Below, piece by piece: positions 1-64,000 of a DNA stretch of 64,000 nt (within the stretch, counting starts at the first letter, position 1; the number at the start of each line of letters is the position of its first letter). The notes under the pieces are model-generated. The model had not been told where the DNA came from and made no database searches. It saw nothing but the letters and a program-made list of their open reading frames with translations. The stretch covers positions 62,001 to 126,000 of the forward strand of contig NZ_RCDB01000002.1 in the NCBI RefSeq assembly GCF_003651225.1, in the 5' to 3' direction. The translations under genes and the position numbers were made by a program. The DNA comes from Microbacterium telephonicum. Its GTDB lineage: Bacteria > Actinomycetota > Actinomycetes > Actinomycetales > Microbacteriaceae.

Positions 1-83
1 CGGCGGCCGTGCGGCTCACTGCCGCGACGGGACGGCGCCGGCGGTGGCGCGACGTCCGAGACGGTGCCCTGCGGGACCGACAT
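1..83 (-). CDS. Sugar ABC transporter permease, N-terminal fragment (runs off the left edge)
   Basis: Only the first 27 or so codons are present. An ATG at 83 (reverse strand) reads MSVPQGTVSDVAPPPAPSRR and onward and is preceded by a good ribosome site (AAGGAG about 7 bases upstream). The Pro/Ala/Arg-rich cytoplasmic start with no membrane segment yet is typical of MalF/GanP-type permeases of carbohydrate ABC importers. The identification rests mainly on context: it follows the solute-binding protein gene on the same strand, as in gan and mal operons. The rest of the gene lies outside the window, so the family is inferred. Confidence 0.55.
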   Translation of the reverse strand, partial: MSVPQGTVSDVAPPPAPSRRGSEPHGR

Positions 84-118
84 AGGGATCTCCTTCGTCA
101 GAGTTCTTCAGAGGGGTT

Positions 119-153
119 CCCGAGGGCGGGGGAGCGCGTCCCCCGCCCTCGGG
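119..153 (-). terminator. Perfect 15-bp hairpin between binding-protein and permease genes
   Basis: Bases 119-133 and 139-153 are exact inverted repeats (arm CCCGAGGGCGGGGGA) around the 5-base loop GCGCG. The hairpin sits 7 bases past the stop of the binding-protein gene and before the permease start, with no U-tract. In many sugar ABC operons such a structure acts as a partial terminator or 3' mRNA-protecting element, so that more binding protein than permease is made. That role is inferred here. Confidence 0.75.
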
Positions 154-159
154 ACGGGA

Positions 160-1392
160 TCAACCGACTGTGGCCTGCAGGTCGCTGACCATCTTCTCCC
201 AGGTGCCGACGGGGTCGGCGCCCTTGATGATCTGCACCTGAGCGGCGTTCCACAGGTCCCAGACCGAGCCCATCTCGGGGATGTTCGGCATCGGGACGCC
301 GTTCTCCGAGGAGGCGACGAAACCGGCGATGACCGGGTCGGAGGAGACCTCGTCGGCGAGCTCGGTCCACGCCGGGATGCGCGGGTCGGCCTCGTACAGA
401 GCCTTCTGCGCGTCGTAGGTGGCGAGGTACTTCGTGAGGAACTCCTGCGCGACGAGCGCGTTCTTGCTCTGCGAGCTGACGTAGAAGCCCTGCACGCCGA
501 CGAACGGCGACGCCGTCTCGCCGCCAGCGGACGGGATCGGGTTGACCTTGATGTTGACGCCCTGCGCGGTCAGCGCCTCGACCGCCCACGGACCCTGCAC
601 GGTGTAGGCGGCCTTGCCGGACGCGAACAGCTCGTTGTTGGTGTCGTAGTCGATCGTGGTGGAGATGTTGCCGGTGCCGGTCTCGCCGTTGGCGCCGAGC
701 CACTGCGCGAACGCGTTGCCCGCGTCGCCGCCCATGCCGACCTCGGAGGTGTAGCCGCCCGAGCTGTCCTGCACGAACACCGGGGCGCCGAACGAGGTCT
801 GGAAGCCGTACATCGTGTATGCGTCACCGGTCTGGCCGGCCGTGTTGATGACGATCGGGCGCTCGACACCGGCGGCCTGACCCTTGGCGATCATGTCGTC
901 CCACGTGGCGGGGGCGTCCTCGCCGACGAGGTCGCTGTTCTGGATGAGCGCGATCGTCTCCTGCGAGTACGGCAGCGCGTAGAGCTGGCCGTCGTAGGTG
1001 AACGCGTCGCGCGAGACCTGCGAGAAGCTGTCGGCGACGTCGGTGAGGTCGATCGTCGAGACGACACCGGCCTGCACGAGGCTGCCGAGCCAGTCGTGCG
1101 CGCCGATCGTGATGTCGGGGCCCTCACCGGTCGGCACCTGGTTGGTGAAGTCGTTGCGGATGTCCTCGAAGTTCTTCTGGACGAGTTCGATCTTGCCGCC
1201 GGTCTCGTCCTCGAACGCCTTCGCGGCGGCCTCGATGGCCGGCTTGCGGTTCTCGTCGGTCCAGACCGTGAGGGTGACGCCGCTCGCGTCGGGAGCGTCG
1301 CCGCTCTCGGCCGGGGCGGAGCTGCCGGAGCAGCCCGCGAGCAGAAGTGTGGTCGCCGCCAGTGCGGCGACGCCGATGCCCATCTTGCGCAT
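160..1392 (-). CDS. Extracellular solute-binding lipoprotein of a carbohydrate ABC importer (MalE/GanS type)
   Basis: A 410-residue family-1 solute-binding protein that would capture an oligosaccharide outside the membrane and hand it to the permeases. The start at 1392 (MRKMGIGV...) is chosen because GGAAGG lies just upstream and it begins a lipoprotein signal ending in LLLAGC, with lipidated Cys21. The mature protein shows MalE-family landmarks: LTVWTDENR near the N-terminus, GEGPDITIGAHDW, LYALPYSQETIAL and AAYTVQGPWAVEAL. It lies downstream of the GH42 beta-galactosidase and upstream of the permease, matching the ganS-ganP order of Bacillus galactan loci. The ligand is therefore most likely beta-galacto-oligosaccharides; maltodextrin is the alternative on family similarity alone. 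Confidence 0.88.
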   Translation of the reverse strand: MRKMGIGVAALAATTLLLAGCSGSSAPAESGDAPDASGVTLTVWTDENRKPAIEAAAKAFEDETGGKIELVQKNFEDIRNDFTNQVPTGEGPDITIGAHDWLGSLVQAGVVSTIDLTDVADSFSQVSRDAFTYDGQLYALPYSQETIALIQNSDLVGEDAPATWDDMIAKGQAAGVERPIVINTAGQTGDAYTMYGFQTSFGAPVFVQDSSGGYTSEVGMGGDAGNAFAQWLGANGETGTGNISTTIDYDTNNELFASGKAAYTVQGPWAVEALTAQGVNIKVNPIPSAGGETASPFVGVQGFYVSSQSKNALVAQEFLTKYLATYDAQKALYEADPRIPAWTELADEVSSDPVIAGFVASSENGVPMPNIPEMGSVWDLWNAAQVQIIKGADPVGTWEKMVSDLQATVG

Positions 1393-1425
1393 GGATTTTC
1401 CTTCCTTGGTGGATCTCAGTGCGGT

Positions 1426-1449
1426 GTGGTCAGGACCATTCCTGGCCAC
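1426..1449 (-). promoter_or_regulatory. Inverted repeat between GH42 and binding-protein genes
   Basis: Bases 1426-1435 and 1440-1449 form a 10-bp stem (one G-T pair) with a 4-base loop, in the 72-base gap between the GH42 stop and the binding-protein start. It could be a processing or attenuation hairpin that separates the two messages. No promoter resembling the GH42 one is evident in the gap. Confidence 0.45.
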
Positions 1450-1464
1450 GTGGTGCGGAACCGA

Positions 1465-3489
1465 TCAGGGCTGATCGGCTCCCTGGGCTGCGTGCGGCGA
1501 GCGGACGACGACCACGTCGCCTGCCGCCACCTCCAGCGTGCCCTCGGCGACGGCCTGTGTCAGCAGGTTCGTCCCCGAAATTTGCAACGAAACGGTCTCG
1601 TCCGTGTGGTTGATCGCGACCGTGTAGTCCGCCGCGTCGCCGCGACGGGTGATGACCTCGAGCCCGGTGGGGTGACCGGCGGGTCGGATGCCGGCATCCG
1701 CATACGCCTGGTCGAGGATCGCGGCCAAGCCCGCGGCGTCCGGGCGGGTGCTGATGTACCAGCCCGCGCCGGCGCCGTGCGCGTGGCGGGTGACGGCCGC
1801 GCGTCCCTCTGCGGGACCGCCGAGGTATGTGCCGCGCACGTCCGCCCCGGCGAGCACGAGGTCCTCCTGCCAGACGTCGGTGCTCAGGCGCACGCCGTCG
1901 AAGGAGATGTCGTGGCGGTCGCCCGCGCGCAGCGGCAGGTGCTCCTCGACGCGCAGGCCCAGGGCCGGCTGCAGCGGAGCGGCGAAGCCGGCCGGGTGCA
2001 CGGCGTCGTTCTCGTCGACCACGCCGGAGAAGAACGAGACGACAAGGGTGCCGCCGTTCTCGACATAGCGGACGAGGTTCGCGGCGTCGGCGGCGCTCAG
2101 CGCGTACTGCGCGGGGGCGAGCACGAGCTTGTAGCCGGACAGGTCGTGGCCGGGGAGGGCGAAGTCCACCGTGATGCCGTCGCGCCACAGCTTCTCGTAG
2201 AACGCGCGGATGCGCTCGTCGTGGCTGACGTCCTCGGAGGGGCGCCATTCGAGGTCCTGCGCCCAGAACGATTCGAAGTCCCACAGGATGGCGACGTCGG
2301 CGTGCACGCGGGAGCCGCGCACCTCCTCGAGGGCGCCGAGCTTCGCACCGAGGTCGACGACTTCGCGGAACACGCGGGACTCGGTGCCGGCGTGGGGGAG
2401 CATCGCGGAGTGGAACTTCTCCGCGCCCGAGCGCGACGCGCGCCACTGGAAGAAGAGGATGCCGTCGGCGCCGCGCCCGAGGTGCGACAGCGAGTTGCGG
2501 GCCATCTCGCCGGCGCGCTTGGCGACGTTGCGCGGCTGCCAGTTGACGGCGGACGTGGAGTGCTCCATGAGGATCCAGGGAGCGCCGCGGCCGACGGAGC
2601 GGCTGAGGTCGGCGGCGATCGCCAGGCCGATCTCGCCCTCCTCGTCGGCGGCCCAGAGGTAGTGGTCGTCGGAGACGACGTCGACGACATCCGCCCACGC
2701 CCACAGGTCGCATCCGCCGTGCTGGTTGGCCATGAAGTTGGTCGTGATCGGCCGGTCGCTGTGGGCGCGGATCGCGTCGCGCTCGGCGATGAAGCACGCG
2801 CGCAGCTGGTGGTCGGTGAACCGCGCGAAGTCGAGGCGCTGCGACGGGTTGATCACACTGGGCGCGGTCGCGGGGGCGCCGATGTGGTCCCATTCGCCGT
2901 AGTGCTGGCCCCAGAACGCCGTGCCCCAGGCCGCGTTGAGCGCGTCGAGCGTGCCGTACTTCTCCTGCAGCCAGCCGCGCCAGGCGCGCACGGAGTGGGG
3001 GGAGTAGTCCTCGCCGACGGGCACGCCGTACTCGTTGTGCACGTGCCACAGCACGACGGCGGGGTGGTCGCCGTAGCGCCGGGCGAGCTCGGTGGCGATG
3101 CGCACCGCCGCCTCGCGGTAGGCGGGGGCGGAGTGGGAGGCCATGCCGCGGGCGCCGAAGCCGAGCGGCACGCCGTCGCGGGTGACGGCGCGGGCGTCGG
3201 GGTGGTTCGCGAAGAACCATGCGGGCGGGGAGGCGGTGGGGGTGCCCATGTCGACGGCGATGCCGTTCGCGTGCAGCAACTCGACGACCTCGTCGAGCCA
3301 CGAGAAGTCGAACTCGCCCTCGCGCACCTCGACCAGGCCCCACGCGAAGATGCCGATGCTCACCAGGTTCACGCCGGCCTCGCGCATGAGGGCGACATCC
3401 TCACGCCACGTCTCGCGCGTCCACTGCTCCGGGGTGTAGTCACCGCCGTAGGCGATTCCGGGGAGGGAGGGCCAGTGGTGCGTGGTCAT
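1465..3489 (-). CDS. Beta-galactosidase, glycoside hydrolase family 42
   Basis: A 674-residue cytoplasmic GH42 enzyme that removes terminal beta-galactose from imported galacto-oligosaccharides. The N-terminus PGIAYGGDYTPEQW is diagnostic of the family's TIM barrel. The acid/base Glu is E153 in WHVHNEYG and the nucleophile E309 in ILMEHSTSAVNWQPRN. The middle third carries the trimerisation-type domain (FESFWAQDLEW, FALPGHDLSGYKLVLAP), followed by a small C-terminal beta-domain. There is no signal peptide. The start at 3489 puts MTTHHWPSLPGIAYGG in register with relatives. It is the first gene of the minus-strand operon and is divergent from a LacI regulator, with matching palindromes in the shared 184-bp gap. 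Confidence 0.95.
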   Translation of the reverse strand: MTTHHWPSLPGIAYGGDYTPEQWTRETWREDVALMREAGVNLVSIGIFAWGLVEVREGEFDFSWLDEVVELLHANGIAVDMGTPTASPPAWFFANHPDARAVTRDGVPLGFGARGMASHSAPAYREAAVRIATELARRYGDHPAVVLWHVHNEYGVPVGEDYSPHSVRAWRGWLQEKYGTLDALNAAWGTAFWGQHYGEWDHIGAPATAPSVINPSQRLDFARFTDHQLRACFIAERDAIRAHSDRPITTNFMANQHGGCDLWAWADVVDVVSDDHYLWAADEEGEIGLAIAADLSRSVGRGAPWILMEHSTSAVNWQPRNVAKRAGEMARNSLSHLGRGADGILFFQWRASRSGAEKFHSAMLPHAGTESRVFREVVDLGAKLGALEEVRGSRVHADVAILWDFESFWAQDLEWRPSEDVSHDERIRAFYEKLWRDGITVDFALPGHDLSGYKLVLAPAQYALSAADAANLVRYVENGGTLVVSFFSGVVDENDAVHPAGFAAPLQPALGLRVEEHLPLRAGDRHDISFDGVRLSTDVWQEDLVLAGADVRGTYLGGPAEGRAAVTRHAHGAGAGWYISTRPDAAGLAAILDQAYADAGIRPAGHPTGLEVITRRGDAADYTVAINHTDETVSLQISGTNLLTQAVAEGTLEVAAGDVVVVRSPHAAQGADQP

Positions 3490-3524
3490 CGTGCTCGTCT
3501 TCGTCGTCGGTGGGGACCGGTCGG

Positions 3525-3540
3525 CTGTAACCGGTCACAG
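3525..3540. promoter_or_regulatory. LacI-type operator, site 1
   Basis: CTGTAACCGGTCACAG is a 16-bp palindrome with one mismatched pair, just downstream of the predicted GH42 transcription start, where a bound repressor would block elongation. It matches the exact palindrome in front of the GH53 galactanase gene at 31190-31205 with one difference. Confidence 0.75.
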
Positions 3541-3550
3541 TGGCCCATCC

Positions 3551-3580
3551 AGCGTAACCCGCGCCTCGGCGGCCTGTCAC
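3551..3580 (-). promoter_or_regulatory. Predicted GH42 promoter
   Basis: On the minus strand GTGACA (3580-3575) and TACGCT (3556-3551), separated by 18 bases, resemble -35 and -10 boxes. Transcription would begin near 3545, immediately before operator site 1. Confidence 0.45.
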
Positions 3581-3605
3581 GCGGATGCGGAGTGGTGTTA
3601 CGCAA

Positions 3606-3621
3606 CTGTGACCGTTCACAG
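3606..3621. promoter_or_regulatory. LacI-type operator, site 2
   Basis: CTGTGACCGTTCACAG has one mismatch to a perfect palindrome. It lies 81 bp from site 1, upstream of the GH42 -35 box and 41 bases before the -10 of the lacI-type gene. Two sites flanking the promoter would permit looping. Confidence 0.75.
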
Positions 3622-3673
3622 GGTCTGTGGCCTGACCTCGCGGCGGCCTCGTCTGCGGCGGTAGGCTCGGCGC

Positions 3674-4687
3674 GTGGGTTCCATCGACAGCACACGCAAA
3701 CCGACGATCCGCGACGTCGCGGCCGTCGCCGGCGTGTCGTACGGCACGGTCTCGAGGGTCATCAACGGCGGGCACTGGGTCTCGCCTGAGGCCCGCACCG
3801 CGGTGGAGGACGCCATCCGCTCGACGGGATACACCGCCAACCACGCGGCCCGCAGCCTTGCGACGGGTCGGTCGAACTCGCTCGCATTCCTGCTCACCGA
3901 GCCCCAGCACCTCCTCTTCTCCGACCCGACCTTCGCGCTCCTGCTGCGCGGCGCCACCGAGGCCCTCGCGTCGCGCTCGATGACGCTCGTGCTGCTCATC
4001 GCCGACGGCGCGAAGGAACAGCATGAGATCGAGCGCTACGTGCGCGCCGGCCACGTCGACGGCGTGCTGCTGGTGTCCTCGCACGAGTCCGACTCGCTGC
4101 TGGCCTCCCTCGTCGCCGCCGGCGTGCCGACCGTGTGCACCGGCATCCCGCTCGGCCGCGGATCGAGCGTGCCCAACGTCTCGGTCGACGAGGCCGAGTC
4201 GGCGCGCATGATGACGCGGTACCTGCTCGATCAGGGCCACCGGCGCATCGGCGTGATCACGGGCCCCGACGACACTCCGGGCGGCCGCTTCCGCCTCGTC
4301 GGCTTCCGCGACGAGATGGGCGACCTGTTCGACCCCGACCTCGTCGAGCAGGTGCGGTACGAGGCCGTCGAGGGTGAGGCCGCCATGACGCGCCTGCTCG
4401 AGCGGGCGGCCGACATCGACGCGGTCTTCGCGGCATCCGATGTCATCGCGGTCGGCGCGATCGCGGCCCTGCGCAAGGCCGGCAAGTCGGTGCCCGGCGA
4501 CGTGGCGGTCGCCGGATTCGACGATTCGGGACTGGCAGCCACCCACGATCCGCCGCTCACGACGGTGCGCCAGCCGTGGTCGCAGATCAGCCACGAGATG
4601 GTCGACATGCTGCTCGACGTCATCAACGGCCGCTCCCCTGAGCCCGTCGTGCTGCCCACGAGCCTCGTCGTGCGCGAGACGGCCTGA
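3674..4687 (+). CDS. LacI-family transcriptional regulator (probable GanR-like galactan regulator)
   Basis: A 337-residue LacI/GalR repressor. The N-terminal helix-turn-helix is RKPTIRDVAAVAGVSYGTVSRVIN, with the hinge helix at NHAARSLATGRSNSLAFLL, then a periplasmic-binding-protein-like sensor domain ending with DDSGLAATHDPPLTTVRQPW. The GTG start at 3674 lies 6 bases after TAGGCT (3662-3667), so the mRNA is probably leaderless. It is divergent from GH42, with two palindromes of the LacI half-site type between them. The same palindrome also precedes the distant GH53 galactanase gene, so this protein most likely controls both. The inducer (galactose or galactobiose) is not deducible from sequence. 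Confidence 0.9.
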   Translation: MGSIDSTRKPTIRDVAAVAGVSYGTVSRVINGGHWVSPEARTAVEDAIRSTGYTANHAARSLATGRSNSLAFLLTEPQHLLFSDPTFALLLRGATEALASRSMTLVLLIADGAKEQHEIERYVRAGHVDGVLLVSSHESDSLLASLVAAGVPTVCTGIPLGRGSSVPNVSVDEAESARMMTRYLLDQGHRRIGVITGPDDTPGGRFRLVGFRDEMGDLFDPDLVEQVRYEAVEGEAAMTRLLERAADIDAVFAASDVIAVGAIAALRKAGKSVPGDVAVAGFDDSGLAATHDPPLTTVRQPWSQISHEMVDMLLDVINGRSPEPVVLPTSLVVRETA

Positions 4688-4735
4688 TCCCGTCACACGC
4701 CGGGCTGGTACCGCGCCCGCACCTAGAATCGTCGG

Positions 4736-6310
4736 GTGAGCAACGGCCGTTCCTTCTACATCACGACACCGATCTACTACCCGAGCGATCTGCCCCACAT
4801 CGGGCACGGGTACACGTCGGTCGCCGTGGACACGCTCGCGCGGTGGCACCGCCAGTCCGGCGACGACACCTGGATGCTCACCGGCACCGACGAGCACGGT
4901 CAGAAGATGCTGCGGGCCGCCGCCGCGAACGGGGTGACTCCGCAGGAGTGGGTCGACCGTCTCGTCACGCAGTCGTGGTTCCCGCTGCTGGAGACGCTCG
5001 GCGTGGCCAACGACGACTTCATCCGCACGACGCAGGCCCGTCACGAGGAGCGCGTGCAGCAGTTCGTGCAGGCCCTCTACGACCGCGGCTACATCTACGC
5101 CGGTGAGTACGAGGCGCTGTACTGCGTCGGCTGCGAGGAGTTCAAGCCCGAGGCCGAGATCGTCGACGGCACCGGCCCGTTCGAAGGTCTCAAGGTCTGT
5201 GCGATCCACTCCAAGCCGCTCGAGCTGCTGCAGGAGAAGAACTACTTCTTCAAGCTGAGCGAGTTCCAGGACCGCCTGCTCGAGCTCTACAAGACCGAGC
5301 CCGACTTCGTGCGCCCCGATTCGGCGCGCAACGAGGTGGTCTCGTTCGTGAAGTCGGGCCTGAAGGACCTCTCGATCTCGCGGTCGGCCTTCGACTGGGG
5401 CATCCGCGTGCCGTGGGACGACGCGCACGTCATCTACGTGTGGGTCGACGCGCTGCTCAACTACGCCACTGCCGTCGGCTACGGCACCGACCCCGACCAG
5501 TTCGCGCGCCGCTGGCCCGCCTACCACGTCGTCGGCAAGGACATCCTGCGCTTCCACGCCGTCATCTGGCCCGCCATGCTGATGGCGGCCGGTCTCGATG
5601 TGCCCCGCGGCGTCTTCGCGCACGGCTGGCTGCTCGTCGGCGGCGAGAAGATGTCGAAGTCGAAGCTCACCGGCATCGCGCCCACCGAGATCACCGACGT
5701 GTTCGGCTCCGATGCGTACCGGTTCTACTTCCTGTCGGCGATCGCGTTCGGCCAGGACGGCTCGTTCTCGTGGGAGGACCTGTCGGCCCGCTACCAGGCC
5801 GAGCTCGCCAACGGCTTCGGCAACCTCGCTTCGCGCACGATCGCGATGATCGAGCGCTACTTCGAGGGGATCGTCCCGCCGGCCGGTCACGAGCTGACGG
5901 ATGCCGACCGCGCCGTGAAGGAGGTCGTGCGCTCGGCGGCGGCCGACGCCGACGCCGAGATCGAGCGGTTCCGCATCGACGGCGCGATCGCCGCGATCTG
6001 GCGCATCGTCGACGAGCTCAACGGCTACATCACGCTCAACGAGCCGTGGGCGCTCGCCAAGGACGACGCCCGGCGCGAGCGCCTCGGCACCGTGCTCTAC
6101 ACCGCCGCGGAGGGCCTGCGCGCCCTGGCCGTGCTGCTGTCGCCCGTGATGCCGGTCGCCACCGAGAAGCTGTGGATCGCGCTGGGCGCGGCCGAGACGC
6201 TCGGCCGGCTGCAGGACCAGCCGCTGCGGGAGGCGGGCGAGTGGGGCGTGCTCAAGCCGGGCACGCCGGTCAACGGCCTGTCCCCGCTGTTCCCGCGCGT
6301 CGAGCAGTGA
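4736..6310 (+). CDS. metG: Methionine-tRNA ligase
   Basis: A 524-residue class I synthetase that charges tRNA-Met. The nucleotide-binding HIGH signature is present exactly (TPIYYPSDLPHIGHGYTS) and the second signature is KMSKS (GEKMSKSKLTGIAPTEI). The length fits the short actinobacterial/mycobacterial form without the C-terminal tRNA-binding extension. The insertion domain keeps one Cys pair, CVGC. The GTG start at 4736 follows TAGAAT (4724-4729) by 6 bases, a leaderless arrangement, and there is no Shine-Dalgarno. The gene stops at the first bases of an inverted repeat that fills the gap to tatD. Confidence 0.97.
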   Translation: MSNGRSFYITTPIYYPSDLPHIGHGYTSVAVDTLARWHRQSGDDTWMLTGTDEHGQKMLRAAAANGVTPQEWVDRLVTQSWFPLLETLGVANDDFIRTTQARHEERVQQFVQALYDRGYIYAGEYEALYCVGCEEFKPEAEIVDGTGPFEGLKVCAIHSKPLELLQEKNYFFKLSEFQDRLLELYKTEPDFVRPDSARNEVVSFVKSGLKDLSISRSAFDWGIRVPWDDAHVIYVWVDALLNYATAVGYGTDPDQFARRWPAYHVVGKDILRFHAVIWPAMLMAAGLDVPRGVFAHGWLLVGGEKMSKSKLTGIAPTEITDVFGSDAYRFYFLSAIAFGQDGSFSWEDLSARYQAELANGFGNLASRTIAMIERYFEGIVPPAGHELTDADRAVKEVVRSAAADADAEIERFRIDGAIAAIWRIVDELNGYITLNEPWALAKDDARRERLGTVLYTAAEGLRALAVLLSPVMPVATEKLWIALGAAETLGRLQDQPLREAGEWGVLKPGTPVNGLSPLFPRVEQ

Positions 6311-6409
6311 TGGCGTTTCGACTCGCTGCGCTCGCTCAACGACCGGGTGCAGAGGCGTCGCAACCCCCGGTCGTCGAGCGACGAACGCAGCGAGGAGTCC
6401 AAACGCCAT
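6310..6409. repeat. Long inverted repeat filling the metG-tatD gap (repeat family R1)
   Basis: Left arm 6310-6346 (ATGGCGTTTCGACTCGCTGC...) and right arm 6366-6409 (...GAGTCCAAACGCCAT) are imperfect inverted copies around a short loop. The repeat begins within the metG stop and ends within the tatD ATG. The arm sequence (TTTCGACTCG, then CTCGCTCAACGACCGG) recurs at about 18808 and 28529. The right arm supplies AGGAG (6393-6397), the only ribosome-site-like sequence before tatD. Confidence 0.8.
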
Positions 6410-7289
6410 GACGACCGACCCGTCCCAGTACGTCCGCACCCGCGAGAAGGGCACGCGGGATGTGACCTATCCGGCCGCGCCCGAGCCGCTCGCGGTGCCC
6501 GTCTACGACAACCACGCGCACCTCGAGATCGAGGACGGCGTCGGCCTGTCGCTGGACGAGCAGCTGGAGCGGGCGGCATCCGTCGGCGTCGTCGGGGTCG
6601 TGCAGGCCGGCGGTGACATCGAGTCCAGCCGCTGGTCGGCGTGGGCGGCCACGGCGCACCCGCGAGTGCTCGCGGCCGTCGCGATCCACCCCAACGAAGC
6701 CCCCGCCTACGCCGCGGCCGGTCGGCTCGACGAGGCGATCGCCGTCATCGACGAGCTCGCCGCCCAGCCGCGCGTGCGGGCGATCGGGGAGACCGGGCTC
6801 GACTTCTTCCGCACCGAGGAGGACGGCCTCCCGGCCCAGTTCGAGAGCTTCGAGGCCCACATCGCCCTCGCGAAGAAGCACGGCGTCGCGATGCAGATCC
6901 ACGACCGCGACGCCCACGACGCCGTACTGGAGACGCTGCTGCGGGTGGGCGCGCCGGAGCGCACCGTGTTCCACTGCTTCTCGGGCGACGAGGCCATGGC
7001 GCACGTCGCGGCCGAGCGCGGCTACTGGCTGAGCTTCGCGGGGAACGTGACGTTCAAGAACGCGCAGAACCTGCGCGACGCGCTCGCGGTGACCCCGCGC
7101 GAGCGGATCCTCGTCGAGACCGATGCGCCCTTCCTCACGCCGACGCCGCACCGCGGCCGGCCCAACGCGCCGTACCTCATCCCGGTGACCCTGCGCTTCA
7201 TGGCCGCCGAGCTCGGTGTCGACGTCGACGAGCTCGCCGCGCAGGTCGCCGCGAACACCCTCGAGGTCTACGGCGCCTTCGAGGACTGA
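6408..7289 (+). CDS. TatD-family metal-dependent hydrolase (DNase)
   Basis: A 293-residue TatD/YcfH hydrolase, a TIM barrel with a two-metal centre acting on nucleic acids. Metal-binding signatures: HAH at residues 36-38, GETGLDFF, the histidine in MQIHDRDAH, FHCFSG, and VETDAPFLTP near the C-terminus. It follows metG directly, as in many bacteria where metG, tatD, ksgA and ispE cluster; here ksgA is about 17 kb further on. The ATG is the only reasonable start and directly abuts the inverted repeat. The exact in vivo substrate of the family remains uncertain. Confidence 0.93.
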   Translation: MTTDPSQYVRTREKGTRDVTYPAAPEPLAVPVYDNHAHLEIEDGVGLSLDEQLERAASVGVVGVVQAGGDIESSRWSAWAATAHPRVLAAVAIHPNEAPAYAAAGRLDEAIAVIDELAAQPRVRAIGETGLDFFRTEEDGLPAQFESFEAHIALAKKHGVAMQIHDRDAHDAVLETLLRVGAPERTVFHCFSGDEAMAHVAAERGYWLSFAGNVTFKNAQNLRDALAVTPRERILVETDAPFLTPTPHRGRPNAPYLIPVTLRFMAAELGVDVDELAAQVAANTLEVYGAFED

Positions 7290-7310
7290 GTGCGAGTACC
7301 TCTCGCAGTT

Positions 7311-7340
7311 GTGGTCACATCGACGTAGGTTTGTGACCAC
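7311..7340. promoter_or_regulatory. Inverted-repeat operator upstream of the antitoxin gene
   Basis: GTGGTCACA (7311-7319) and TGTGACCAC (7332-7340) are exact inverted repeats separated by 12 bases, with TAGGTT (7326-7331), a possible -10 box, between them. The position 11 bases before the antitoxin start fits autoregulation by a Phd-type protein. Confidence 0.7.
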
Positions 7341-7351
7341 GGGGGTGGAAC

Positions 7352-7609
7352 GTGGAGCGAGTCGGGATCCGTGAGCTCAAGGCGCATCTGAGCGCCTATG
7401 TCGACGCTGCCCGTAACGGCGAACGCGTCGTGGTCACCGACCGCGGCGTCGTGGTCGCGCAGCTGGTGTCGGCCGACGGCGAGTCCGCGTTGAGTCGGCT
7501 TCTCGACGAGGGGCTGGCGATGCCCCCGTCGCACGCCCGTCGCGACGTGCCGCGGCCGCGCCGGACGCGAGGAACGGTGAGCGATCTGGTCGGTCAGCAG
7601 CGCGAGTGA
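7352..7609 (+). CDS. Phd/YefM-family antitoxin
   Basis: An 85-residue protein starting GTG with MERVGIRELKAHLSAYVDAARNGE and ITDRG-like VVTDRGVVVAQL, the conserved Phd/YefM DNA-binding fold. The disordered Arg/Pro-rich C-terminus (PRRTRGTVSDLVGQQRE) is the toxin-neutralising tail. It overlaps the downstream vapC remnant (GTG inside its stop region), the normal layout for a Phd-VapC operon. Because the toxin is broken, this is probably an orphan antitoxin that may still repress its own promoter through the adjacent inverted repeat. Confidence 0.88.
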   Translation: MERVGIRELKAHLSAYVDAARNGERVVVTDRGVVVAQLVSADGESALSRLLDEGLAMPPSHARRDVPRPRRTRGTVSDLVGQQRE

Positions 7610-7883
7610 TCGCATACTTCGACACGATCACGCGCAGCTGCAGCAGGACGGCGCGCGCCTGGCTCGGCAGATGACGTTGCTGGACGTGTCGGCGCGCGTC
7701 GTGGACAGCGCCGCGACCGTCGCCGTCGATCGAGGACTGCGGGGATACGACGCCGTCCACCTCGCCAGTGCCGCACTGCTGCGCGGCTCGGACGTGGCCT
7801 TCGTGTCGGGAGACCGCGCCCTGCTTCGAGCGGTCGGCGAGGAGGGGTTCATCACCGTCGACTCCTCCGGCGGTGGCCGCTGA
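7606..7883 (+). pseudogene. Decayed VapC-type PIN-domain toxin
   Basis: The expected toxin start overlaps the antitoxin stop: GTG at 7606 reads VIAYFDT, the PIN N-terminus with its first catalytic Asp. The frame then runs into unrelated sequence and stops at 7672. The C-terminal half continues in another frame from about 7623 (HDHAQLQQDGARLARQ..., then LRGYDAVHLASA and VAFVSGDRALLRA, the late acidic motifs) to 7883. The segment between, roughly 60 codons in intact VapC proteins, is missing. The likely history is an internal deletion with frameshift. The fragment from ATG 7671 could still be translated (70 residues) but lacks the N-terminal catalytic Asp. Confidence 0.82.
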
Positions 7884-7929
7884 GCGGCACCGACTCCGGC
7901 GCCGGCCCCCGTGACGCCCGCGCCCGGCG

Positions 7930-8898
7930 TCAGCGGGTGGTGGAGCCGGCGACGAGCTCCCACGGCAGGTCGATGACCCGGGGACCGTCGCCGGAGACGA
8001 TCTCGCCGAGCGCCTCGAACATCGTCGTGGCGGCCCGCTCCGGGTGGACGCACACGTGCGTGATCCCCAGGCGCGCGTTGAGGGCGCAGTCGTTGGTGCA
8101 CAGGGCGACGAACTGCAGGTCGCGGGGGATGACGTGTGCGGTGACCTCGAGCTGCAGGTAGATCTCGGGGCCTTCTTCGCAGAACGCGAAAATCGCGTCG
8201 GCGCCGCGGTCGAGCAGGTCGCGCACCTCGCGGGCCAGGCGTCGCCGGCCGGCGTCGACCCGCGCGACGAGCGGGGTGCGCCCCCGCACCGTCGTCCACG
8301 CGAGGTACGCCGACTCGCCGATCTGGTCGCGGGGGACGGCGCTCTCGTCGACGAGGAAGCCGATGCGCTGCGCGCCCGTCGCCTCGAGGTGGGCGAGACC
8401 GGCGCGCACCGCGGCGTCGTACCCGGTGCGCACGCTCAGCCCGGCCGCGCCGGCGATGTAGAGGTCGTTGGCGACGACCGGGATGCCGCGGGCGGCGGCC
8501 TCGCGCAGCACGGCGCGGTCGTCGGCGGGGTCGGGGAAGAACAGCACGTCCAGCTGTGCGGCGGCGAGCAGGTCGGGCCGGGTGTCGGGCATCACCGTGA
8601 CGGTGAACCCGTGCTCGGCCGAGGCCTGCACGAGGGTGGTCAGCTGCCGCGTGCGCTGCAGCGCGCGGCGGGCGTCGCCCATCGACGCGTCGGACATCAC
8701 GAAGCCGACCGACATCGTGCGCCCGCTGCGCAGCGCGGTGGCGTGCTTGTTCGGGGTGTAACCGAGCTCGGCCGCGACGGCCTTGATCCGCTCGCGCGTC
8801 TCGGGGCGGAGGTTGCCGCGGTCGTTGAGCGCCTGGCTCGTGGCGGCGGTGGACACTCCGGCGCGCTCGGCGACCTCCCGGAGCGTCACGCGGGTCAT
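7930..8898 (-). CDS. LacI-family transcriptional regulator translationally coupled to hemA
   Basis: A 322-residue LacI/GalR regulator: helix-turn-helix VTLREVAERAGVSTAATSQALNDRG, hinge NKHATALRSGRTMSVGFV, then a sensor domain ending IDLPWELVAGSTTR. Its ATG (8898) overlaps the hemA stop as ATGA, so ribosomes ending hemA can restart on it. No transporter or sugar enzyme lies beside it and the ligand is unknown. Relatives of this subgroup usually regulate carbohydrate genes; the pairing with the first heme enzyme is unusual. Its sensor domain is divergent from that of the regulator at 3674. It ends 46 bases from the vapC remnant, convergently. Confidence 0.88.
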   Translation of the reverse strand: MTRVTLREVAERAGVSTAATSQALNDRGNLRPETRERIKAVAAELGYTPNKHATALRSGRTMSVGFVMSDASMGDARRALQRTRQLTTLVQASAEHGFTVTVMPDTRPDLLAAAQLDVLFFPDPADDRAVLREAAARGIPVVANDLYIAGAAGLSVRTGYDAAVRAGLAHLEATGAQRIGFLVDESAVPRDQIGESAYLAWTTVRGRTPLVARVDAGRRRLAREVRDLLDRGADAIFAFCEEGPEIYLQLEVTAHVIPRDLQFVALCTNDCALNARLGITHVCVHPERAATTMFEALGEIVSGDGPRVIDLPWELVAGSTTR

Positions 8899-10139
8899 CG
8901 CGCGTCCTCGTCCGAGGCAGGTGTGACGGATGCGGGCAGCACCGTGCGCACGGCGTCGAGCCATTCCGCCCCGTCGCCGGCGGCCGCGAGCGTGTGGCCC
9001 TTCGCGATGAAGCCGTGCAGGAGGCGCCCGGCGAAGTGGCGCAGGGCGGCTTCGGCCTCGGGGGAGTCGTGGTGGGCGACCTCCTCGGCGAGCAGGGCGA
9101 CGACGTGGGCGCGGAGGTCGACGACCGCGGGGGCGACCTCGTGCACGCGGCGGGCGACGGCGTGACGCTGCGCGGCGGCGCCGACGATCTCGTGGGCGTG
9201 GCCGAGGGTCGCGAACTCGTCGATGGGGGCGTGGATGCGGATGGTCTCGAGGTCGAGAAGTTCGATGCCGGGGAGGCCCCGCACGCCGGGGTCGACGTTG
9301 CGCGGCATGCCGAGGTCGATGACGACCTGGGGGGTGTTCAGCCCCGCCCGCGCCTCGCCGTGCGCGTCGGCGGTCAGCGCGTACTCGGTCGTCGTCGAGG
9401 TGCACGTCACGACGACGTCGGCGTACGCGGCCTCGACGGCGTAGTCCTCCGCCGAGACGGCGATGAGGTGCTCGCGGTCGGCGAAGCGGCGCCGCCCCGA
9501 GCGGGAGTGCACGCGGATGTCGACCGCCCCGACCGCGCGGAGGGCGGCGAGGGAGGCCGCGGCGTAGCGGCCCGAGCCGACCATGAGCACCCGCGCGGTC
9601 GCCCAGTCCTCGACGCGCGAACCGGCGAGCTCGACGGCGAGGCGCACGAGCGAGCGGCCGGACTCGCCGAGCTGTGTCGCGTTCTTCACGGCGCGCGAGG
9701 TCTCGGTCGCGCGCTGGAACAGGTGCTCGAGGGGGGCGGTGGTGAGCCCGTCCTTTCGGGCCGTCTCGAGGGCGCGGCGCACCTGGCCGGCGATCTCGTC
9801 CTCGCCGACGGCGACGGAGTCGAGCCCGGAGGCCACGGCGAACAGGTGTCGGGCCACGCGGTTGCCCTGCGCGAAGTCGACGGTGTCGCGCACCGTGCGG
9901 AACGGGAGCCCGGTGAGGTCGGCGACCTGCTGCATGGCCGCGTCCATGGCGGGGACGGGGGAGCCGTCGACGAGGTCGAAGTACGCCTCGAACCGGTTGC
10001 ACGTCGAGACGACGACGGCCCCGCGGATCGCGTCGTGCGCGGCTTTCAGCTGCGGGGCGACGTCGTCGCCGAGCATCGAGAGCCGCTCGAGCGATTCGAG
10101 CGGAGTCGTGCGCTGGTGCGCGGTGAGGCAGACGAGCAC
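8895..10139 (-). CDS. hemA: Glutamyl-tRNA reductase
   Basis: A 414-residue enzyme of the C5 pathway that reduces glutamyl-tRNA(Glu) to glutamate-1-semialdehyde, the first committed step of heme synthesis. Landmarks: N-terminal MLVCLTAHQRTTPLESLERL, the catalytic Cys in VVVSTCNRFEAYF, the NADPH-binding stretch LMVGSGRYAAASLAALR, and the C-terminal dimerisation helix (EAEAALRHFAGRLLHGFIAKG). It is transcribed away from the rest of the heme genes, which begin 190 bp to the right. On the minus strand TATACT (10207-10202) is a good -10 box, giving a leader of about 55 bases. Confidence 0.96.
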   Translation of the reverse strand: MLVCLTAHQRTTPLESLERLSMLGDDVAPQLKAAHDAIRGAVVVSTCNRFEAYFDLVDGSPVPAMDAAMQQVADLTGLPFRTVRDTVDFAQGNRVARHLFAVASGLDSVAVGEDEIAGQVRRALETARKDGLTTAPLEHLFQRATETSRAVKNATQLGESGRSLVRLAVELAGSRVEDWATARVLMVGSGRYAAASLAALRAVGAVDIRVHSRSGRRRFADREHLIAVSAEDYAVEAAYADVVVTCTSTTTEYALTADAHGEARAGLNTPQVVIDLGMPRNVDPGVRGLPGIELLDLETIRIHAPIDEFATLGHAHEIVGAAAQRHAVARRVHEVAPAVVDLRAHVVALLAEEVAHHDSPEAEAALRHFAGRLLHGFIAKGHTLAAAGDGAEWLDAVRTVLPASVTPASDEDAR

Positions 10140-10268
10140 GGGACGGCTTTCGGTGGGGGCGGGGCGGCGCGCGGCGGTGAACCGGGCCGTGACTAACGGC
10201 TAGTATAACGATTAACTCCCCGGCCGATCCGGTTCCGTGCCACGGCCCGTCCCCTTCTGGAGCGCATC
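10140..10268. promoter_or_regulatory. Divergent hemA/hemE control region
   Basis: The gap holds an AT-rich patch at 10190-10216 in otherwise GC-rich DNA. The minus-strand -10 TATACT (10207-10202) serves hemA. Read on the minus strand, GTTA occurs three times within 25 bases (GTTAATC, GTTATAC, GTTAGTC). The plus-strand TAGTAT or TATAAC (10201-10209) could serve hemE. No known regulator site was recognised. Confidence 0.55.
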
Positions 10269-10331
10269 ATCTCGGCATCCGCGGCATCCGCCCACCCTCT
10301 CGTCCGCCACGACACCGCCTCGTCGCGCCTC

Positions 10332-11396
10332 GTGCGCGCGCTGCGCGGCGACCGTCCCGAGATCACCCCGGTGTGGTTCATGCGCCAGGCCGGCAGGTCG
10401 CTGCCGGAGTATCGTGCGCTGCGACAGTCCGGTTCGATGGTCGACGCGTGCCTGGACCCCGCCATGGCGTCGGAGATCACGATGCAGCCGGTGCGGCGGC
10501 ACGGCGTGGACGCCGCCGTGTTCTTCAGCGACATCATCATCCCGCTGCACCTCATGGGCATCGAGGTCGAGATCGCGCCCGGCCGCGGTCCCGTCTTCGC
10601 CAACCCGCTGCGCACGGCTGCCGACATCGCCGCCGCCGTGCGCCTCGACCCGGCACTCGTGCGCGAGCGCGGTGCGGCCGTCGCGGATGCCGTCGCCCGC
10701 ACGACCGTCATGCTCGCCGAGGAGGGGGAGCGCCGCGGTGAGCCGCTGCCGCTGATCGGCTTCGCGGGCGCGCCGTTCACGCTCGCCGCCTACCTCGTGG
10801 AGGGCGGCCCCTCCAAGGATCACCTGGCGGCGCGTCGCCTCATGCTGCAGGACCCCGCCGCATGGGCCGACCTCACGGCGTGGCTCGCCGAGGTGACGGG
10901 CACGTTCCTCGCGCTGCAGCTCGAGGCGGGCGCGAGCGTCGGCCAGCTCTTCGACTCGTGGGTGGGCGCCCTGGCCCCCGACGTCTACCGCGCGCAGGTG
11001 CTGCCTGCGTCGCGCGCCGCGCTCGCCACCGCCCGCCGCGCGGCCGTCCCCGACGGCGTCGACCGCTTCGGCTTCATCCACTTCGGCGTCGGCACCGGTG
11101 AGCTGCTCGCCGACATGGCCGACACCGACGTCGACGGCGTCGGCGTCGACCACCGCGTGCGCCTCGACGACGCGGTGCGGCGCATCGGCCGTGACGTGAC
11201 GCTGCAGGGCAACCTCGACCCCGCGTACCTGTTCGCGCCCGAGGCGACGCGCACCGCCGCGGTGGAGGCCCTGCTGCAGGCCGGCACCGCCGCGCGCGCC
11301 CACATCTTCAACCTCGGCCACGGGGTGCCGATGGATGCCGACCCCGACGCGATCGGCGCCGTCGTGCGCACGGTGCACGACTGGCGGCCCGCGTGA
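10332..11396 (+). CDS. hemE: Uroporphyrinogen decarboxylase (start codon uncertain)
   Basis: HemE removes four carboxyl groups from uroporphyrinogen III to give coproporphyrinogen III. Family signature PVWFMRQAGRSLPEYR is near the N-terminus, with GFAGAPFTLAAYLVEGG and GNLDPAYL further on. The only canonical start after the upstream stop (10206) is GTG 10332, which gives 354 residues but removes most of the first conserved helix. In frame upstream lies SASAASAHPLVRHDTASSRLVRALRGDRP, whose natural first codon would be ATC at 10269, placed 6 bases after GGAG (10259-10262). The real protein may therefore start at 10269 (375 residues). First gene of the eight-gene heme operon; its stop overlaps hemG as GTGA. 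Confidence 0.93.
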   Translation: MRALRGDRPEITPVWFMRQAGRSLPEYRALRQSGSMVDACLDPAMASEITMQPVRRHGVDAAVFFSDIIIPLHLMGIEVEIAPGRGPVFANPLRTAADIAAAVRLDPALVRERGAAVADAVARTTVMLAEEGERRGEPLPLIGFAGAPFTLAAYLVEGGPSKDHLAARRLMLQDPAAWADLTAWLAEVTGTFLALQLEAGASVGQLFDSWVGALAPDVYRAQVLPASRAALATARRAAVPDGVDRFGFIHFGVGTGELLADMADTDVDGVGVDHRVRLDDAVRRIGRDVTLQGNLDPAYLFAPEATRTAAVEALLQAGTAARAHIFNLGHGVPMDADPDAIGAVVRTVHDWRPA

Positions 11397-12784
11397 TCAC
11401 GACGGTCGACGTCGTGATCGTCGGGGCCGGGGTCGCCGGCCTCGTCGTCGCGCACGACCTCGCCCGCACCGGGCTGCGTGTCACGGTGCTGGAGGGCTCC
11501 GACGACGTCGGGGGACTGCTGCGGCGGGGCGTTCTCGACGCCGGCGACGGGGAAGCGACCGTCGATCTCGGCGCGGAGTCGTTCGCGACCCGCACCACCG
11601 GTGTCGCCGACCTCATCGCCGACGCCGGCCTCGACCTGCAGGTCGTGGCGCCCGCGCCCGCCGGCGCGCACCTCGTCGCGATGACACCGGACGGGATCGT
11701 CCGTGCCCCGCTGCCGCGCCGGACGGTGCTCGGGATCCCCGCAGACCCGCACGCCCCCGACATCGAGCGACTGCTGGGTGCCGACGCGTGCGCGCGTGTC
11801 GCCGCCGAGCGCACACTCCCGCCCCACCGGCCCGACGGCGACGAACCGTCGCTCGCCGCCCTCGTCGCCGAGCGCTGCGGGCCCGACCTCGTCGCGCGCC
11901 TCGTCGATCCGCTGTGCCGCAGCGTCTACTCGCAGCCCGCCGACCGGGTGCGCCTCTCGCGGCTGCATCCGACGTTCTGGGCCGAGTTCCTCGCGCGCGG
12001 GTCGCTGCTCGAGGCTGCGGATGCGCTCGCCTCGACGAGTCGCACCGGCTCGGCCGTCGCGGGCATCGAGGGCGGGATGTGGCGGCTGCCGGTCGCCCTG
12101 CGCGCCGCAGTAGAACGCCACGGCGCCGAGGTGCGCACCGAGGTCGCCGCGCGACGACTCGAGCCGGATGCCGCCACCGGGGCGGTGCGGGTCGTCCTCG
12201 ACGCCGAGACGGTCACCGCCCGCGCCGTCGTCGTCGCGACCGGGTCACGCGCCGCCGCGACCCTGCTGGCCGACATCGGGGGGACCTCCGACGCGGTGCC
12301 GCCCGCATCCGCACCCGTCCGTGTCGTGGCCGCGCTGGTGCGCTCCGAGACGCTCGACACGCACCCCGTCGGCTCGGGCGTCATCGTCGCCCCCGACGTG
12401 CCCTCTGCGGCGAAGGCCCTCACCCACGTCAGCGCCAAATGGGCGTGGGCGCAGCGGCCCGGCGGCCACCTCGTGCGGCTGTCGGCCCGCGACGCCGGCG
12501 CCCCCGGCCTGGACACCCCGGCCGAACTCGCCCGGGAGATCGCACTGCTCACCGGCGCCGCCGTCACCGCCGCCGATGTCGTCGCCGTCGCCACGGCCCG
12601 CTGGGACGACGCCGTCGCCGCACCCCCCGTCGACGCGACGCGGGCGCAGCAGCTCGCCGCCGCCGGCATCCACCTCACCGGCGCGAGCGTCGCCGGGACG
12701 GGACTGGCCTCCGTCGTCCCGCACGCCCGCGGTCTCGCCGCACACCTGTCGTCCACCGTCGCCACCACCGGGAGTCCCGTATGA
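11393..12784 (+). CDS. hemG: Coproporphyrinogen/protoporphyrinogen oxidase, FAD-dependent
   Basis: A 463-residue HemY-type flavoprotein (also called CgoX or CpfY). It begins VDVVIVGAGVAGLVVAHDLARTG, the dinucleotide-binding motif for FAD, and ends with the FAD-contacting stretch GIHLTGASVAGTGLASVVPHARGLA. In Gram-positive bacteria that possess HemQ, this enzyme oxidises coproporphyrinogen III to coproporphyrin III rather than acting on protoporphyrinogen. The co-operonic hemQ and hemH support this route. GTG start overlaps the hemE stop; the stop overlaps hemQ as ATGA. It is likely peripheral on the cytoplasmic membrane. Confidence 0.93.
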   Translation: MITTVDVVIVGAGVAGLVVAHDLARTGLRVTVLEGSDDVGGLLRRGVLDAGDGEATVDLGAESFATRTTGVADLIADAGLDLQVVAPAPAGAHLVAMTPDGIVRAPLPRRTVLGIPADPHAPDIERLLGADACARVAAERTLPPHRPDGDEPSLAALVAERCGPDLVARLVDPLCRSVYSQPADRVRLSRLHPTFWAEFLARGSLLEAADALASTSRTGSAVAGIEGGMWRLPVALRAAVERHGAEVRTEVAARRLEPDAATGAVRVVLDAETVTARAVVVATGSRAAATLLADIGGTSDAVPPASAPVRVVAALVRSETLDTHPVGSGVIVAPDVPSAAKALTHVSAKWAWAQRPGGHLVRLSARDAGAPGLDTPAELAREIALLTGAAVTAADVVAVATARWDDAVAAPPVDATRAQQLAAAGIHLTGASVAGTGLASVVPHARGLAAHLSSTVATTGSPV

Positions 12785-13512
12785 CCACCGCCGAATCCGC
12801 CACCCCCGAAACCGCCGAGAACCCCGTCGGGTACACGCTGTTCGCGATCCTCACCGGTCCTCGGCCGCGCACCGCGCCGTCCGCGTCCGCGCTGGGCGAA
12901 CTGCAGAGCGCGGTCGACGCCCTGCCGGGCCAGGGCGTCACCCTCCGCGGCCTGTACGACGTGACGGGGATGCGCGGCGACGCCGACCTCATGGTGTGGC
13001 TGCACTGCGCCCCGGGGACCACGTCGGCGCCCGACGCCGCGCAGGGGCCGGAGAGCCTGCAGAAGGCGCTGCGCTCCCTGCGCCGCACCGCCGCCCTGGC
13101 CGCGTTCGCGTGCGAGTGGAGCGCGATGGGCGTGCACCGCGAGGCCGAATTCAACAAGCGCCACGTGCCCGGCTACCTCCGAGGCGAGCACGCGCGCGGC
13201 TGGCTGTGCCTGTATCCGTTCGTGCGCAGCTACGAGTGGTACCTGCTCCCCGCCGACGAACGCTCCGCGATGCTCGCCGAGCACGGCCGCAAGGGGGCGC
13301 GGTTCACCGACGTCGTCGCCAACACCGTGTCGACGTTCGGCCTGAGCGACTACGAATGGCTGCTGCCGCTCGAGAGCGACGACCCCATCCACCTCGTCGA
13401 CATGATGCGGGACCTGCGCGCCACCGATGCGCGCCGCCACGTGCGCGAGGAGGTGCCGTTCTACACGGGCCGCCGCGTCGACGTCGCCGAGCTCGAGGAG
13501 GTGCTCGCCTGA
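12781..13512 (+). CDS. hemQ: Coproheme decarboxylase (chlorite-dismutase family)
   Basis: A 243-residue HemQ/ChdC that decarboxylates coproheme to heme b using peroxide, the last step of the coproporphyrin pathway. Conserved features: GYTLFAIL at the start of the ferredoxin-like fold, MGVHREAEFNKRHVPGYLRG, WLCLYPFVRSYEWYLLPADERS and the proximal heme His in LAEHGRKG. This architecture is characteristic of Actinobacteria and Firmicutes and distinguishes the route from the classical protoporphyrin pathway. It overlaps its neighbours by 4 bases (ATGA) and 1 base (TGATG), indicating translational coupling. Confidence 0.95.
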   Translation: MTTAESATPETAENPVGYTLFAILTGPRPRTAPSASALGELQSAVDALPGQGVTLRGLYDVTGMRGDADLMVWLHCAPGTTSAPDAAQGPESLQKALRSLRRTAALAAFACEWSAMGVHREAEFNKRHVPGYLRGEHARGWLCLYPFVRSYEWYLLPADERSAMLAEHGRKGARFTDVVANTVSTFGLSDYEWLLPLESDDPIHLVDMMRDLRATDARRHVREEVPFYTGRRVDVAELEEVLA

Positions 13513-14753
13513 TGGCCGAGAACATCACCCCGTCGGCCCCGACCGGGTTCCGTCCCAAGCCGCCGCGCGCCACGGCCGCCCCGCTGTGCGGAGACGGCTG
13601 CCGGGTGCCGGCGGCGACCGCCGCCACGTGCGACGGTGACGCGCACGCGACCGTGCCCGTCGCCTACGACGGCATCCTGCTGCTCGGCTTCGGCGGTCCG
13701 GAGGGGCAGGACGACGTCATCCCGTTCCTGCGCAACGTCACCGCGGGCCGCGGCATCCCCGACGAGCGACTCGAGGAAGTCGCCCACCATTACCGTCACT
13801 TCGGCGGCGTGTCGCCCATCAACGACCACAACCGCGAGCTGAAGGCCGCCCTCGACGCCGAGCTCGCCGCGCGCGGGCTCGACCTGCCGGTCTACTGGGG
13901 CAACCGCAACTGGATGCCCTACGTCGCCGACGCCCTGCAGAGCGCCCACGACGACGGCCGCGACCGGCTGCTGGCGATCGCGACGAGCGCGTACAGCTCG
14001 TACTCGTCGTGCCGGCAGTACCGCGAAGACCTCGCCGACGCCGTCGAGGCTACGCAGCTGGGAGGCCTCGTCGAGATCGACAAGGTGCGCCAGTTCTTCG
14101 ACCACCCCGGATTCGTCACCCCGTTCGTCGACGGCCTCCGGGACGGCATCGCGCAGCTGGCGGCGCAGGGGATCACCGACCTCGAGAACGAGGTCGAGGT
14201 GCTCTTCTCCACCCACTCCATCCCCAACTCGGATGCCGACCGCTCCGGTCCCGCCGAGCGCGGGTTCGGTCCTGGCGGCGCCTACGTCGCCCAGCACACG
14301 GCCGTGGCGGCGCAGATCGTCGCGCAGCTCGGCCGCGACCTGCCGTGGCAGCTCGTGTTCCAGAGCCGGTCCGGCCCGCCGCAGGTGCCGTGGCTCGAAC
14401 CCGACATCAACGACGCCATGCAGGAGCTGCCGGGCCGGGGTCGCAAGGCCGTGCTGATCGTGCCGCTCGGGTTCGTCAGCGACCACATGGAGGTGCTCTG
14501 GGACCTCGACACCGAGGCGCTCGAGACCGCCGCCGACCTCGGCCTCGCCGCCGTGCGCACGGCGACCCCCGGCATCCACCCCGCTTACGTCGCGGGGCTC
14601 GTCGACCTCGTCGAGGAGCGCCTGCGCGGCACCGCCCCGAATGACCGGCCGCACCTGACCGACCTCGGCCCCTGGTACGACGTGTGCCGTCCCGGATGCT
14701 GCGAGAACAAGCGGCTGGGCTTCCAGCCCGCCCTCGCGGGGATCGCCCCGTGA
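13512..14753 (+). CDS. hemH: Coproporphyrin ferrochelatase with iron-sulfur cluster ligands
   Basis: A 413-residue ferrochelatase (CpfC) inserting iron into coproporphyrin III. The core starts YDGILLLGFGGPEGQDDVIPFLRNV; the metal-binding segment includes LFSTHSIP. As in the mycobacterial enzyme, one Cys lies mid-protein (SSYSSCRQYRED) and three near the C-terminus (DVCRPGCCENKR), the ligand set for a [2Fe-2S] cluster. An N-terminal extension of about 45 residues carries three more Cys (LCGDGCRVPAATAATC); its role is unclear. The start overlaps the hemQ stop by one base and the end overlaps hemC as GTGA. Confidence 0.95.
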   Translation: MAENITPSAPTGFRPKPPRATAAPLCGDGCRVPAATAATCDGDAHATVPVAYDGILLLGFGGPEGQDDVIPFLRNVTAGRGIPDERLEEVAHHYRHFGGVSPINDHNRELKAALDAELAARGLDLPVYWGNRNWMPYVADALQSAHDDGRDRLLAIATSAYSSYSSCRQYREDLADAVEATQLGGLVEIDKVRQFFDHPGFVTPFVDGLRDGIAQLAAQGITDLENEVEVLFSTHSIPNSDADRSGPAERGFGPGGAYVAQHTAVAAQIVAQLGRDLPWQLVFQSRSGPPQVPWLEPDINDAMQELPGRGRKAVLIVPLGFVSDHMEVLWDLDTEALETAADLGLAAVRTATPGIHPAYVAGLVDLVEERLRGTAPNDRPHLTDLGPWYDVCRPGCCENKRLGFQPALAGIAP

Positions 14754-15697
14754 CCGCACCCGCCACCGCGCCGCTGCGCCTGGGCACGCGGGCGAGCCTG
14801 CTCGCCACGACGCAGTCCGGACACGTCGCCGAGGCGCTCCGCGCCGCGACCGGACGCGACGTGGAGCTCGTGCCGATCACGACCGACGGCGACGTGCTCA
14901 CCGGTCCGCTCGCGCAGCTCGGCGGCACCGGGGTGTTCGTCGCGGCCCTGCGCGATGCGCTGCTGCGCGGGGAGTGCGACCTCGTCGTGCACTCCATGAA
15001 GGACCTCCCGACGGCTCCCGTCGACGGCCTCGTCATCGCCGCCGTACCGCCGCGCGCGCCGCAGCGCGACGTGCTGTGCGCACGCGACGGCCTCGGCCTC
15101 GATGCCCTGCCGCACGGCGCCGTCGTCGGCTCCGGGTCGCCCCGCCGCGTCGCGCAGCTGCTCTCGCGCCGGCCCGACCTCGACGTGCGGGGCATCCGCG
15201 GCAACGTCGACACGCGCCTGCGCAAGGTGCAGGACGGCGAGTACGACGCGATCGTGCTCGCCGAGGCCGGGCTCGTGCGCATCGACCGCGTCACGGCGAT
15301 CACCGACGTCTTCGACGGCGCGCAGTGGCCCACATCCGCCGGGCAGGGGGCGCTCGCCGTCGAAACCCGCACCGATGACGCACCCACCCGCGCACTCGTC
15401 GCGCGGATCACCGACGCGGATGCCGAGACCACGAGCCTGCTCGAACGCGAGATCTTGCGGCTGCTCGAAGCGGGCTGCGCCGCCCCCGTGGGAATCGCCG
15501 CCGACCTCGTCGGCGACGACGTGCGCGTCATCGCCGAGGTGTACGCCCTCGACGGGGCCTCCGCGGTACGCGTCGAGCGCCGCGTTCAGCGGGACGGTGC
15601 GGATGCCGGTCGCGGTGCGCTCGCGGCCGCCGTGGTCGCCGAGCTGCTGGAGCGCGGGGCGGGCGAGCTGGCCGACCTCGCCGGGACGCAGGTATGA
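14750..15697 (+). CDS. hemC: Hydroxymethylbilane synthase (porphobilinogen deaminase)
   Basis: A 315-residue enzyme that joins four porphobilinogens. Start GTG 14750 overlaps the hemH stop (GTGA) and gives [29 protein letters not shown], aligned with family N-termini. Catalytic region [11 protein letters not shown], substrate-binding RRVAQLL and [13 protein letters not shown], and the Cys that carries the dipyrromethane cofactor in [14 protein letters not shown] are all present. It lies in the heme operon and is followed by hemD with an ATGA overlap. Confidence 0.96.
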
Positions 15698-16518
15698 GCT
15701 CCGTCGCCGCGAACGCGCTGCGCGGGTCGCGGGTGCTGATCCCGCGCGGCGGCCCGTGGGGGCAGCGGGTGGCCGCCGATCTCGACCGTCGCGGGGCCGA
15801 GGGCGTCATCGCGCCCCTCATCGCCTCGGTGCCGCCGCGCGACGTCGCCGCGCGCGACCGGGCGTTCGCGGCCCTCGCGGCGGGGGAGTACGCGTGGCTG
15901 TTCGTCACGAGCGCCGCCGCCGTCGAGCAGCTCGTCGCCGCCGGGGTCCGCATCCCCGCCGGGACGCATGTCGCCGCCGTCGGCCGCGCGACCGCCCGGG
16001 CCGTCGCCGACGCGGGCGCCGAGGTCTCGTTCGTGCCGGTGGGCACCTCGTCGGCCGCCGCCCTCGTCGCACAGTGGCGCACCGGCCGCAGTCCCGCCAC
16101 GACCGGCCGGTGCCTCGTGCTGCGCAGCGACCTGGCGACCGCGCTCATCAGCGACGAACTCGAGATGCGCGGCTTCGCCGTCGACGTCTGCATCGGATAC
16201 CGCACCGTCGGCGTCGACCTCGCCCCCGCCGTGCGCGGCGACCTCGCCGCGGGACGCATCGACGTCGTGCTGCTGACCTCGCTCAGCGTCGGCCGGGAAC
16301 TGCGCCGCCAGGTGCCCGAGCTGCCCGCTGCGACGCTCGTCGCCTCCATCGGCCCCGGCACCACCGCCGACGCCGTCGCCCTCGGCTACCGTGTCGGATA
16401 CACCGCGCAGACGCAGGCCATCGACGCCCTCGTCGCCGAACTCGACGCCCGCGCGCGCACCGCTCCCGCATCCGCCCCCGCCGCCGCATCCGCCCCCGAT
16501 CAGGAGGACCCCCGATGA
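15694..16518 (+). CDS. hemD: Uroporphyrinogen-III synthase
   Basis: A 274-residue HemD that cyclises hydroxymethylbilane with inversion of ring D. The family is poorly conserved. Support comes from [32 protein letters not shown] at the start, [35 protein letters not shown] and the late [14 protein letters not shown], plus its place between hemC and hemB. The C-terminus is a short Ala/Pro-rich tail. Both ends overlap neighbours by 4 bases. Confidence 0.9.
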
Positions 16519-17510
16519 GCCTGTTCCCGACGCGTCGCCTGCGCCGCCTGCGGGCGACGCCCGCGCTACGGCGCCTCGCCGCCGAGCACCACCTGCACGC
16601 GAGCGAGCTCGTACTGCCGGTGTTCGTGAAGGAGGGGATCGACGCCGCGCAGCCCATCGCGAGCATGCCCGGCGTGTCCCAGCATCCGATCGAGGGCCTC
16701 GCCGCCGTCGTCGACCAGGCCGCCGCGGCGGGACTCGGCGGTGTGATGTTGTTCGGCGTGCCCGCGGTGCGGGATGCCGTCGGATCCGGTGCGGTCGACC
16801 CCGAGGGCATCCTCAACCGCGCGATCGCCGTCGCCGTGCAGGCGGCCGCCGGGCGCCTCACCGTGCAGGCGGACCTCTGCCTCGACGAGTTCACCGACCA
16901 CGGCCACTGCGGCGTCCTCGCCGCCGACGGATCGGTCGACAACGACGCCACGGTCGAGGTGTACGCGCGGATGGCGCTCGCGCAGGCCGATGCCGGCGCC
17001 GACGTGCTGGGGCTGTCGGGCATGATGGACGGCCAGGTCGCCGCCTGCCGGGCCGCCCTCGACGAGGCCGGCCACACGGGCGTCGTGCTGCTGGCATACT
17101 CCGCGAAGTACGCGTCGGCGTTCTACGGTCCGTTCCGGGATGCCGTCGAGTCCACGCTGCAGGGCGACCGCCGCACCTACCAGCTCGACCCCGCCAACGG
17201 CCGTGAGGGGGTCGAAGAGGCCCTCGCCGACATCGATGAGGGCGCCGACGTCGTCATGGTCAAGCCGGCCGGTCCCTACCTCGACGTGCTCGCCCGCGTC
17301 GCCGACGTCGCGTCGGTGCCGGTGTGGGCCTACCAGGTGTCGGGGGAGTACGCGCTCATCGAGCTCGCCGCCGCCGCCGGACTCATCGACCGGGAGCGTG
17401 CCATCGGCGAGAGCCTGCTCGGCATCCGCCGTGCCGGCGCCGAGACGATCCTCACCTACTGGGCGATCGAGGTCGCCGGGTGGATCCGCGACGGACGGAG
17501 CCTGGCATGA
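16515..17510 (+). CDS. hemB: Delta-aminolevulinic acid dehydratase (porphobilinogen synthase)
   Basis: A 331-residue HemB that condenses two aminolevulinates. The Schiff-base lysines are in [15 protein letters not shown] and [12 protein letters not shown]. The metal-site loop reads [14 protein letters not shown]: two of the three cysteines of zinc-dependent enzymes are kept and the middle one is Asp, as in related actinobacterial sequences, so metal preference is not certain. [19 protein letters not shown] is also typical. Start ATG 16515 overlaps the hemD stop and is preceded by AGGAGG (16502-16507). The stop overlaps hemL. Confidence 0.96.
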
Positions 17511-18820
17511 GCGCCAACGACGACCTGTTCGCCCGCGCCCAGCGGGTCATCCCCGGCGGCGTGGATTCGCCGGTGCGCGCCTACGGCTCCGTCGGCGGCA
17601 CGCCCCGCTTCCTCGTGTCGGCCGAGGGCGCGTACGTGACCGATGCCGACGGTCGCCGGTATGTCGACCTCGTCGCCAGCTGGGGGCCCGCGCTCCTCGG
17701 CCACGCGCACCCCGAAGTCGTGGAGGCCGTCGTGGCCGCCGCCCGCCGCGGGCTCTCCTTCGGCGCCCCGACCCCGGCCGAGGCGGAGTTGGCGGAGGAG
17801 ATCGCCGCGCGCGTGCCCGGCGTCGAGAAGCTGCGCCTCGTCTCCACCGGCACCGAGGCGACCATGACCGCCATCCGCCTCGCGCGCGGGGCGACCGGCC
17901 GCGACCTGCTCGTCAAGTTCGCCGGCCACTACCACGGCCACTCCGACGGGCTGCTCGCCGCCGCCGGGTCGGGGCTCGCGACCTTCGCGCTGCCCGGATC
18001 GGCCGGCGTGCCCGACGCGGTCGCCGCGCAGACCCTCGTCGTCCCCTACAACGACCGTGAGGCGCTGGAGGCGGCGTTCGCCGCGCACCCCGGCCGCATC
18101 GCCGCCGTCATCACCGAGGCCGCCGCCGCGAACATGGGTGTCGTGCCGCCGGCATCCGGGTTCACGACGTTCCTGGCCGACCTCTGCCGCCGCGACGGGG
18201 CGCTGCTGATCAGCGACGAGGTGCTCACCGGGTTCCGCGCCGCCGCGGGCGGCTATGCCCAGGTGCTGCGCGAGGCGGGGGAGCAGGTCGTCCCCGATCT
18301 CGTCACGTTCGGCAAGGTCATCGGCGGCGGGATGCCGGTGGCCGCGGTCGGTGGCCGCGCCGACGTCATGGACCTGCTCGCGCCGACCGGCCCGGTCTAC
18401 CAGGCCGGCACCCTCAGCGGGAACCCCGTCGCCGTCGCGGCGGGACTGGCGACCCTGCGGCTCGCCGACGACGCCGTCTACACGCGGCTCGCCGCGGCAT
18501 CGGCCGCTCTGTCGGAGGCCGTCGGGTCCGCGCTCACCGATGCCGGGGTGCCGCACGTGATCCAGCGGGCGGGCACGCTGTTCAGCGTGTTCTTCGGGGC
18601 GGATGTCGCCGGCGGCGTGCCCGACTACGCCACGGCGCAGCGCCAGGATGCGGCCGCCTACCGCCGCTTCTTCCACGCGATGCTGGGCGCCGGGGTCTCG
18701 CTGCCGCCGTCGGCGTACGAGGCGTGGTTCGTCACCGCGGCGCACGACGAGGCCGTGCTCGCCGAGATCACCGCGGCCCTCCCCGCCGCCGCCCGCGCCG
18801 CCGCCACCCCCGGTGGTTGA
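17507..18820 (+). CDS. hemL: Glutamate-1-semialdehyde 2,1-aminomutase
   Basis: A 437-residue PLP enzyme that converts glutamate-1-semialdehyde, the HemA product, to 5-aminolevulinate. Signatures: [18 protein letters not shown] at the start, the phosphate-binding [28 protein letters not shown], and the PLP lysine in [19 protein letters not shown]. It is the last gene of the heme operon. Its final codons, Gly-Gly and the TGA, are contributed by the start of an R1 intergenic repeat (GGTGGTTGA), so the native C-terminus may have been altered by repeat insertion. Confidence 0.96.
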
Positions 18821-18919
18821 GTAGCCGGCGGAGCCGGCGTAACGAAACCCGTGCACCCTCCGACAACGCAGGGTCCGGGGCGTTTCGACTCGTCGCGGTG
18901 CTCCTCGCTCGACGACCGG
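18808..18919. repeat. R1 intergenic inverted repeat between hemL and the GH81 gene
   Basis: Starts CCCCGGTGGTTGAGTAGCCG and ends CTCGCTCGACGACCGG. The arms are imperfect inverted copies around a GTGCACCC-containing centre. Similar copies lie at 6310-6409, 28529-28637 and 28653-28724. It lies between converging genes, supplies the hemL stop codon, and may act as a bidirectional terminator. Confidence 0.75.
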
Positions 18920-18936
18920 AAGGCGGCGCGCGCGGG

Positions 18937-20961
18937 TCACCCGCTGCGCAGTTCCACCGCGGCGATCCACGCCTCGGCGAGCGCCTTCGACCAGCCGTCG
19001 TCGAACTCGCTCCGCTGCGCGATGCGCGTTCGTGCGGCGGCGAGCGCGTCGGCACCGGCCAGCGAGGCGTAGCCGGTGACGTAGTCGCCGAGCGGGCCGT
19101 CATATGCGGCGTCGCCGGCGTCCTCGAGGTTCACCGCGACGCGCGCGGGGTCCTCGCCGAGATACTCCAGCGCGACCGGTCCGAGCGGCAGCAGTTGGAT
19201 GCCGAGGATCGCCGACGGCTCCGGCGAGAACCAGGTGGCGTAGTCGCGCTTGGCGCTCCACGTGAGCGACACGATCGGATGCTCGTACGCGGGGGCGAGC
19301 GCGGCGGGCTCCAGCCAGAGCCGGCGCGCGGCATCCGCCTCCGTCGACAGCAGCCACACCGCGCGGGCGCGCAGCGCCTCGTCCCCGGATGCCGCCCCCC
19401 ACAGGGCCACGCCGTTCCATGCCGCGACGGCCTCGGAGCTGGATTCCTGGTTGTTCCCGTCGGCGAAGGGTGAGAAACCGGACGCCCACGAGTGGCCGCG
19501 GTAGGGGTCGAAGGTGCGCAGCGCCGGCAACGCGCCGTCCGCCGCCCCCGTGACGATGTCGGCGGCGAGCGCGGTCATCACGGGTGTCATCTCGGCGACC
19601 AGGTCGGGGCGGGCGGCGCCGAGCACTCCGGCGGCGAAGAGGAAGTACCCGTAGTGGAAGTGGTGGTCGTTGCCCTCCTCCGAGCCGAACGACACGCTCT
19701 TGCCGACCACGAGTCGCAGCCGGTCGTCGTAGACGAAGCACCGCGCGTCGCGGTCGCGGCATCCGTCGGGATCGAGCCACGGGTCGAGCTCCGTCGCGAG
19801 CCGGTCGGCGACCCGGTCCGCGAGGCCGTCGTCGCCCAGGGCCTCGGCCACCTCGTGCAACGCCGCGAGTCGCGCGAGCGCTTTGCCTCCGAAGTACGTG
19901 TCGGCCGGCGCCGGCGCGGTGCCGTCGAGGTCGGCGGCGATCTGGGCCGTCAGCGCGTCGCGATCGGTGGCAGAGAGACCCTCGAGGTCGTAGCGGGACG
20001 CGGGGGAGATCGTCGGCACGGTGCGGACGAGGGTCGTCGCGGCGCACGCCGGCACATCCCCGTAGGGCGTGTCGTAGGTGCCGAGGTCGCACGCGCCATC
20101 GGCCTCCGCACCGTCGAACGGGACGACCACGGTGCGGTCGGTGCCGTCGTAGCGCAGCGTCGTCGTCGCCGATCCGTCGCCGCCGGACGCCGACACCGTC
20201 ACCCCGCCGACGGGCGCGCCGAGCGCCGCGGCCCACGCCGAGGGATCGGCATCCGCCGGCAGCCCCGCGACCTGCAGCGCGTCGCCCTCGTCGAGGGTGA
20301 CCGTCTCGTCGTCGACCGCGGCGCCCGCGATCAGGAACGCGCCGTCGGCCGTGCGCCCGACGGCGCCGCCGTCCTCCTGCGTCACGGGCTGCGAAAGCGT
20401 GATCGTGATCTTCCGGGAGGCGACGACGCCCACGACGGGCGAGCCCTCGGCGAGCGTCACGCGTGCGAGCGGCCCCGCCGTGTCGGCATACTCGAGGGTC
20501 ACCGACACCTCGTCGGCGCGCACGATGATGCGCTCCAGTGCCGCGTCCCCACCGTCCGCACCCGCGAGGGCGACACCCAGGCCGCCCGCGAACGCGGCGC
20601 CGATCGTGCTGGCCCCCGCCCGCACCGGCGGCACCCCGACGGTGAACCCCTCGGGCGTCGGCGCCACCGCCAGGGGGAAGGGGTAGACCGGCACGTCCTC
20701 GGCGGCGAAGGCCAGGCTCGAGTACCAGCGGTTCGTCGGCGGGATCACGTCCGCCGCGACGCGGAGCGAGGGCGGTGTGGCGAGACGCTCGACGGGCAGA
20801 TCGACGGATGCCGCCGGGCTCACGGTCGGCGCGGACGTCGGGCCGGCGTCACCGGCCGCCGTCGCCGTGCACCCGGTGAGCGCGAGCGCCACCGCGACCG
20901 TCACCGCGAGCGCCGGCGCGACCGTCGCCTCGACCGCCGGTCCGACCGTCCGCCGGGTCAT
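18937..20961 (-). CDS. GH81 endo-1,3-beta-glucanase, lipoprotein
   Basis: A 674-residue predicted surface-anchored laminarinase. The signal peptide ends in the lipobox LALTGC (Cys31). GH81 landmarks are strong: IPPTNRWYSSLAF near the start of the mature enzyme, EEGNDHHFHYGYFLFAAG, and the catalytic region DGNNQESSSEAVAAWNGVALW with paired acidic residues. It is the third gene of a GT2-adaptor-GH81 operon; its start overlaps the adaptor stop (ATGA). A beta-1,3-glucanase coupled to a polysaccharide synthase suggests trimming or length control of a secreted beta-glucan. Degradation of external fungal or algal glucan is the alternative. Confidence 0.92.
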   Translation of the reverse strand: MTRRTVGPAVEATVAPALAVTVAVALALTGCTATAAGDAGPTSAPTVSPAASVDLPVERLATPPSLRVAADVIPPTNRWYSSLAFAAEDVPVYPFPLAVAPTPEGFTVGVPPVRAGASTIGAAFAGGLGVALAGADGGDAALERIIVRADEVSVTLEYADTAGPLARVTLAEGSPVVGVVASRKITITLSQPVTQEDGGAVGRTADGAFLIAGAAVDDETVTLDEGDALQVAGLPADADPSAWAAALGAPVGGVTVSASGGDGSATTTLRYDGTDRTVVVPFDGAEADGACDLGTYDTPYGDVPACAATTLVRTVPTISPASRYDLEGLSATDRDALTAQIAADLDGTAPAPADTYFGGKALARLAALHEVAEALGDDGLADRVADRLATELDPWLDPDGCRDRDARCFVYDDRLRLVVGKSVSFGSEEGNDHHFHYGYFLFAAGVLGAARPDLVAEMTPVMTALAADIVTGAADGALPALRTFDPYRGHSWASGFSPFADGNNQESSSEAVAAWNGVALWGAASGDEALRARAVWLLSTEADAARRLWLEPAALAPAYEHPIVSLTWSAKRDYATWFSPEPSAILGIQLLPLGPVALEYLGEDPARVAVNLEDAGDAAYDGPLGDYVTGYASLAGADALAAARTRIAQRSEFDDGWSKALAEAWIAAVELRSG

Positions 20962-21677
20962 AGGCCGATCTTCCCGACCAGATCGGCCAGCGCGTCGTGC
21001 ACCCCCGCGAACGGGCCGTCGTCGTGCAGGCGCAGCGTCACCGCGACCGGCGTCCCCGGCTGGAACAGCCCGTCGGCGGTCTCCCCGTCCAGGTCGTCGC
21101 TGTGCAGCGTCACGGTCGCCGCGGCCTGTCCGTCGACCGTCGCGACGTCGATCGTGGTCACCTCGGCGGTGAAGGAGGCGCGGTTGGGGAGCACGATCTC
21201 GGCCGTCGTGCCCGCCGTGATCCGCGCGTAGTCGCGCGGCGAGAGCACGAACTCGCCCTCGATGCCGAGGGAGGCGGTGCGGGCGATCGTGGCAAGTTCG
21301 CTGCCGGCCTGCGCGAACCCGCCCTGCGGAACGCGGATGTCGGCGAGGATCCCGTCGACGCTCGCCGTGACCGTCGTCGTCCCCGCCGCCGCCTCCGCGT
21401 CGCCCGAGACGACCCCGAGGGCGACGTCGCGTTGCAGCTGCGGGCTGTGCACCTCGAACAGCGCCTGTCCCGCCGTCACCTCGTCGCCCTCGTGCGCGAA
21501 CTGCGCGGTCACGATGCCGCCGTAGTCGGTGCCGACCGGATACTCCTGGGCGACGAGGGTCGCGCTGTCGCTGCCGACCGAGTTCTGCCGCTGTGTGAAC
21601 AGCAGCGTGCACGCCCCCACGACGACGAGGGTCGCGAGAAGTCCGCCCAGCAGCTTGAGCCGTGACCGCCACGTCAT
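20958..21677 (-). CDS. Membrane-fusion/HlyD-like adaptor with biotinyl-lipoyl-type domain
   Basis: A 239-residue protein with one N-terminal membrane anchor (LKLLGGLLATLVVVGACTLLF, residues 8-28) and an extracytoplasmic part. A lipoyl-like hairpin (GGIVTAQFAHEGDEVTAGQALFEVHSPQLQ) is followed by a second half-motif (ASVDGILADIRVPQGGFAQAGSELATIA) and a beta-barrel (YARITAGTTAEIVLPNRASF). Adaptors of this type accompany polysaccharide synthases such as Alg44. The gene overlaps both neighbours by 4 bases, so synthase, adaptor and glucanase are made together. A role in guiding the nascent chain through the envelope is inferred. Confidence 0.85.
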   Translation of the reverse strand: MTWRSRLKLLGGLLATLVVVGACTLLFTQRQNSVGSDSATLVAQEYPVGTDYGGIVTAQFAHEGDEVTAGQALFEVHSPQLQRDVALGVVSGDAEAAAGTTTVTASVDGILADIRVPQGGFAQAGSELATIARTASLGIEGEFVLSPRDYARITAGTTAEIVLPNRASFTAEVTTIDVATVDGQAAATVTLHSDDLDGETADGLFQPGTPVAVTLRLHDDGPFAGVHDALADLVGKIGL

Positions 21678-23419
21678 GACCGCGCCCCCGCCTCGGCGAG
21701 CTGCGCGCGTCGCCGGCGCGTCAGGGGAGGGGCGGCGACCGACGCCGCGACCGGGACCTCCGTGTCGGTGGGCGCCGGCATCCGCTCGGGACGGGCCACG
21801 ATCGTGATCGGCGTGGTCGGGGTGACCGGTTCGGGTGCCGCCTCGACGGTCCGAGGGTGTGCGATCGCGTGCGCCTCGCGGGCGGCGGTGACCACGAATG
21901 CGCCCAGGATGACGGTGTTGGTCGCGTTCCACAGCGTCGCCAGCGTCAGCTCGCCGATGCCGACGTCCCGCCACACCGCGACGGCGGTGGTCAGCGCGAG
22001 GAAGACGAAGAACAGCACCTGCGGGATGATGAACTCGAAGGGCGAGCGTCGCGACGCCGACCCGGTGACATGCCAGCCCACGTCCTTGCCGGTGAGCACG
22101 TTCCACAGCGCCTTGGAGTAGATCGGGAACGAGACGGTCGCGAGCGTCAGCGTCTCCCACCGGAACGACCCCACCGCGAACCACGCCAGCACGATCTGCA
22201 TGACATAGAAGCCGGCGTAGTACAGCAGCCACGTGAACACGGTGACGTCGAGCGTCATCGGCCGCAGGTCGAAGTAGATCTCCAGCGGGGGCACGAGCAG
22301 CAGCAGGAGCGGGCAGATGCCGGTGAGGTAGAAGGTCGCCGTCACGAGGTACTGGATGCGCTGGTCGGTCGTGAGCCGCCGCCGCGGGGAGAGCGGGTTG
22401 TGCTGCAGCAGGATCTCGAACCCGCCCGTCGCCCACCGCAGCTGCTGCTTGCTGTACGCCTCGATCGTTTCCGGCGCCTCGCCGACGGCGAGCACGTCGG
22501 GCAGGAACACCGAACGCCAGCCGCGTTCGTGCAGGTGCAGCGACGTCCACACGTCCTCCGACTTCGAGTCGGTGCACATCCCGCCGATGTCGTCGATCGC
22601 CGTGCGTCGGAACATGACGTTCGTGCCGACGCAGAACGCCGCGTTGAACCGGTTGCGACCGGGCTGGATGAAGCGGTAGAACACCGTCTGCATGTACGCG
22701 GCGCCGCGGGCGACGACCGTGGACAGGTTGCCGTACGCCTGCGGCGACTGCACGAAGGCGAGGTCGTCGCGCACGAAGAACGGCAGCATCTCGACGAGCA
22801 GTTCGGGGCGCGGGACGAAGTCGGCGTCGAGGATCACGAAGTACTCGCCCTTCGCGATCGACAGGGCGTGGTTGATGTTGCCGGCCTTCGCGCCGTTGGA
22901 GCTGAGGCGCCGCAGGTACCACGCGCCCTCGTCGGAGGCCATCTCGCGCACCGCATCCGACCTCCCGTCGTCGAGGATCCAGGTGCGGTGCGCGCCGCGC
23001 ATCGCGACGGCCGCCCGCACCGTGCGGCGCACCGTCTCGATGTCCTCGCCGTAGACGGTGATGAACACGTCCACGAGCACCGGTGCGCCGTGCAGATGCA
23101 TCGTGTCGTCCCCGTCGCGGGCGTGCGGCATCAGGCGGCCCGCCGCGTCGTTGTACGCGAAGTCGCGGGGATCGGCGCTCGCCGACAGGATCGTCCACAT
23201 CGCCAGCAGCGCCTGCGCGACGAGGATCGACTCGGCGACGATCACCATCGAGTAGGGCAGCCAGTCGCCGCGGTGACCGGGGTCGAGCAGGAATCCCGCG
23301 TACGCCAGGATGCCGATCGTCGCGATCAGCACCAGCAGGATCATCACGGGGCTCGGGCCCCGGTCCGCTCCTCGCGTCGGTCGTGTCCGCCCCATGTCGG
23401 ACTCGTTCGATCTGGCCAT
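21674..23419 (-). CDS. Processive family-2 glycosyltransferase (cellulose/curdlan-synthase-like)
   Basis: A 581-residue membrane synthase. Two N-terminal membrane helices (about 25-45 and 57-78) are followed by the cytosolic GT2 domain with ITVYGEDIETVRRTV, the first Asp region LDDGRSD, the metal site DADF, the catalytic SEDVWTS (TED-like) and QQLRW, the QxxRW product-channel motif of BcsA-type enzymes. Five or six helices follow, then a Pro/Thr-rich tail. There is no PilZ domain, so no direct c-di-GMP control is seen. GGGGGAC precedes the ATG. Substrate could be UDP-glucose for a beta-1,3- or beta-1,4-glucan; the coupled GH81 favours beta-1,3. Confidence 0.9.
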   Translation of the reverse strand: MARSNESDMGRTRPTRGADRGPSPVMILLVLIATIGILAYAGFLLDPGHRGDWLPYSMVIVAESILVAQALLAMWTILSASADPRDFAYNDAAGRLMPHARDGDDTMHLHGAPVLVDVFITVYGEDIETVRRTVRAAVAMRGAHRTWILDDGRSDAVREMASDEGAWYLRRLSSNGAKAGNINHALSIAKGEYFVILDADFVPRPELLVEMLPFFVRDDLAFVQSPQAYGNLSTVVARGAAYMQTVFYRFIQPGRNRFNAAFCVGTNVMFRRTAIDDIGGMCTDSKSEDVWTSLHLHERGWRSVFLPDVLAVGEAPETIEAYSKQQLRWATGGFEILLQHNPLSPRRRLTTDQRIQYLVTATFYLTGICPLLLLLVPPLEIYFDLRPMTLDVTVFTWLLYYAGFYVMQIVLAWFAVGSFRWETLTLATVSFPIYSKALWNVLTGKDVGWHVTGSASRRSPFEFIIPQVLFFVFLALTTAVAVWRDVGIGELTLATLWNATNTVILGAFVVTAAREAHAIAHPRTVEAAPEPVTPTTPITIVARPERMPAPTDTEVPVAASVAAPPLTRRRRAQLAEAGARS

Positions 23420-23649
23420 GTGTCCCCCCGGAATGGCTGTCGATTCGTTCCGCGGCGACGTCGGCGCTGGTTCCAGGGTGCCCGCCTCACCTTGTCTGCA
23501 GCGTTCCGCGGAGGTGAACAGCGTGTGACGATCAGCTGGGTGCAGGGTGCGGACGCCGACGTCGTGGCGCGCGACAGGGCCGCCCTGACGGAGAGTCGGG
23601 GCGGCCCTGCATTCCTTGGGTGCCGATGCGCGGTGCGCACCTCACGGCA
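23420..23649. other. Intergenic region upstream of the GT2 operon and downstream of hsp20
   Basis: About 230 bases without a supported gene. It contains the GT2 ribosome site at its left edge and the hsp20 terminator at 23576-23608. No clear promoter for the GT2 gene was recognised. Confidence 0.5.
23576..23608 (-). terminator. Hairpin terminator downstream of hsp20
   Basis: AGGGCCGCCC (23576-23585) and GGGCGGCCCT (23599-23608) are exact inverted repeats with a small extra GAC/GTC pairing inside. It lies 42 bases past the hsp20 stop. There is no U-tract, as is common in high-GC actinobacteria. Confidence 0.65.
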
Positions 23650-24108
23650 TCACTGCTCGATGGGCTGCGGCTCCTGCGCGGCGCGCTCGTCGCGCCCGAT
23701 CTGTACCGTCGACGCGTCGCTGACGACGTCGATCTTGCGCGGCTTGGCCTTCTCGCTGACCGGGATGGTGACGCTGAGCACGCCGTTGTCGTAACGGGCG
23801 GAGATGCGCTCGGTGTCGACGCCCTGGCCCAGGTTGAGCTGGCGGAGGAAGCTCGCCGCCTCTCGCTCGCGGGTGATCCACTTCACACCATCGCCGCTGG
23901 GCAGAGTGCGCTCGGCGCGGATCGTCAGCAGCTGGCCGTCCACGTCGATGTCGACCGAGCCCGGGTCGACGCCCGGCAGATCGGCCGTGAGGACGTAGTG
24001 GTCGCCGTCGCGGTAGAGGTCCATCGGCATTCGCCGCGGTCCGCGCCGAGTGTCCATCAGGGAGGACGCGAGGCGGTCGAACTCGCGGAACGGGTCATAG
24101 CTGGTCAT
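23650..24108 (-). CDS. Hsp20/alpha-crystallin family small heat-shock protein
   Basis: A 152-residue holdase chaperone. The alpha-crystallin domain spans roughly residues 35-130: MDLYRDGDHYVLTADLPGVD, GQLLTIRAERT, REREAASFLRQLNLGQGVD and ISARYDNGVLSVTIPVSEKAKPR. The C-terminal tail VQIGRDERAAQEPQ has no clear I-x-I anchor. The start at 24108 (MTSYDPFREFDRL) is preferred over the longer frame because AGGAGA lies 6 bases before it. Upstream are both a HAIR-like site and a CIRCE-like site, indicating heat-shock control. Confidence 0.95.
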   Translation of the reverse strand: MTSYDPFREFDRLASSLMDTRRGPRRMPMDLYRDGDHYVLTADLPGVDPGSVDIDVDGQLLTIRAERTLPSGDGVKWITREREAASFLRQLNLGQGVDTERISARYDNGVLSVTIPVSEKAKPRKIDVVSDASTVQIGRDERAAQEPQPIEQ

Positions 24109-24131
24109 CGGGTTCTCCTCTCGAATCAAGA

Positions 24132-24152
24132 CTTGAGTCGCATCGACTCAAC
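24132..24152. promoter_or_regulatory. HAIR-like site (HspR operator)
   Basis: CTTGAGT-N7-ACTCAAC lies 24 bases upstream of hsp20. The HspR consensus is CTTGAGT-N7-ACTCAAG, so 13 of 14 defined positions match. Confidence 0.8.
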
Positions 24153-24163
24153 GTGCGATCAGA

Positions 24164-24190
24164 TTAGCACTCTCTGGGTGAGAGTGCCAG
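24164..24190. promoter_or_regulatory. CIRCE-like site (HrcA operator)
   Basis: TTAGCACTC-N9-GAGTGCCAG matches the CIRCE consensus TTAGCACTC-N9-GAGTGCTAA in the full left arm and the first six bases of the right arm. It lies between hsp20 and the ksgA promoter, 11 bases from the HAIR site, and could influence either gene. Confidence 0.82.
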
Positions 24191-24217
24191 ATCTTGAGGC
24201 TCGATAGTCTGGAATCC

Positions 24218-25072
24218 ATGACCGTGACCCTGCTCGGCGCCGCCGAGATCCGCGCGCTCGCCGCCGACCTCGATGTGACGCCGACCAAGAAGCTCGGTCA
24301 GAACTTCGTCGTCGACGCGAACACGGTGCGCAAGATCGTGCACGTCGCGCGGGTGACGGATGCCGACCGCGTCGTCGAGATCGGGCCCGGGCTCGGGTCG
24401 CTCACGCTCGCGATCCTCGAGACCGGCGCGCCCGTCACGGCCGTCGAGATCGACCACCGCCTCGCCGAGCGGCTGCCTGCGACCGCCGGCGCCCACGGCG
24501 TTCCCGCCGGCGCCCTCACGGTCGTCGACGCCGACGCGCTGCGGGTGACCGCGCTTCCCGGCGATCCGAACGTGCTGGTCGCCAACCTGCCGTACAACGT
24601 CAGCGTCCCGGTGCTGCTGCACTTCCTCGAGACGTTCCCGGGTCTGCAGCGCGGCGTCGTGATGGTGCAGGCCGAGGTCGGCGAACGCCTCGCCGCGGCG
24701 CCCGGGTCGAAGATCTACGGCGCCCCCAGCGTCAAAGCCGCGTGGTACGGGCCGTGGCGGCTCGCCGGCACCGTGTCGCGTCAGGTGTTCTGGCCGGTGC
24801 CGAACGTCGACAGCGTGCTCGTCGGGTTCGAACGCGACGAGACGCCGCGCGGCACCGACGCCGAACGGCGACGCGTCTTCTCGATCGTGGACGCCGCCTT
24901 CGGCCAGCGCCGGAAGATGCTGCGGCAGTCCCTGGCGGGGGCCGTCGCCGAGTCGGCGGCCGCGGCATCCGAGGTGCTCACGGCCGCGGGCGTGGATCCC
25001 ACCGCCCGCGCCGAGCAGCTCACGGTCGACGACTTCGTGCGCATCGCCGCGCAGGTCCCCGTCGCCCCCTGA
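24218..25072 (+). CDS. ksgA: 16S rRNA (adenine-1518/1519-N6)-dimethyltransferase
   Basis: A 284-residue KsgA/RsmA that dimethylates two adenines near the 3' end of 16S rRNA. Motifs: TPTKKLGQNFVVDANTVRKIV, the SAM-binding VVEIGPGLGSLTLAIL, and the catalytic NLPYNVSVPVLLHFL (NLPY). The ATG at 24218 lies 7 bases after TAGTCT (24205-24210), suggesting a leaderless message, and gives MTVTLLGAAEIRALA, a better start than the upstream 24194. Downstream are an aldo/keto reductase and ispE; ksgA and ispE are usual neighbours in actinobacteria. Confidence 0.96.
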   Translation: MTVTLLGAAEIRALAADLDVTPTKKLGQNFVVDANTVRKIVHVARVTDADRVVEIGPGLGSLTLAILETGAPVTAVEIDHRLAERLPATAGAHGVPAGALTVVDADALRVTALPGDPNVLVANLPYNVSVPVLLHFLETFPGLQRGVVMVQAEVGERLAAAPGSKIYGAPSVKAAWYGPWRLAGTVSRQVFWPVPNVDSVLVGFERDETPRGTDAERRRVFSIVDAAFGQRRKMLRQSLAGAVAESAAAASEVLTAAGVDPTARAEQLTVDDFVRIAAQVPVAP

Positions 25073-25124
25073 CCTGGTCGGGCGACCGCCCCCGCGCGTC
25101 CGCGCCGCCCGCTAGCGTGGGAGG

Positions 25125-26192
25125 GTGACCGACGAACGCTTCGCCCCCTCCCGTGGCGGCGATCTCCACCGCCCCTACACCGCCGACGCCGACCGCTACC
25201 TCGGACGCGACTACCGGCAGGTCGGCTCCAGCGGCCTGTTCCTGCCCGCCATCTCGCTCGGCCTGTGGTGGAACTTCGGCGACAACATCCCCTTCGACGA
25301 CCAGCGCGCGCTGCTGCGCCACGCCTTCGACCGCGGGATCACGCACTTCGACCTCGCCAACAACTACGGCCCGCCCTACGGCGCCGCCGAAACGAACTTC
25401 GGGCGCATGATGCGGGAGGACTTCGCCCCGTACCGCGACGAGCTCATCCTGTCGTCGAAGGCGGGATACGACATGTGGGACGGCCCCTACGGTCAGTGGG
25501 GGTCGCGCAAGTACCTGCTCGCGAGCGCCGAGCAGTCGTTGACGCGCATGAGCCTCGACTACGTCGACATCTTCTACTCGCACCGCTACGACCCGGTCAC
25601 GCCGCTGGAGGAGACCATCGGGGCGCTGGACACCCTCGTGCGGCAGGGCAAGGCGCTCTATGTCGGCATCTCGTCGTACAGCGCCGAGCACACCGTCGAG
25701 GCGGCCGCGATCGCCCGCTCGCTCGGCACGCCGCTGGTCATCCACCAGCCGTCGTACTCGATCGTCGACCGCTGGATCGAGGACGGCCTCACCGGGGCGC
25801 TCCGCCAGGAGGGCATGGGTGCGATCGCGTTCGTGCCGCTGGCCCAGGGCCTGCTCACCGACAAGTACCTCAGCGGCGGCGACGCGCAGCGCGCGCAGCA
25901 GCGCTGGTCGGTGCCGGCGCGTCGGGTGAGCGAGAAGGGCCTCGCGATGCTGCGCGGGCTCGACGTCGTCGCCAAGGAGCGCGGTCAGACCCTCGCCCAG
26001 CTCGCCCTGCAGTGGGTGCTCCGTGACGGGGTGGTCGCATCGGCCCTGATCGGGGCCTCCCGTCCCGCCCAGCTGGACGAGAACCTGAAGGCCCTCGAAG
26101 GCCCCGCCCTCACGACCGAGGAGATCGAGCAGATCGACGCGCTCGTCGACGCCGCAGGCGGCGACCACTGGGCCGGGCCGGAGACCGCGTGA
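25125..26192 (+). CDS. Aldo/keto reductase, YghZ / L-glyceraldehyde-3-phosphate reductase type
   Basis: A 355-residue NADPH-dependent reductase with the barrel of the KCNAB/AKR14 group. Recognisable parts: YRQVGSSGLFLPAISLGLWWNFGDN, the catalytic Tyr in HFDLANNYGPPYGAAE, Lys in LILSSKAGYDMWDGPYG, His in IFYSHRYDPVTPLEET and the cofactor segment ALIGASRPAQLDENLKAL. It starts GTG 6 bases after TAGCGT (25113-25118), so it has its own leaderless promoter. Its stop overlaps the ispE start (GTGA), so ispE is probably cotranscribed with it. Physiological substrate uncertain; methylglyoxal or L-GAP detoxification is known for relatives. Confidence 0.92.
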   Translation: MTDERFAPSRGGDLHRPYTADADRYLGRDYRQVGSSGLFLPAISLGLWWNFGDNIPFDDQRALLRHAFDRGITHFDLANNYGPPYGAAETNFGRMMREDFAPYRDELILSSKAGYDMWDGPYGQWGSRKYLLASAEQSLTRMSLDYVDIFYSHRYDPVTPLEETIGALDTLVRQGKALYVGISSYSAEHTVEAAAIARSLGTPLVIHQPSYSIVDRWIEDGLTGALRQEGMGAIAFVPLAQGLLTDKYLSGGDAQRAQQRWSVPARRVSEKGLAMLRGLDVVAKERGQTLAQLALQWVLRDGVVASALIGASRPAQLDENLKALEGPALTTEEIEQIDALVDAAGGDHWAGPETA

Positions 26193-27124
26193 CGCTGGCC
26201 GAACAGCCCCCACGGCGCGTGCACGTGCGCGCGCCGGGGAAGGTCAACGTCTTCTTCGAAGTCGGCCCTGTCGAACCCGACGGCTACCACCGGGTCGCCT
26301 CGGTCTACCAGGCGGTCTCGCTGTACGAAGAGGTCTCGGCCGTGCACGCTGACGGGTTCACCGTCGCCGTCACCGGCGACGTCGACGTGTCGGGGGTGCC
26401 CACCGACGACACGAACCTCGCCGTCCGCGCGGCGCGCCTCGTCGCCGAGCACGCGGAATGGCCGGGAGGCATCCACCTCGACGTGCACAAGGGCGTGCCC
26501 GTCGCCGGGGGTATGGGCGGCGGGTCGGCCGACGCGGCCGCCGCGCTCGTGGCCGTCAACGAGCTCCTCGGTGCGGGACTGACCGGCACCGCGCTGCACG
26601 CCCTCGCGGCGACCCTCGGCGCCGACGTTCCCTTCGCGCTCCTCGGCGGCACGGCCGTCGGCACGGGTCGCGGCGACGAGCTCGCCCCGGCGCTGGCCCG
26701 GGGCCGCCTCGACTGGGTGCTCGTGCCCGACGCCGAGGGGCTGTCGACCCCGCAGGTGTACGGCACCCTCGACGACCTGCGCGCCGCGGCCGACATCGGC
26801 CCGGTGCGCCGCATCCCGTCGGTCGACCCGCGCGTGCTGCAGGCGTTGCGGCGATCGGATGCCGCAGCTCTCGCCGAGGTCGTCTCCAACGATCTGCAGG
26901 TCGCCGCGATCCACCGCAGGCCCGACCTGGGGGCCGTCATCGCCCAGGGCGTCGCACACGGCGCCCTGGCAGGGATCGTCTCCGGCTCCGGCCCGACTGT
27001 CGCGCTCCTGTGCGCGGATGCGGCGGCCGCCGCATCCGTCGCCCGCGCGTTCGTCGACCGCGGCCGTGCGGCCCTCGCCGTCCACGGCGCCGTCCCGGGC
27101 GCACGGGTCGTCGCCGTCGACTGA
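26189..27124 (+). CDS. ispE: 4-diphosphocytidyl-2-C-methyl-D-erythritol kinase
   Basis: A 311-residue GHMP kinase of the MEP isoprenoid pathway, phosphorylating CDP-methylerythritol. Motifs: APGKVNVFFEVGPVEPDGYH (substrate binding), the ATP-binding glycine loop PVAGGMGGGSADAAAALVAVN, and the C-terminal SGSGPTVALL. GTG start overlaps the preceding reductase stop. A gap of 64 bases with GGAAGG separates it from the acetyltransferase gene. Essential in organisms lacking the mevalonate route. Confidence 0.95.
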   Translation: MTLAEQPPRRVHVRAPGKVNVFFEVGPVEPDGYHRVASVYQAVSLYEEVSAVHADGFTVAVTGDVDVSGVPTDDTNLAVRAARLVAEHAEWPGGIHLDVHKGVPVAGGMGGGSADAAAALVAVNELLGAGLTGTALHALAATLGADVPFALLGGTAVGTGRGDELAPALARGRLDWVLVPDAEGLSTPQVYGTLDDLRAAADIGPVRRIPSVDPRVLQALRRSDAAALAEVVSNDLQVAAIHRRPDLGAVIAQGVAHGALAGIVSGSGPTVALLCADAAAAASVARAFVDRGRAALAVHGAVPGARVVAVD

Positions 27125-27188
27125 ACTTCCGAGCGCGCTGCTCCCACCGCATCCGACCATCCGATCCACTCGTCATCCGGAAGGCACC

Positions 27189-28517
27189 ATGTCCGAGAAC
27201 GACCGCCGCGACGCGCTCGCCGGCTTCCACACCGCAGACCTCGACCCGCAGCTGATCGCCGACGTCGCCCGGCAGGGGCTCGAGGTGCGGCGGGTCGACG
27301 ACGCGTCCCGCGACGAGACCGACCCGTGGCTGAACGCCGTCGCCCGCGGCTTCCTCGACGGCGAGCGCTCCGACGTGCAGCGCGAGGCGTTCTTCGAGCG
27401 CACCGCGTACCGCCGCAAGCTCGGGGTGTTCGACGGCGAGGCGCCGTCGGCATCCGTCCCGGTCGCGACCTTCGCGTCGTGGCAGGCCGAGCTGACCGTG
27501 CCCGGCGGCGCGATGCCGGCGTGCGCGATCAGCTCGGTGACCGTCGCGCCGACCCACCGCCGTCGCGGCCTGCTGCGCTCGCTCATGGCGGGGGAGCTGC
27601 GCACCGCCCTCGGTCACGGCTTCCCGATCGCGGTGCTGACCGTGAGCGAATCGAGCATCTACGGGCGGTTCGGCTTCGCGCCGGCCGCCGCGGCCGCGCA
27701 CTGGGAGATCAAAGTCCGCCGCGCCCGCTGGATCGGGCCCGTCGCACCCGGCCGCATCGACTTCCTGTCGCGTGAGGACGGTCGGGCTCTCGCGCCCGAC
27801 CTGCACGCGCGTACCCGGCTACGCTCGCCCGGCGAGATCGAGATGCCCGGCGGCCACTGGGACCGCATCTTCGGTACCCGCCCGGATGCGGACAAGCCCG
27901 AGAACCTGCGCGTGCTGCAGTACCGCGGGCAGGACGGCGCCGTCGACGGCCTCGTCGTGTATTCGGTCACCGAGAACCACGACGACTACTCGGAGTCGAC
28001 CGTCGACGTCGCGCTGCTGCTGGCGGCGACCGACGAGGCGTATGCCGGCCTGTGGCGGTTCCTGCTGTCGATGGACCTCATCGGCACGATCCGCGCTTCG
28101 GAGCTGGCTGTCGACGAGCCGCTGTGGTGGATGATCGCCGACCAGCGCGCCGCGACGATCACGGTGCGCGACCACCAGTACCTGCGCGTGCTCGACGTGC
28201 CCGCCGCCCTCGCGGCGCGCCGCTACGACGCCGCGGAGGAGCTGGTGCTGCAGGTCGACGACCCGCTGGAGATCGCATCGGGCGTCTATGTGGTGCGCGT
28301 GGACGACGAGGGCGCCGCGGTCGTCGACGTCGTCGACGACGCGCCGCCGGGGCTGGCGCTCAGCCGGCTGGGCGTGGCGGAGCTGTCGGCGATCCTGCTC
28401 GGCGGGGTGTCGCCGGTGACGCTCGCGCGTGCCGGGCGCATCGTCTCCGACGACCCGGCGCGCCTCGCCCGCCTGTTCGCGACCCCCACCGCCCCGCGCC
28501 TGAGCTTCTGGTACTGA
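27189..28517 (+). CDS. Eis-like GNAT N-acetyltransferase
   Basis: A 442-residue protein of the enhanced-intracellular-survival (Eis) family: two GNAT domains and a C-terminal sterol-carrier-like domain. The acetyl-CoA loop is ISSVTVAPTHRRRGLLRSLM (V-x-x-x-x-R-R-x-G), followed by VLTVSESSIYGRFGFAPA. In Eis the C-terminal carboxylate reaches the active site; here the protein ends LSFWY, an aromatic residue as in Eis (Phe). ATG 27189 is preceded by GGAAGG. Eis proteins acetylate amines including aminoglycosides; the native substrate here is unknown. The stop is directly followed by R1 repeats. Confidence 0.9.
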   Translation: MSENDRRDALAGFHTADLDPQLIADVARQGLEVRRVDDASRDETDPWLNAVARGFLDGERSDVQREAFFERTAYRRKLGVFDGEAPSASVPVATFASWQAELTVPGGAMPACAISSVTVAPTHRRRGLLRSLMAGELRTALGHGFPIAVLTVSESSIYGRFGFAPAAAAAHWEIKVRRARWIGPVAPGRIDFLSREDGRALAPDLHARTRLRSPGEIEMPGGHWDRIFGTRPDADKPENLRVLQYRGQDGAVDGLVVYSVTENHDDYSESTVDVALLLAATDEAYAGLWRFLLSMDLIGTIRASELAVDEPLWWMIADQRAATITVRDHQYLRVLDVPAALAARRYDAAEELVLQVDDPLEIASGVYVVRVDDEGAAVVDVVDDAPPGLALSRLGVAELSAILLGGVSPVTLARAGRIVSDDPARLARLFATPTAPRLSFWY

Positions 28518-28528
28518 CCCTCCCCGTT

Positions 28529-28637
28529 CCGGTGGTTGAGTAGCCGGCGCAGCCGGCGTATCGAACCCGTGCACCCGCCGCCGACGAGGGGTTCGGCGCG
28601 TTTCGACTCGTCGCTGCGCTCCTCCCTCGACGACCGG
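28529..28637. repeat. R1 inverted repeat, full copy
   Basis: Begins CCGGTGGTTGAGTAGCCGGC and ends CTCCCTCGACGACCGG; arms are imperfect inverted repeats with a GTGCACCCGCCGCC centre. Closely matches the copy downstream of hemL. Confidence 0.78.
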
Positions 28638-28652
28638 GAGGGGCCGCACCCC

Positions 28653-28724
28653 CCGGTGGTTGAGTAGCGCGCACAGCGCGCGTATCGAAACCCGTGCACC
28701 CGCCGCCGACGAGGGGTTCGGGGC
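28653..28724. repeat. R1 repeat, left half only
   Basis: CCGGTGGTTGAGTAGCGCGC through the GTGCACCCGCCGCCGACGAG centre, lacking the right arm. It is in tandem with the preceding copy and ends about 12 bases before the -10 box of the ABC-F gene. Confidence 0.72.
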
Positions 28725-28750
28725 CTCGCGGTCGCCTAGCCTGGAGGGCG

Positions 28751-30549
<1,799 letters not shown>

Positions 30550-30550
<1 letters not shown>

Positions 30551-30569
30551 CGGGCGCCATCCGGCCCGC
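30550..30569. terminator. Short hairpin between converging ABC-F and MarR genes
   Basis: GCGGGC (30550-30555) and GCCCGC (30564-30569) with an 8-base loop fill the 24-base gap between the two stop codons. A weak terminator candidate. Confidence 0.35.
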
Positions 30570-30574
30570 GCCGG

Positions 30575-34881
<4,307 letters not shown>

Positions 34882-34885
34882 GACC

Positions 34886-34926
34886 GGCGGGGCGTCGGAG
34901 CAGGCCCGAGCCTCCGGCGCCCCGCC
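34886..34926 (+). terminator. Terminator after GH53
   Basis: A stem of up to 15 bp: GGCGGGGCG (34886-34894) pairs with CGCCCCGCC (34918-34926) and GGAG with CTCC further in, around a 10-base loop. It begins 5 bases after the stop codon. Confidence 0.78.
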
Positions 34927-35006
34927 CACCATCCCGCACGGCCCGAGTCGCGGGCGTCGCCATGGCAGACTGGACGGGCGCGTGCGGACGCCTGCTCCGC
35001 GCGCAT

Positions 35007-35078
35007 TCCGCCGTGGTGTAATGGCAGCACGACAGCCTTTGGAGCTGTGAGGTCTAGGTTCGAGTCCTGGCGGCGGAG
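35007..35078 (+). tRNA. tRNA-Gln (anticodon TTG)
   Basis: A 72-base cloverleaf. Acceptor strands TCCGCCG (35007-35013) and CGGCGGA (35071-35077); anticodon stem ACAGC/GCTGT around the loop CTTTGGA, giving anticodon TTG (35039-35041); T-loop GGTTCGAGTCC. Discriminator G at 35078; CCA is not encoded. The glmU ATG begins at 35080, one base after the discriminator's neighbour. Confidence 0.95.
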
Positions 35079-35079
35079 C

Positions 35080-36543
35080 ATGACCGAGAACGCGCTCGAC
35101 ACATCCCTGGCCGTCGTCATCCTCGCCGCCGGGCAGGGCACGCGGATGAAGTCCGCGCTGCCCAAGGTGCTGCACCGCATCGGCGGGCGGCCGCTGGTCG
35201 GGCACGTGCTCGACACCGCGCGCGACCTCGCCCCCGCCCACGTGCTCGTCGTGGTGCGCCACGAGCGCGACCAGGTGGCGGATGCCGTCCTCGGCATCTC
35301 GCCCGAGGTCGTCGTCGTCGACCAGGACGAGATCCCCGGCACCGGCCGCGCCGTCGAGGTCGCGATGGAGCGCCTCGGCGACTTCACGGGCGACGTGCTC
35401 GTGCTCAGCGGCGACGTCCCCCTGCTCGACTACGACACCCTGGACGGGCTCATCGCCTCGCACCGCGCCGCCGGCGCCGCCGCGAGCCTGCTGTCGGCCG
35501 TCGTCGACGACCCGAACGGCTACGGCCGTGTCGTGCGCGAGGCCGACGGCACCGTGGCCCGCATCGTCGAGCAGAAGGACGCCACCGCCGAAGAGGCGGC
35601 CGTCACCGAGATCAACGCTGGCGTGTACGTGTTCCAGGCTGCTCCGCTGCGCGAGCGGCTCGTGCGCATCGGCACCGCCAACGCCCAGGGCGAGAAGTAC
35701 CTCACCGACGTCGTCGCGCTGCTGCGCGGCGACGCGCTCACCGTGGCGGCATCCGTCGTCGCCGACGTGACCGTCACCCTCGGCGTCAACGACCGCGCCC
35801 AGCTCGCCGAGGCGGGACGCCTGCTGAACCTGCGCACCGTGCGGCGCTGGCAGCTGGCCGGCGCCAGCATCCAGGACCCCGCGACGACGTGGATCGACGT
35901 CACCGCCGAACTCGCCCCCGACGTCACCGTGCTTCCCAACACCCACATCCTGCGTGCCACCGTGGTCGCCGCGGGGTCGACGATCGGCCCCGACACGTCG
36001 CTCGTGGACTGCGAGGTGGGGGAGGGTGCGACCGTCCGTCGCACCGACGCGACCCTCGCCGTCGTCGGCGCCGGGGCCACCGTCGGACCGTTCGCCTACC
36101 TCCGCCCCGGCACGCAGCTCGCCGCCGGCGGCAAGATCGGCACGTTCGTCGAGACCAAGAACTCCGTCATCGGCGAGGGCAGCAAGGTGCCGCACCTGTC
36201 GTACATCGGCGACACGACGATCGGCCGCGGCGTCAACCTCGGCGCGGGCGCGATCACGGCGAATTACGACGACGTCGCCAAGCATCGCACCGAGATCGGC
36301 GACGAGGTGCACTCCGGCTCGCACAACGTCTTCGTCGCGCCCGTTAGGATCGGAGATGGCGCCAAGACCGGCGCCGGCGCCGTCATCCGCAAGGACGTCC
36401 CCGCCGGTGCGCTGGCCCTCAGCGTCGCCCCTCAGCGCAACGTCGAGGGATGGGTCGAGAACAACCGACAGGGCACCGCCGCGGCAGAGGCCGCCGCACG
36501 GGCCCGCACCGGAGAGAAAGCGGACGATGGGTCGCAAGAATAA
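35080..36543 (+). CDS. glmU: Bifunctional GlcN-1-P acetyltransferase / GlcNAc-1-P uridyltransferase
   Basis: A 487-residue cytoplasmic enzyme making UDP-GlcNAc for peptidoglycan. The N-terminal uridyltransferase has VVILAAGQGTRMKSALPKVLH and VLVLSGDVPLLD; the C-terminal left-handed beta-helix acetyltransferase shows hexapeptide repeats and FVETKNSVIGEGSKVPHLSYIGDTTIGRGVNLGAGAITANYD. The ATG lies immediately after tRNA-Gln with no room for an independent Shine-Dalgarno; the nearest GGAG is inside the tRNA acceptor strand. Translation of a tRNA-processed, near-leaderless message is inferred. Its 3' end overlaps prs by 17 bases. Confidence 0.95.
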   Translation: MTENALDTSLAVVILAAGQGTRMKSALPKVLHRIGGRPLVGHVLDTARDLAPAHVLVVVRHERDQVADAVLGISPEVVVVDQDEIPGTGRAVEVAMERLGDFTGDVLVLSGDVPLLDYDTLDGLIASHRAAGAAASLLSAVVDDPNGYGRVVREADGTVARIVEQKDATAEEAAVTEINAGVYVFQAAPLRERLVRIGTANAQGEKYLTDVVALLRGDALTVAASVVADVTVTLGVNDRAQLAEAGRLLNLRTVRRWQLAGASIQDPATTWIDVTAELAPDVTVLPNTHILRATVVAAGSTIGPDTSLVDCEVGEGATVRRTDATLAVVGAGATVGPFAYLRPGTQLAAGGKIGTFVETKNSVIGEGSKVPHLSYIGDTTIGRGVNLGAGAITANYDDVAKHRTEIGDEVHSGSHNVFVAPVRIGDGAKTGAGAVIRKDVPAGALALSVAPQRNVEGWVENNRQGTAAAEAAARARTGEKADDGSQE

Positions 36544-37549
36544 GGCTGACCACGACGGCATCGCCCCCGGGCTGGTCGTCAAGACCAAGAAGCGGCTCAT
36601 CGTCGCGTCGGGCAGCTCGCACCCCGAGCTCGCCGCGGCCGTCGCCCGTGAGCTCGGCACCGAGCTCGCCCCGACCGAGCACCGCACGTTCGCGTCCGGC
36701 GAGATCCTGACGCGTTTCGAGATCTCGGTGCGCGGCGGCGACATCTTCCTCATCCAGTCCTTCGGCCCGCCGGTCAACGAGTGGATGATGGAGCTGCTGA
36801 TCATGCTGGATGCCGCCAAGCGCGCGTCCGCCAAGCGCATCACCGTCGTCGCCCCGTACTACCCCTACTCGCGGCAGGACAAGAAGGGGCGCGGGCGCGA
36901 GCCGATCAGTGCACGTCTGGTCGCAGACCTGTTCAAGACCGCCGGTGCCGACCGCGTGATGAGCGTCGACCTGCACGCCGCGCAGATCCAGGGTTTCTTC
37001 GACGGCCCCGTCGACCACCTCTTCGCCAAGCCGGTGCTGCTGCAGCACTTCCAGGACACGCTGTCGGCCGAGGACCGCGAGAAGCTGACGGTCGTCTCGC
37101 CCGACACCGGTCGCGTGCGCGTGGCCGACCAGTGGTCCGACTCGCTCGGCGCGCCGCTGGCGATCATCCACAAGCGCCGCGACCCGAACGTCGCCAACCA
37201 GGTCACGGTCAACGAGATCGTCGGAAAGGTCGAGGGGCGCGTCTGCCTCCTCGTCGACGACATGATCGACACCGGCGGCACGATCGTGAAGGCCGCGCAG
37301 GCGCTCAAGGCCGACGGTGCCGAACGCGTCATCGTCGCGGCCACCCACGCCGTCTTCAGCGACCCGGCCGTCGAGCGGCTGCAGGATGCCGCGATCGACG
37401 AGGTCGTGGTCACCGACACGCTGCCGCTGCCGGCCGAGAAGCAGTTCCCGGGGCTGACGATCCTGCCGATCGCGCCGCTGCTGGCCCGCGCCATCCACGA
37501 GGTGTTCGAGGACGGCTCGGTCACGAGCATGTTCGACGGCGCCGCCTGA
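36527..37549 (+). CDS. prs: Ribose-phosphate pyrophosphokinase
   Basis: A 340-residue PRPP synthetase, supplying PRPP for nucleotides, His and Trp. Motifs: RTFASGEILTRFEISVRGGDIFLIQSF, the catalytic APYYPYSRQDKKGRGREPISARLVADL, the metal-binding VDLHAAQIQGFF, and the PRPP loop LLVDDMIDTGGTIVKAA. ATG 36527 lies within the last codons of glmU and is preceded by GGAGAGAAAG. The glmU-prs pairing is conserved in bacteria. Confidence 0.96.
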   Translation: MGRKNKADHDGIAPGLVVKTKKRLIVASGSSHPELAAAVARELGTELAPTEHRTFASGEILTRFEISVRGGDIFLIQSFGPPVNEWMMELLIMLDAAKRASAKRITVVAPYYPYSRQDKKGRGREPISARLVADLFKTAGADRVMSVDLHAAQIQGFFDGPVDHLFAKPVLLQHFQDTLSAEDREKLTVVSPDTGRVRVADQWSDSLGAPLAIIHKRRDPNVANQVTVNEIVGKVEGRVCLLVDDMIDTGGTIVKAAQALKADGAERVIVAATHAVFSDPAVERLQDAAIDEVVVTDTLPLPAEKQFPGLTILPIAPLLARAIHEVFEDGSVTSMFDGAA

Positions 37550-37592
37550 CGGGCGCCGCCCGGACGGTGCCGCACTCCCGCCGGAGTTCTAG

Positions 37593-38450
<858 letters not shown>

Positions 38451-38484
38451 CCGGATAAACCCGCTCCGTCATCTCTCAGCGCAC

Positions 38485-38511
38485 ATGCCCCGGTCGATAC
38501 GATCGGGGCAT
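38485..38511. promoter_or_regulatory. Palindrome covering the -10 box and start codon of the P-type ATPase gene
   Basis: ATGCCCCGGTCG (38485-38496) and CGATCGGGGCAT (38500-38511) are inverted repeats, 11 of 12 pairs plus one G-T, with a 3-base centre. The right arm includes part of the -10 TACGAT (38498-38503) and the first two bases of the ATG (38510). It could be an operator that blocks the promoter or a terminator for the upstream reductase. Confidence 0.6.
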
Positions 38512-41197
38512 GTCCGCGTCCACGGCACCGACAGACCTGTCCCTCGACGCCCCCTACGCCCTCGATCCGGATGACGTGCGCGCGCGTCTGGGGTCGGGCG
38601 AGGCGGGCCTGGATCCCGAGGACGCGGCGTCCCGACTGGCCGCGGTCGGCCCGAACGAGCTGCCCGAGCCGAAGCGCACGCCCGCCTGGCTGCGGTTCCT
38701 GTCGCACTTCAACGACACGCTGATCTTCATCCTGCTCGCGTCCGCCGTGATCAAGGCGGTCATGGCCGACTGGCTCGACTTCTGGGTGATCGTCTCGGTG
38801 ACGATCATCAACGCCGTCATCGGCTATGTGCAGGAGGGACGGGCCGAGAAGGCCCTCGCCGGCATCCGCGGGATGCTGTCGGCCGACGCGTACGTGCGGC
38901 GCGCGGGCGCGTGGGCGACGATCCCCGCGCGTGAGCTCGTGCCGGGCGACCTCGTGCGCATCATGCCGGGCGACAAGGTGCCGGCCGACCTGCGGCTGGT
39001 ACAGGCGCACCAGCTGCGCATCGACGAGGCGGCGCTGACGGGGGAGTCGGTTCCGGCGTCGAAGCAGACCACCGCCGTCGATGCGGCCGCCGGCGTCGGC
39101 GATCGCGCGTCGATGGCGTTCTCCGGCACCATCGTGTCGGCGGGCCAGGGACAGGGCGTCGTCACCGGCACCGGCGCGCACACCGAGATCGGCCGCATCC
39201 AGACCCTCGTCGGCGACGCGGGGTCGCTGCAGACACCGCTGACGCGTCAGCTCGACGCGTTCGGCAAGGTGCTCACCCTCGTCATCCTCGGGATGGCGCT
39301 CGTGATGCTGCTGATCGGACGGTACGGGCACGGGATGCCGTTCGCCGAGCTCATCTCGGCGACCATCGGCTTCGCCGTCGCCGCGATCCCGGAGGGTCTT
39401 CCGGCGCTCGTGACGATCACCCTCGCCATCGGCGTGCAGCAGATGGCCAAGCGCCGTGCCATCACCCGCAAGCTCACGGCCGTCGAGACGCTCGGCTCGG
39501 TGACGTCGGTCTGCTCCGACAAGACCGGCACCCTCACCAAGAACGAGATGACGGTGCGGCGCATCGTCACCCCCGTCGCCCGCTATGACGTCGACGGCCT
39601 CGGCTACGACCCCGAGGGGGCGATCACCCCGACGGGCGGCCGCGATCTCGCGGCGCTGCTCGCCGTCGCCGACCTCTGCAACGATGCCGACATCGTCCCG
39701 GATGCGGCCACCGGCCGCTGGAGCCTCGTCGGCGAGCCGACCGAAGGGGCCCTGAAGGTCGTCGCGATGAAGGGCGGGGCGGCCGGGCAGCCCGCCGCAC
39801 GCATCGGCGTCGTGCCGTTCGACTCGGCGAACAAGTTCATGGCGACCCTCGACGAGGCCCCGGGCGGCAGCAGGGTGATCCTCGTGAAGGGCGCTCCCGA
39901 CCGTCTGCTCGACCGGGCGCTCACCCAGCGCGGCGGCGCCGGCGCCGAGCCGGTCGACCGTGCGTTCTGGGAGGCCGCGATCGACGAGCTCAGCGCCCAG
40001 GGGCTGCGGGTCCTCGCCGCCGCACGCAAGCCCACGCGTGCCGACGAGGTCGAGATCGACGACCTCGTCGACCTGGAGTTCCTGGGGCTGTGGGGCATCG
40101 TCGACCCGCCGCGGCCCGAGGCGATCGAGGCGATCGCCGACTGCCACACCGCCGGCATCCGCGTGAAAATGATCACGGGAGACCACGCCGGTACCGCGAC
40201 GGCGATCGCGCGGGAGATGGGCATCGTCGGCGACGGCGCCGCCGTGCTCACCGGTGCCGAGCTCGAGGCGATGAGCCAGGAGCAACTGAAGGCGGTCGTG
40301 CAGGACGTCGATGTGTACGCCCGCACGAGTCCCGAGCACAAGATCCGCATCGTGCGCGCCCTGCAGGCGCACGACGAGGTGGTCGCGATGACCGGCGACG
40401 GTGTCAACGACGCGCCCGCCCTCACGCGCGCCGACGTCGGCGTCGCGATGGGCATCAAGGGCACCGAGGCGACGAAGGAGGCCGCCGAGATCGTGCTGGC
40501 CGACGACAACTTCGCGACCATCCGCAGCGCCATCCGCGAGGGGCGGCGCATCTACGACAACCTGCGCAAGTCGGTCGTCTTCCTGCTGCCGACCAACGGC
40601 GCGCAGTCGCTCGTCATCCTCGTCGCGATCGTGTTCGGCCTGACCCTGCCCCTGACGCCGGTGCAGGTGCTGTGGGTGAACATGGTCACCGCCGTGACCC
40701 TCTCCCTCGCCCTGGCGTACGAGCCCGCCGAGCCCGGCATCATGACGCGTCCGCCGCGGCGGACGGGCGGGTCGATCATCTCCCTGCGGGAACTGGGGTA
40801 CGTGCTGCTGGTGTCCGTGCTCATCGGTGGGGCGACGCTCGGCATCTTCGGCGGGGTGATCGCCGCCGGGCACGACGTCGATTACGCCCGCACCGAGGCG
40901 GTAACGATGCTCGCGCTCGGCCAGACGGCGTTCCTGCTGAACTGCCGGTTCTCGAGCCGGTCGAGCCTCACCCTCGACGTGCTGCGCGGCAACCGCGTCG
41001 TGTGGTGGTCGATCGCGGCGCTGGTCGTGCTGCAGCTGATCTACACCTACGTCCCCTTCATGAACACGCTCTTCGACTCGCGTCCGCTCGCGGCGCAGGA
41101 CTGGCTGCTGCCGATCGGCCTGTCGATCGCGATCTTCCTCGTCGTCGAAGTGCTCAAGGCGGTGCGCCGGCGCGACGGCCGTGCGGATTCAATGTGA
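38510..41197 (+). CDS. Cation-transporting P-type ATPase (P2-like)
   Basis: An 895-residue membrane ATPase. An N-terminal cation_ATPase_N segment ([16 protein letters not shown]) is followed by the actuator TGES ([14 protein letters not shown]), the phosphorylated D337 in [10 protein letters not shown] and the hinge [12 protein letters not shown]; ten helices are expected. Ion-site residues differ from SERCA: M4 keeps PEGLPA, but M5 reads NGAQSLV where SERCA has an acidic residue after Asn, and M6 reads WVNMVTAV where SERCA has an Asp. Canonical calcium specificity is therefore doubtful. ATG 38510 is 6 bases after TACGAT (leaderless). Confidence 0.92.
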
Positions 41198-41289
41198 ACG
41201 CATAGGTCGCCGCCGGGTGGCGCCGAGGGCGGCCGGGTTAGCGTGGAGGAAGCCCCCGCCCGGGTGGGCGCGACAACAGGAGGACCGTC

Positions 41290-41784
41290 ATGATCCGCAC
41301 CATCGCCGTACCCCGTCCCGTCCGCGCCGGCGCCGCCGTGGCATCCGTGCTCGGCATCGCCGCCCTCGCCGGCTGCGCCGCCGGAGGCACCGCGGCGGAG
41401 ACCCCCGTCGCCGAGGAGACCACCGCCTCGACCCCTTCCGCCGAGGAGACGGGGTCGACCGGCTCGGCGGGTGCGGATGCCGCCGGCGCCTACGCCGACG
41501 GCACCTACACGGCCGAGGGCTCCTACCAGACGCCCGAGTCGGTCGAGACGATCAGCGTCACGATCACCCTCGAGGGCGACGTCGTCACGGCCGTCGAGGT
41601 GACCGGCGACCCGCAGAAGCGGGAGTCGGAGCAGTACCAGTCGCAGTTCATCGGCGGCATCTCCGACGAGGTCGTGGGCCAGAACATCGACGACCTGTCC
41701 GTGTCGCGTGTCGCGGGCTCCTCGCTCACGAGCGGCGGCTTCAACGCGGCGCTCGAGGAGATCAAGGCCGAAGCGGCCGCCTGA
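41290..41784 (+). CDS. FMN-binding-domain lipoprotein (flavinylated redox carrier)
   Basis: A 164-residue exported lipoprotein: lipobox ALAGC with Cys29, a Thr/Glu/Ser-rich linker (about 35-65), then an FMN_bind domain from YADGTYTAEGSYQ to the C-terminus. The flavin-attachment region reads VAGSSLTSGG (141-150) and corresponds to the SGATxTS motif of NqrC/RnfG proteins; the acceptor would be Ser145 or Thr147. The next gene is apbE, the transferase that makes this bond, then a membrane oxidoreductase. It should act as an electron carrier on the outer face. TAGCGT at 41239-41244 and AGGAGG before the ATG indicate its own promoter and ribosome site. Confidence 0.92.
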   Translation: MIRTIAVPRPVRAGAAVASVLGIAALAGCAAGGTAAETPVAEETTASTPSAEETGSTGSAGADAAGAYADGTYTAEGSYQTPESVETISVTITLEGDVVTAVEVTGDPQKRESEQYQSQFIGGISDEVVGQNIDDLSVSRVAGSSLTSGGFNAALEEIKAEAAA

Positions 41785-42698
41785 TGCCCGCCGGCGATCG
41801 CGTCGCGTCGGCCAGAGCCTCCGACGGACGCTCGGTCTGGGGCTTCGACGCGATCGGCACGGTGTGGCGCATCGACACCGCCGCGCCGCTGCCCGCCGAC
41901 GTGCGGGCGGCGGTGGCCGCCGAGATCGACGCGTTCGACCGGGCGTGGTCGCGGTTCCGGCCCGACTCGACGGTGACCGCACTGGCCGCGGGTGGTGAGG
42001 TCGCGGCCCCCGTCGACGCGGCGCTGATGCTCGACCGGTACGCCGAACTGTCTCACGCCACCGGGGGAGCGGTGAACCCGCTCGTCGGCGGCGCGCTCGC
42101 CCGACGCGGCTACGACGCGGCCTACTCGCTCGTCGACCGCGGCGCCGAGCCCGCGCCCGCCGACTGGCGCGCCGTGCTCACCTGGCAGGGCGCCACGCTG
42201 CGCCTCGCCGCGCCCGCCGTCGTCGACGTCGGCGCCCTCGGCAAGGGGCGCCTCGTCGACCGCGTCCTCGCCGTGATCGGCGCTGCCGTGCCCGGTGACG
42301 TCGTCGTGGATGCCGGCGGCGACCTCGCCGTGCGCCTCGACGCCGCAGCCCCGCCCGAGCGCGTCGCGCTGCAGCATCCGTTCGACCACTCGCGGGCGAT
42401 CGGGGTGTGGGAGGTCTCCTCCGGAGCCCTGTGCGCCTCGGCCGTCGACCGTCGGGCGTGGGGCGACGGACTGCACCACGTGCTCGACGCGCGCACCGGT
42501 CAGCCGGTGCGCACGATCGCGGCGACCTGGGTGCGCGCCGACGACGCGTTCACCGCCGACGGTCTCGCCACCGCCCTCTTCTTCGACGGCGGAGCCGAGG
42601 CCGCGCACCGCCGAGGAGCCTCGTGGGTGCGGTTGAGCACCGACGGACGCCTCGAATGGTCGCCGGGCTGCGACGCCGACCTGTTCATCCGCACCTAA
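41784..42698 (+). CDS. apbE: ApbE family FAD:protein FMN transferase
   Basis: A 304-residue flavin transferase that attaches FMN from FAD to Ser/Thr of FMN-binding domains. Motifs: FDAIGTVWRID near the N-terminus, VVDVGALGKGRLVDRV, DVVVDAGGDLAVRL and a C-terminal DDAFTADGLATALFF (metal-binding Asp/Thr). No convincing signal peptide is seen at the chosen start, which overlaps the lipoprotein stop by one base (TGATG); the cell side where it works is therefore open. The partner substrate is the adjacent FMN-binding lipoprotein. Confidence 0.94.
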   Translation: MPAGDRVASARASDGRSVWGFDAIGTVWRIDTAAPLPADVRAAVAAEIDAFDRAWSRFRPDSTVTALAAGGEVAAPVDAALMLDRYAELSHATGGAVNPLVGGALARRGYDAAYSLVDRGAEPAPADWRAVLTWQGATLRLAAPAVVDVGALGKGRLVDRVLAVIGAAVPGDVVVDAGGDLAVRLDAAAPPERVALQHPFDHSRAIGVWEVSSGALCASAVDRRAWGDGLHHVLDARTGQPVRTIAATWVRADDAFTADGLATALFFDGGAEAAHRRGASWVRLSTDGRLEWSPGCDADLFIRT

Positions 42699-42711
42699 CG
42701 TTGGAGACGTG

Positions 42712-44262
42712 ATGTCATCTCTCACGGCCGTCTGGAACCGTGTCTACGCCGTGCTGGGCCGGTTCTCGATGTACCGGCTCGTCGTGTTCGCCCTCGCCGC
42801 CTTGGGCGTCGTCGCGCTGCTGCTCTCGCTCGGGGGCCTCGTCGCGCCGACACCGCTCGAGCTGCTGGCCACCGCGGCCGTGCTCAGCGCCGCGTGCGCC
42901 GCGACGGATGTCGTCGCGCACCGGCTGCTGGGGCGGCAGTGGCGCTGGGAGTCCTCGCTGATCACGGCGCTGATCCTGCTGTTCGTGCTGCGTCCGACAC
43001 TGGAGCCGTGGGGCCTCGTCGGCGCCGCGATCGGCGGGATCGTCGCCTCCGCATCGAAGTACCTGCTCGCCTGGCAGGGAAGGCATGTCTTCAACCCGGC
43101 CGCCGTCGGCGCCGCCGCCGTCACGATCCTCGGCATCTGGCTGCCCGACCTCGGCTACTCGGCCTGGTGGGTCGGCGCGCCGGCGCTCGCGGCGCCCGTG
43201 ATCATCACGGGCCTGATCGTGCTGATGCGCACCGAGAAGGTGCGCGTGATCGCGGTGTTCCTCGTGATCGCGGTGGCCGTGTCGTTCCTGCGCGTCTCGG
43301 TGCAGACGCAGGCGGCGGGCCTCGAACTCGACTCCGGTCAGGTGTTCTGGCAGCTGCTGTGGTCGTCGCCGTTCCTGTTCCTGGGGGCGTTCATGCTCTC
43401 CGAGCCGCTCACGCTGCCGCCCCGCCGCTGGCAGCAGTTCACCGTCGCCGCCGTCGTCGGCGTGCTGGCCGGCTGGCCGATCGACCTCGGCGCGATCAGC
43501 CTCGGTCAGGAGCGGGCGCTGCTGATCGGCAACCTCGTGGCCTTCGCCTTCACGATCCGCACCGCGGTGAGGCTGCGCTTCGAGGACCGCCTCGTGCTCA
43601 CCCCGACGGTGCGAGAACTCGTGTTCCGCGCCGAGCGTGGGTTCCGGTTCACCGCCGGGCAGTACCTCGAGCTCGAAGTGCCGCATCCGCATCCCGACGC
43701 GCGCGGCACGCGCCGCGAGTTCTCGATCGTCTCGGCGCCCGAAGAGCTGCCGACGGTGAAGATCGCGCTCCGGGAGGGGTCGCAGTCCAGCTACAAGAAG
43801 GCGCTCGCACTCGTGGAGCCGGGGGAGCGGCTGTCGGTGACCGGTGTGTGGGGCGACTTCGTGCTGCCCGCCTCGAAGACCGCCCCCGTGCTCATGGTCG
43901 CGGCCGGTATCGGCGTGACGCCGTTCGTCTCGCAGCTGCGCCATCTGCGCCTGGCGGGCCAGGATCGCGACGTCGTCTTCGTCTACGTCGCCGGCGACGC
44001 CGAGGAGCTCGCCTTCCGCGACGATCTCGAGGCGGCCGGTATCCCCGTCATCGTGTTCACCCGCAACGCCCCGTCGGCGCTGCCGCGCGGCTGGCACTGG
44101 GCGAAGGGGGTGCGCCTCGACGCCGACGGCCTGCTCGAGGTCGTCCCCGACATCGGCTCGCGCCACGCCTACATCTCCGGCCCGCCTGGACTGATCGCCG
44201 ACCTCGCCCCAGCCCTCGAGAAGGCCCGCTCCCTCACGACCGACGCGTTCTCGGGGTACTGA
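42712..44262 (+). CDS. NqrB/RnfD-like membrane domain fused to ferredoxin-NAD(P) reductase domain
   Basis: A 516-residue protein. About residues 20-285 contain eight or more membrane helices with HVFNPAAVGAAAVTI, similar to NqrB/RnfD family proteins. About 290-516 form a cytosolic FNR-like module: FTAGQYLELEVPHPHPD, FAD-binding RREFSIVSAP, NAD(P)-binding VAAGIGVTPFVSQLRHL and the end SGPPGLIADL. It should take electrons from NAD(P)H to FAD and through the membrane to the FMN lipoprotein. GGAG (42703-42706) supports ATG 42712; GTG 42709 is possible. Such fusions occur in described flavinylation gene clusters; no cytochrome or terminal acceptor is encoded here. Confidence 0.9.
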   Translation: MSSLTAVWNRVYAVLGRFSMYRLVVFALAALGVVALLLSLGGLVAPTPLELLATAAVLSAACAATDVVAHRLLGRQWRWESSLITALILLFVLRPTLEPWGLVGAAIGGIVASASKYLLAWQGRHVFNPAAVGAAAVTILGIWLPDLGYSAWWVGAPALAAPVIITGLIVLMRTEKVRVIAVFLVIAVAVSFLRVSVQTQAAGLELDSGQVFWQLLWSSPFLFLGAFMLSEPLTLPPRRWQQFTVAAVVGVLAGWPIDLGAISLGQERALLIGNLVAFAFTIRTAVRLRFEDRLVLTPTVRELVFRAERGFRFTAGQYLELEVPHPHPDARGTRREFSIVSAPEELPTVKIALREGSQSSYKKALALVEPGERLSVTGVWGDFVLPASKTAPVLMVAAGIGVTPFVSQLRHLRLAGQDRDVVFVYVAGDAEELAFRDDLEAAGIPVIVFTRNAPSALPRGWHWAKGVRLDADGLLEVVPDIGSRHAYISGPPGLIADLAPALEKARSLTTDAFSGY

Positions 44263-44285
44263 GCCGGCCGCGTCTTGGGTCGACT

Positions 44286-44684
44286 GTTCGTGTGACACGG
44301 CCGCCGTGCATGTCACACGAACGGCCGGCTCCCGGCATCCGCACCCGCCGTTCGCGTGACACGCGTGCTGAGCGCGCAGTCGGAGCGCGGACTCCCGCGG
44401 GCATGTCACACAAACCGCTGCCCGCCGGCATCCTTACCGGCCGTCGTGTGACACGGATGCGGCGGATGTCACACGAGCGGCCGTCCCTGCGTCTCTGCAC
44501 GGGCCGTTCGCGTGACACGGATGCTGAGCGCGCAGCCGGAGCGCGGACTCCGCATGGCGGCCACCCGCATGTCACACGAACGGTCGGCCACCGGCATCCG
44601 CACCGACCACTCGCGTGACACGGATGCCGACCGTGTCACGCGAACAGCGCCGCCGAAGCCCCCGCACCCACCACTCGTGTGACA
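44286..44684. repeat. Array of 51-bp palindromic REP-like elements (family R2)
   Basis: The 434-bp gap between converging genes holds five full elements: 44311-44361, 44404-44453, 44467-44517, 44570-44620 and 44634-44684. A right half lies at 44286-44297. Each starts TGTCAC, ends GTGACA, and has a 26-27-base centre between 12-base arms such as TGTCACACGAAC and GTTCGCGTGACA. Gaps between elements alternate 13, 42, 13, 52, 13 bases, so the unit is a doublet with an exact 13-base spacer. The longer gaps share TGAGCGCGCAG and GGAGCGCGGACT. A further doublet with the same geometry lies at 53835-53949. Confidence 0.9.
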
Positions 44685-44696
44685 CGCCGCAGCGCC

Positions 44697-46256
44697 TCAC
44701 GCCTCCGGGGCGTGGGGGCGGGCGGGGAGCCGCACCGTGAAGGTGGTCGAGCCGGGCTCGCTGTCGACGGTGATCGTGCCGTGGTGGGCGTCGACGATCG
44801 CCTTCACGATCGACAGCCCGAGGCCCGTGCCGCCGGTCTTGCGGGCGCGCGACGAGTCCGCACGGGCGAAGCGCTCGAACAGCACGTCCGCGACGTCGGG
44901 ATCGATGCCGGGGCCGTCGTCGTGCACGCGCAGCACGGCGGCGCCGTCCTCCACGCCGACGCTCGCGGTCACGTGGGTTCCGGCGGGCGTGTGCACGCGC
45001 GCGTTGGCGAGCAGGTTCACAGCCACCTGCTGCAGGCGTCCGGTATCGCCGGCGACGACGACGGGATCGTCGCCCACGGCGAGCTCCCACTCGTGGTCGG
45101 GACCGGCGACCTGCGCGTCGGCGACCGCGTCGATCGAGAGCCGGGTGAGGTCGACGGCGCCGTACACGAGCTCGGTGCCCTCGTCGAGCCGCGCCAGCAG
45201 CAGCAGATCCTCGACGAGGGTCGTCATCCGCAGCGACTGGGCCTGGATGCGCTCCAGCGACGACTGGGTGACCTCGGCGACCGGGTCGACCACACGCGCT
45301 GCGCCACCCGCGCCGTCCGCACCGCCCGCGCGCTCGCGCTGCTGCCGGATGCCGCGCAGCGACAGCTCGGAGTACCCGCGGATCGAGGCGAGCGGCGTGC
45401 GCAGCTCGTGGCTCGCATCGGCGACGAACGCCCGCATCCGGTCCTCGTTGCGCTGACGGGCGGCCAGTGACGTGTCCACGTGGTCGAGGAGGGTGTTCAG
45501 CGCCAGACCGACGCGCCCGATCTCGGTGTGGTCGTCGGTGTCGGCATCCGGCACGCGCTCGGTGATCGAGACGGCGCCCTCGGCGAGCGGGATCGCGGCG
45601 ACCCGCGTCGCGGTGTCGGCGACGGCGCGCAGCGGTCGCAGCGACCGGCGGATGATGAGCGCGATCGCCCCGGCGAGGGCCATGAGCCCGGCGAGGGTCA
45701 CGAGCAGCGTCGTCGAGATGATCTGCGTGATCGTGGCGCTGACCTTCGTCAGCGGCAGTCCGCCGACGACGAACGTGCCGCCCGCGTTGTAGAAGCCGAG
45801 CCGGTAAGCGCCGAGCCCGTCGATGTCGACGGTGGTGAACGCGTCGCGCGTGGTCAGGGAGCTCAGCTCGGACAGCTGTGCCGGTGTGAGCGCGTGCACC
45901 TCGTTCTGCTGGTCGACGTAGGCGCCGTCGAGCCCCTCCTGCCCGCGATAGAGGAAGAGGAATCCGGGCTCGGTGCGCGTCGCGTCGAGCACCTCGACGG
46001 CCGTCGGCGTGGTCGCCGTCGGCGGGAAGGGATGGGCCAGCTGCTGGGCCGCCGTGGTGGTGGGCTCGCGCAGCGAGTTGTCGAGATCCTGCTGCAGGAT
46101 GCCGCCGAGGATCGCGCTGGTGGCGAACGCCGCCGCCGCCAGGATGAGCGCCACCATGCCGATGATCGCTGTCATCAGCCGGGTCTGCAGGCTCCAGCGC
46201 ACCCGGGGACGACGCGGCTGCGGCGTCGCCGATGCCGGCTCGGTCGCCGCCGTCAT
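44697..46256 (-). CDS. Sensor histidine kinase of a two-component system
   Basis: A 519-residue membrane kinase. Helix 1 (LMTAIIGMVALILAAAAFATSAI) and a second helix near 190-212 (IISTTLLVTLAGLMALAGAIALII) bracket an extracytoplasmic sensor. A HAMP domain follows, then the HisKA box FVADASHELRTPLASIRGYSEL with the phospho-accepting His, and a HATPase domain with VNLLANARVHTP, DDGPGIDPD and TGGTGLGLSIV. ATG 46256 overlaps the response-regulator stop by one base. It stands opposite a MacB-like ABC exporter that it probably controls. The signal is unknown. Confidence 0.94.
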   Translation of the reverse strand: MTAATEPASATPQPRRPRVRWSLQTRLMTAIIGMVALILAAAAFATSAILGGILQQDLDNSLREPTTTAAQQLAHPFPPTATTPTAVEVLDATRTEPGFLFLYRGQEGLDGAYVDQQNEVHALTPAQLSELSSLTTRDAFTTVDIDGLGAYRLGFYNAGGTFVVGGLPLTKVSATITQIISTTLLVTLAGLMALAGAIALIIRRSLRPLRAVADTATRVAAIPLAEGAVSITERVPDADTDDHTEIGRVGLALNTLLDHVDTSLAARQRNEDRMRAFVADASHELRTPLASIRGYSELSLRGIRQQRERAGGADGAGGAARVVDPVAEVTQSSLERIQAQSLRMTTLVEDLLLLARLDEGTELVYGAVDLTRLSIDAVADAQVAGPDHEWELAVGDDPVVVAGDTGRLQQVAVNLLANARVHTPAGTHVTASVGVEDGAAVLRVHDDGPGIDPDVADVLFERFARADSSRARKTGGTGLGLSIVKAIVDAHHGTITVDSEPGSTTFTVRLPARPHAPEA

Positions 46257-46984
46257 CACTGCGGCGCTTTGATCATGTAGCCGACGCCGCGCACGGTGTG
46301 GATGAGGGGCTCGTCGCGGCCGGCGTCGATCTTCTTGCGCAGGTACGAGATGTACAGCTCGACGACGCTGGAGCGGCCGCCGAAGTCGTAGTTCCACACG
46401 CGGTCGAGGATCTGCGCCTTCGAGACGACGCGACGCTGGTTGCGCATGAGGAAGCGCAGCAGCTCGAACTCGGTCGCCGTCAGCTCGATCTCGTCGCCGG
46501 CGCGCTCGACCTCGTGGGAGTCCTCGTTGAGGCTCAGGTCGCCCACGCGCAGGATCGGGTCGGCGCCGCCGGCGGTCGCGGTGCCGGCACGGCGCATGAG
46601 ACCGCGCAGGCGCGCCACGACCTCTTCGAGGCTGAACGGCTTGGTCACGTAGTCGTCGCCGCCGGCGGTGAGCCCGGCGACACGGTCGGCGACGGCATCC
46701 TTCGCGGTGAGGAAGAGCACGGGCACGTCGTTGCCCGACTGGCGCAGGCGCTGCAGCACGGCCATGCCGTCGAGGTCGGGCATCATGATGTCGAGCACGA
46801 GCGCATCGGGGTCGAACTCCCGCGTCTCGCTGAGCGCCTCGAAACCGGAACCGGCGGTGCGCACCTCCCAGCCCTCCATCCGCAGCGCCATCGACAGCAG
46901 GTCGGTGAGCATCTGCTCGTCGTCGACGACCAGAACGCGCAGGGCGGAGCCGTCGGGGCGGTGGAGGGGTGCGGGTGCGCTCAT
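46256..46984 (-). CDS. OmpR-family response regulator
   Basis: A DNA-binding response regulator of about 242 residues. The receiver domain has VLVVDDEQML, the phosphorylated Asp in ALVLDIMMPDLDG and the Lys in LTAKDAVADRV. The C-terminal winged helix has ELTATEFELLRFLMRNQRRVVSKAQILDRVWNYDF and the ending HTVRGVGYMIK. Starts at 47002 (GTG) and 46993 (ATG) are also possible; 46984 gives MSAPAPLHRPDG. The upstream divergent gap carries 11-bp-phased CCTATG repeats, the kind of site this family binds. Confidence 0.94.
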   Translation of the reverse strand: MSAPAPLHRPDGSALRVLVVDDEQMLTDLLSMALRMEGWEVRTAGSGFEALSETREFDPDALVLDIMMPDLDGMAVLQRLRQSGNDVPVLFLTAKDAVADRVAGLTAGGDDYVTKPFSLEEVVARLRGLMRRAGTATAGGADPILRVGDLSLNEDSHEVERAGDEIELTATEFELLRFLMRNQRRVVSKAQILDRVWNYDFGGRSSVVELYISYLRKKIDAGRDEPLIHTVRGVGYMIKAPQ

Positions 46985-47005
46985 GTCTTCCATTGTGCTC
47001 ACTTA

Positions 47006-47055
47006 CCTATGCGTCGCCTATGGCCTGCGCGCCCGAATCCTATGAACCGCGGATG
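47006..47055. promoter_or_regulatory. 11-bp-phased direct repeats, likely response-regulator site
   Basis: CCTATG occurs at 47006, 47017 and 47039, and CGGATG at 47050, offsets of 0, 11, 33 and 44 bases. The spacing is one helical turn, typical of OmpR-family tandem sites. The site sits between the divergent regulator and exporter genes. Confidence 0.65.
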
Positions 47056-47162
47056 CCGTCTCATACGCCGTTCACAACCTCCGCATCGAGGGCGCATGAG
47101 GGCCGTACGTACCGTCGGCACTGTTGCGGCGCGCTGCGCCCGAGAAGGAGACCCACAGACCC

Positions 47163-48689
47163 ATGTACTGGACATATCTGCGCCGCGAACTGTCGGGGCG
47201 CACCAAGCAGACGGTGATCGTCGCCGTCGGACTGGCGATCGCGATCGCGCTCGTCATCGTCGTCAACGCGTTGTCGGCGGGAGTGCGCGACGCGCAGTCC
47301 GAGGCCCTCTCCTCGGTCTACGGCGTCGGCACCGACCTCACCGTGACGGGTGCGCAGGCCGAGCCCGGCGAGGCCGGGGGCCAGGGCGGCGGCCCGCAGT
47401 TCGAGTTCGGCCAGGACGGCGGACAGACCTCCGACGACGGCACCACCTCGCTCAGCCAGTCGCGGCTGATGACCGACTTCCGGCGTGGCACGCTGGACGC
47501 CTCGACCCTCGACACCGTGACGGCCGTCGACGGGGTCGCCGCGGCATCCGGGGCCCTGAGCCTGACGAACACGACGTTCTCGGGGGAGCTGCCGCAGCGC
47601 CCCGACGACGGCGCCACGACCGACGGCACCGACGGCACCGACGGTACCGACTCCGACGCGGGCGCCATGCCGCCGTCCGACGGACAGGCGCAGGGCGGGG
47701 GCGGCGGCTTCGGCGGCGGCTCGTTCGACGTCGACTCGTTCACCGTGCTCGGCATCGATCCCGCGCAGAGCGCCGTCGGACCGATGTCGTCGGTCGAGGT
47801 GACCGACGGCCGCGCGCTCGACGAGGCCGATGCCGGTGCGTACGTCGCCGTGCTCGACGCGTCGTACGCCGCGAGCGCCGAACTGGCCGTCGGCGACACG
47901 ATCGACGTCGGCGGACAGAGCGTCGAGGTCGTGGGCATCGTGTCGTCGACCTCGTCGGATGCCGACACCGCCGCGAACGTGTACATCCCGCTCGACGTCG
48001 CCCAGGAGATCTCGGGCGCCGGTGACGTGGTCTCCACCGTCTACGTGCAGGCGAGCTCGTCGGATGCGATCACCGCGGTGCAGGCCTCGCTCGAGACGGA
48101 GCTGCCGGACGCCACCGTCAGCTCGCAGTCCGACCTGGCCTCGACGGTGTCGGGGTCGCTCTCCAGCGCGAGCTCCCTCATCACGAGCCTCGGCACCTGG
48201 CTGTCGATCATCGTGCTCGCCGTCGCGGTCGCCCTCGCCGTGCTGTTCACGATCTCCGGTATCTCGCGCCGCACGCGGGAGTTGGGCACCCTGAAGGCGA
48301 TCGGTTGGTCCAACCGGCGCGTCGTGGGTCAGGTCGCCGGCGAGTCGGTCGTGCAGGCGCTCATCGGCGGCGCCCTGGGCGTCGTGCTCGGTGTCGTCGG
48401 TGTCTGGGTCGTGAACCTCATCGCGCCGACGATCTCGTCCGCCCCGGCCACGACGATGGGCGAGGGCATGCGCGGCGGTGGCGAAGGCGGCCCCGGCGGG
48501 ATGGGCGGAGGCGGCTTCGGCGACCTCGCGCAGACCGGCACCGACATCGTGCTGCACGCCCCGCTGTCGCTGTGGATCGTGCTGATCGCGCTCGTGCTCG
48601 CCGTCGCCGCGGGCCTCGTCGCCGGAGCCTTCGGCGGCTGGCGTGCCGCGCGACTGAGTCCCGCCGAAGCCCTGCGGGCCGTCGCATGA
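47163..48689 (+). CDS. MacB/FtsX-type ABC transporter permease
   Basis: A 508-residue permease with one N-terminal helix (TVIVAVGLAIAIALVIVVNALSAG), a large external domain and three C-terminal helices (near 345, 400 and 475). FtsX features: RTRELGTLKAIGWSNRRVVGQVAGESVVQALIGGALGVVLGVVG and the end GWRAARLSPAEALRAVA. The external domain has low-complexity Gly/Asp stretches (TDGTDGTDGTDSDAG and two Gly-rich segments) unlike most homologues. AAGGAG lies 12-13 bases before ATG 47163. It is followed by its ATPase gene and divergent from the two-component system. Substrate unknown; relatives move peptides, lipids or antibiotics outward. Confidence 0.92.
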   Translation: MYWTYLRRELSGRTKQTVIVAVGLAIAIALVIVVNALSAGVRDAQSEALSSVYGVGTDLTVTGAQAEPGEAGGQGGGPQFEFGQDGGQTSDDGTTSLSQSRLMTDFRRGTLDASTLDTVTAVDGVAAASGALSLTNTTFSGELPQRPDDGATTDGTDGTDGTDSDAGAMPPSDGQAQGGGGGFGGGSFDVDSFTVLGIDPAQSAVGPMSSVEVTDGRALDEADAGAYVAVLDASYAASAELAVGDTIDVGGQSVEVVGIVSSTSSDADTAANVYIPLDVAQEISGAGDVVSTVYVQASSSDAITAVQASLETELPDATVSSQSDLASTVSGSLSSASSLITSLGTWLSIIVLAVAVALAVLFTISGISRRTRELGTLKAIGWSNRRVVGQVAGESVVQALIGGALGVVLGVVGVWVVNLIAPTISSAPATTMGEGMRGGGEGGPGGMGGGGFGDLAQTGTDIVLHAPLSLWIVLIALVLAVAAGLVAGAFGGWRAARLSPAEALRAVA

Positions 48690-48757
48690 GCGCGGTCCCG
48701 CACCCCGCCGCACCGGCATCCGCCGTGCGGTACGACACGACCACCGAGGAGAACGCG

Positions 48758-49489
48758 ATGACACTGACAGACCCGAGCCCCGCGGATGCCGCCGCGCTGA
48801 CGACGCCGGACCGTCCGGCCTACCGGCTCGCCGGCGTCGTGAAGACCTACCAGCAGAAGGCTCGCGTCGTGAAGGCGCTCACCGGCGTCGACGTCGAGAT
48901 CGCCCAGGGCGACTTCGTCACGATCCAGGGCCCGACCGGCGGCGGCAAGTCGACGCTGCTGCAGCTGCTCGGCGCACTCGACACCCCGACCGCCGGCCAC
49001 GTCATGATCGGCGAGACCGACCTGGCGACGGCATCCGGCGCGCAGCTCGAGCAGGTACGGGCGCGGGAGATCGGGTTCGTCTTCCAGGGCTTCAACCTGA
49101 TCCCGACGCTGACGGCGGCCGAGAACGTCGACATGGGACTGGAGCCGCTCGGCCTCGACCGGGCCGAGCGGGAGCAGCGGGTGGGCGAGGCGCTGGAGCG
49201 CGTGGGACTCGCCGACCGCGCCGACCACCGGCCGGGGGAGCTGTCGGGCGGTCAGCAGCAGCGCGTCGCGATCGCCCGCGCGATCGCGAAGCGGCCCCGC
49301 GTGCTGCTGGCCGATGAGCCCACCGGCAACCTCGACGAGCACATGCGCGACGAGATCCTCGTGGTGCTCGAGCAGCTGAACGCGGAGGGGCTGACGCTCG
49401 TCGTGGTCACCCACGACTCCGCCGTCGCCCGCCGCGCGCGCCGCCGCCTGCGCCTGGACAAGGGCACGCTCCGCGACATCACCCGCTGA
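48758..49489 (+). CDS. MacB/LolD-type ABC transporter ATP-binding protein
   Basis: A 243-residue ATPase partner of the preceding permease. Walker A is GPTGGGKSTLL, Q-loop FVFQGFNLIPTLTAAENV, signature LSGGQQQRVAIARAI, Walker B VLLADEPTGNLD, and H-loop VVVTHDSAVARRA. ATG 48758 has GAGGAG 6 bases upstream and is preferred. ATG 48686, which overlaps the permease stop, would add 24 unconserved residues. Two-gene MacB-like exporters beside OmpR/HK systems are common in actinobacteria and often respond to envelope stress. Confidence 0.93.
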   Translation: MTLTDPSPADAAALTTPDRPAYRLAGVVKTYQQKARVVKALTGVDVEIAQGDFVTIQGPTGGGKSTLLQLLGALDTPTAGHVMIGETDLATASGAQLEQVRAREIGFVFQGFNLIPTLTAAENVDMGLEPLGLDRAEREQRVGEALERVGLADRADHRPGELSGGQQQRVAIARAIAKRPRVLLADEPTGNLDEHMRDEILVVLEQLNAEGLTLVVVTHDSAVARRARRRLRLDKGTLRDITR

Positions 49490-49558
49490 GCCCCGCGCGG
49501 GGCGCCATGCTGGGACGCCGCGCCGCGCCGCGCCGCGCTGTCGCCGAGACCTCATCTG

Positions 49559-49597
49559 CTCGCCGAGACCTGGGGGTCACCCCGCGGTCTCGGCGAG
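49559..49597. terminator. Inverted repeat between converging ABC ATPase and vanZ-like genes
   Basis: CTCGCCGAGACC (49559-49570) and GGTCTCGGCGAG (49586-49597) are exact 12-bp inverted repeats with a 15-base loop. A partial extra copy, TCGCCGAGACC, lies at 49541-49551. It is likely a bidirectional terminator and a third type of intergenic repeat (R3). Confidence 0.7.
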
Positions 49598-49656
49598 CCG
49601 ATGCGGTCTCGCGGTCAGTGCCGCTCGCCGTCGGCGCCCTCGAGGCCGGGCCGCCC

Positions 49657-50103
49657 TTACCCCGCGCGTCGGCGCGCACGGCGCAGCAGCACGGCGAGCA
49701 CGGCGGCGCCCAGCAGCGCGCCGAGCGTGTTCGAGACGAGGTCGCGCACGTCGGCGAAGCGGTCCGGCAGCAGCAGACCCTGCGTCGTCTCGATCGCGGT
49801 GCTCACGGCGAGGCCGATCGCCGCCGCCCAGGCCCAGCCCCGCCCGCCGCGCCAGAGCACCCACAGGATGCCGACCGGCAGGAACAGTACGACGTTCGCC
49901 GTGAACTCCAGCACCGGATACGTCAGCCACGCGGATGCCGGCCACTGCGCGAACCAGTCGGTCAGCGCACTCAGCACCCCGCCGGCCGTCTCGGGCTGCG
50001 GTCCGAGGGTCTGCGAGGCCAGGACCAGGGCGTAGACGACCGTGGCCGCGACGAGCGCGATGCGCCCGACGCGGCCACGGGCCGGTGCGGAAGGCGAGGT
50101 CAG
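49657..50103 (-). CDS. VanZ-family membrane protein
   Basis: A protein of about 148 residues with four membrane helices. VanZ landmarks are LEFTANVVLFLPVGILWVLW, STAIETTQGLLLPDRFADVRDLVSNTLGALLGA and a basic end RRARRRAG. No ATG/GTG/TTG follows the gnd stop. Either CTG at 50103 overlapping that stop (CTGA) or GTG at 50145 inside gnd is the start; CTG is shown because the extra residues look like a shadow of gnd. The family is linked to teicoplanin tolerance in enterococci, but most members have unknown envelope roles. Confidence 0.85.
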   Translation of the reverse strand: MTSPSAPARGRVGRIALVAATVVYALVLASQTLGPQPETAGGVLSALTDWFAQWPASAWLTYPVLEFTANVVLFLPVGILWVLWRGGRGWAWAAAIGLAVSTAIETTQGLLLPDRFADVRDLVSNTLGALLGAAVLAVLLRRARRRAG

Positions 50104-51566
50104 TGCGTGTCCTCGGCCTCGATCTCGGTGCGGTCGCCCGACCACAGCGTGTGGAAGGTGCCGGGCTTGTCGATGCGCTTGTAGGTGTGGGCGCCGAAGA
50201 AATCGCGCTGCCCCTGGATGAGGGCGGCGGGCAGTCGCTCGGCGCGCAGGCCGTCGTAGTACGCCAGCGACGAGCTGAACGCGGGTGCGGGGATGCCGGC
50301 GCCGGCGGAGACCTGCACGATGTGGCGCCAGGCATCCTGCGCGCGACCGAGGGCCTCGACGAAGTACGGCGCGGTCAGCAGCACCGGCAGGGTGGCGTCG
50401 GCGTCGTAGGCGTCGGCGATGCGGTTGAGGAACTGGGCGCGGATGATGCAGCCGCCGCGCCAGATCTTCGAGACGGCGCCGAGGTCGATCGTCCAGCCGT
50501 ACTGGGCGGCGCCGGCACGGATCTCGTCGAAGCCCTGCGAGTACGCGACGATCTTCGACGCGTACAGCGCGAGGCGCACCTGCTCGACGAACGCGTCGGC
50601 GTCCTCGACGGTGAACGCGTCCTCGGTGGGGCCGGGGAGACCCCCCGAGACCGCGCGCTGCTCGGGGTGGCTCGAAAGCGAGCGGGCGAAAGTGGCCTCG
50701 GCGATGCCGGAGACCGGCACACCCAGGTCGAGGGCCGTCTGCACCGTCCATGCGCCGGTGCCCTTGGCGCCGGCCTGGTCGAGGATGACGTCCACGAGCG
50801 GCTTGCCGGTGGCGGCGTCGGTCTGACGCAGCACCTCGGCGGTGATCTCGATGAGGTAGCTCTCCAGCTCGCCGCGGTTCCACTCGGCGAAGATGTCGGC
50901 GATCTCGGCGGGGCTCTTGCCGGTGCCGCGGCGGATCAGGTCGTAGGCCTCGGCGATGAGCTGCATGTCGGCGTACTCGATGCCGTTGTGCACCATCTTC
51001 ACGAAGTGCCCGGCGCCGTCGTGGCCGATGTGCGTGACGCACGGCTCGCCCTCCGCGACCGCGGCGATGCTCTTGAGGATCGGGCCCAGCGTGACCCACG
51101 CCTCGTCGGGACCGCCCGGCATGAGCGACGGGCCGTTGAGCGCGCCCTCCTCGCCGCCGGAGACGCCCATGCCGACGAAGTTGAACCCGGCCTCGCGCAC
51201 CGCCTTCTCGCGGCGGATGGTGTCGGTGAACAGGCTGTTGCCGCCGTCGATGATGATGTCGCCGGGCTCGAAGACCTCCATGAGCGACTCGATGACCGCA
51301 TCCGTGGGGCGGCCCGCCTTGACCATGATGATCGCGGTGCGCGGCTTCTGCAGGTTCGCGGCGAACTCCTCGTACGAGAAGCCCGGAACGAACTCGGCCT
51401 CGGGGTGCTCGGCGAGCAGCTCGTCGGTCTTGGAGCGCGACCGGTTGTACACGGCGACCGTGTTGCCCTCGCGGCTGGCGAGGTTGCGGGCGAGGTTCGA
51501 TCCCATCACCGCCAACCCGACGACTCCGATGTTGGCGGTGGGCTGGGCCGGTGCGGTTTCGGGCAC
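50100..51566 (-). CDS. gnd: 6-phosphogluconate dehydrogenase, decarboxylating
   Basis: A 488-residue oxidative pentose-phosphate enzyme producing ribulose-5-phosphate and NADPH. Motifs: IGVVGLAVMGSNLARNLA (NADP fold), GMGVSGGEEGALNGPSLMPGG, the catalytic Lys in GHFVKMVHNGIEYADMQLIAEAYDL, and the C-terminal GQRDFFGAHTYKRIDKPGTFHTLWSGDR. The GTG start at 51566 is chosen because GGAG lies 6 bases before it. TAGGCT on the minus strand (51609-51604) is a likely -10. It is divergent from gntK, which makes its substrate. Confidence 0.97.
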   Translation of the reverse strand: MPETAPAQPTANIGVVGLAVMGSNLARNLASREGNTVAVYNRSRSKTDELLAEHPEAEFVPGFSYEEFAANLQKPRTAIIMVKAGRPTDAVIESLMEVFEPGDIIIDGGNSLFTDTIRREKAVREAGFNFVGMGVSGGEEGALNGPSLMPGGPDEAWVTLGPILKSIAAVAEGEPCVTHIGHDGAGHFVKMVHNGIEYADMQLIAEAYDLIRRGTGKSPAEIADIFAEWNRGELESYLIEITAEVLRQTDAATGKPLVDVILDQAGAKGTGAWTVQTALDLGVPVSGIAEATFARSLSSHPEQRAVSGGLPGPTEDAFTVEDADAFVEQVRLALYASKIVAYSQGFDEIRAGAAQYGWTIDLGAVSKIWRGGCIIRAQFLNRIADAYDADATLPVLLTAPYFVEALGRAQDAWRHIVQVSAGAGIPAPAFSSSLAYYDGLRAERLPAALIQGQRDFFGAHTYKRIDKPGTFHTLWSGDRTEIEAEDTH

Positions 51567-51622
51567 AGAGAGCTCCTTGACGATCAGCAGAGGGGTCGAC
51601 TCCAGCCTAGTCTCGCCGCGGC

Positions 51623-51645
51623 GTGCGTGACCGGGTGTGACGCAC
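51623..51645. promoter_or_regulatory. Inverted repeat in the gnd-gntK divergent promoter region
   Basis: GTGCGT-N11-ACGCAC is centred between the two genes, 22 bases before the gntK start and upstream of the gnd -10. A plausible operator shared by the gluconate genes; the regulator is not in the window. Confidence 0.45.
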
Positions 51646-51666
51646 CGGCCATGACAGGATGCCGTC

Positions 51667-52155
51667 ATGCGCATCGTCGTCATGGGGCCCAGCGGATCCG
51701 GCAAGTCGCTCGTGGGCGCCGCGCTGGCCGCCCGGATGCGGTCGCGCTTCGTCGACGGCGACGACCTGCATCCGCGGGCCAACGTCGCCAAGATGGCGGC
51801 CGGACACCCTCTGACGGATGCCGATCGCGAGCCGTGGCTGGCCGCGGTGGCCGCCGTGCTCGCGCAGGAGACGTCGATGGTCGTGGCCTGCTCGGCGCTG
51901 CGCCGCGTCTACCGCGACGGCATCCGCGCGGGTGTCGGGGGGGTCGCGTTCGTCGAACTCGTCGTGCCGGAGGCGCAGCTGCGCACGCGGATGGGCCGGC
52001 GGGACCACTTCATGCCGGCGAGCCTGCTCGACTCGCAGCTGGCGACGCTCGAGCCGCTCGCGACCGACGAGGTCGGCATCCGTGTCGCCAACGACGCCGA
52101 CCTGGAGTCGGTCGTGTCGCGGATCTCGGGACTGTTGACTCAGTCCTTGCGGTAG
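51667..52155 (+). CDS. gntK: Gluconokinase
   Basis: A 162-residue P-loop kinase that phosphorylates gluconate to 6-phosphogluconate, the substrate of the divergent gnd product. Walker A is VMGPSGSGKSLVGAALA; then RFVDGDDLHPRANVAKMAAGHPLTDADREPWL, which is highly characteristic, and ACSALRRVYRD and HFMPASLLDSQLATLEPL. The ATG lies 6 bases after CAGGAT, a weak leaderless-type -10. Its last 16 bases overlap the 3' end of a small gene on the other strand. Confidence 0.95.
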   Translation: MRIVVMGPSGSGKSLVGAALAARMRSRFVDGDDLHPRANVAKMAAGHPLTDADREPWLAAVAAVLAQETSMVVACSALRRVYRDGIRAGVGGVAFVELVVPEAQLRTRMGRRDHFMPASLLDSQLATLEPLATDEVGIRVANDADLESVVSRISGLLTQSLR

Positions 52156-52262
52156 TTTTCGCGGCCCAGCGCGAACAGCGCGCCGAACGCGGCGAGGGCC
52201 GAACCCACCGACATGAGGCCGATCAGCCAGAGCAGCGCGTGCGACATCCAGCCGTAGTCCAT
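52140..52262 (-). CDS. Small single-helix membrane protein (40 residues), hypothetical
   Basis: Reads MDYGWMSHALLWLIGLMSVG, then SALAAFGALFALGRENYRKD and stop. One membrane helix (about 8-30) with a charged C-terminus. It has a strong ribosome site, GGAGGAG ending 6 bases before the ATG, which supports real translation. It converges on and overlaps the end of gntK by 16 bases. No family recognised. Confidence 0.65.
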   Translation of the reverse strand: MDYGWMSHALLWLIGLMSVGSALAAFGALFALGRENYRKD

Positions 52263-52317
52263 GGGGTCTCCTCCGGTGCGGGTCGATGGGGAGTCTTCAT
52301 GCTACCGGCGGCGCTGG

Positions 52318-52476
52318 TAGAGTGGTGACGACTTCGGCGAGGGACGCGCTCCGGCGCGATCCGTGATCGACGCGGTGATAGCCCGGTGGCTTGTCCACGT
52401 GGCCTCCTCACGCGCGTGCGTTCGAGTCGAATCCACAGACCCCACATCAAGGGCGCACCGCCCGAAGGAGAACATC
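52318..52476 (+). promoter_or_regulatory. Promoter and long leader of rplY
   Basis: TAGAGT at 52318-52323 in GGTAGAGTGGTG is a good -10. It leaves an untranslated leader of about 145 bases before rplY, much longer than its neighbours' leaders. Autogenous control of a ribosomal protein through this leader is possible; no known motif was recognised. Confidence 0.5.
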
Positions 52477-53103
52477 ATGTCGACCGAGACCGACACCAAG
52501 GTCATCGCCGAAACCCGCGAGAACTTCGGCAAGGGCTTCGCGCGTCGCCTGCGCGCCGCCGGCCAGATCCCCGCCGTCATCTACGGCCACGGCACCGACC
52601 CGGTGCACGTCGCGCTGCCGGGCCACCAGGTCTCGCTGCTCATCCGCCGCGCCAACGCGGTGCTCGAGCTCGAGGTCGACGGCAAGCAGCAGCTCACGCT
52701 CGTCAAGGACGTGCAGAAGGACCCGGTGCACCAGATCATCGAGCACATCGACCTGCTCGTCGTGAAGAAGGGCGAGAAGGTCCAGGTCGACGTCCCCGTC
52801 GTCGTCATCGGTGAGCCGGCCGCCGGCACCATCGCCAACCTCGACAACGCGACCGTGTCGCTCGAGGTCGAGGCCACCCACATCCCGCAGCACGTCGAGG
52901 TCGACGTCGAGGGCCTGGAGGACGGCACGCACGTGACCGCCGCCGACCTGAAGCTGCCCAAGGGCGCCGCGCTCGTGACCGAGGGCGAGACCCTCATCGT
53001 CGCGATCGCCGTCCCGGCCGCGACCATCGCGGAGGCCGACGAGATCGAGGCCGCCGACGAGGCCGTCGCCGAGGAGCAGTCCGAAGAGGCCGCCGCCGAG
53101 TAA
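52477..53103 (+). CDS. rplY: 50S ribosomal protein L25 (general stress protein CTC form)
   Basis: A 208-residue long-form L25 that binds 5S rRNA. The N-terminal L25 domain has RENFGKGFARRLRAAGQIPAVIYGHGTDPVHVALPG. The TL5 C-terminal beta-domain (QKDPVHQIIEHIDLLVVKKGEKVQVDVPVVVIGEP...) is followed by an acidic tail rich in Glu/Ala. AAGGAG precedes the ATG by 7 bases. The pairing rplY-pth is conserved in many bacteria and seen here. Confidence 0.97.
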   Translation: MSTETDTKVIAETRENFGKGFARRLRAAGQIPAVIYGHGTDPVHVALPGHQVSLLIRRANAVLELEVDGKQQLTLVKDVQKDPVHQIIEHIDLLVVKKGEKVQVDVPVVVIGEPAAGTIANLDNATVSLEVEATHIPQHVEVDVEGLEDGTHVTAADLKLPKGAALVTEGETLIVAIAVPAATIAEADEIEAADEAVAEEQSEEAAAE

Positions 53104-53117
53104 GGCGCATCCCTTCC

Positions 53118-53155
53118 GGAGCCCGTCACCGCCGCACGTCGGCGTGGCGGGCTCC
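53118..53155 (+). terminator. Terminator or attenuator between rplY and pth
   Basis: GGAGCCCG (53118-53125) pairs with CGGGCTCC (53148-53155). A second stem CGCCG/CGGCG lies inside, separated by an internal loop. It sits 15 bases past the rplY stop; pth starts 30 bases later, so readthrough is likely needed for pth unless it has its own promoter. Confidence 0.65.
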
Positions 53156-53184
53156 GTCCGTCCGGCCCGTCGAGAGAGGACAGC

Positions 53185-53769
53185 ATGGCAGGCACCTGGC
53201 TCATCGTGGGGCTCGGCAATCCCGGCCCGCGCTACGAGGCGACCCGTCACAACATCGGGCAGATGGTGATCGACGAGCTCGCGGCGCGACGCGGCGAGAC
53301 CCTGCGCGCGCACAAGGCGAACGCGCGGGTCGCCGAGACGTGGCTGCGCCCCGGCGCCGCGAAGCTCGTGCTCGCCAAGCCGAACTCGTTCATGAACGTG
53401 TCGGGCGGGCCGGTCTCGAGCCTCGCGAAGTTCTACGACGTGCCCGCCGAGCGGGTCGTCGTCGTGCACGACGAGCTCGACATCCCGTTCGACACCATCA
53501 AGCTCAAGACCGGTGGCGGCCACGGCGGCCACAACGGCGTGCGCGACGTCGCGAAGGCTCTCGGCACGCCGGAGTTCCCGCGCGTGCGGGTCGGCGTCGG
53601 CCGTCCGCCGGGCCGTCAGGACCCCGCCGACTGGGTGCTCGACCCGTTCGGATCCGCCGAACGCACCCAGCTGCCGCTGCTGATCGGCGACGCCGCCGAC
53701 GCCGTGGAGCTGCTCGTCGAGGACGGCCTGCTCGCCGCCCAGCAGAAGCACCACGCCCCCCGCGCCTGA
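53185..53769 (+). CDS. pth: Peptidyl-tRNA hydrolase
   Basis: A 194-residue enzyme that recycles peptidyl-tRNAs. Signature [22 protein letters not shown] holds the catalytic His; [45 protein letters not shown] and [13 protein letters not shown] are also conserved. GAGAGGA precedes the ATG. It follows rplY. Confidence 0.96.
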
Positions 53770-53834
53770 CGCCGGGGTCGCCCGCGCGGGCGGGAGTGCG
53801 TGTGCAGCAGCTCGCGACATCCGCCCGATTGGCG

Positions 53835-53949
53835 TGTCACGCGAATGGTGCGGTGCGGGTGCTGTGGGCGACCGTTCATGTGACAGCGGCCGGCTGCGTG
53901 TCACGCGAATGGTGCGGTGCGGGTGCTGCCGGCGACCGTTTGTGTGACA
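53835..53949. repeat. R2 doublet (two 51-bp palindromic elements, 13-bp spacer)
   Basis: Elements 53835-53885 and 53899-53949 begin TGTCACGCGAAT and end GTTCATGTGACA or GTTTGTGTGACA. They are nearly identical to each other and separated by exactly 13 bases. It lies between converging pth and the gene at 54025, as the larger array does between its converging genes. The remaining gap bases on either side show no gene. Confidence 0.9.
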
Positions 53950-54024
53950 TCCCCCGTGCGGGCAAGCGCTGCGGACGCACCACCGCCGCCCCACCAACGG
54001 CCCACCGGCCCCCGCCCCGGCGGG

Positions 54025-54567
54025 CTATGCCGCGGCGGAGAGAGCGACCGTGAGCAGCGCGAAGAACAGCACGGGGCCGAGCGCCGAGGCGACGACGGCG
54101 CCGATTCCCCAGCCCATGCCGCGGCGGGTCGCGATCGCGACGACGCCGAGGATCAGGCCGAGCACGCCGAGCACCGTCCCGATCCAGAAGGCGAGTTCGC
54201 CGGTAAGCACCCAGGCGCGCACGGGGCTCAGCGCGGCGAGGTCGCCGGTGCCGGTCAGCAGAGGATCGAGGTCGGCTCCGGCGCGGATGCGGAAGCCGGC
54301 GATCGCGCCGATCACCGTGGCCCCGACGGTCGCCAGTGCCGCCATCGCGAACGCCACGACACCCAGCGTCGCGCGTCGCGCCGCGGGCGCCGGCTGCCCG
54401 AACCCCGCCGCCGGGAGCACGCCCGACGGAGGGAGGTAGCCGGTGGGCGCGGTGAAGGCGGGAGACGCCGGCGCGGGGGCGACCGCGCCCGGTCCCGAAG
54501 GAGCCACCTGCTGCGGCGGCACGGCGGCGGGGACCGGCGGGACGGGTGGGGGAGTCTGGTCGCTCAC
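54025..54567 (-). CDS. Proline-rich membrane protein (DUF4190-like)
   Basis: A 180-residue protein. A Pro/Ala-rich cytoplasmic region (about 1-65) precedes three membrane helices (near 68-92, 118-145, 152-178). Glycine-rich pairs such as GTVLGVLGLILGVVAIATRRGMGWGIGAVV resemble DUF4190 proteins, common and uncharacterised in actinobacteria. It is divergent from mfd. No enzymatic motif is visible. Confidence 0.75.
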   Translation of the reverse strand: MSDQTPPPVPPVPAAVPPQQVAPSGPGAVAPAPASPAFTAPTGYLPPSGVLPAAGFGQPAPAARRATLGVVAFAMAALATVGATVIGAIAGFRIRAGADLDPLLTGTGDLAALSPVRAWVLTGELAFWIGTVLGVLGLILGVVAIATRRGMGWGIGAVVASALGPVLFFALLTVALSAAA

Positions 54568-54630
54568 GTCGTCATCCTAGGCGGCGGTCCGTCCGCGACC
54601 GGTGTCCCCGGCCGGTCCTAGACTTGTCCG

Positions 54631-57600
54631 GTGACAGTTCCCGGGATCGTGCGCGCCCTCGAACAGGCTGACGAGGTGGCGGGCGTCCTGGATGCCGCCG
54701 TCGTCGACGCCGACTTCTCCGCCGTCACGGGGCTCGACGCCCCGCTGCTGGCGGCACTGCTCGAACGGCGCCGCACCGCAGGCAAACCCTCGTCCTTGCT
54801 GGCCATCGCCCCCACCGGGCGCCGCGCCGAAGCGCTCGGTGCCGCGCTGGAGAGCCTGATGCCCGGCGTGCGCGTGCTCCACTTCCCGGCGTGGGAGACC
54901 CTCCCTCACGAACGACTCAGCCCGTCGGCCGAGACGGTGGGCCGCCGCCTCGACGTGCTCCGCACGATCGCCGCGTGGGACGGCACGGCGCCGCTCGTGG
55001 TCACCGCGTCGGTGCGCAGCGCGCTGCAGCCCGTCGCCGACGGTCTCACCGATGCCGGCGCCGTCGAGCTGGCGGCGGGCGCCCGCGGTCTCGACCTCGA
55101 CGACGTCGTGCGGCGACTGATCGACCTCGCCTACCACCGGGTCGACATGGTGTCGCGTCGCGGCGAGTTCGCGGTGCGCGGCGGCATCCTCGACGTCTTC
55201 CCACCCACCGCCGACCACCCGGTGCGCGTCGAGTTCTTCGGCGACGAGGTCGACCAGCTGCGCGCCTTCTCGGTCGCCGACCAGCGGTCGCTGCCCGGTG
55301 AGGTCGCGGGAGTCACCCTCATCCCGGCGCGCGAGCTGCTGCTCACCCCCGAGGTGCGGGAGCGCGCCGCCGGCCTGCACGACCGCTTCCCGGGCCTCGC
55401 GGGGATGCTCGAGAAGATGAGCGAAGGCATCCCCGTCGAGGGGATGGAGTCGCTGCTGCCCGCGCTCACGACGGTCGTCCCGCTCGTGGACTACCTGCCC
55501 GCCGGTACCGCGACCGCCGTCGTCGACCCGGAGCGTTCGGTCACTCGCGCGATCACGCTCGGCGAGACCAACCGCGAATTCCTGCAGGCGGCGTGGAGTG
55601 CGGCGACCGCCGGTGCCGACACGCCCGTCGACCTCGGATCCGGCGACTTCCTCAGCCTCCCGCAGCTGCGCGAGGCCGTCCAGGACCGTGGCGGGGTGTG
55701 GTGGACGCTCAGCGGCTTCGACTCGGGCGCGGCGGATGCCGAAGCCGAGGGTCTGGTCGAGGCGGCCTACGGCGCCCGGCGCATGCCGGGCAGCGCCGTG
55801 CCGTCGTTCCAGGGGAACGTCGACGGTGCGACCGCCCACATCGGCGCGCTGCTGGCCGACGGCTGGCGCGTCGTGGTCGCGGCATCGGGGTCGGGACTGG
55901 TCGACCGTGCCCGCGACGTGCTCGCCGAACGCGGGCTCGCAGCCCGCACCGACGAGGGCCTCATGACCCCGCCCGAGCCGGGCGTCGCCGTCGCCGTCGT
56001 CGCGCGGCTGGAGGCCGGCTTCCAGTCCGCCGAGGCCAAGCTCGCCGTCTTCACCGAGAGCGAGTTCTACGGGCGCACGATCGGCGGCGACTCGCGTGTC
56101 GTGAAGAAGCTCGCCTCGCGCCGCCGCAACGTCGTCGACCCGCTGCAGCTCAAGGCCGGCGACCATGTCGTCCACTCGACGCACGGCATCGGCCGGTTCG
56201 TCGAGCTCGTGCAGCGGGAGGTGTCCTCGGGCGGTCGCAACGCCGTCAAGAGCACCCGCGAGTACCTCGTGCTCGAGTACGCGCCGTCCAAGCGCGGTCA
56301 CCCCGGCGACAAGCTGTTCGTACCCACCGACCAGCTCGATCTGCTGTCGAAGTACGTCGGCGGCGAGGCGCCCGCCCTGTCGAAGATGGGCGGCAGCGAT
56401 TGGGCCGCCGCGAAGGGCAAGGCGCGCAAGGCGGTGCGCGACATCGCCGTCGAGCTCGTGAAGCTCTACTCCGCCCGCATGGCCGCGAAGGGCCACGCGT
56501 TCGGTCCCGACACGCCCTGGCAGCGCGAGCTGGAGGAGGCGTTCCCGTTCGCCGAGACCGCCGATCAGCTGCAGACGATCGACGAGATCAAGGCCGACAT
56601 GGAACGGCCGATCCCCATGGACCGCCTGCTGTCGGGCGACGTCGGCTTCGGCAAGACCGAGGTGGCGGTGCGCGCCGCGTTCAAGGCGATCCAGGACGGC
56701 AAGCAGGTCGCGATGCTCGTGCCGACGACGCTGCTCGTGAAGCAGCACCTCGAGACGTTCCAGGAGCGCTTCGCCGGGTTCCCGGTGAAGGTGCGTCCGC
56801 TGTCGCGGTTCCAGTCCGACAAGGAGGCGCGCGACACGCTCGCCGGGATCACCGACGGCACCGTCGACATGGTCATCGGCACGCACCGCATCCTCACCGA
56901 GAAGGTGCTCTTCAAAGACCTCGGGCTGATGATCATCGACGAGGAGCAGCGGTTCGGCGTCGAGCACAAAGACGCGCTGAAGAAGCTGAAGACGAACGTC
57001 GACATCCTCGCCATGAGCGCCACGCCCATCCCGCGCACACTCGAGATGGCCGTCACCGGCATCCGGGAGATGTCGACGCTGGCCACCCCGCCCGAGGACC
57101 GGCATCCGATCCTGTCCTACGTCGGCCCGCGCAGCGACAAGCAGATCGCCGCGGCGATCCGCCGCGAGATGCTGCGCGAGGGCCAGGTGTTCTACGTGCA
57201 CAACCGGGTGCAGTCGATCCAGCGCGTCGCCGCGCAGCTGGCCGAACTCGTCCCCGAGGCGCGCATCGTCGTCGCCCATGGACAGATGGGCGAGCACGCC
57301 CTGGAGCAGGTCGTCGACGACTTCTGGGAGCGCAAGGCCGACGTACTCGTCTCGACGACGATCATCGAGACGGGCCTGGACATCTCCAACGCGAACACGA
57401 TCATCATCGACCGCGCCGACAAGTACGGTCTGAGCCAGCTGCACCAGCTGCGCGGTCGCGTGGGCCGCGGCCGCGAGCGCGCGTACGCGTACTTCCTCTA
57501 CGACGAGCTCAAGCCGCTCAGCGAGACCGCCGCCGACCGCCTCGAGACGATCGCGGTGAACAACGATCTCGGCTCGGGGATGCAGGTGGCGCTGAAGGAC

Positions 57601-58230
57601 CTCGAGATCCGCGGCGCCGGCAACCTGCTGGGCGCTGAGCAGGCCGGCCACATCGCGGGCGTCGGCTTCGACCTGTACCTGCGGATGATCGGGGAGGCCG
57701 TCGCGACGTTCCGCGGCGAGGACACCGAAGGGCCGACCGAGCTGCGCCTGGAGCTGCCCGTCGATGCGCGCATCCCGGAGTCGTACATCGACGCCGAACG
57801 TCTGCGTCTGGAGGCGTACCAGAAGCTGTCGGCGGCGGCATCCGTCACGGCGAAGGACGACGCGATCGATCTCGTCATCGATGAGCTGCGCGACCGCTAC
57901 GGCGAGCCGCCCCGCGAAGTGGAGGGCCTGTTCGCGATCGCACGACTGCGCCGTCGGGCGGCCCGCTCGCAACTGTCGGACGTGGTCGCGATGGGCCCGA
58001 ACCTGCGGATCGCCCCGGCGCACCTGCCCGACTCGCTGCGAGTGCGCCTGCAGCGCCTGCACCCGAAGGCGAAGGTGCTCGCCGGGGGCGACGCGATGAT
58101 CGTGCCGCTGCCGAGCGCCGGTGGCGAACCGCTCGCGGATGCCGACCTCATGGCGTGGACGGCGCAGCTGCTCGACCAGATCTTCCCGCTGCCCGCGCCC
58201 GAGCCCGCCACCGCCGCTCCGGCGACCTGA
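54631..58230 (+). CDS. mfd: Transcription-repair coupling factor
   Basis: A 1199-residue translocase that removes stalled RNA polymerase and recruits UvrA. The N-terminal UvrB-like part contains TGRRAEALGAALESLMPG and HFPAWETLPHERLSP. The RNA-polymerase-interacting domain includes GDHVVHSTHGIGRFVEL. The helicase motifs are LSGDVGFGKTEVAVRAAF, IIDEEQRFGVEHK, MSATPIPRTL and the end RGRVGRGRERAYAYFLY. A C-terminal TRCF domain follows. The GTG start is 6 bases after TAGACT (54619-54624), leaderless. Length agrees with the family. Confidence 0.97.
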   Translation: MTVPGIVRALEQADEVAGVLDAAVVDADFSAVTGLDAPLLAALLERRRTAGKPSSLLAIAPTGRRAEALGAALESLMPGVRVLHFPAWETLPHERLSPSAETVGRRLDVLRTIAAWDGTAPLVVTASVRSALQPVADGLTDAGAVELAAGARGLDLDDVVRRLIDLAYHRVDMVSRRGEFAVRGGILDVFPPTADHPVRVEFFGDEVDQLRAFSVADQRSLPGEVAGVTLIPARELLLTPEVRERAAGLHDRFPGLAGMLEKMSEGIPVEGMESLLPALTTVVPLVDYLPAGTATAVVDPERSVTRAITLGETNREFLQAAWSAATAGADTPVDLGSGDFLSLPQLREAVQDRGGVWWTLSGFDSGAADAEAEGLVEAAYGARRMPGSAVPSFQGNVDGATAHIGALLADGWRVVVAASGSGLVDRARDVLAERGLAARTDEGLMTPPEPGVAVAVVARLEAGFQSAEAKLAVFTESEFYGRTIGGDSRVVKKLASRRRNVVDPLQLKAGDHVVHSTHGIGRFVELVQREVSSGGRNAVKSTREYLVLEYAPSKRGHPGDKLFVPTDQLDLLSKYVGGEAPALSKMGGSDWAAAKGKARKAVRDIAVELVKLYSARMAAKGHAFGPDTPWQRELEEAFPFAETADQLQTIDEIKADMERPIPMDRLLSGDVGFGKTEVAVRAAFKAIQDGKQVAMLVPTTLLVKQHLETFQERFAGFPVKVRPLSRFQSDKEARDTLAGITDGTVDMVIGTHRILTEKVLFKDLGLMIIDEEQRFGVEHKDALKKLKTNVDILAMSATPIPRTLEMAVTGIREMSTLATPPEDRHPILSYVGPRSDKQIAAAIRREMLREGQVFYVHNRVQSIQRVAAQLAELVPEARIVVAHGQMGEHALEQVVDDFWERKADVLVSTTIIETGLDISNANTIIIDRADKYGLSQLHQLRGRVGRGRERAYAYFLYDELKPLSETAADRLETIAVNNDLGSGMQVALKDLEIRGAGNLLGAEQAGHIAGVGFDLYLRMIGEAVATFRGEDTEGPTELRLELPVDARIPESYIDAERLRLEAYQKLSAAASVTAKDDAIDLVIDELRDRYGEPPREVEGLFAIARLRRRAARSQLSDVVAMGPNLRIAPAHLPDSLRVRLQRLHPKAKVLAGGDAMIVPLPSAGGEPLADADLMAWTAQLLDQIFPLPAPEPATAAPAT

Positions 58231-58261
58231 TCCGGCAGCGTGCGCGCCGGCCGCCGCGGTC

Positions 58262-59698
58262 TCAGACGCTGATCGTGCCGTTCGCGATCAGCACGATCGT
58301 GACGACCGCGCCGGCCAGCGCGGCGACGAAGAGCACCCACTCCCACGGCGCGAAGACCCGCTCGCCCCGCGCGCGGCGTGCGAAGGCGAACAGCGCGGTG
58401 CCGGGGACGAGGATCAGCAGCGCCAGCAGCACGTACTCGCCGCCGGCGGCGTACAGCAGGAAGCCGGTGTACACGGTCGCGATCACCGCGACGATCCACA
58501 GGGTCACGGCGCCGGGGGTGCGCCGGTCGGCGAACGCGACGCGCAGGCCGAACGCCGCCGTGAGGAAGTAGGGGATCAGCGCGAGCGCGCTCGTGAGGTT
58601 GAGGGCGACGTCGAACGCGTTCGACGAGAACAGCACGACCACCAGCAGCACCTGCACGAGCATGGTCGACATGAGGAGCGCCCCGACCGGGACGTCCTTG
58701 TCGTTGGTGCGGGCGAACACGCGCGGCAGGTCGCCGTCGCGTGCGGCGACCAGCAGCACCTCGGCGGCCATGAGCGTCCACGAAAGGTACGCGCCGAGTA
58801 CGGCGACGATCAGCGCGACGCCGATGAATGCGGCGCCCCAGGGACCGACGACCGCCTCGAGCACGCCCGCCATCGAGGGCTGCTGCAGCTGGGCGATCTG
58901 CTCGCGGGGCAGGATGCCGAACGAGACGATCGTGACCGAGAGGAAGATCGCGAGCACACTGAGGAAGCCGAGCACGGTCGCCCGTCCGACGTCCTTGCGG
59001 CGGCGCGCGTGACGGGAGTAAGCGCTGGCACCCTCCACACCGATGAAGGCGAACACCGTCAGCAGCAGGGTGCCGCGTACCTGCTCGAACAGCGGCAGGT
59101 CCGTGCCGCCCGACAGGTTCGCGGCGAAGACGGCCGGGTCGAAGGCGAACAGGCACAGCGCGACGAACACGACGATCGGCAGCACCTTCGCGACGCTCAC
59201 GATGCGGTTCACGGCGGCGGCCTCGCGCGTGCCGCGACGGATCAGCAGGAAGAACACCCACAGACCCACCGACGAGATCGCCACGGCCAGCGGTGTGTTC
59301 CCCTCGCCGAGCACCGGCACGACGGCGCCGATGGTCGACATGATGAACACCCAGTAGAAGACGTTGCCCGCGCACGCGCTCGCCCAGTAGCCGAACGCCG
59401 AGAGGAATCCGAGGTAGCGTCCGAATCCGGCGCGCGCGTACGAGTACACGCCGGCGTCGAGCGTCGGCCGCCGCCGCGCGAGCTGATGGAACACGAGCGC
59501 GAGCATCAGCATCCCGGTACCGGCGACGAGCCACGCGATGGCGGATCCGAACACACCGGTCTGTTCGGCGAATGTGCCCGGCAGCGAGAACACGCCGGCG
59601 CCCACCATCGACCCGACGACGAACGTCGACAGGGTGAGGGGCGACACCTTTGTGGCTGCGTGGTCTGCGGGCGCGGCAGGTGCGGGGGCGTCGGTCAC
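58262..59698 (-). CDS. APC-family basic amino acid/polyamine antiporter (arginine-ornithine type)
   Basis: A 478-residue transporter with about 12-13 helices. The first helix has STFVVGSMVGAGVFSLPGTFAEQTG, the APC unwound-helix motif. LSWTLMAAEVLLVAARDGDLPRVFARTNDKDVPVGALLMS is highly characteristic of ArcD/lysine-type exchangers. GTG start at 59698 is 8 bases after TAGCAT on the minus strand (59712-59707), suggesting a leaderless mRNA. No arginine deiminase or decarboxylase gene is adjacent, so the exchanged pair is inferred from family only. It converges on mfd. Confidence 0.9.
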   Translation of the reverse strand: MTDAPAPAAPADHAATKVSPLTLSTFVVGSMVGAGVFSLPGTFAEQTGVFGSAIAWLVAGTGMLMLALVFHQLARRRPTLDAGVYSYARAGFGRYLGFLSAFGYWASACAGNVFYWVFIMSTIGAVVPVLGEGNTPLAVAISSVGLWVFFLLIRRGTREAAAVNRIVSVAKVLPIVVFVALCLFAFDPAVFAANLSGGTDLPLFEQVRGTLLLTVFAFIGVEGASAYSRHARRRKDVGRATVLGFLSVLAIFLSVTIVSFGILPREQIAQLQQPSMAGVLEAVVGPWGAAFIGVALIVAVLGAYLSWTLMAAEVLLVAARDGDLPRVFARTNDKDVPVGALLMSTMLVQVLLVVVLFSSNAFDVALNLTSALALIPYFLTAAFGLRVAFADRRTPGAVTLWIVAVIATVYTGFLLYAAGGEYVLLALLILVPGTALFAFARRARGERVFAPWEWVLFVAALAGAVVTIVLIANGTISV

Positions 59699-59776
59699 GG
59701 GGGACCATGCTAACCCGGGCCCCGCGACCTCGACGGCGCCGCACCCACGGAACTATCGTGGCGGCAGGAGGTCCGC

Positions 59777-60376
59777 ATGCAGTTCGAGCACCTCGGGGTA
59801 TCGCCCCGCATCCATCCCGAGGCGGTCATCGCCCCGACGGCCGTCATCTCGGGCGACGTCGTCATCGGCCCCGGCTGTCAGGTGCTGCACGGCGCCGTGA
59901 TCACCGCGGAGGGCGGCCCGATCGTCCTCGGCGAGAACGTCGTCGTCATGGAGAACGCGCTGATCCGGGGGAGCGCGGTGCATCCCGTGCACGTCGGATC
60001 GCACGTGCTCGTCGGGCCGATGGCCTCGGTGTCGGGCGCGACGATCGCCGACGAGGTGTTCCTCGCGACCGGCACCCGCATCTTCAACGGCGCCCGCATC
60101 GGCGCGCACAGCGAGGTGCGCATCAACGCCGTCGTGCACCTGCGGACCGTGCTGCCGGAGCGTTCCGTCGTGCCGATCGGCTGGGTCGCGGTGGGCGACC
60201 CCGCCGAGATCCTCTCGCCCGACCGGCACGAGCGCATCTGGGAGCTGCAGCAGGAGCTCGACTTCCCCGGGTACGTGTTCGGTCTCGACCGCGACACCCC
60301 CGACCTCATGGTGCAGCTGACCGAGCGCTACACCGCCTCGCTCGCCCGCCACATGCACGACCGCCGCCTCGACTGA
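59777..60376 (+). CDS. Gamma-carbonic-anhydrase-like hexapeptide-repeat protein
   Basis: A 199-residue left-handed beta-helix protein. Hexapeptide repeats run from about residue 10 to 150 (AVIAPTAVISGDVVIGPGC, VLGENVVVMENALIRGSAV). In active gamma carbonic anhydrases three His bind zinc; here the equivalent region reads HPVHVGSHVLVGPMASVSGA, keeping the first His but with Pro and Ser where the usual VGH and LHGC residues stand. Catalysis by the classical mechanism is therefore doubtful; an acyltransferase or scaffold role is possible. Promoter TATCGT (59754-59759) and AGGAGG precede the ATG. Confidence 0.88.
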   Translation: MQFEHLGVSPRIHPEAVIAPTAVISGDVVIGPGCQVLHGAVITAEGGPIVLGENVVVMENALIRGSAVHPVHVGSHVLVGPMASVSGATIADEVFLATGTRIFNGARIGAHSEVRINAVVHLRTVLPERSVVPIGWVAVGDPAEILSPDRHERIWELQQELDFPGYVFGLDRDTPDLMVQLTERYTASLARHMHDRRLD

Positions 60377-60412
60377 AGGTCGGGCGGCGGCCGGGAACGG
60401 GGCGGATGCGGG

Positions 60413-63082
60413 TCAGCCGGTGTTCTGCAGGCCGGCCGCGACGCCCGAGACGCTCAGCAGCAGCAGGCGCTGCCAGCCCGACACGTCCTGGCCGTCCTCG
60501 GCGGTGCGCAGCGCGCGCAGCGCCCGAAGCTGCAGGAGTGAGAGGGCGTCGACGTAGGGGTCGCGCATCTTCACGGCGCGCTGGAGGACGGGCTTGTTCG
60601 CCAGCAGCTCCTCGCCGCCGGCGATCTTCACGACCCACTCGCGCGTGAGCATGAGCTCGTCCATCACGAGCGTCGCGAGATCGTCGCGGTCGCCGAGGGA
60701 CAGGTAGCGCGTCGCGATGCGGGGGTCGGCCTTGGCCAGGCTCATGCCGACGTTGTCGATCACGGTGCGCAGCAGCGGCCACTGCTCGTAGGCGCTGCGC
60801 AGCAGCTCCAGGTCGCCGACGGCCTGCAGCGCGCTCCCCAGGCCGAACCAACCGGCCAGGTTGATGCGCGCCTGCGACCACGCGAACACCCACGGGATGG
60901 CGCGCAGGTCTTCGAGCGACTCGACCGACAGTCCGCGGCGCGCCGGCCGCGAGCCGAGGGCGAGCAGACCGATCTCCTCCATCGGGGTGACCGTGGCGAA
61001 CCAGGCGGCGAAGCCGGGCGCCTTCACGAGCGAGAAGAACCGCTCGCGGCTCGCGGCGTCCATGGTGGCGGCGACCGGGGCGAACCGGTCGGCGGCCTCG
61101 CTGTTGCGGCGCTCGATCGACGGGGCCGATGCCAGCAGCACGGCGGCGGCGACCTGGTCGATGTGCCGCATCGCGATGGCGGGATCGCCGTAGCGCGCGA
61201 AGATGACCTCGCCTTGCTCGGTGAGCTTGAAGCGGCCGTCGACGGAGTGCGGCGGCTGCGCGAGGATCGCCGAGTTGGCGGGACCGCCGCCGCGCCCGAG
61301 GGCGCCGCCGCGGCCGTGGAACAGGGTCAGCTCGATGCCGGATTCCTTCGCCCACGCCGCGATGAGGGCCTGCGCCTCGTAGAGGGCGAGGTTGGCGGCG
61401 ACGGGGCCGACGTCCTTCGACGAATCGGAGTAGCCGAGCATGACCTCCAGGCGACGGTCGGTCTCGGCCAGACGCGCGGCGAAGGCCGGGTGCTCGACGA
61501 TCTCGGCCATGATGCCGGGGGCGGCCTGCAGGTCGGCGAACGTCTCGAACAGCGGGATGACGTCGAGCACGGGGAGGGCGCCGGTCGCGCCGACGGCGTG
61601 GCGGGCGAGGGTGTGCACGTTGGCGAGGTCGGTCGCGGACTGCGTGAACGAGACGATGTAGCGTCCCGCGGCGCGGGGGCCGTAGCGCTTCTGGATCTGC
61701 GCGATCGTGCGGAAGACCTCCAGCACCTCCTCGGCCTGCGCGCTGAGCGCCTCACCCGATTCGATCTCGGCGAGCACCTTCGCGTGCACCGCGGAGTGCT
61801 GGCGCACCTCGAGTTCGGCCAGGTGGAAGCCGAAGGTCTCCACCTGCCAGACCAGCTGCTGCAGGTGACCGTACGCCTGACGGCCCGCTCCGGCGGCGGC
61901 GAGCGAGGTCTGCACCGTCCGCAGGTCGGCGAGCAGGTGCTCGGGGTCGAGGTAGGCGAGGTCGGCGTCGCGCTTGCGCGTCGCGGTCACGCGTCGGGCG
62001 ATCAGCAGCAGCGCGTGCTTGTGGGGTTCGCCCGAGGCGCGCTTGGCGGCATCCGCGGCGCCGTCCTCGTCGGCGGCGGCCAGGCGCACGATGAGCGCGC
62101 GCACCGCGTCGTCGGGCGGGGTGGTTTCGGCCGAGAGGGTGAGACCGCGGGCGATGCGCTCGGTGGAGTGCTCGAGGCCGAGCAGGATGTGCTCGGCGCC
62201 GATCGCGGCGGCCTTCTTCGTGATCGACGCGGTGACGAACGGGTTGCCGTCACGGTCGCCGCCGACCCAGGTGCCCAGCCGCACGAACGGCTTCACGACG
62301 GGGGCGCGACCGCCGGCGGCGGGGCCCTGCAGGGCGTCGTCGACGCGACGGTAGACGTGCGGCACGGCGGTGTAGAGCGTTTCGTCGAACACGGCCATGA
62401 TGGCGCGCACCTCGTCGACGGGGGTCGGCTTCTCGGCGCGCAGCGGAGCCGTGCGCCACAGCGTGTCGATCTCCTCGATCATGCGACGCTCGGCGCGGCG
62501 CTCGTCGGCGCCGCCGCGCAGGGCCAGGTCGTGCTCGCCGAGCAGGGTCGCCAGGCGCCGGATGCTGGAGGACACCGCGCGGCGCCGGGCCTCGGTCGGG
62601 TGCGCGGTGAAGACCGGGTGGAACCGCATCGCCTGCAGGCGTCGCAGCGCCGTGTCGTCGCCGACCTCCTCGGACAGGCGCACGAAGGCGGCGGCCACCG
62701 AGTCGGTGACGTCCTCCTTCTCGGGGCGGCCGTCGCGCTCGCGCAGCACGCGCACGCGCTGGTACTCCTCCGCGAGGTTCACGAGGTGGAAGTAGACGGT
62801 GAAGGCGCGGGCGACCTCGTCGGCGCGCTGCACGGAGAACGACTCCGCGATCTGCTCGGCGCGTTCGAACGCCTCCTCGGACTCGAACGTGTACGCCGCG
62901 ATCGTCGCCTGACGCAGCCGTTCGACGTCGTCGTACAGGCCGGGGGAGCCGCTCTCGCGCAGGACGCGGCCGAGCAGCGAGCCGAGCAGGCGCACGTCGG
63001 CCCGCATCCGCTCGGGAAGCTCCTGCTCCGCCTCGCCGCGACCGACGAGGTCGATCGCCTCGGTGGGGGTCATTTCACGCAT
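60413..63082 (-). CDS. ppc: Phosphoenolpyruvate carboxylase
   Basis: An 889-residue anaplerotic enzyme making oxaloacetate from PEP and bicarbonate. The catalytic His is in VFTAHPTEARRRAV, Lys in LGYSDSSKDVG, and Arg in FHGRGGALGRGGGPA. The C-terminus ends GVAAGLQNTG, as in all PEPCs. The ATG at 63082 is 6 bases after TAGCGT on the minus strand (63094-63089), so leaderless; a second Met three codons later is less likely. It is divergent from nhaA. Confidence 0.97.
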   Translation of the reverse strand: MREMTPTEAIDLVGRGEAEQELPERMRADVRLLGSLLGRVLRESGSPGLYDDVERLRQATIAAYTFESEEAFERAEQIAESFSVQRADEVARAFTVYFHLVNLAEEYQRVRVLRERDGRPEKEDVTDSVAAAFVRLSEEVGDDTALRRLQAMRFHPVFTAHPTEARRRAVSSSIRRLATLLGEHDLALRGGADERRAERRMIEEIDTLWRTAPLRAEKPTPVDEVRAIMAVFDETLYTAVPHVYRRVDDALQGPAAGGRAPVVKPFVRLGTWVGGDRDGNPFVTASITKKAAAIGAEHILLGLEHSTERIARGLTLSAETTPPDDAVRALIVRLAAADEDGAADAAKRASGEPHKHALLLIARRVTATRKRDADLAYLDPEHLLADLRTVQTSLAAAGAGRQAYGHLQQLVWQVETFGFHLAELEVRQHSAVHAKVLAEIESGEALSAQAEEVLEVFRTIAQIQKRYGPRAAGRYIVSFTQSATDLANVHTLARHAVGATGALPVLDVIPLFETFADLQAAPGIMAEIVEHPAFAARLAETDRRLEVMLGYSDSSKDVGPVAANLALYEAQALIAAWAKESGIELTLFHGRGGALGRGGGPANSAILAQPPHSVDGRFKLTEQGEVIFARYGDPAIAMRHIDQVAAAVLLASAPSIERRNSEAADRFAPVAATMDAASRERFFSLVKAPGFAAWFATVTPMEEIGLLALGSRPARRGLSVESLEDLRAIPWVFAWSQARINLAGWFGLGSALQAVGDLELLRSAYEQWPLLRTVIDNVGMSLAKADPRIATRYLSLGDRDDLATLVMDELMLTREWVVKIAGGEELLANKPVLQRAVKMRDPYVDALSLLQLRALRALRTAEDGQDVSGWQRLLLLSVSGVAAGLQNTG

Positions 63083-63124
63083 CCCTCCACGCTAGCGCCA
63101 CGGTGTTACGTCTTCGTCACGCGG

Positions 63125-63193
63125 TAGGGTGGGCTACCGGTGCGCCGGGAAGTCTGGTCGGCAAGTCCCCGTTCGCGTACCCGAAAGGCACGC
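63125..63193 (+). promoter_or_regulatory. Promoter and structured leader of nhaA, possible ion-sensing element
   Basis: TAGGGT (63125-63130) is a good -10, giving a leader of about 55 bases. The first part is compact: CCGG/CCGG (63137-63140, 63145-63148) or GCCG/CGGC (63144-63147, 63159-63162) pairings enclose GGAAGTCTGGT, and a run of C follows. GAAAGG near 63183-63188 is the ribosome site. Structured leaders that respond to alkali ions are known for nhaA genes (nhaA-I and nhaA-II motifs); membership is a guess from location and shape. Confidence 0.5.
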
Positions 63194-64000
63194 ATGAAGC
63201 TGCTGCGCTCCGACCGCTTCCCCGCTTTCGTCCTCCTGGCCGCCGCCGCGCTGGGTCTCATCGTGGCCAATTCGCCGCTGGGTGCCGCCGCGTTCGATCT
63301 GCAGAACACCTACGTCGGCATCCCAGGGCTGATCGAGCTGTCGGTGGGGCACTGGGTCAAAGACGGCCTGCTGGCGATCTTCTTCTTCGTCGTCGCCGTC
63401 GAGCTGCAGTTCGAGCTGACCAACGGAGAGCTCAACTCGCCACGGAAGGCCCTGCAGCCGGCGATCGCCGCCGCGGGCGGCGTGCTCGTGCCGATCGGCG
63501 TGTTCTTGCTGTTCGCGGGTGGCAGCGATGCGTCCGCCGGCTGGCCGATCCCCACCGCGACCGACATCGCGTTCGCGCTGGGCGTGCTGGCCGTGTTCGG
63601 CAAGGGCCTGCCGTCGGGTCTGCGTATCTTCCTACTGGCCCTGGCGATCCTCGACGACATCGTCGGCATCGTGCTGATCGCGGTGCTGTTCACCTCGGGC
63701 GTGCAGATCGGGATGCTGGCGATCGCGGTCGTGTGCCTCGTCGTTTTCCGGGTGCTCGCGGGCTTCCTCGACACGCGAGGGCGTTCCGTCGTCATGGTGC
63801 TGCTGATCGCGCTGGCCCTGGCGACGTGGTTCTTCGTGCACGAGTCGGGGGTGCACGCCACGATCGCGGGAGTCGCGCTCGGCCTCGTGATGCCGCAGAG
63901 CGCGGCGCTGCGCACCCGCCACGCACTGGAGCCGTGGGTCAACGGCCTCGTGCTGCCGCTGTTCGCCTTCTCCGCCGCCCTCGTCGCGATCCCGCAGGTG
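63194..64000 (+). CDS. nhaA: Na+/H+ antiporter NhaA (3' end beyond the window)
   Basis: The first 269 codons of a sodium/proton antiporter of the inner membrane. Helix 1 is FPAFVLLAAAALGLIVANSPLG. Key residues are present: Asp in PIPTATDIAFALGVLAVFG and the ion-binding Asp pair in LALAILDDIVGIVLIAVLF. WVKDGLLAIFFFVVAVELQFEL is also characteristic. The start follows a purine-rich GAAAGG. The missing C-terminal part would contain the last helices. Confidence 0.94.
   Translation, partial: MKLLRSDRFPAFVLLAAAALGLIVANSPLGAAAFDLQNTYVGIPGLIELSVGHWVKDGLLAIFFFVVAVELQFELTNGELNSPRKALQPAIAAAGGVLVPIGVFLLFAGGSDASAGWPIPTATDIAFALGVLAVFGKGLPSGLRIFLLALAILDDIVGIVLIAVLFTSGVQIGMLAIAVVCLVVFRVLAGFLDTRGRSVVMVLLIALALATWFFVHESGVHATIAGVALGLVMPQSAALRTRHALEPWVNGLVLPLFAFSAALVAIPQV

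Follow-up and report, generated by a model that had tools for sequence, protein, structure and literature searches.

The 64,000-nucleotide stretch of Microbacterium telephonicum DNA analysed here (the window) carries a conserved operon in the order GT2–HlyD–GH81, which probably encodes a dedicated system for the synthesis, export and editing of a curdlan-type β-1,3-glucan in Gram-positive actinobacteria. The best reading is that this system works like the Crd and Bcs systems and belongs to neither. Three overlapping minus-strand genes had been noted in a preliminary description of the locus, and their coordinates and 4-base ATGA overlaps were confirmed (Table 1). A genome search identified one GT2 match and one GH81 only, both in the operon. 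The earlier view of the locus as a synthesis–export–trimming set is supported by the conserved gene order, dedicated subfamilies and predicted folds, which were established computationally together with the anchoring signals and conserved motifs.

Table 1. Features of the GT2–HlyD–GH81 operon, in window coordinates.
Feature	Position	Strand	Basis
GT2 processive β-glucan synthase (581 aa) of the BcsA superfamily, lacking PilZ	21674..23419	-	Pfam, NCBIfam, AlphaFold2 + Foldseek
HlyD/MFP-type adaptor, membrane-anchored, without long α-hairpin, 239 aa	20958..21677	-	Pfam, AlphaFold2, PDB matches
GH81 endo-β-1,3-glucanase with lipobox, 674 aa	18937..20961	-	PF17652 3.4e-50; PDB 6fop, 5v1w
Synthase/adaptor 4-base ATGA overlap	21674..21677	-	-4 spacing in 76/79 relatives measured
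Adaptor/GH81 4-base ATGA overlap	20958..20961	-	-4 spacing in 48/75 relatives measured
Synthase QQLRW (QxxRW), residues 325–329	22433..22447	-	Q, R, W in 82/84 aligned copies; other 2 rows gapped
Synthase gating-loop motif WHVTGS, residues 449–454, replacing FxVTxK	22058..22075	-	Trp 82/84 (2 gapped rows), final Lys 0/84
GH81 lipobox LTGC, residues 28–31 (Cys31)	20869..20880	-	Read by eye
GH81 C-terminal catalytic domain, residues 336–597, invariant D432, E506, E510	19171..19956	-	Pfam, PDB alignment, 43-member alignment

The gene order is kept in all 78 named relatives whose contig reaches far enough (from 80 named loci, themselves kept from at least 514 confirmed relatives), spanning 19 named genera, while the flanks of the operon vary between loci. 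Its carriers include numerous actinobacteria from soil and plants. Among 159 genomes of the order, all 18 that are synthase-positive have a GH81 just downstream of the synthase, whereas a GH81 is present in 4 of the 141 that are synthase-negative (Fisher p = 3e-20, a statistic that ignores relatedness), and in all 18 the GH81 domain starts 1.76–2.12 kb past the synthase match. Because of this co-occurrence and the order retained at 78 of 78 loci, the association of the three genes is not a chance one. Orthologous operons lacking GH81, which the preliminary description had named as evidence that would count against it, were found neither at the 78 testable named loci nor in the 18 genomes.

The third gene product is a member of GH81 by its match to Glyco_hydro81C (PF17652; 171.7 bits versus a cut-off of 25.6), a domain that was detected in all 43 operon GH81 members scanned (E 0.01). 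The N-terminal GH81 domain (PF03639) was matched by 13 of these 43, the window protein not being among them, and residues 74–126 of the window protein form a weak stretch of its alignment to 6fop. Asp432, Glu506 and Glu510, presumably the GH81 catalytic Asp/Glu residues, are invariant in the 43 members and align with identical residues of 5v1w. The lipid anchor proposed earlier is supported by a lipobox at Cys31. The start was measured for 75 operon GH81s; a lipobox was found by pattern in 60 of them and by eye in eight more, and the remaining seven, all from Cellulomonas, have a hydrophobic N-terminus (by eye). A GH81 tree was built from the 43 rows of the operon alignment (A3), six from further genomes and 17 others, using a quick method with no bootstrap and leaving out three duplicate rows and the operon copy L137; in it, 49 operon GH81s and one orphan form a single clade apart from 16 other GH81s, all of which are in open frames of at least 940 aa and are larger than the operon enzymes. 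That the operon GH81 targets fungal or plant walls and simply adjoins an unrelated cellulose-like synthase is very improbable: the GH81s outside the third place of the operon are large and may indeed be degradative, but those within it are shorter, carry anchoring signals and group in a clade of their own, and the order is kept at every testable locus despite changing flanks.

The synthase matches GT2 families and Cellulose_synt in Pfam, and the D,D,D,QxxRW motifs of its GT2 domain together with flanking membrane helices place it in the BcsA-type GT2 superfamily. As had been anticipated, PilZ was absent, with no Pfam match in 28 of the 28 synthases scanned. The proposal that all BcsA-type catalytic motifs are present holds for D,D,D,QxxRW, KAG and QxPQ and fails for the ED motif, which reads SED, and for FxVTxK, which reads W-x-x-T-G-x. 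In the motif alignment (84 rows, two of them gapped over most motifs) a gating-loop lysine is absent from all 84 copies, so the catalytic cycle may differ. The top NCBIfam model is cellulose synthase CelA (TIGR03030; 2.2e-64), with 217.7 bits against a curated cut-off of 699.1 bits that the synthase does not reach; the NodC model gives E 9e-8. The predicted fold is most similar to BcsA and CesA (AlphaFold2 and Foldseek), with hyaluronan synthase folds ranking below BcsA and most CesA structures. Identity as a hyaluronan or chitin synthase, a grouping that would have spoken against the original proposal, was rejected on the precedence of the CelA over the NodC profile and of the BcsA and CesA folds; the sole aminosugar synthase in the GT2 tree was PgaC.

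The GT2 tree contained 31 operon rows in all, drawn from the window, three cellulomonad loci and 25 of the named set of 80. In this tree the operon synthases form a single clade of their own (support 100/100) separate from CrdS, BgsA and BcsA. Joining this clade to CrdS was rejected (AU test, p 0.0003), so that specificity is not readable from orthology. Seven CrdS specificity residues are named in PMC6821405; two of these are matched in the operon synthase (Q237 and Q259), one shows a conservative change (K270 to Arg, as in BgsA) and the other four, H374, W422, E439 and H442, are not conserved. The CrdS channel signature is only partly present, which, like the missing gating-loop lysine, weighs against the curdlan-type reading. 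Gln227, Gln244, Ser287 and the FCVGT motif of the synthase are CrdS-like and not BcsA-like; relatives that lack GH81 also have the CrdS-like glutamine pair, and a related GT2 (L160) shares SED and FCVGT.

The β-1,3 linkage is inferred from the partner enzyme GH81 and from the producing species discussed below. GH81 enzymes generally require contiguous β-1,3 bonds. A mixed-linkage or branched β-glucan with mere runs of β-1,3 glucose, similar to the polymer made by rhizobial BgsA or to the RiGT2 glucan of Romboutsia, is an unlikely product. It would be consistent with Arg255 being the BgsA residue, with Gln227 and Gln244 being common to BgsA and CrdS and with the inclusion of an HlyD-family adaptor in bgsBA; however, a strictly alternating chain of the BgsA type is expected from the general specificity of GH81 to be a poor substrate, and no additional gene is common to most loci (the top neighbour family occurs at 13 of 80, within about 4.5 kb on each side as predicted by a crude gene caller).

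The second gene product shows Pfam matches to HlyD_D23, HlyD_3 and Biotin_lipoyl, the first two being above cut-off. Its AlphaFold2 model (pLDDT 85.5) consists of an N-terminal helix (residues 3–31) and β domains and matches MacA, ZneB and BesA in the PDB. The barrel-sandwich and β-barrel domains and the membrane anchor make it a member of the HlyD/MFP family by both Pfam and predicted fold, in agreement with its initial assignment as a membrane-fusion-type adaptor. A long α-hairpin is absent from the model, in which only helices 79–86 and 94–97 lie between the lipoyl halves, and the protein is thus not an adaptor of the Gram-negative tripartite-pump subset. The long hairpin of Gram-negative adaptors reaches the outer-membrane duct; it is not a defining feature of MFPs overall, as BesA is an MFP without one.

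The genome matched to the Cellulomonas flavigena type strain carries the operon, GH81 included. This species is reported to make curdlan (PMC3544764, PMC3035266), the cited work having been carried out on strain KU. Two GT2s per cellulomonad had earlier been listed as CrdS-like (PMC3544764), and the operon GT2, located near 3.5045 Mb in this genome, is one of the two in C. flavigena (E 1e-15). The operon is a strong candidate for curdlan synthesis in this known Gram-positive producer, providing a single testable gene set where there were previously two candidate genes (PMC3544764), although the second CrdS-like GT2 may be responsible instead. The operon is also present in C. gelida (L105), reported to make no curdlan exopolysaccharide (PMC3035266), and in C. 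fimi and C. gilvus; C. fimi is reported to make little curdlan, and neither C. fimi nor C. gilvus to grow on it (PMC3544764). The reports of no curdlan in C. gelida and little in C. fimi count against the curdlan-type reading.

A possible, although less probable, alternative is that the product is the same β-1,3-glucan and that the GH81 chiefly mobilizes a reserve, the tethered glucanase digesting an external curdlan store on starvation. Curdlan has been proposed as a storage polymer in C. flavigena, with the route of its reuse called unclear by the authors (PMC3544764), and the C. flavigena GH81 sits in the synthesis operon. Yet the 4-base overlaps couple GH81 translation to synthesis, an unexpected arrangement if the enzyme acts once synthesis has stopped, and the failure of C. 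fimi and C. gilvus, both bearing the operon, to grow on curdlan also argues against this role.

In the favoured reading of dedicated synthesis, export and editing, for which the donor, the docking of the adaptor and the function of the GH81 cut are inferred, the GT2 would use UDP-glucose on the cytoplasmic side to extend the chain by glucose units and, like BcsA, would pass the growing chain through a membrane channel of its own. The adaptor, with its one-helix anchor and no long hairpin, might be seated on the channel exit of the GT2 and lead the chain across the wall zone, or it might aid polymerization. The GH81, anchored on the external side of the membrane, would cleave β-1,3 chains as they exit. 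Such cuts could remove polymer that has stalled or tangled, control chain length and permit release or later reuse. An extension of this reading, which appears about as probable as its converse, is that Gram-positive actinobacteria evolved β-1,3-glucan secretion independently of Agrobacterium. They would have done so with a separate synthase clade whose gating loop is altered to W-x-x-T-G and has lost its Lys, with an adaptor that has no hairpin and serves as a conduit in the wall zone or as a co-polymerase, and with a membrane-tethered GH81 that edits the product, the operon being the C. flavigena curdlan system. The presence of β-1,3-glucan is predicted in many soil and plant actinobacteria and, if this extension is true, curdlan-type glucan would be widespread in Micrococcales.

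The preliminary description knew of no described system of exactly this composition. A search of open-licence papers found no description of a GT2–HlyD–GH81 operon in their available text, and a paper on Microbacterium and curdlan (PMC12246864) deals with degradation. The operon is nevertheless less isolated than suggested, since a GT2 is accompanied by an HlyD-family adaptor in Agrobacterium crdASC and Rhizobium etli bgsBA as well. In crdASC, three co-directional genes include the HlyD-family CrdA beside CrdS, a GT2 that shows no match to PilZ, but the gene order and phylum differ, the GT2 clades are separate and CrdA has 484 aa compared with 239 aa for the window adaptor. CrdC shows no Pfam match above cut-off and no NCBIfam family; it is not a GH81 by Pfam, and its assignment as a glucanase is no more than a lead, the only match being a weak one to an endo-β-1,2-glucanase (E 0.0022 single, 0.022 profile). 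The operon suggests possible roles for CrdA and CrdC. In bgsBA, an HlyD-family adaptor likewise adjoins a GT2 in which PilZ was not matched (PMC9495663), but this GT2 belongs to a different clade and no glycoside hydrolase is annotated next to the R. etli pair. The bgsBA product is reported to be a β-1,3;1,4 glucan, and the C-terminal domain of BgsA to bind c-di-GMP (PMC9495663).

The cellulose operons bcsABZC and clostridial ccsZABHI resemble the present one in combining a synthase and its cognate endoglucanase (PMC7710045); BcsZ (annotated as GH8) and CcsZ (GH5) are both β-1,4 enzymes, whereas the window operon has a GH81 and an MFP adaptor. BcsA systems have PilZ and BcsB (PMC10374906). Among GT2s outside the operon clade, a Pfam scan of the neighbours of L161, L163, L153 and L155 identified GH8 beside the related actinobacterial GT2s L161 and L163 and no hydrolase among the scanned neighbours of L153 and L155, and neither HlyD nor GH81 was matched at L160–L165 or L170. 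L160 and L164/L165 are nearer to the operon clade in the GT2 tree than L161/L163. L161 and L163 thus share with the operon a glucanase-family gene adjoining the GT2, but with GH8 in place of GH81 and no HlyD match, and L161 retains the gating-loop lysine that the window synthase lacks. Related synthases adjoining GH8 in one case and GH81 in the other provide a contrast for linkage control.

The window genome holds a single copy of the gene set: a genome search found no second match to the window synthase at E 0.001 and no GH81 beyond the operon copy. The encoded proteins comprise 581 (synthase), 239 (adaptor) and 674 (GH81, with a lipobox) residues, and among the named matches listed the synthase of Microbacterium sp. 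W1N is the closest (89%). The window genome belongs to Microbacterium; across the locus, a genome given as a congener (G025) is identical to M. pullorum. The GT2 and GH81 gene-neighbourhood survey proposed in the preliminary description bears out the association. Named genomes were scanned with an alignment of five synthases and 80 loci were kept of at least 514 confirmed, from at least 19 named genera in Micrococcales and neighbouring groups. In 79 of the 80 the adaptor comes after the synthase, and GH81 is present in order in 78, the sequences of the other two (L080 and L085) ending before that point. With script-chosen starts, the synthase–adaptor spacing is exactly −4 in 76/79 relatives and the adaptor–GH81 spacing is −4 in 48/75. 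A second GT2–HlyD pair occurs in three Demequina loci (L043, L054 and L101). Extra or tandem synthase copies, seen in these loci, in locus L219 and in genomes G062, G078, G122 and G178, sometimes have an additional adaptor and sometimes do not, occasionally with one GH81 only. One synthase and one GH81 are seemingly broken across two reading frames (see table), which could reflect decay or sequencing error. The Hsp20-like gene beside the window operon had no match at 1e-25 across the 80 named loci.

Coordinates of the operon and of features in the window and in single loci (L numbers) from other genomes
Feature	Source	Coordinates	Strand	Remark
GT2 synthase, HlyD/MFP-type adaptor, GH81	window	23419 to 18937	minus	neighbours joined by ATGA overlaps
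Hsp20-like small gene (by eye)	window	23650–24129	minus	just upstream of operon
Second, large GH81 behind operon	L088	13440–17318		Cellulomonas
Second, large GH81 behind operon	L093	13890–17354		Cellulomonas
Second, large GH81 behind operon	L103	13673–17335		Cellulomonas
Operon-type GH81, orphan	L167	6703–8673		long branch
Apparently split synthase	L220	6602–8755		
Apparently split GH81	L089	10547–13365		
GT2 with GH8 gene and PMT_2-family protein	L161	4780–9505		
GT2 with GH8 gene and PMT_2-family protein	L163	5008–10072		
CrdC homologue	L112	6707–7987		
CrdC homologue	L235	4994–6265		
CrdC homologue	L236	1817–2986		

In an order-level sample of 159 genomes the synthase (E below 1e-260) is present in 18, all with a same-strand GH81 whose domain starts 1.76 to 2.12 kb past the synthase match; GH81 occurs in four of the 141 genomes without the synthase at this threshold (Fisher p 3e-20, kinship ignored). 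It is absent from 11 genomes of this sample whose GT2 is more distant (E 1e-62 to 1e-131). The gene set is real, conserved and dedicated. In a phylum sample of 296 genomes the window genome alone has the synthase at E below 1e-260 and is among five with GH81, and the synthase is found in 8/198 Microbacterium genomes (E 1e-200) and, at E 1e-100, in 10/18 and 51/80 genomes of putative Isoptericola and Cellulomonas sets (genus names inferred). The gene ksgA lies immediately upstream in nine of ten loci named Microbacterium (the exception being L033) and in L045; hemL lies downstream in six of these ten ksgA-flanked loci, as in the window. Distribution and shared flanks point either to an old operon that has often been lost or to one site at which it was exchanged repeatedly.

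All 43 operon GH81 proteins aligned contain Glyco_hydro81C. The model for the N-terminal GH81 domain hits 13 of them, not including the window protein. Asp432, Glu506 and Glu510, which we take to be catalytic, never vary and are matched by the same residues in the solved GH81 structure 5v1w. A GH81 tree of 66 rows has two sides: one is a clade of 49 operon GH81s and one orphan (L167), the other holds 16 GH81s, each in an open frame of at least 940 aa, of which three lie directly behind the operon in Cellulomonas and 13 elsewhere. The orphan has no obvious signal peptide by eye and its genome has no synthase at E 1e-60; it is possibly a leftover after operon loss. The start was measured for 75 operon GH81s: a lipobox was recognized by pattern in 60 of them and by eye in eight more, and the remaining seven, all from Cellulomonas, have an N-terminus that is hydrophobic by eye. 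Judging by these N-termini, the enzyme is probably tethered to the cell surface.

The window synthase model (pLDDT 74.8) has a BcsA fold, its top Foldseek matches being E. coli and Rhodobacter BcsA (query TM-score 0.58 to 0.66). In a GT2 tree of 66 rows, with long branches on several outside rows, 31 operon synthases form a single clade (support 100/100) outside the CrdS/BgsA/BcsA group, which itself has support of only 81/67. A single clade of operon synthases and CrdS was rejected (p-AU 0.0003). The reference CrdS is the Agrobacterium plasmid copy (L112), in which all 11 residues named in PMC6821405 are found at the stated numbers. At the specificity positions given there, the operon clade is identical to CrdS at Gln237 and Gln259, has Arg in place of Lys270 and differs at His374, Trp422, Glu439 and His442. 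The Ser of SED and the FCVGT motif are common to both. These CrdS-like residues are not diagnostic, since the Gln pair occurs in relatives without GH81 and both motifs occur in L160. The gating-loop motif FxVTxK, which the same paper reports to be invariant among BcsA, CrdS and BgsA, is W-x-x-T-G-x in the operon synthases, with Lys in 0/84 copies; the change is family-wide, and the loop (residues 448–456) has pLDDT below 50 in the window model. A second BcsA-like actinobacterial GT2 clade (L007–L014 and L224–L226), found also in operon-less Microbacterium genomes, has extra sequence near window synthase residue 280.

The associated hydrolase offers a further guide to the polymer, as in a clostridial CcsZ study that inferred the product from the cognate hydrolase (PMC7710045). 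A related actinobacterial GT2 group adjoins GH8, the family annotated in the cellulose operons examined for comparison, in both scanned loci (L161 and L163). Since these GT2s are not the nearest outside group to the operon clade, L160, L164 and L165 being nearer, the contrast supports a β-1,3 product for the GH81 set without proving a switch. The GT2–GH8–PMT_2 cluster is possibly a separate cellulose-like system.

According to PMC3544764, curdlan is abundant in C. flavigena and scarce in C. fimi, each cellulomonad has two GT2s with 35–39% identity to CrdS, and GH81 occurs in all three species, the authors calling reuse of curdlan unclear. Each of the three genomes attributed to these species yields two CrdS matches at E 1e-15, the better being the operon synthase, with the adaptor and GH81 behind it; by a rough scaling of gene number against genome length, the two matches agree with the published candidates, which in C. 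flavigena are Cfla_3154 and Cfla_2615. Counting against an operon–curdlan link, C. gelida has the operon (L105) yet is reported to lack curdlan exopolysaccharide (PMC3035266), the cited curdlan work concerned strain KU whereas the genome is that of the type strain, and C. flavigena has a second CrdS-like GT2 that could be the curdlan synthase.

The AlphaFold2 model of the adaptor (pLDDT 85.5) has a single N-terminal helix, β domains and a C-terminal helix, with MacA, ZneB and BesA as close folds. Its two lipoyl halves lack a long hairpin between them, and CrdA (484 aa) and BgsB (410 aa) are both longer. Loss of the hairpin would fit a monoderm, where no outer-membrane duct has to be contacted.

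CrdC homologues match an endo-β-1,2-glucanase weakly, and one sits between HlyD and GT2 in Nitrobacter. In a polysaccharide cluster on a Salmonella plasmid (L234), three DUF3131 proteins come after a GT2 that lies beside an OpgC-domain protein. The crdASC and bgsBA operons each already couple an HlyD-family adaptor with a GT2, as the window operon does. The latter shares the layout of crdASC, but its third gene encodes an identifiable glucanase, which may hint at the role of CrdC; direct sequence evidence for CrdC as a glucanase is weak, and its homologues could supply the hydrolase-like component of that operon. The window operon is most likely a system for β-1,3-glucan synthesis, export and editing; it would function in the manner of Crd and Bcs, though by test it belongs to neither.
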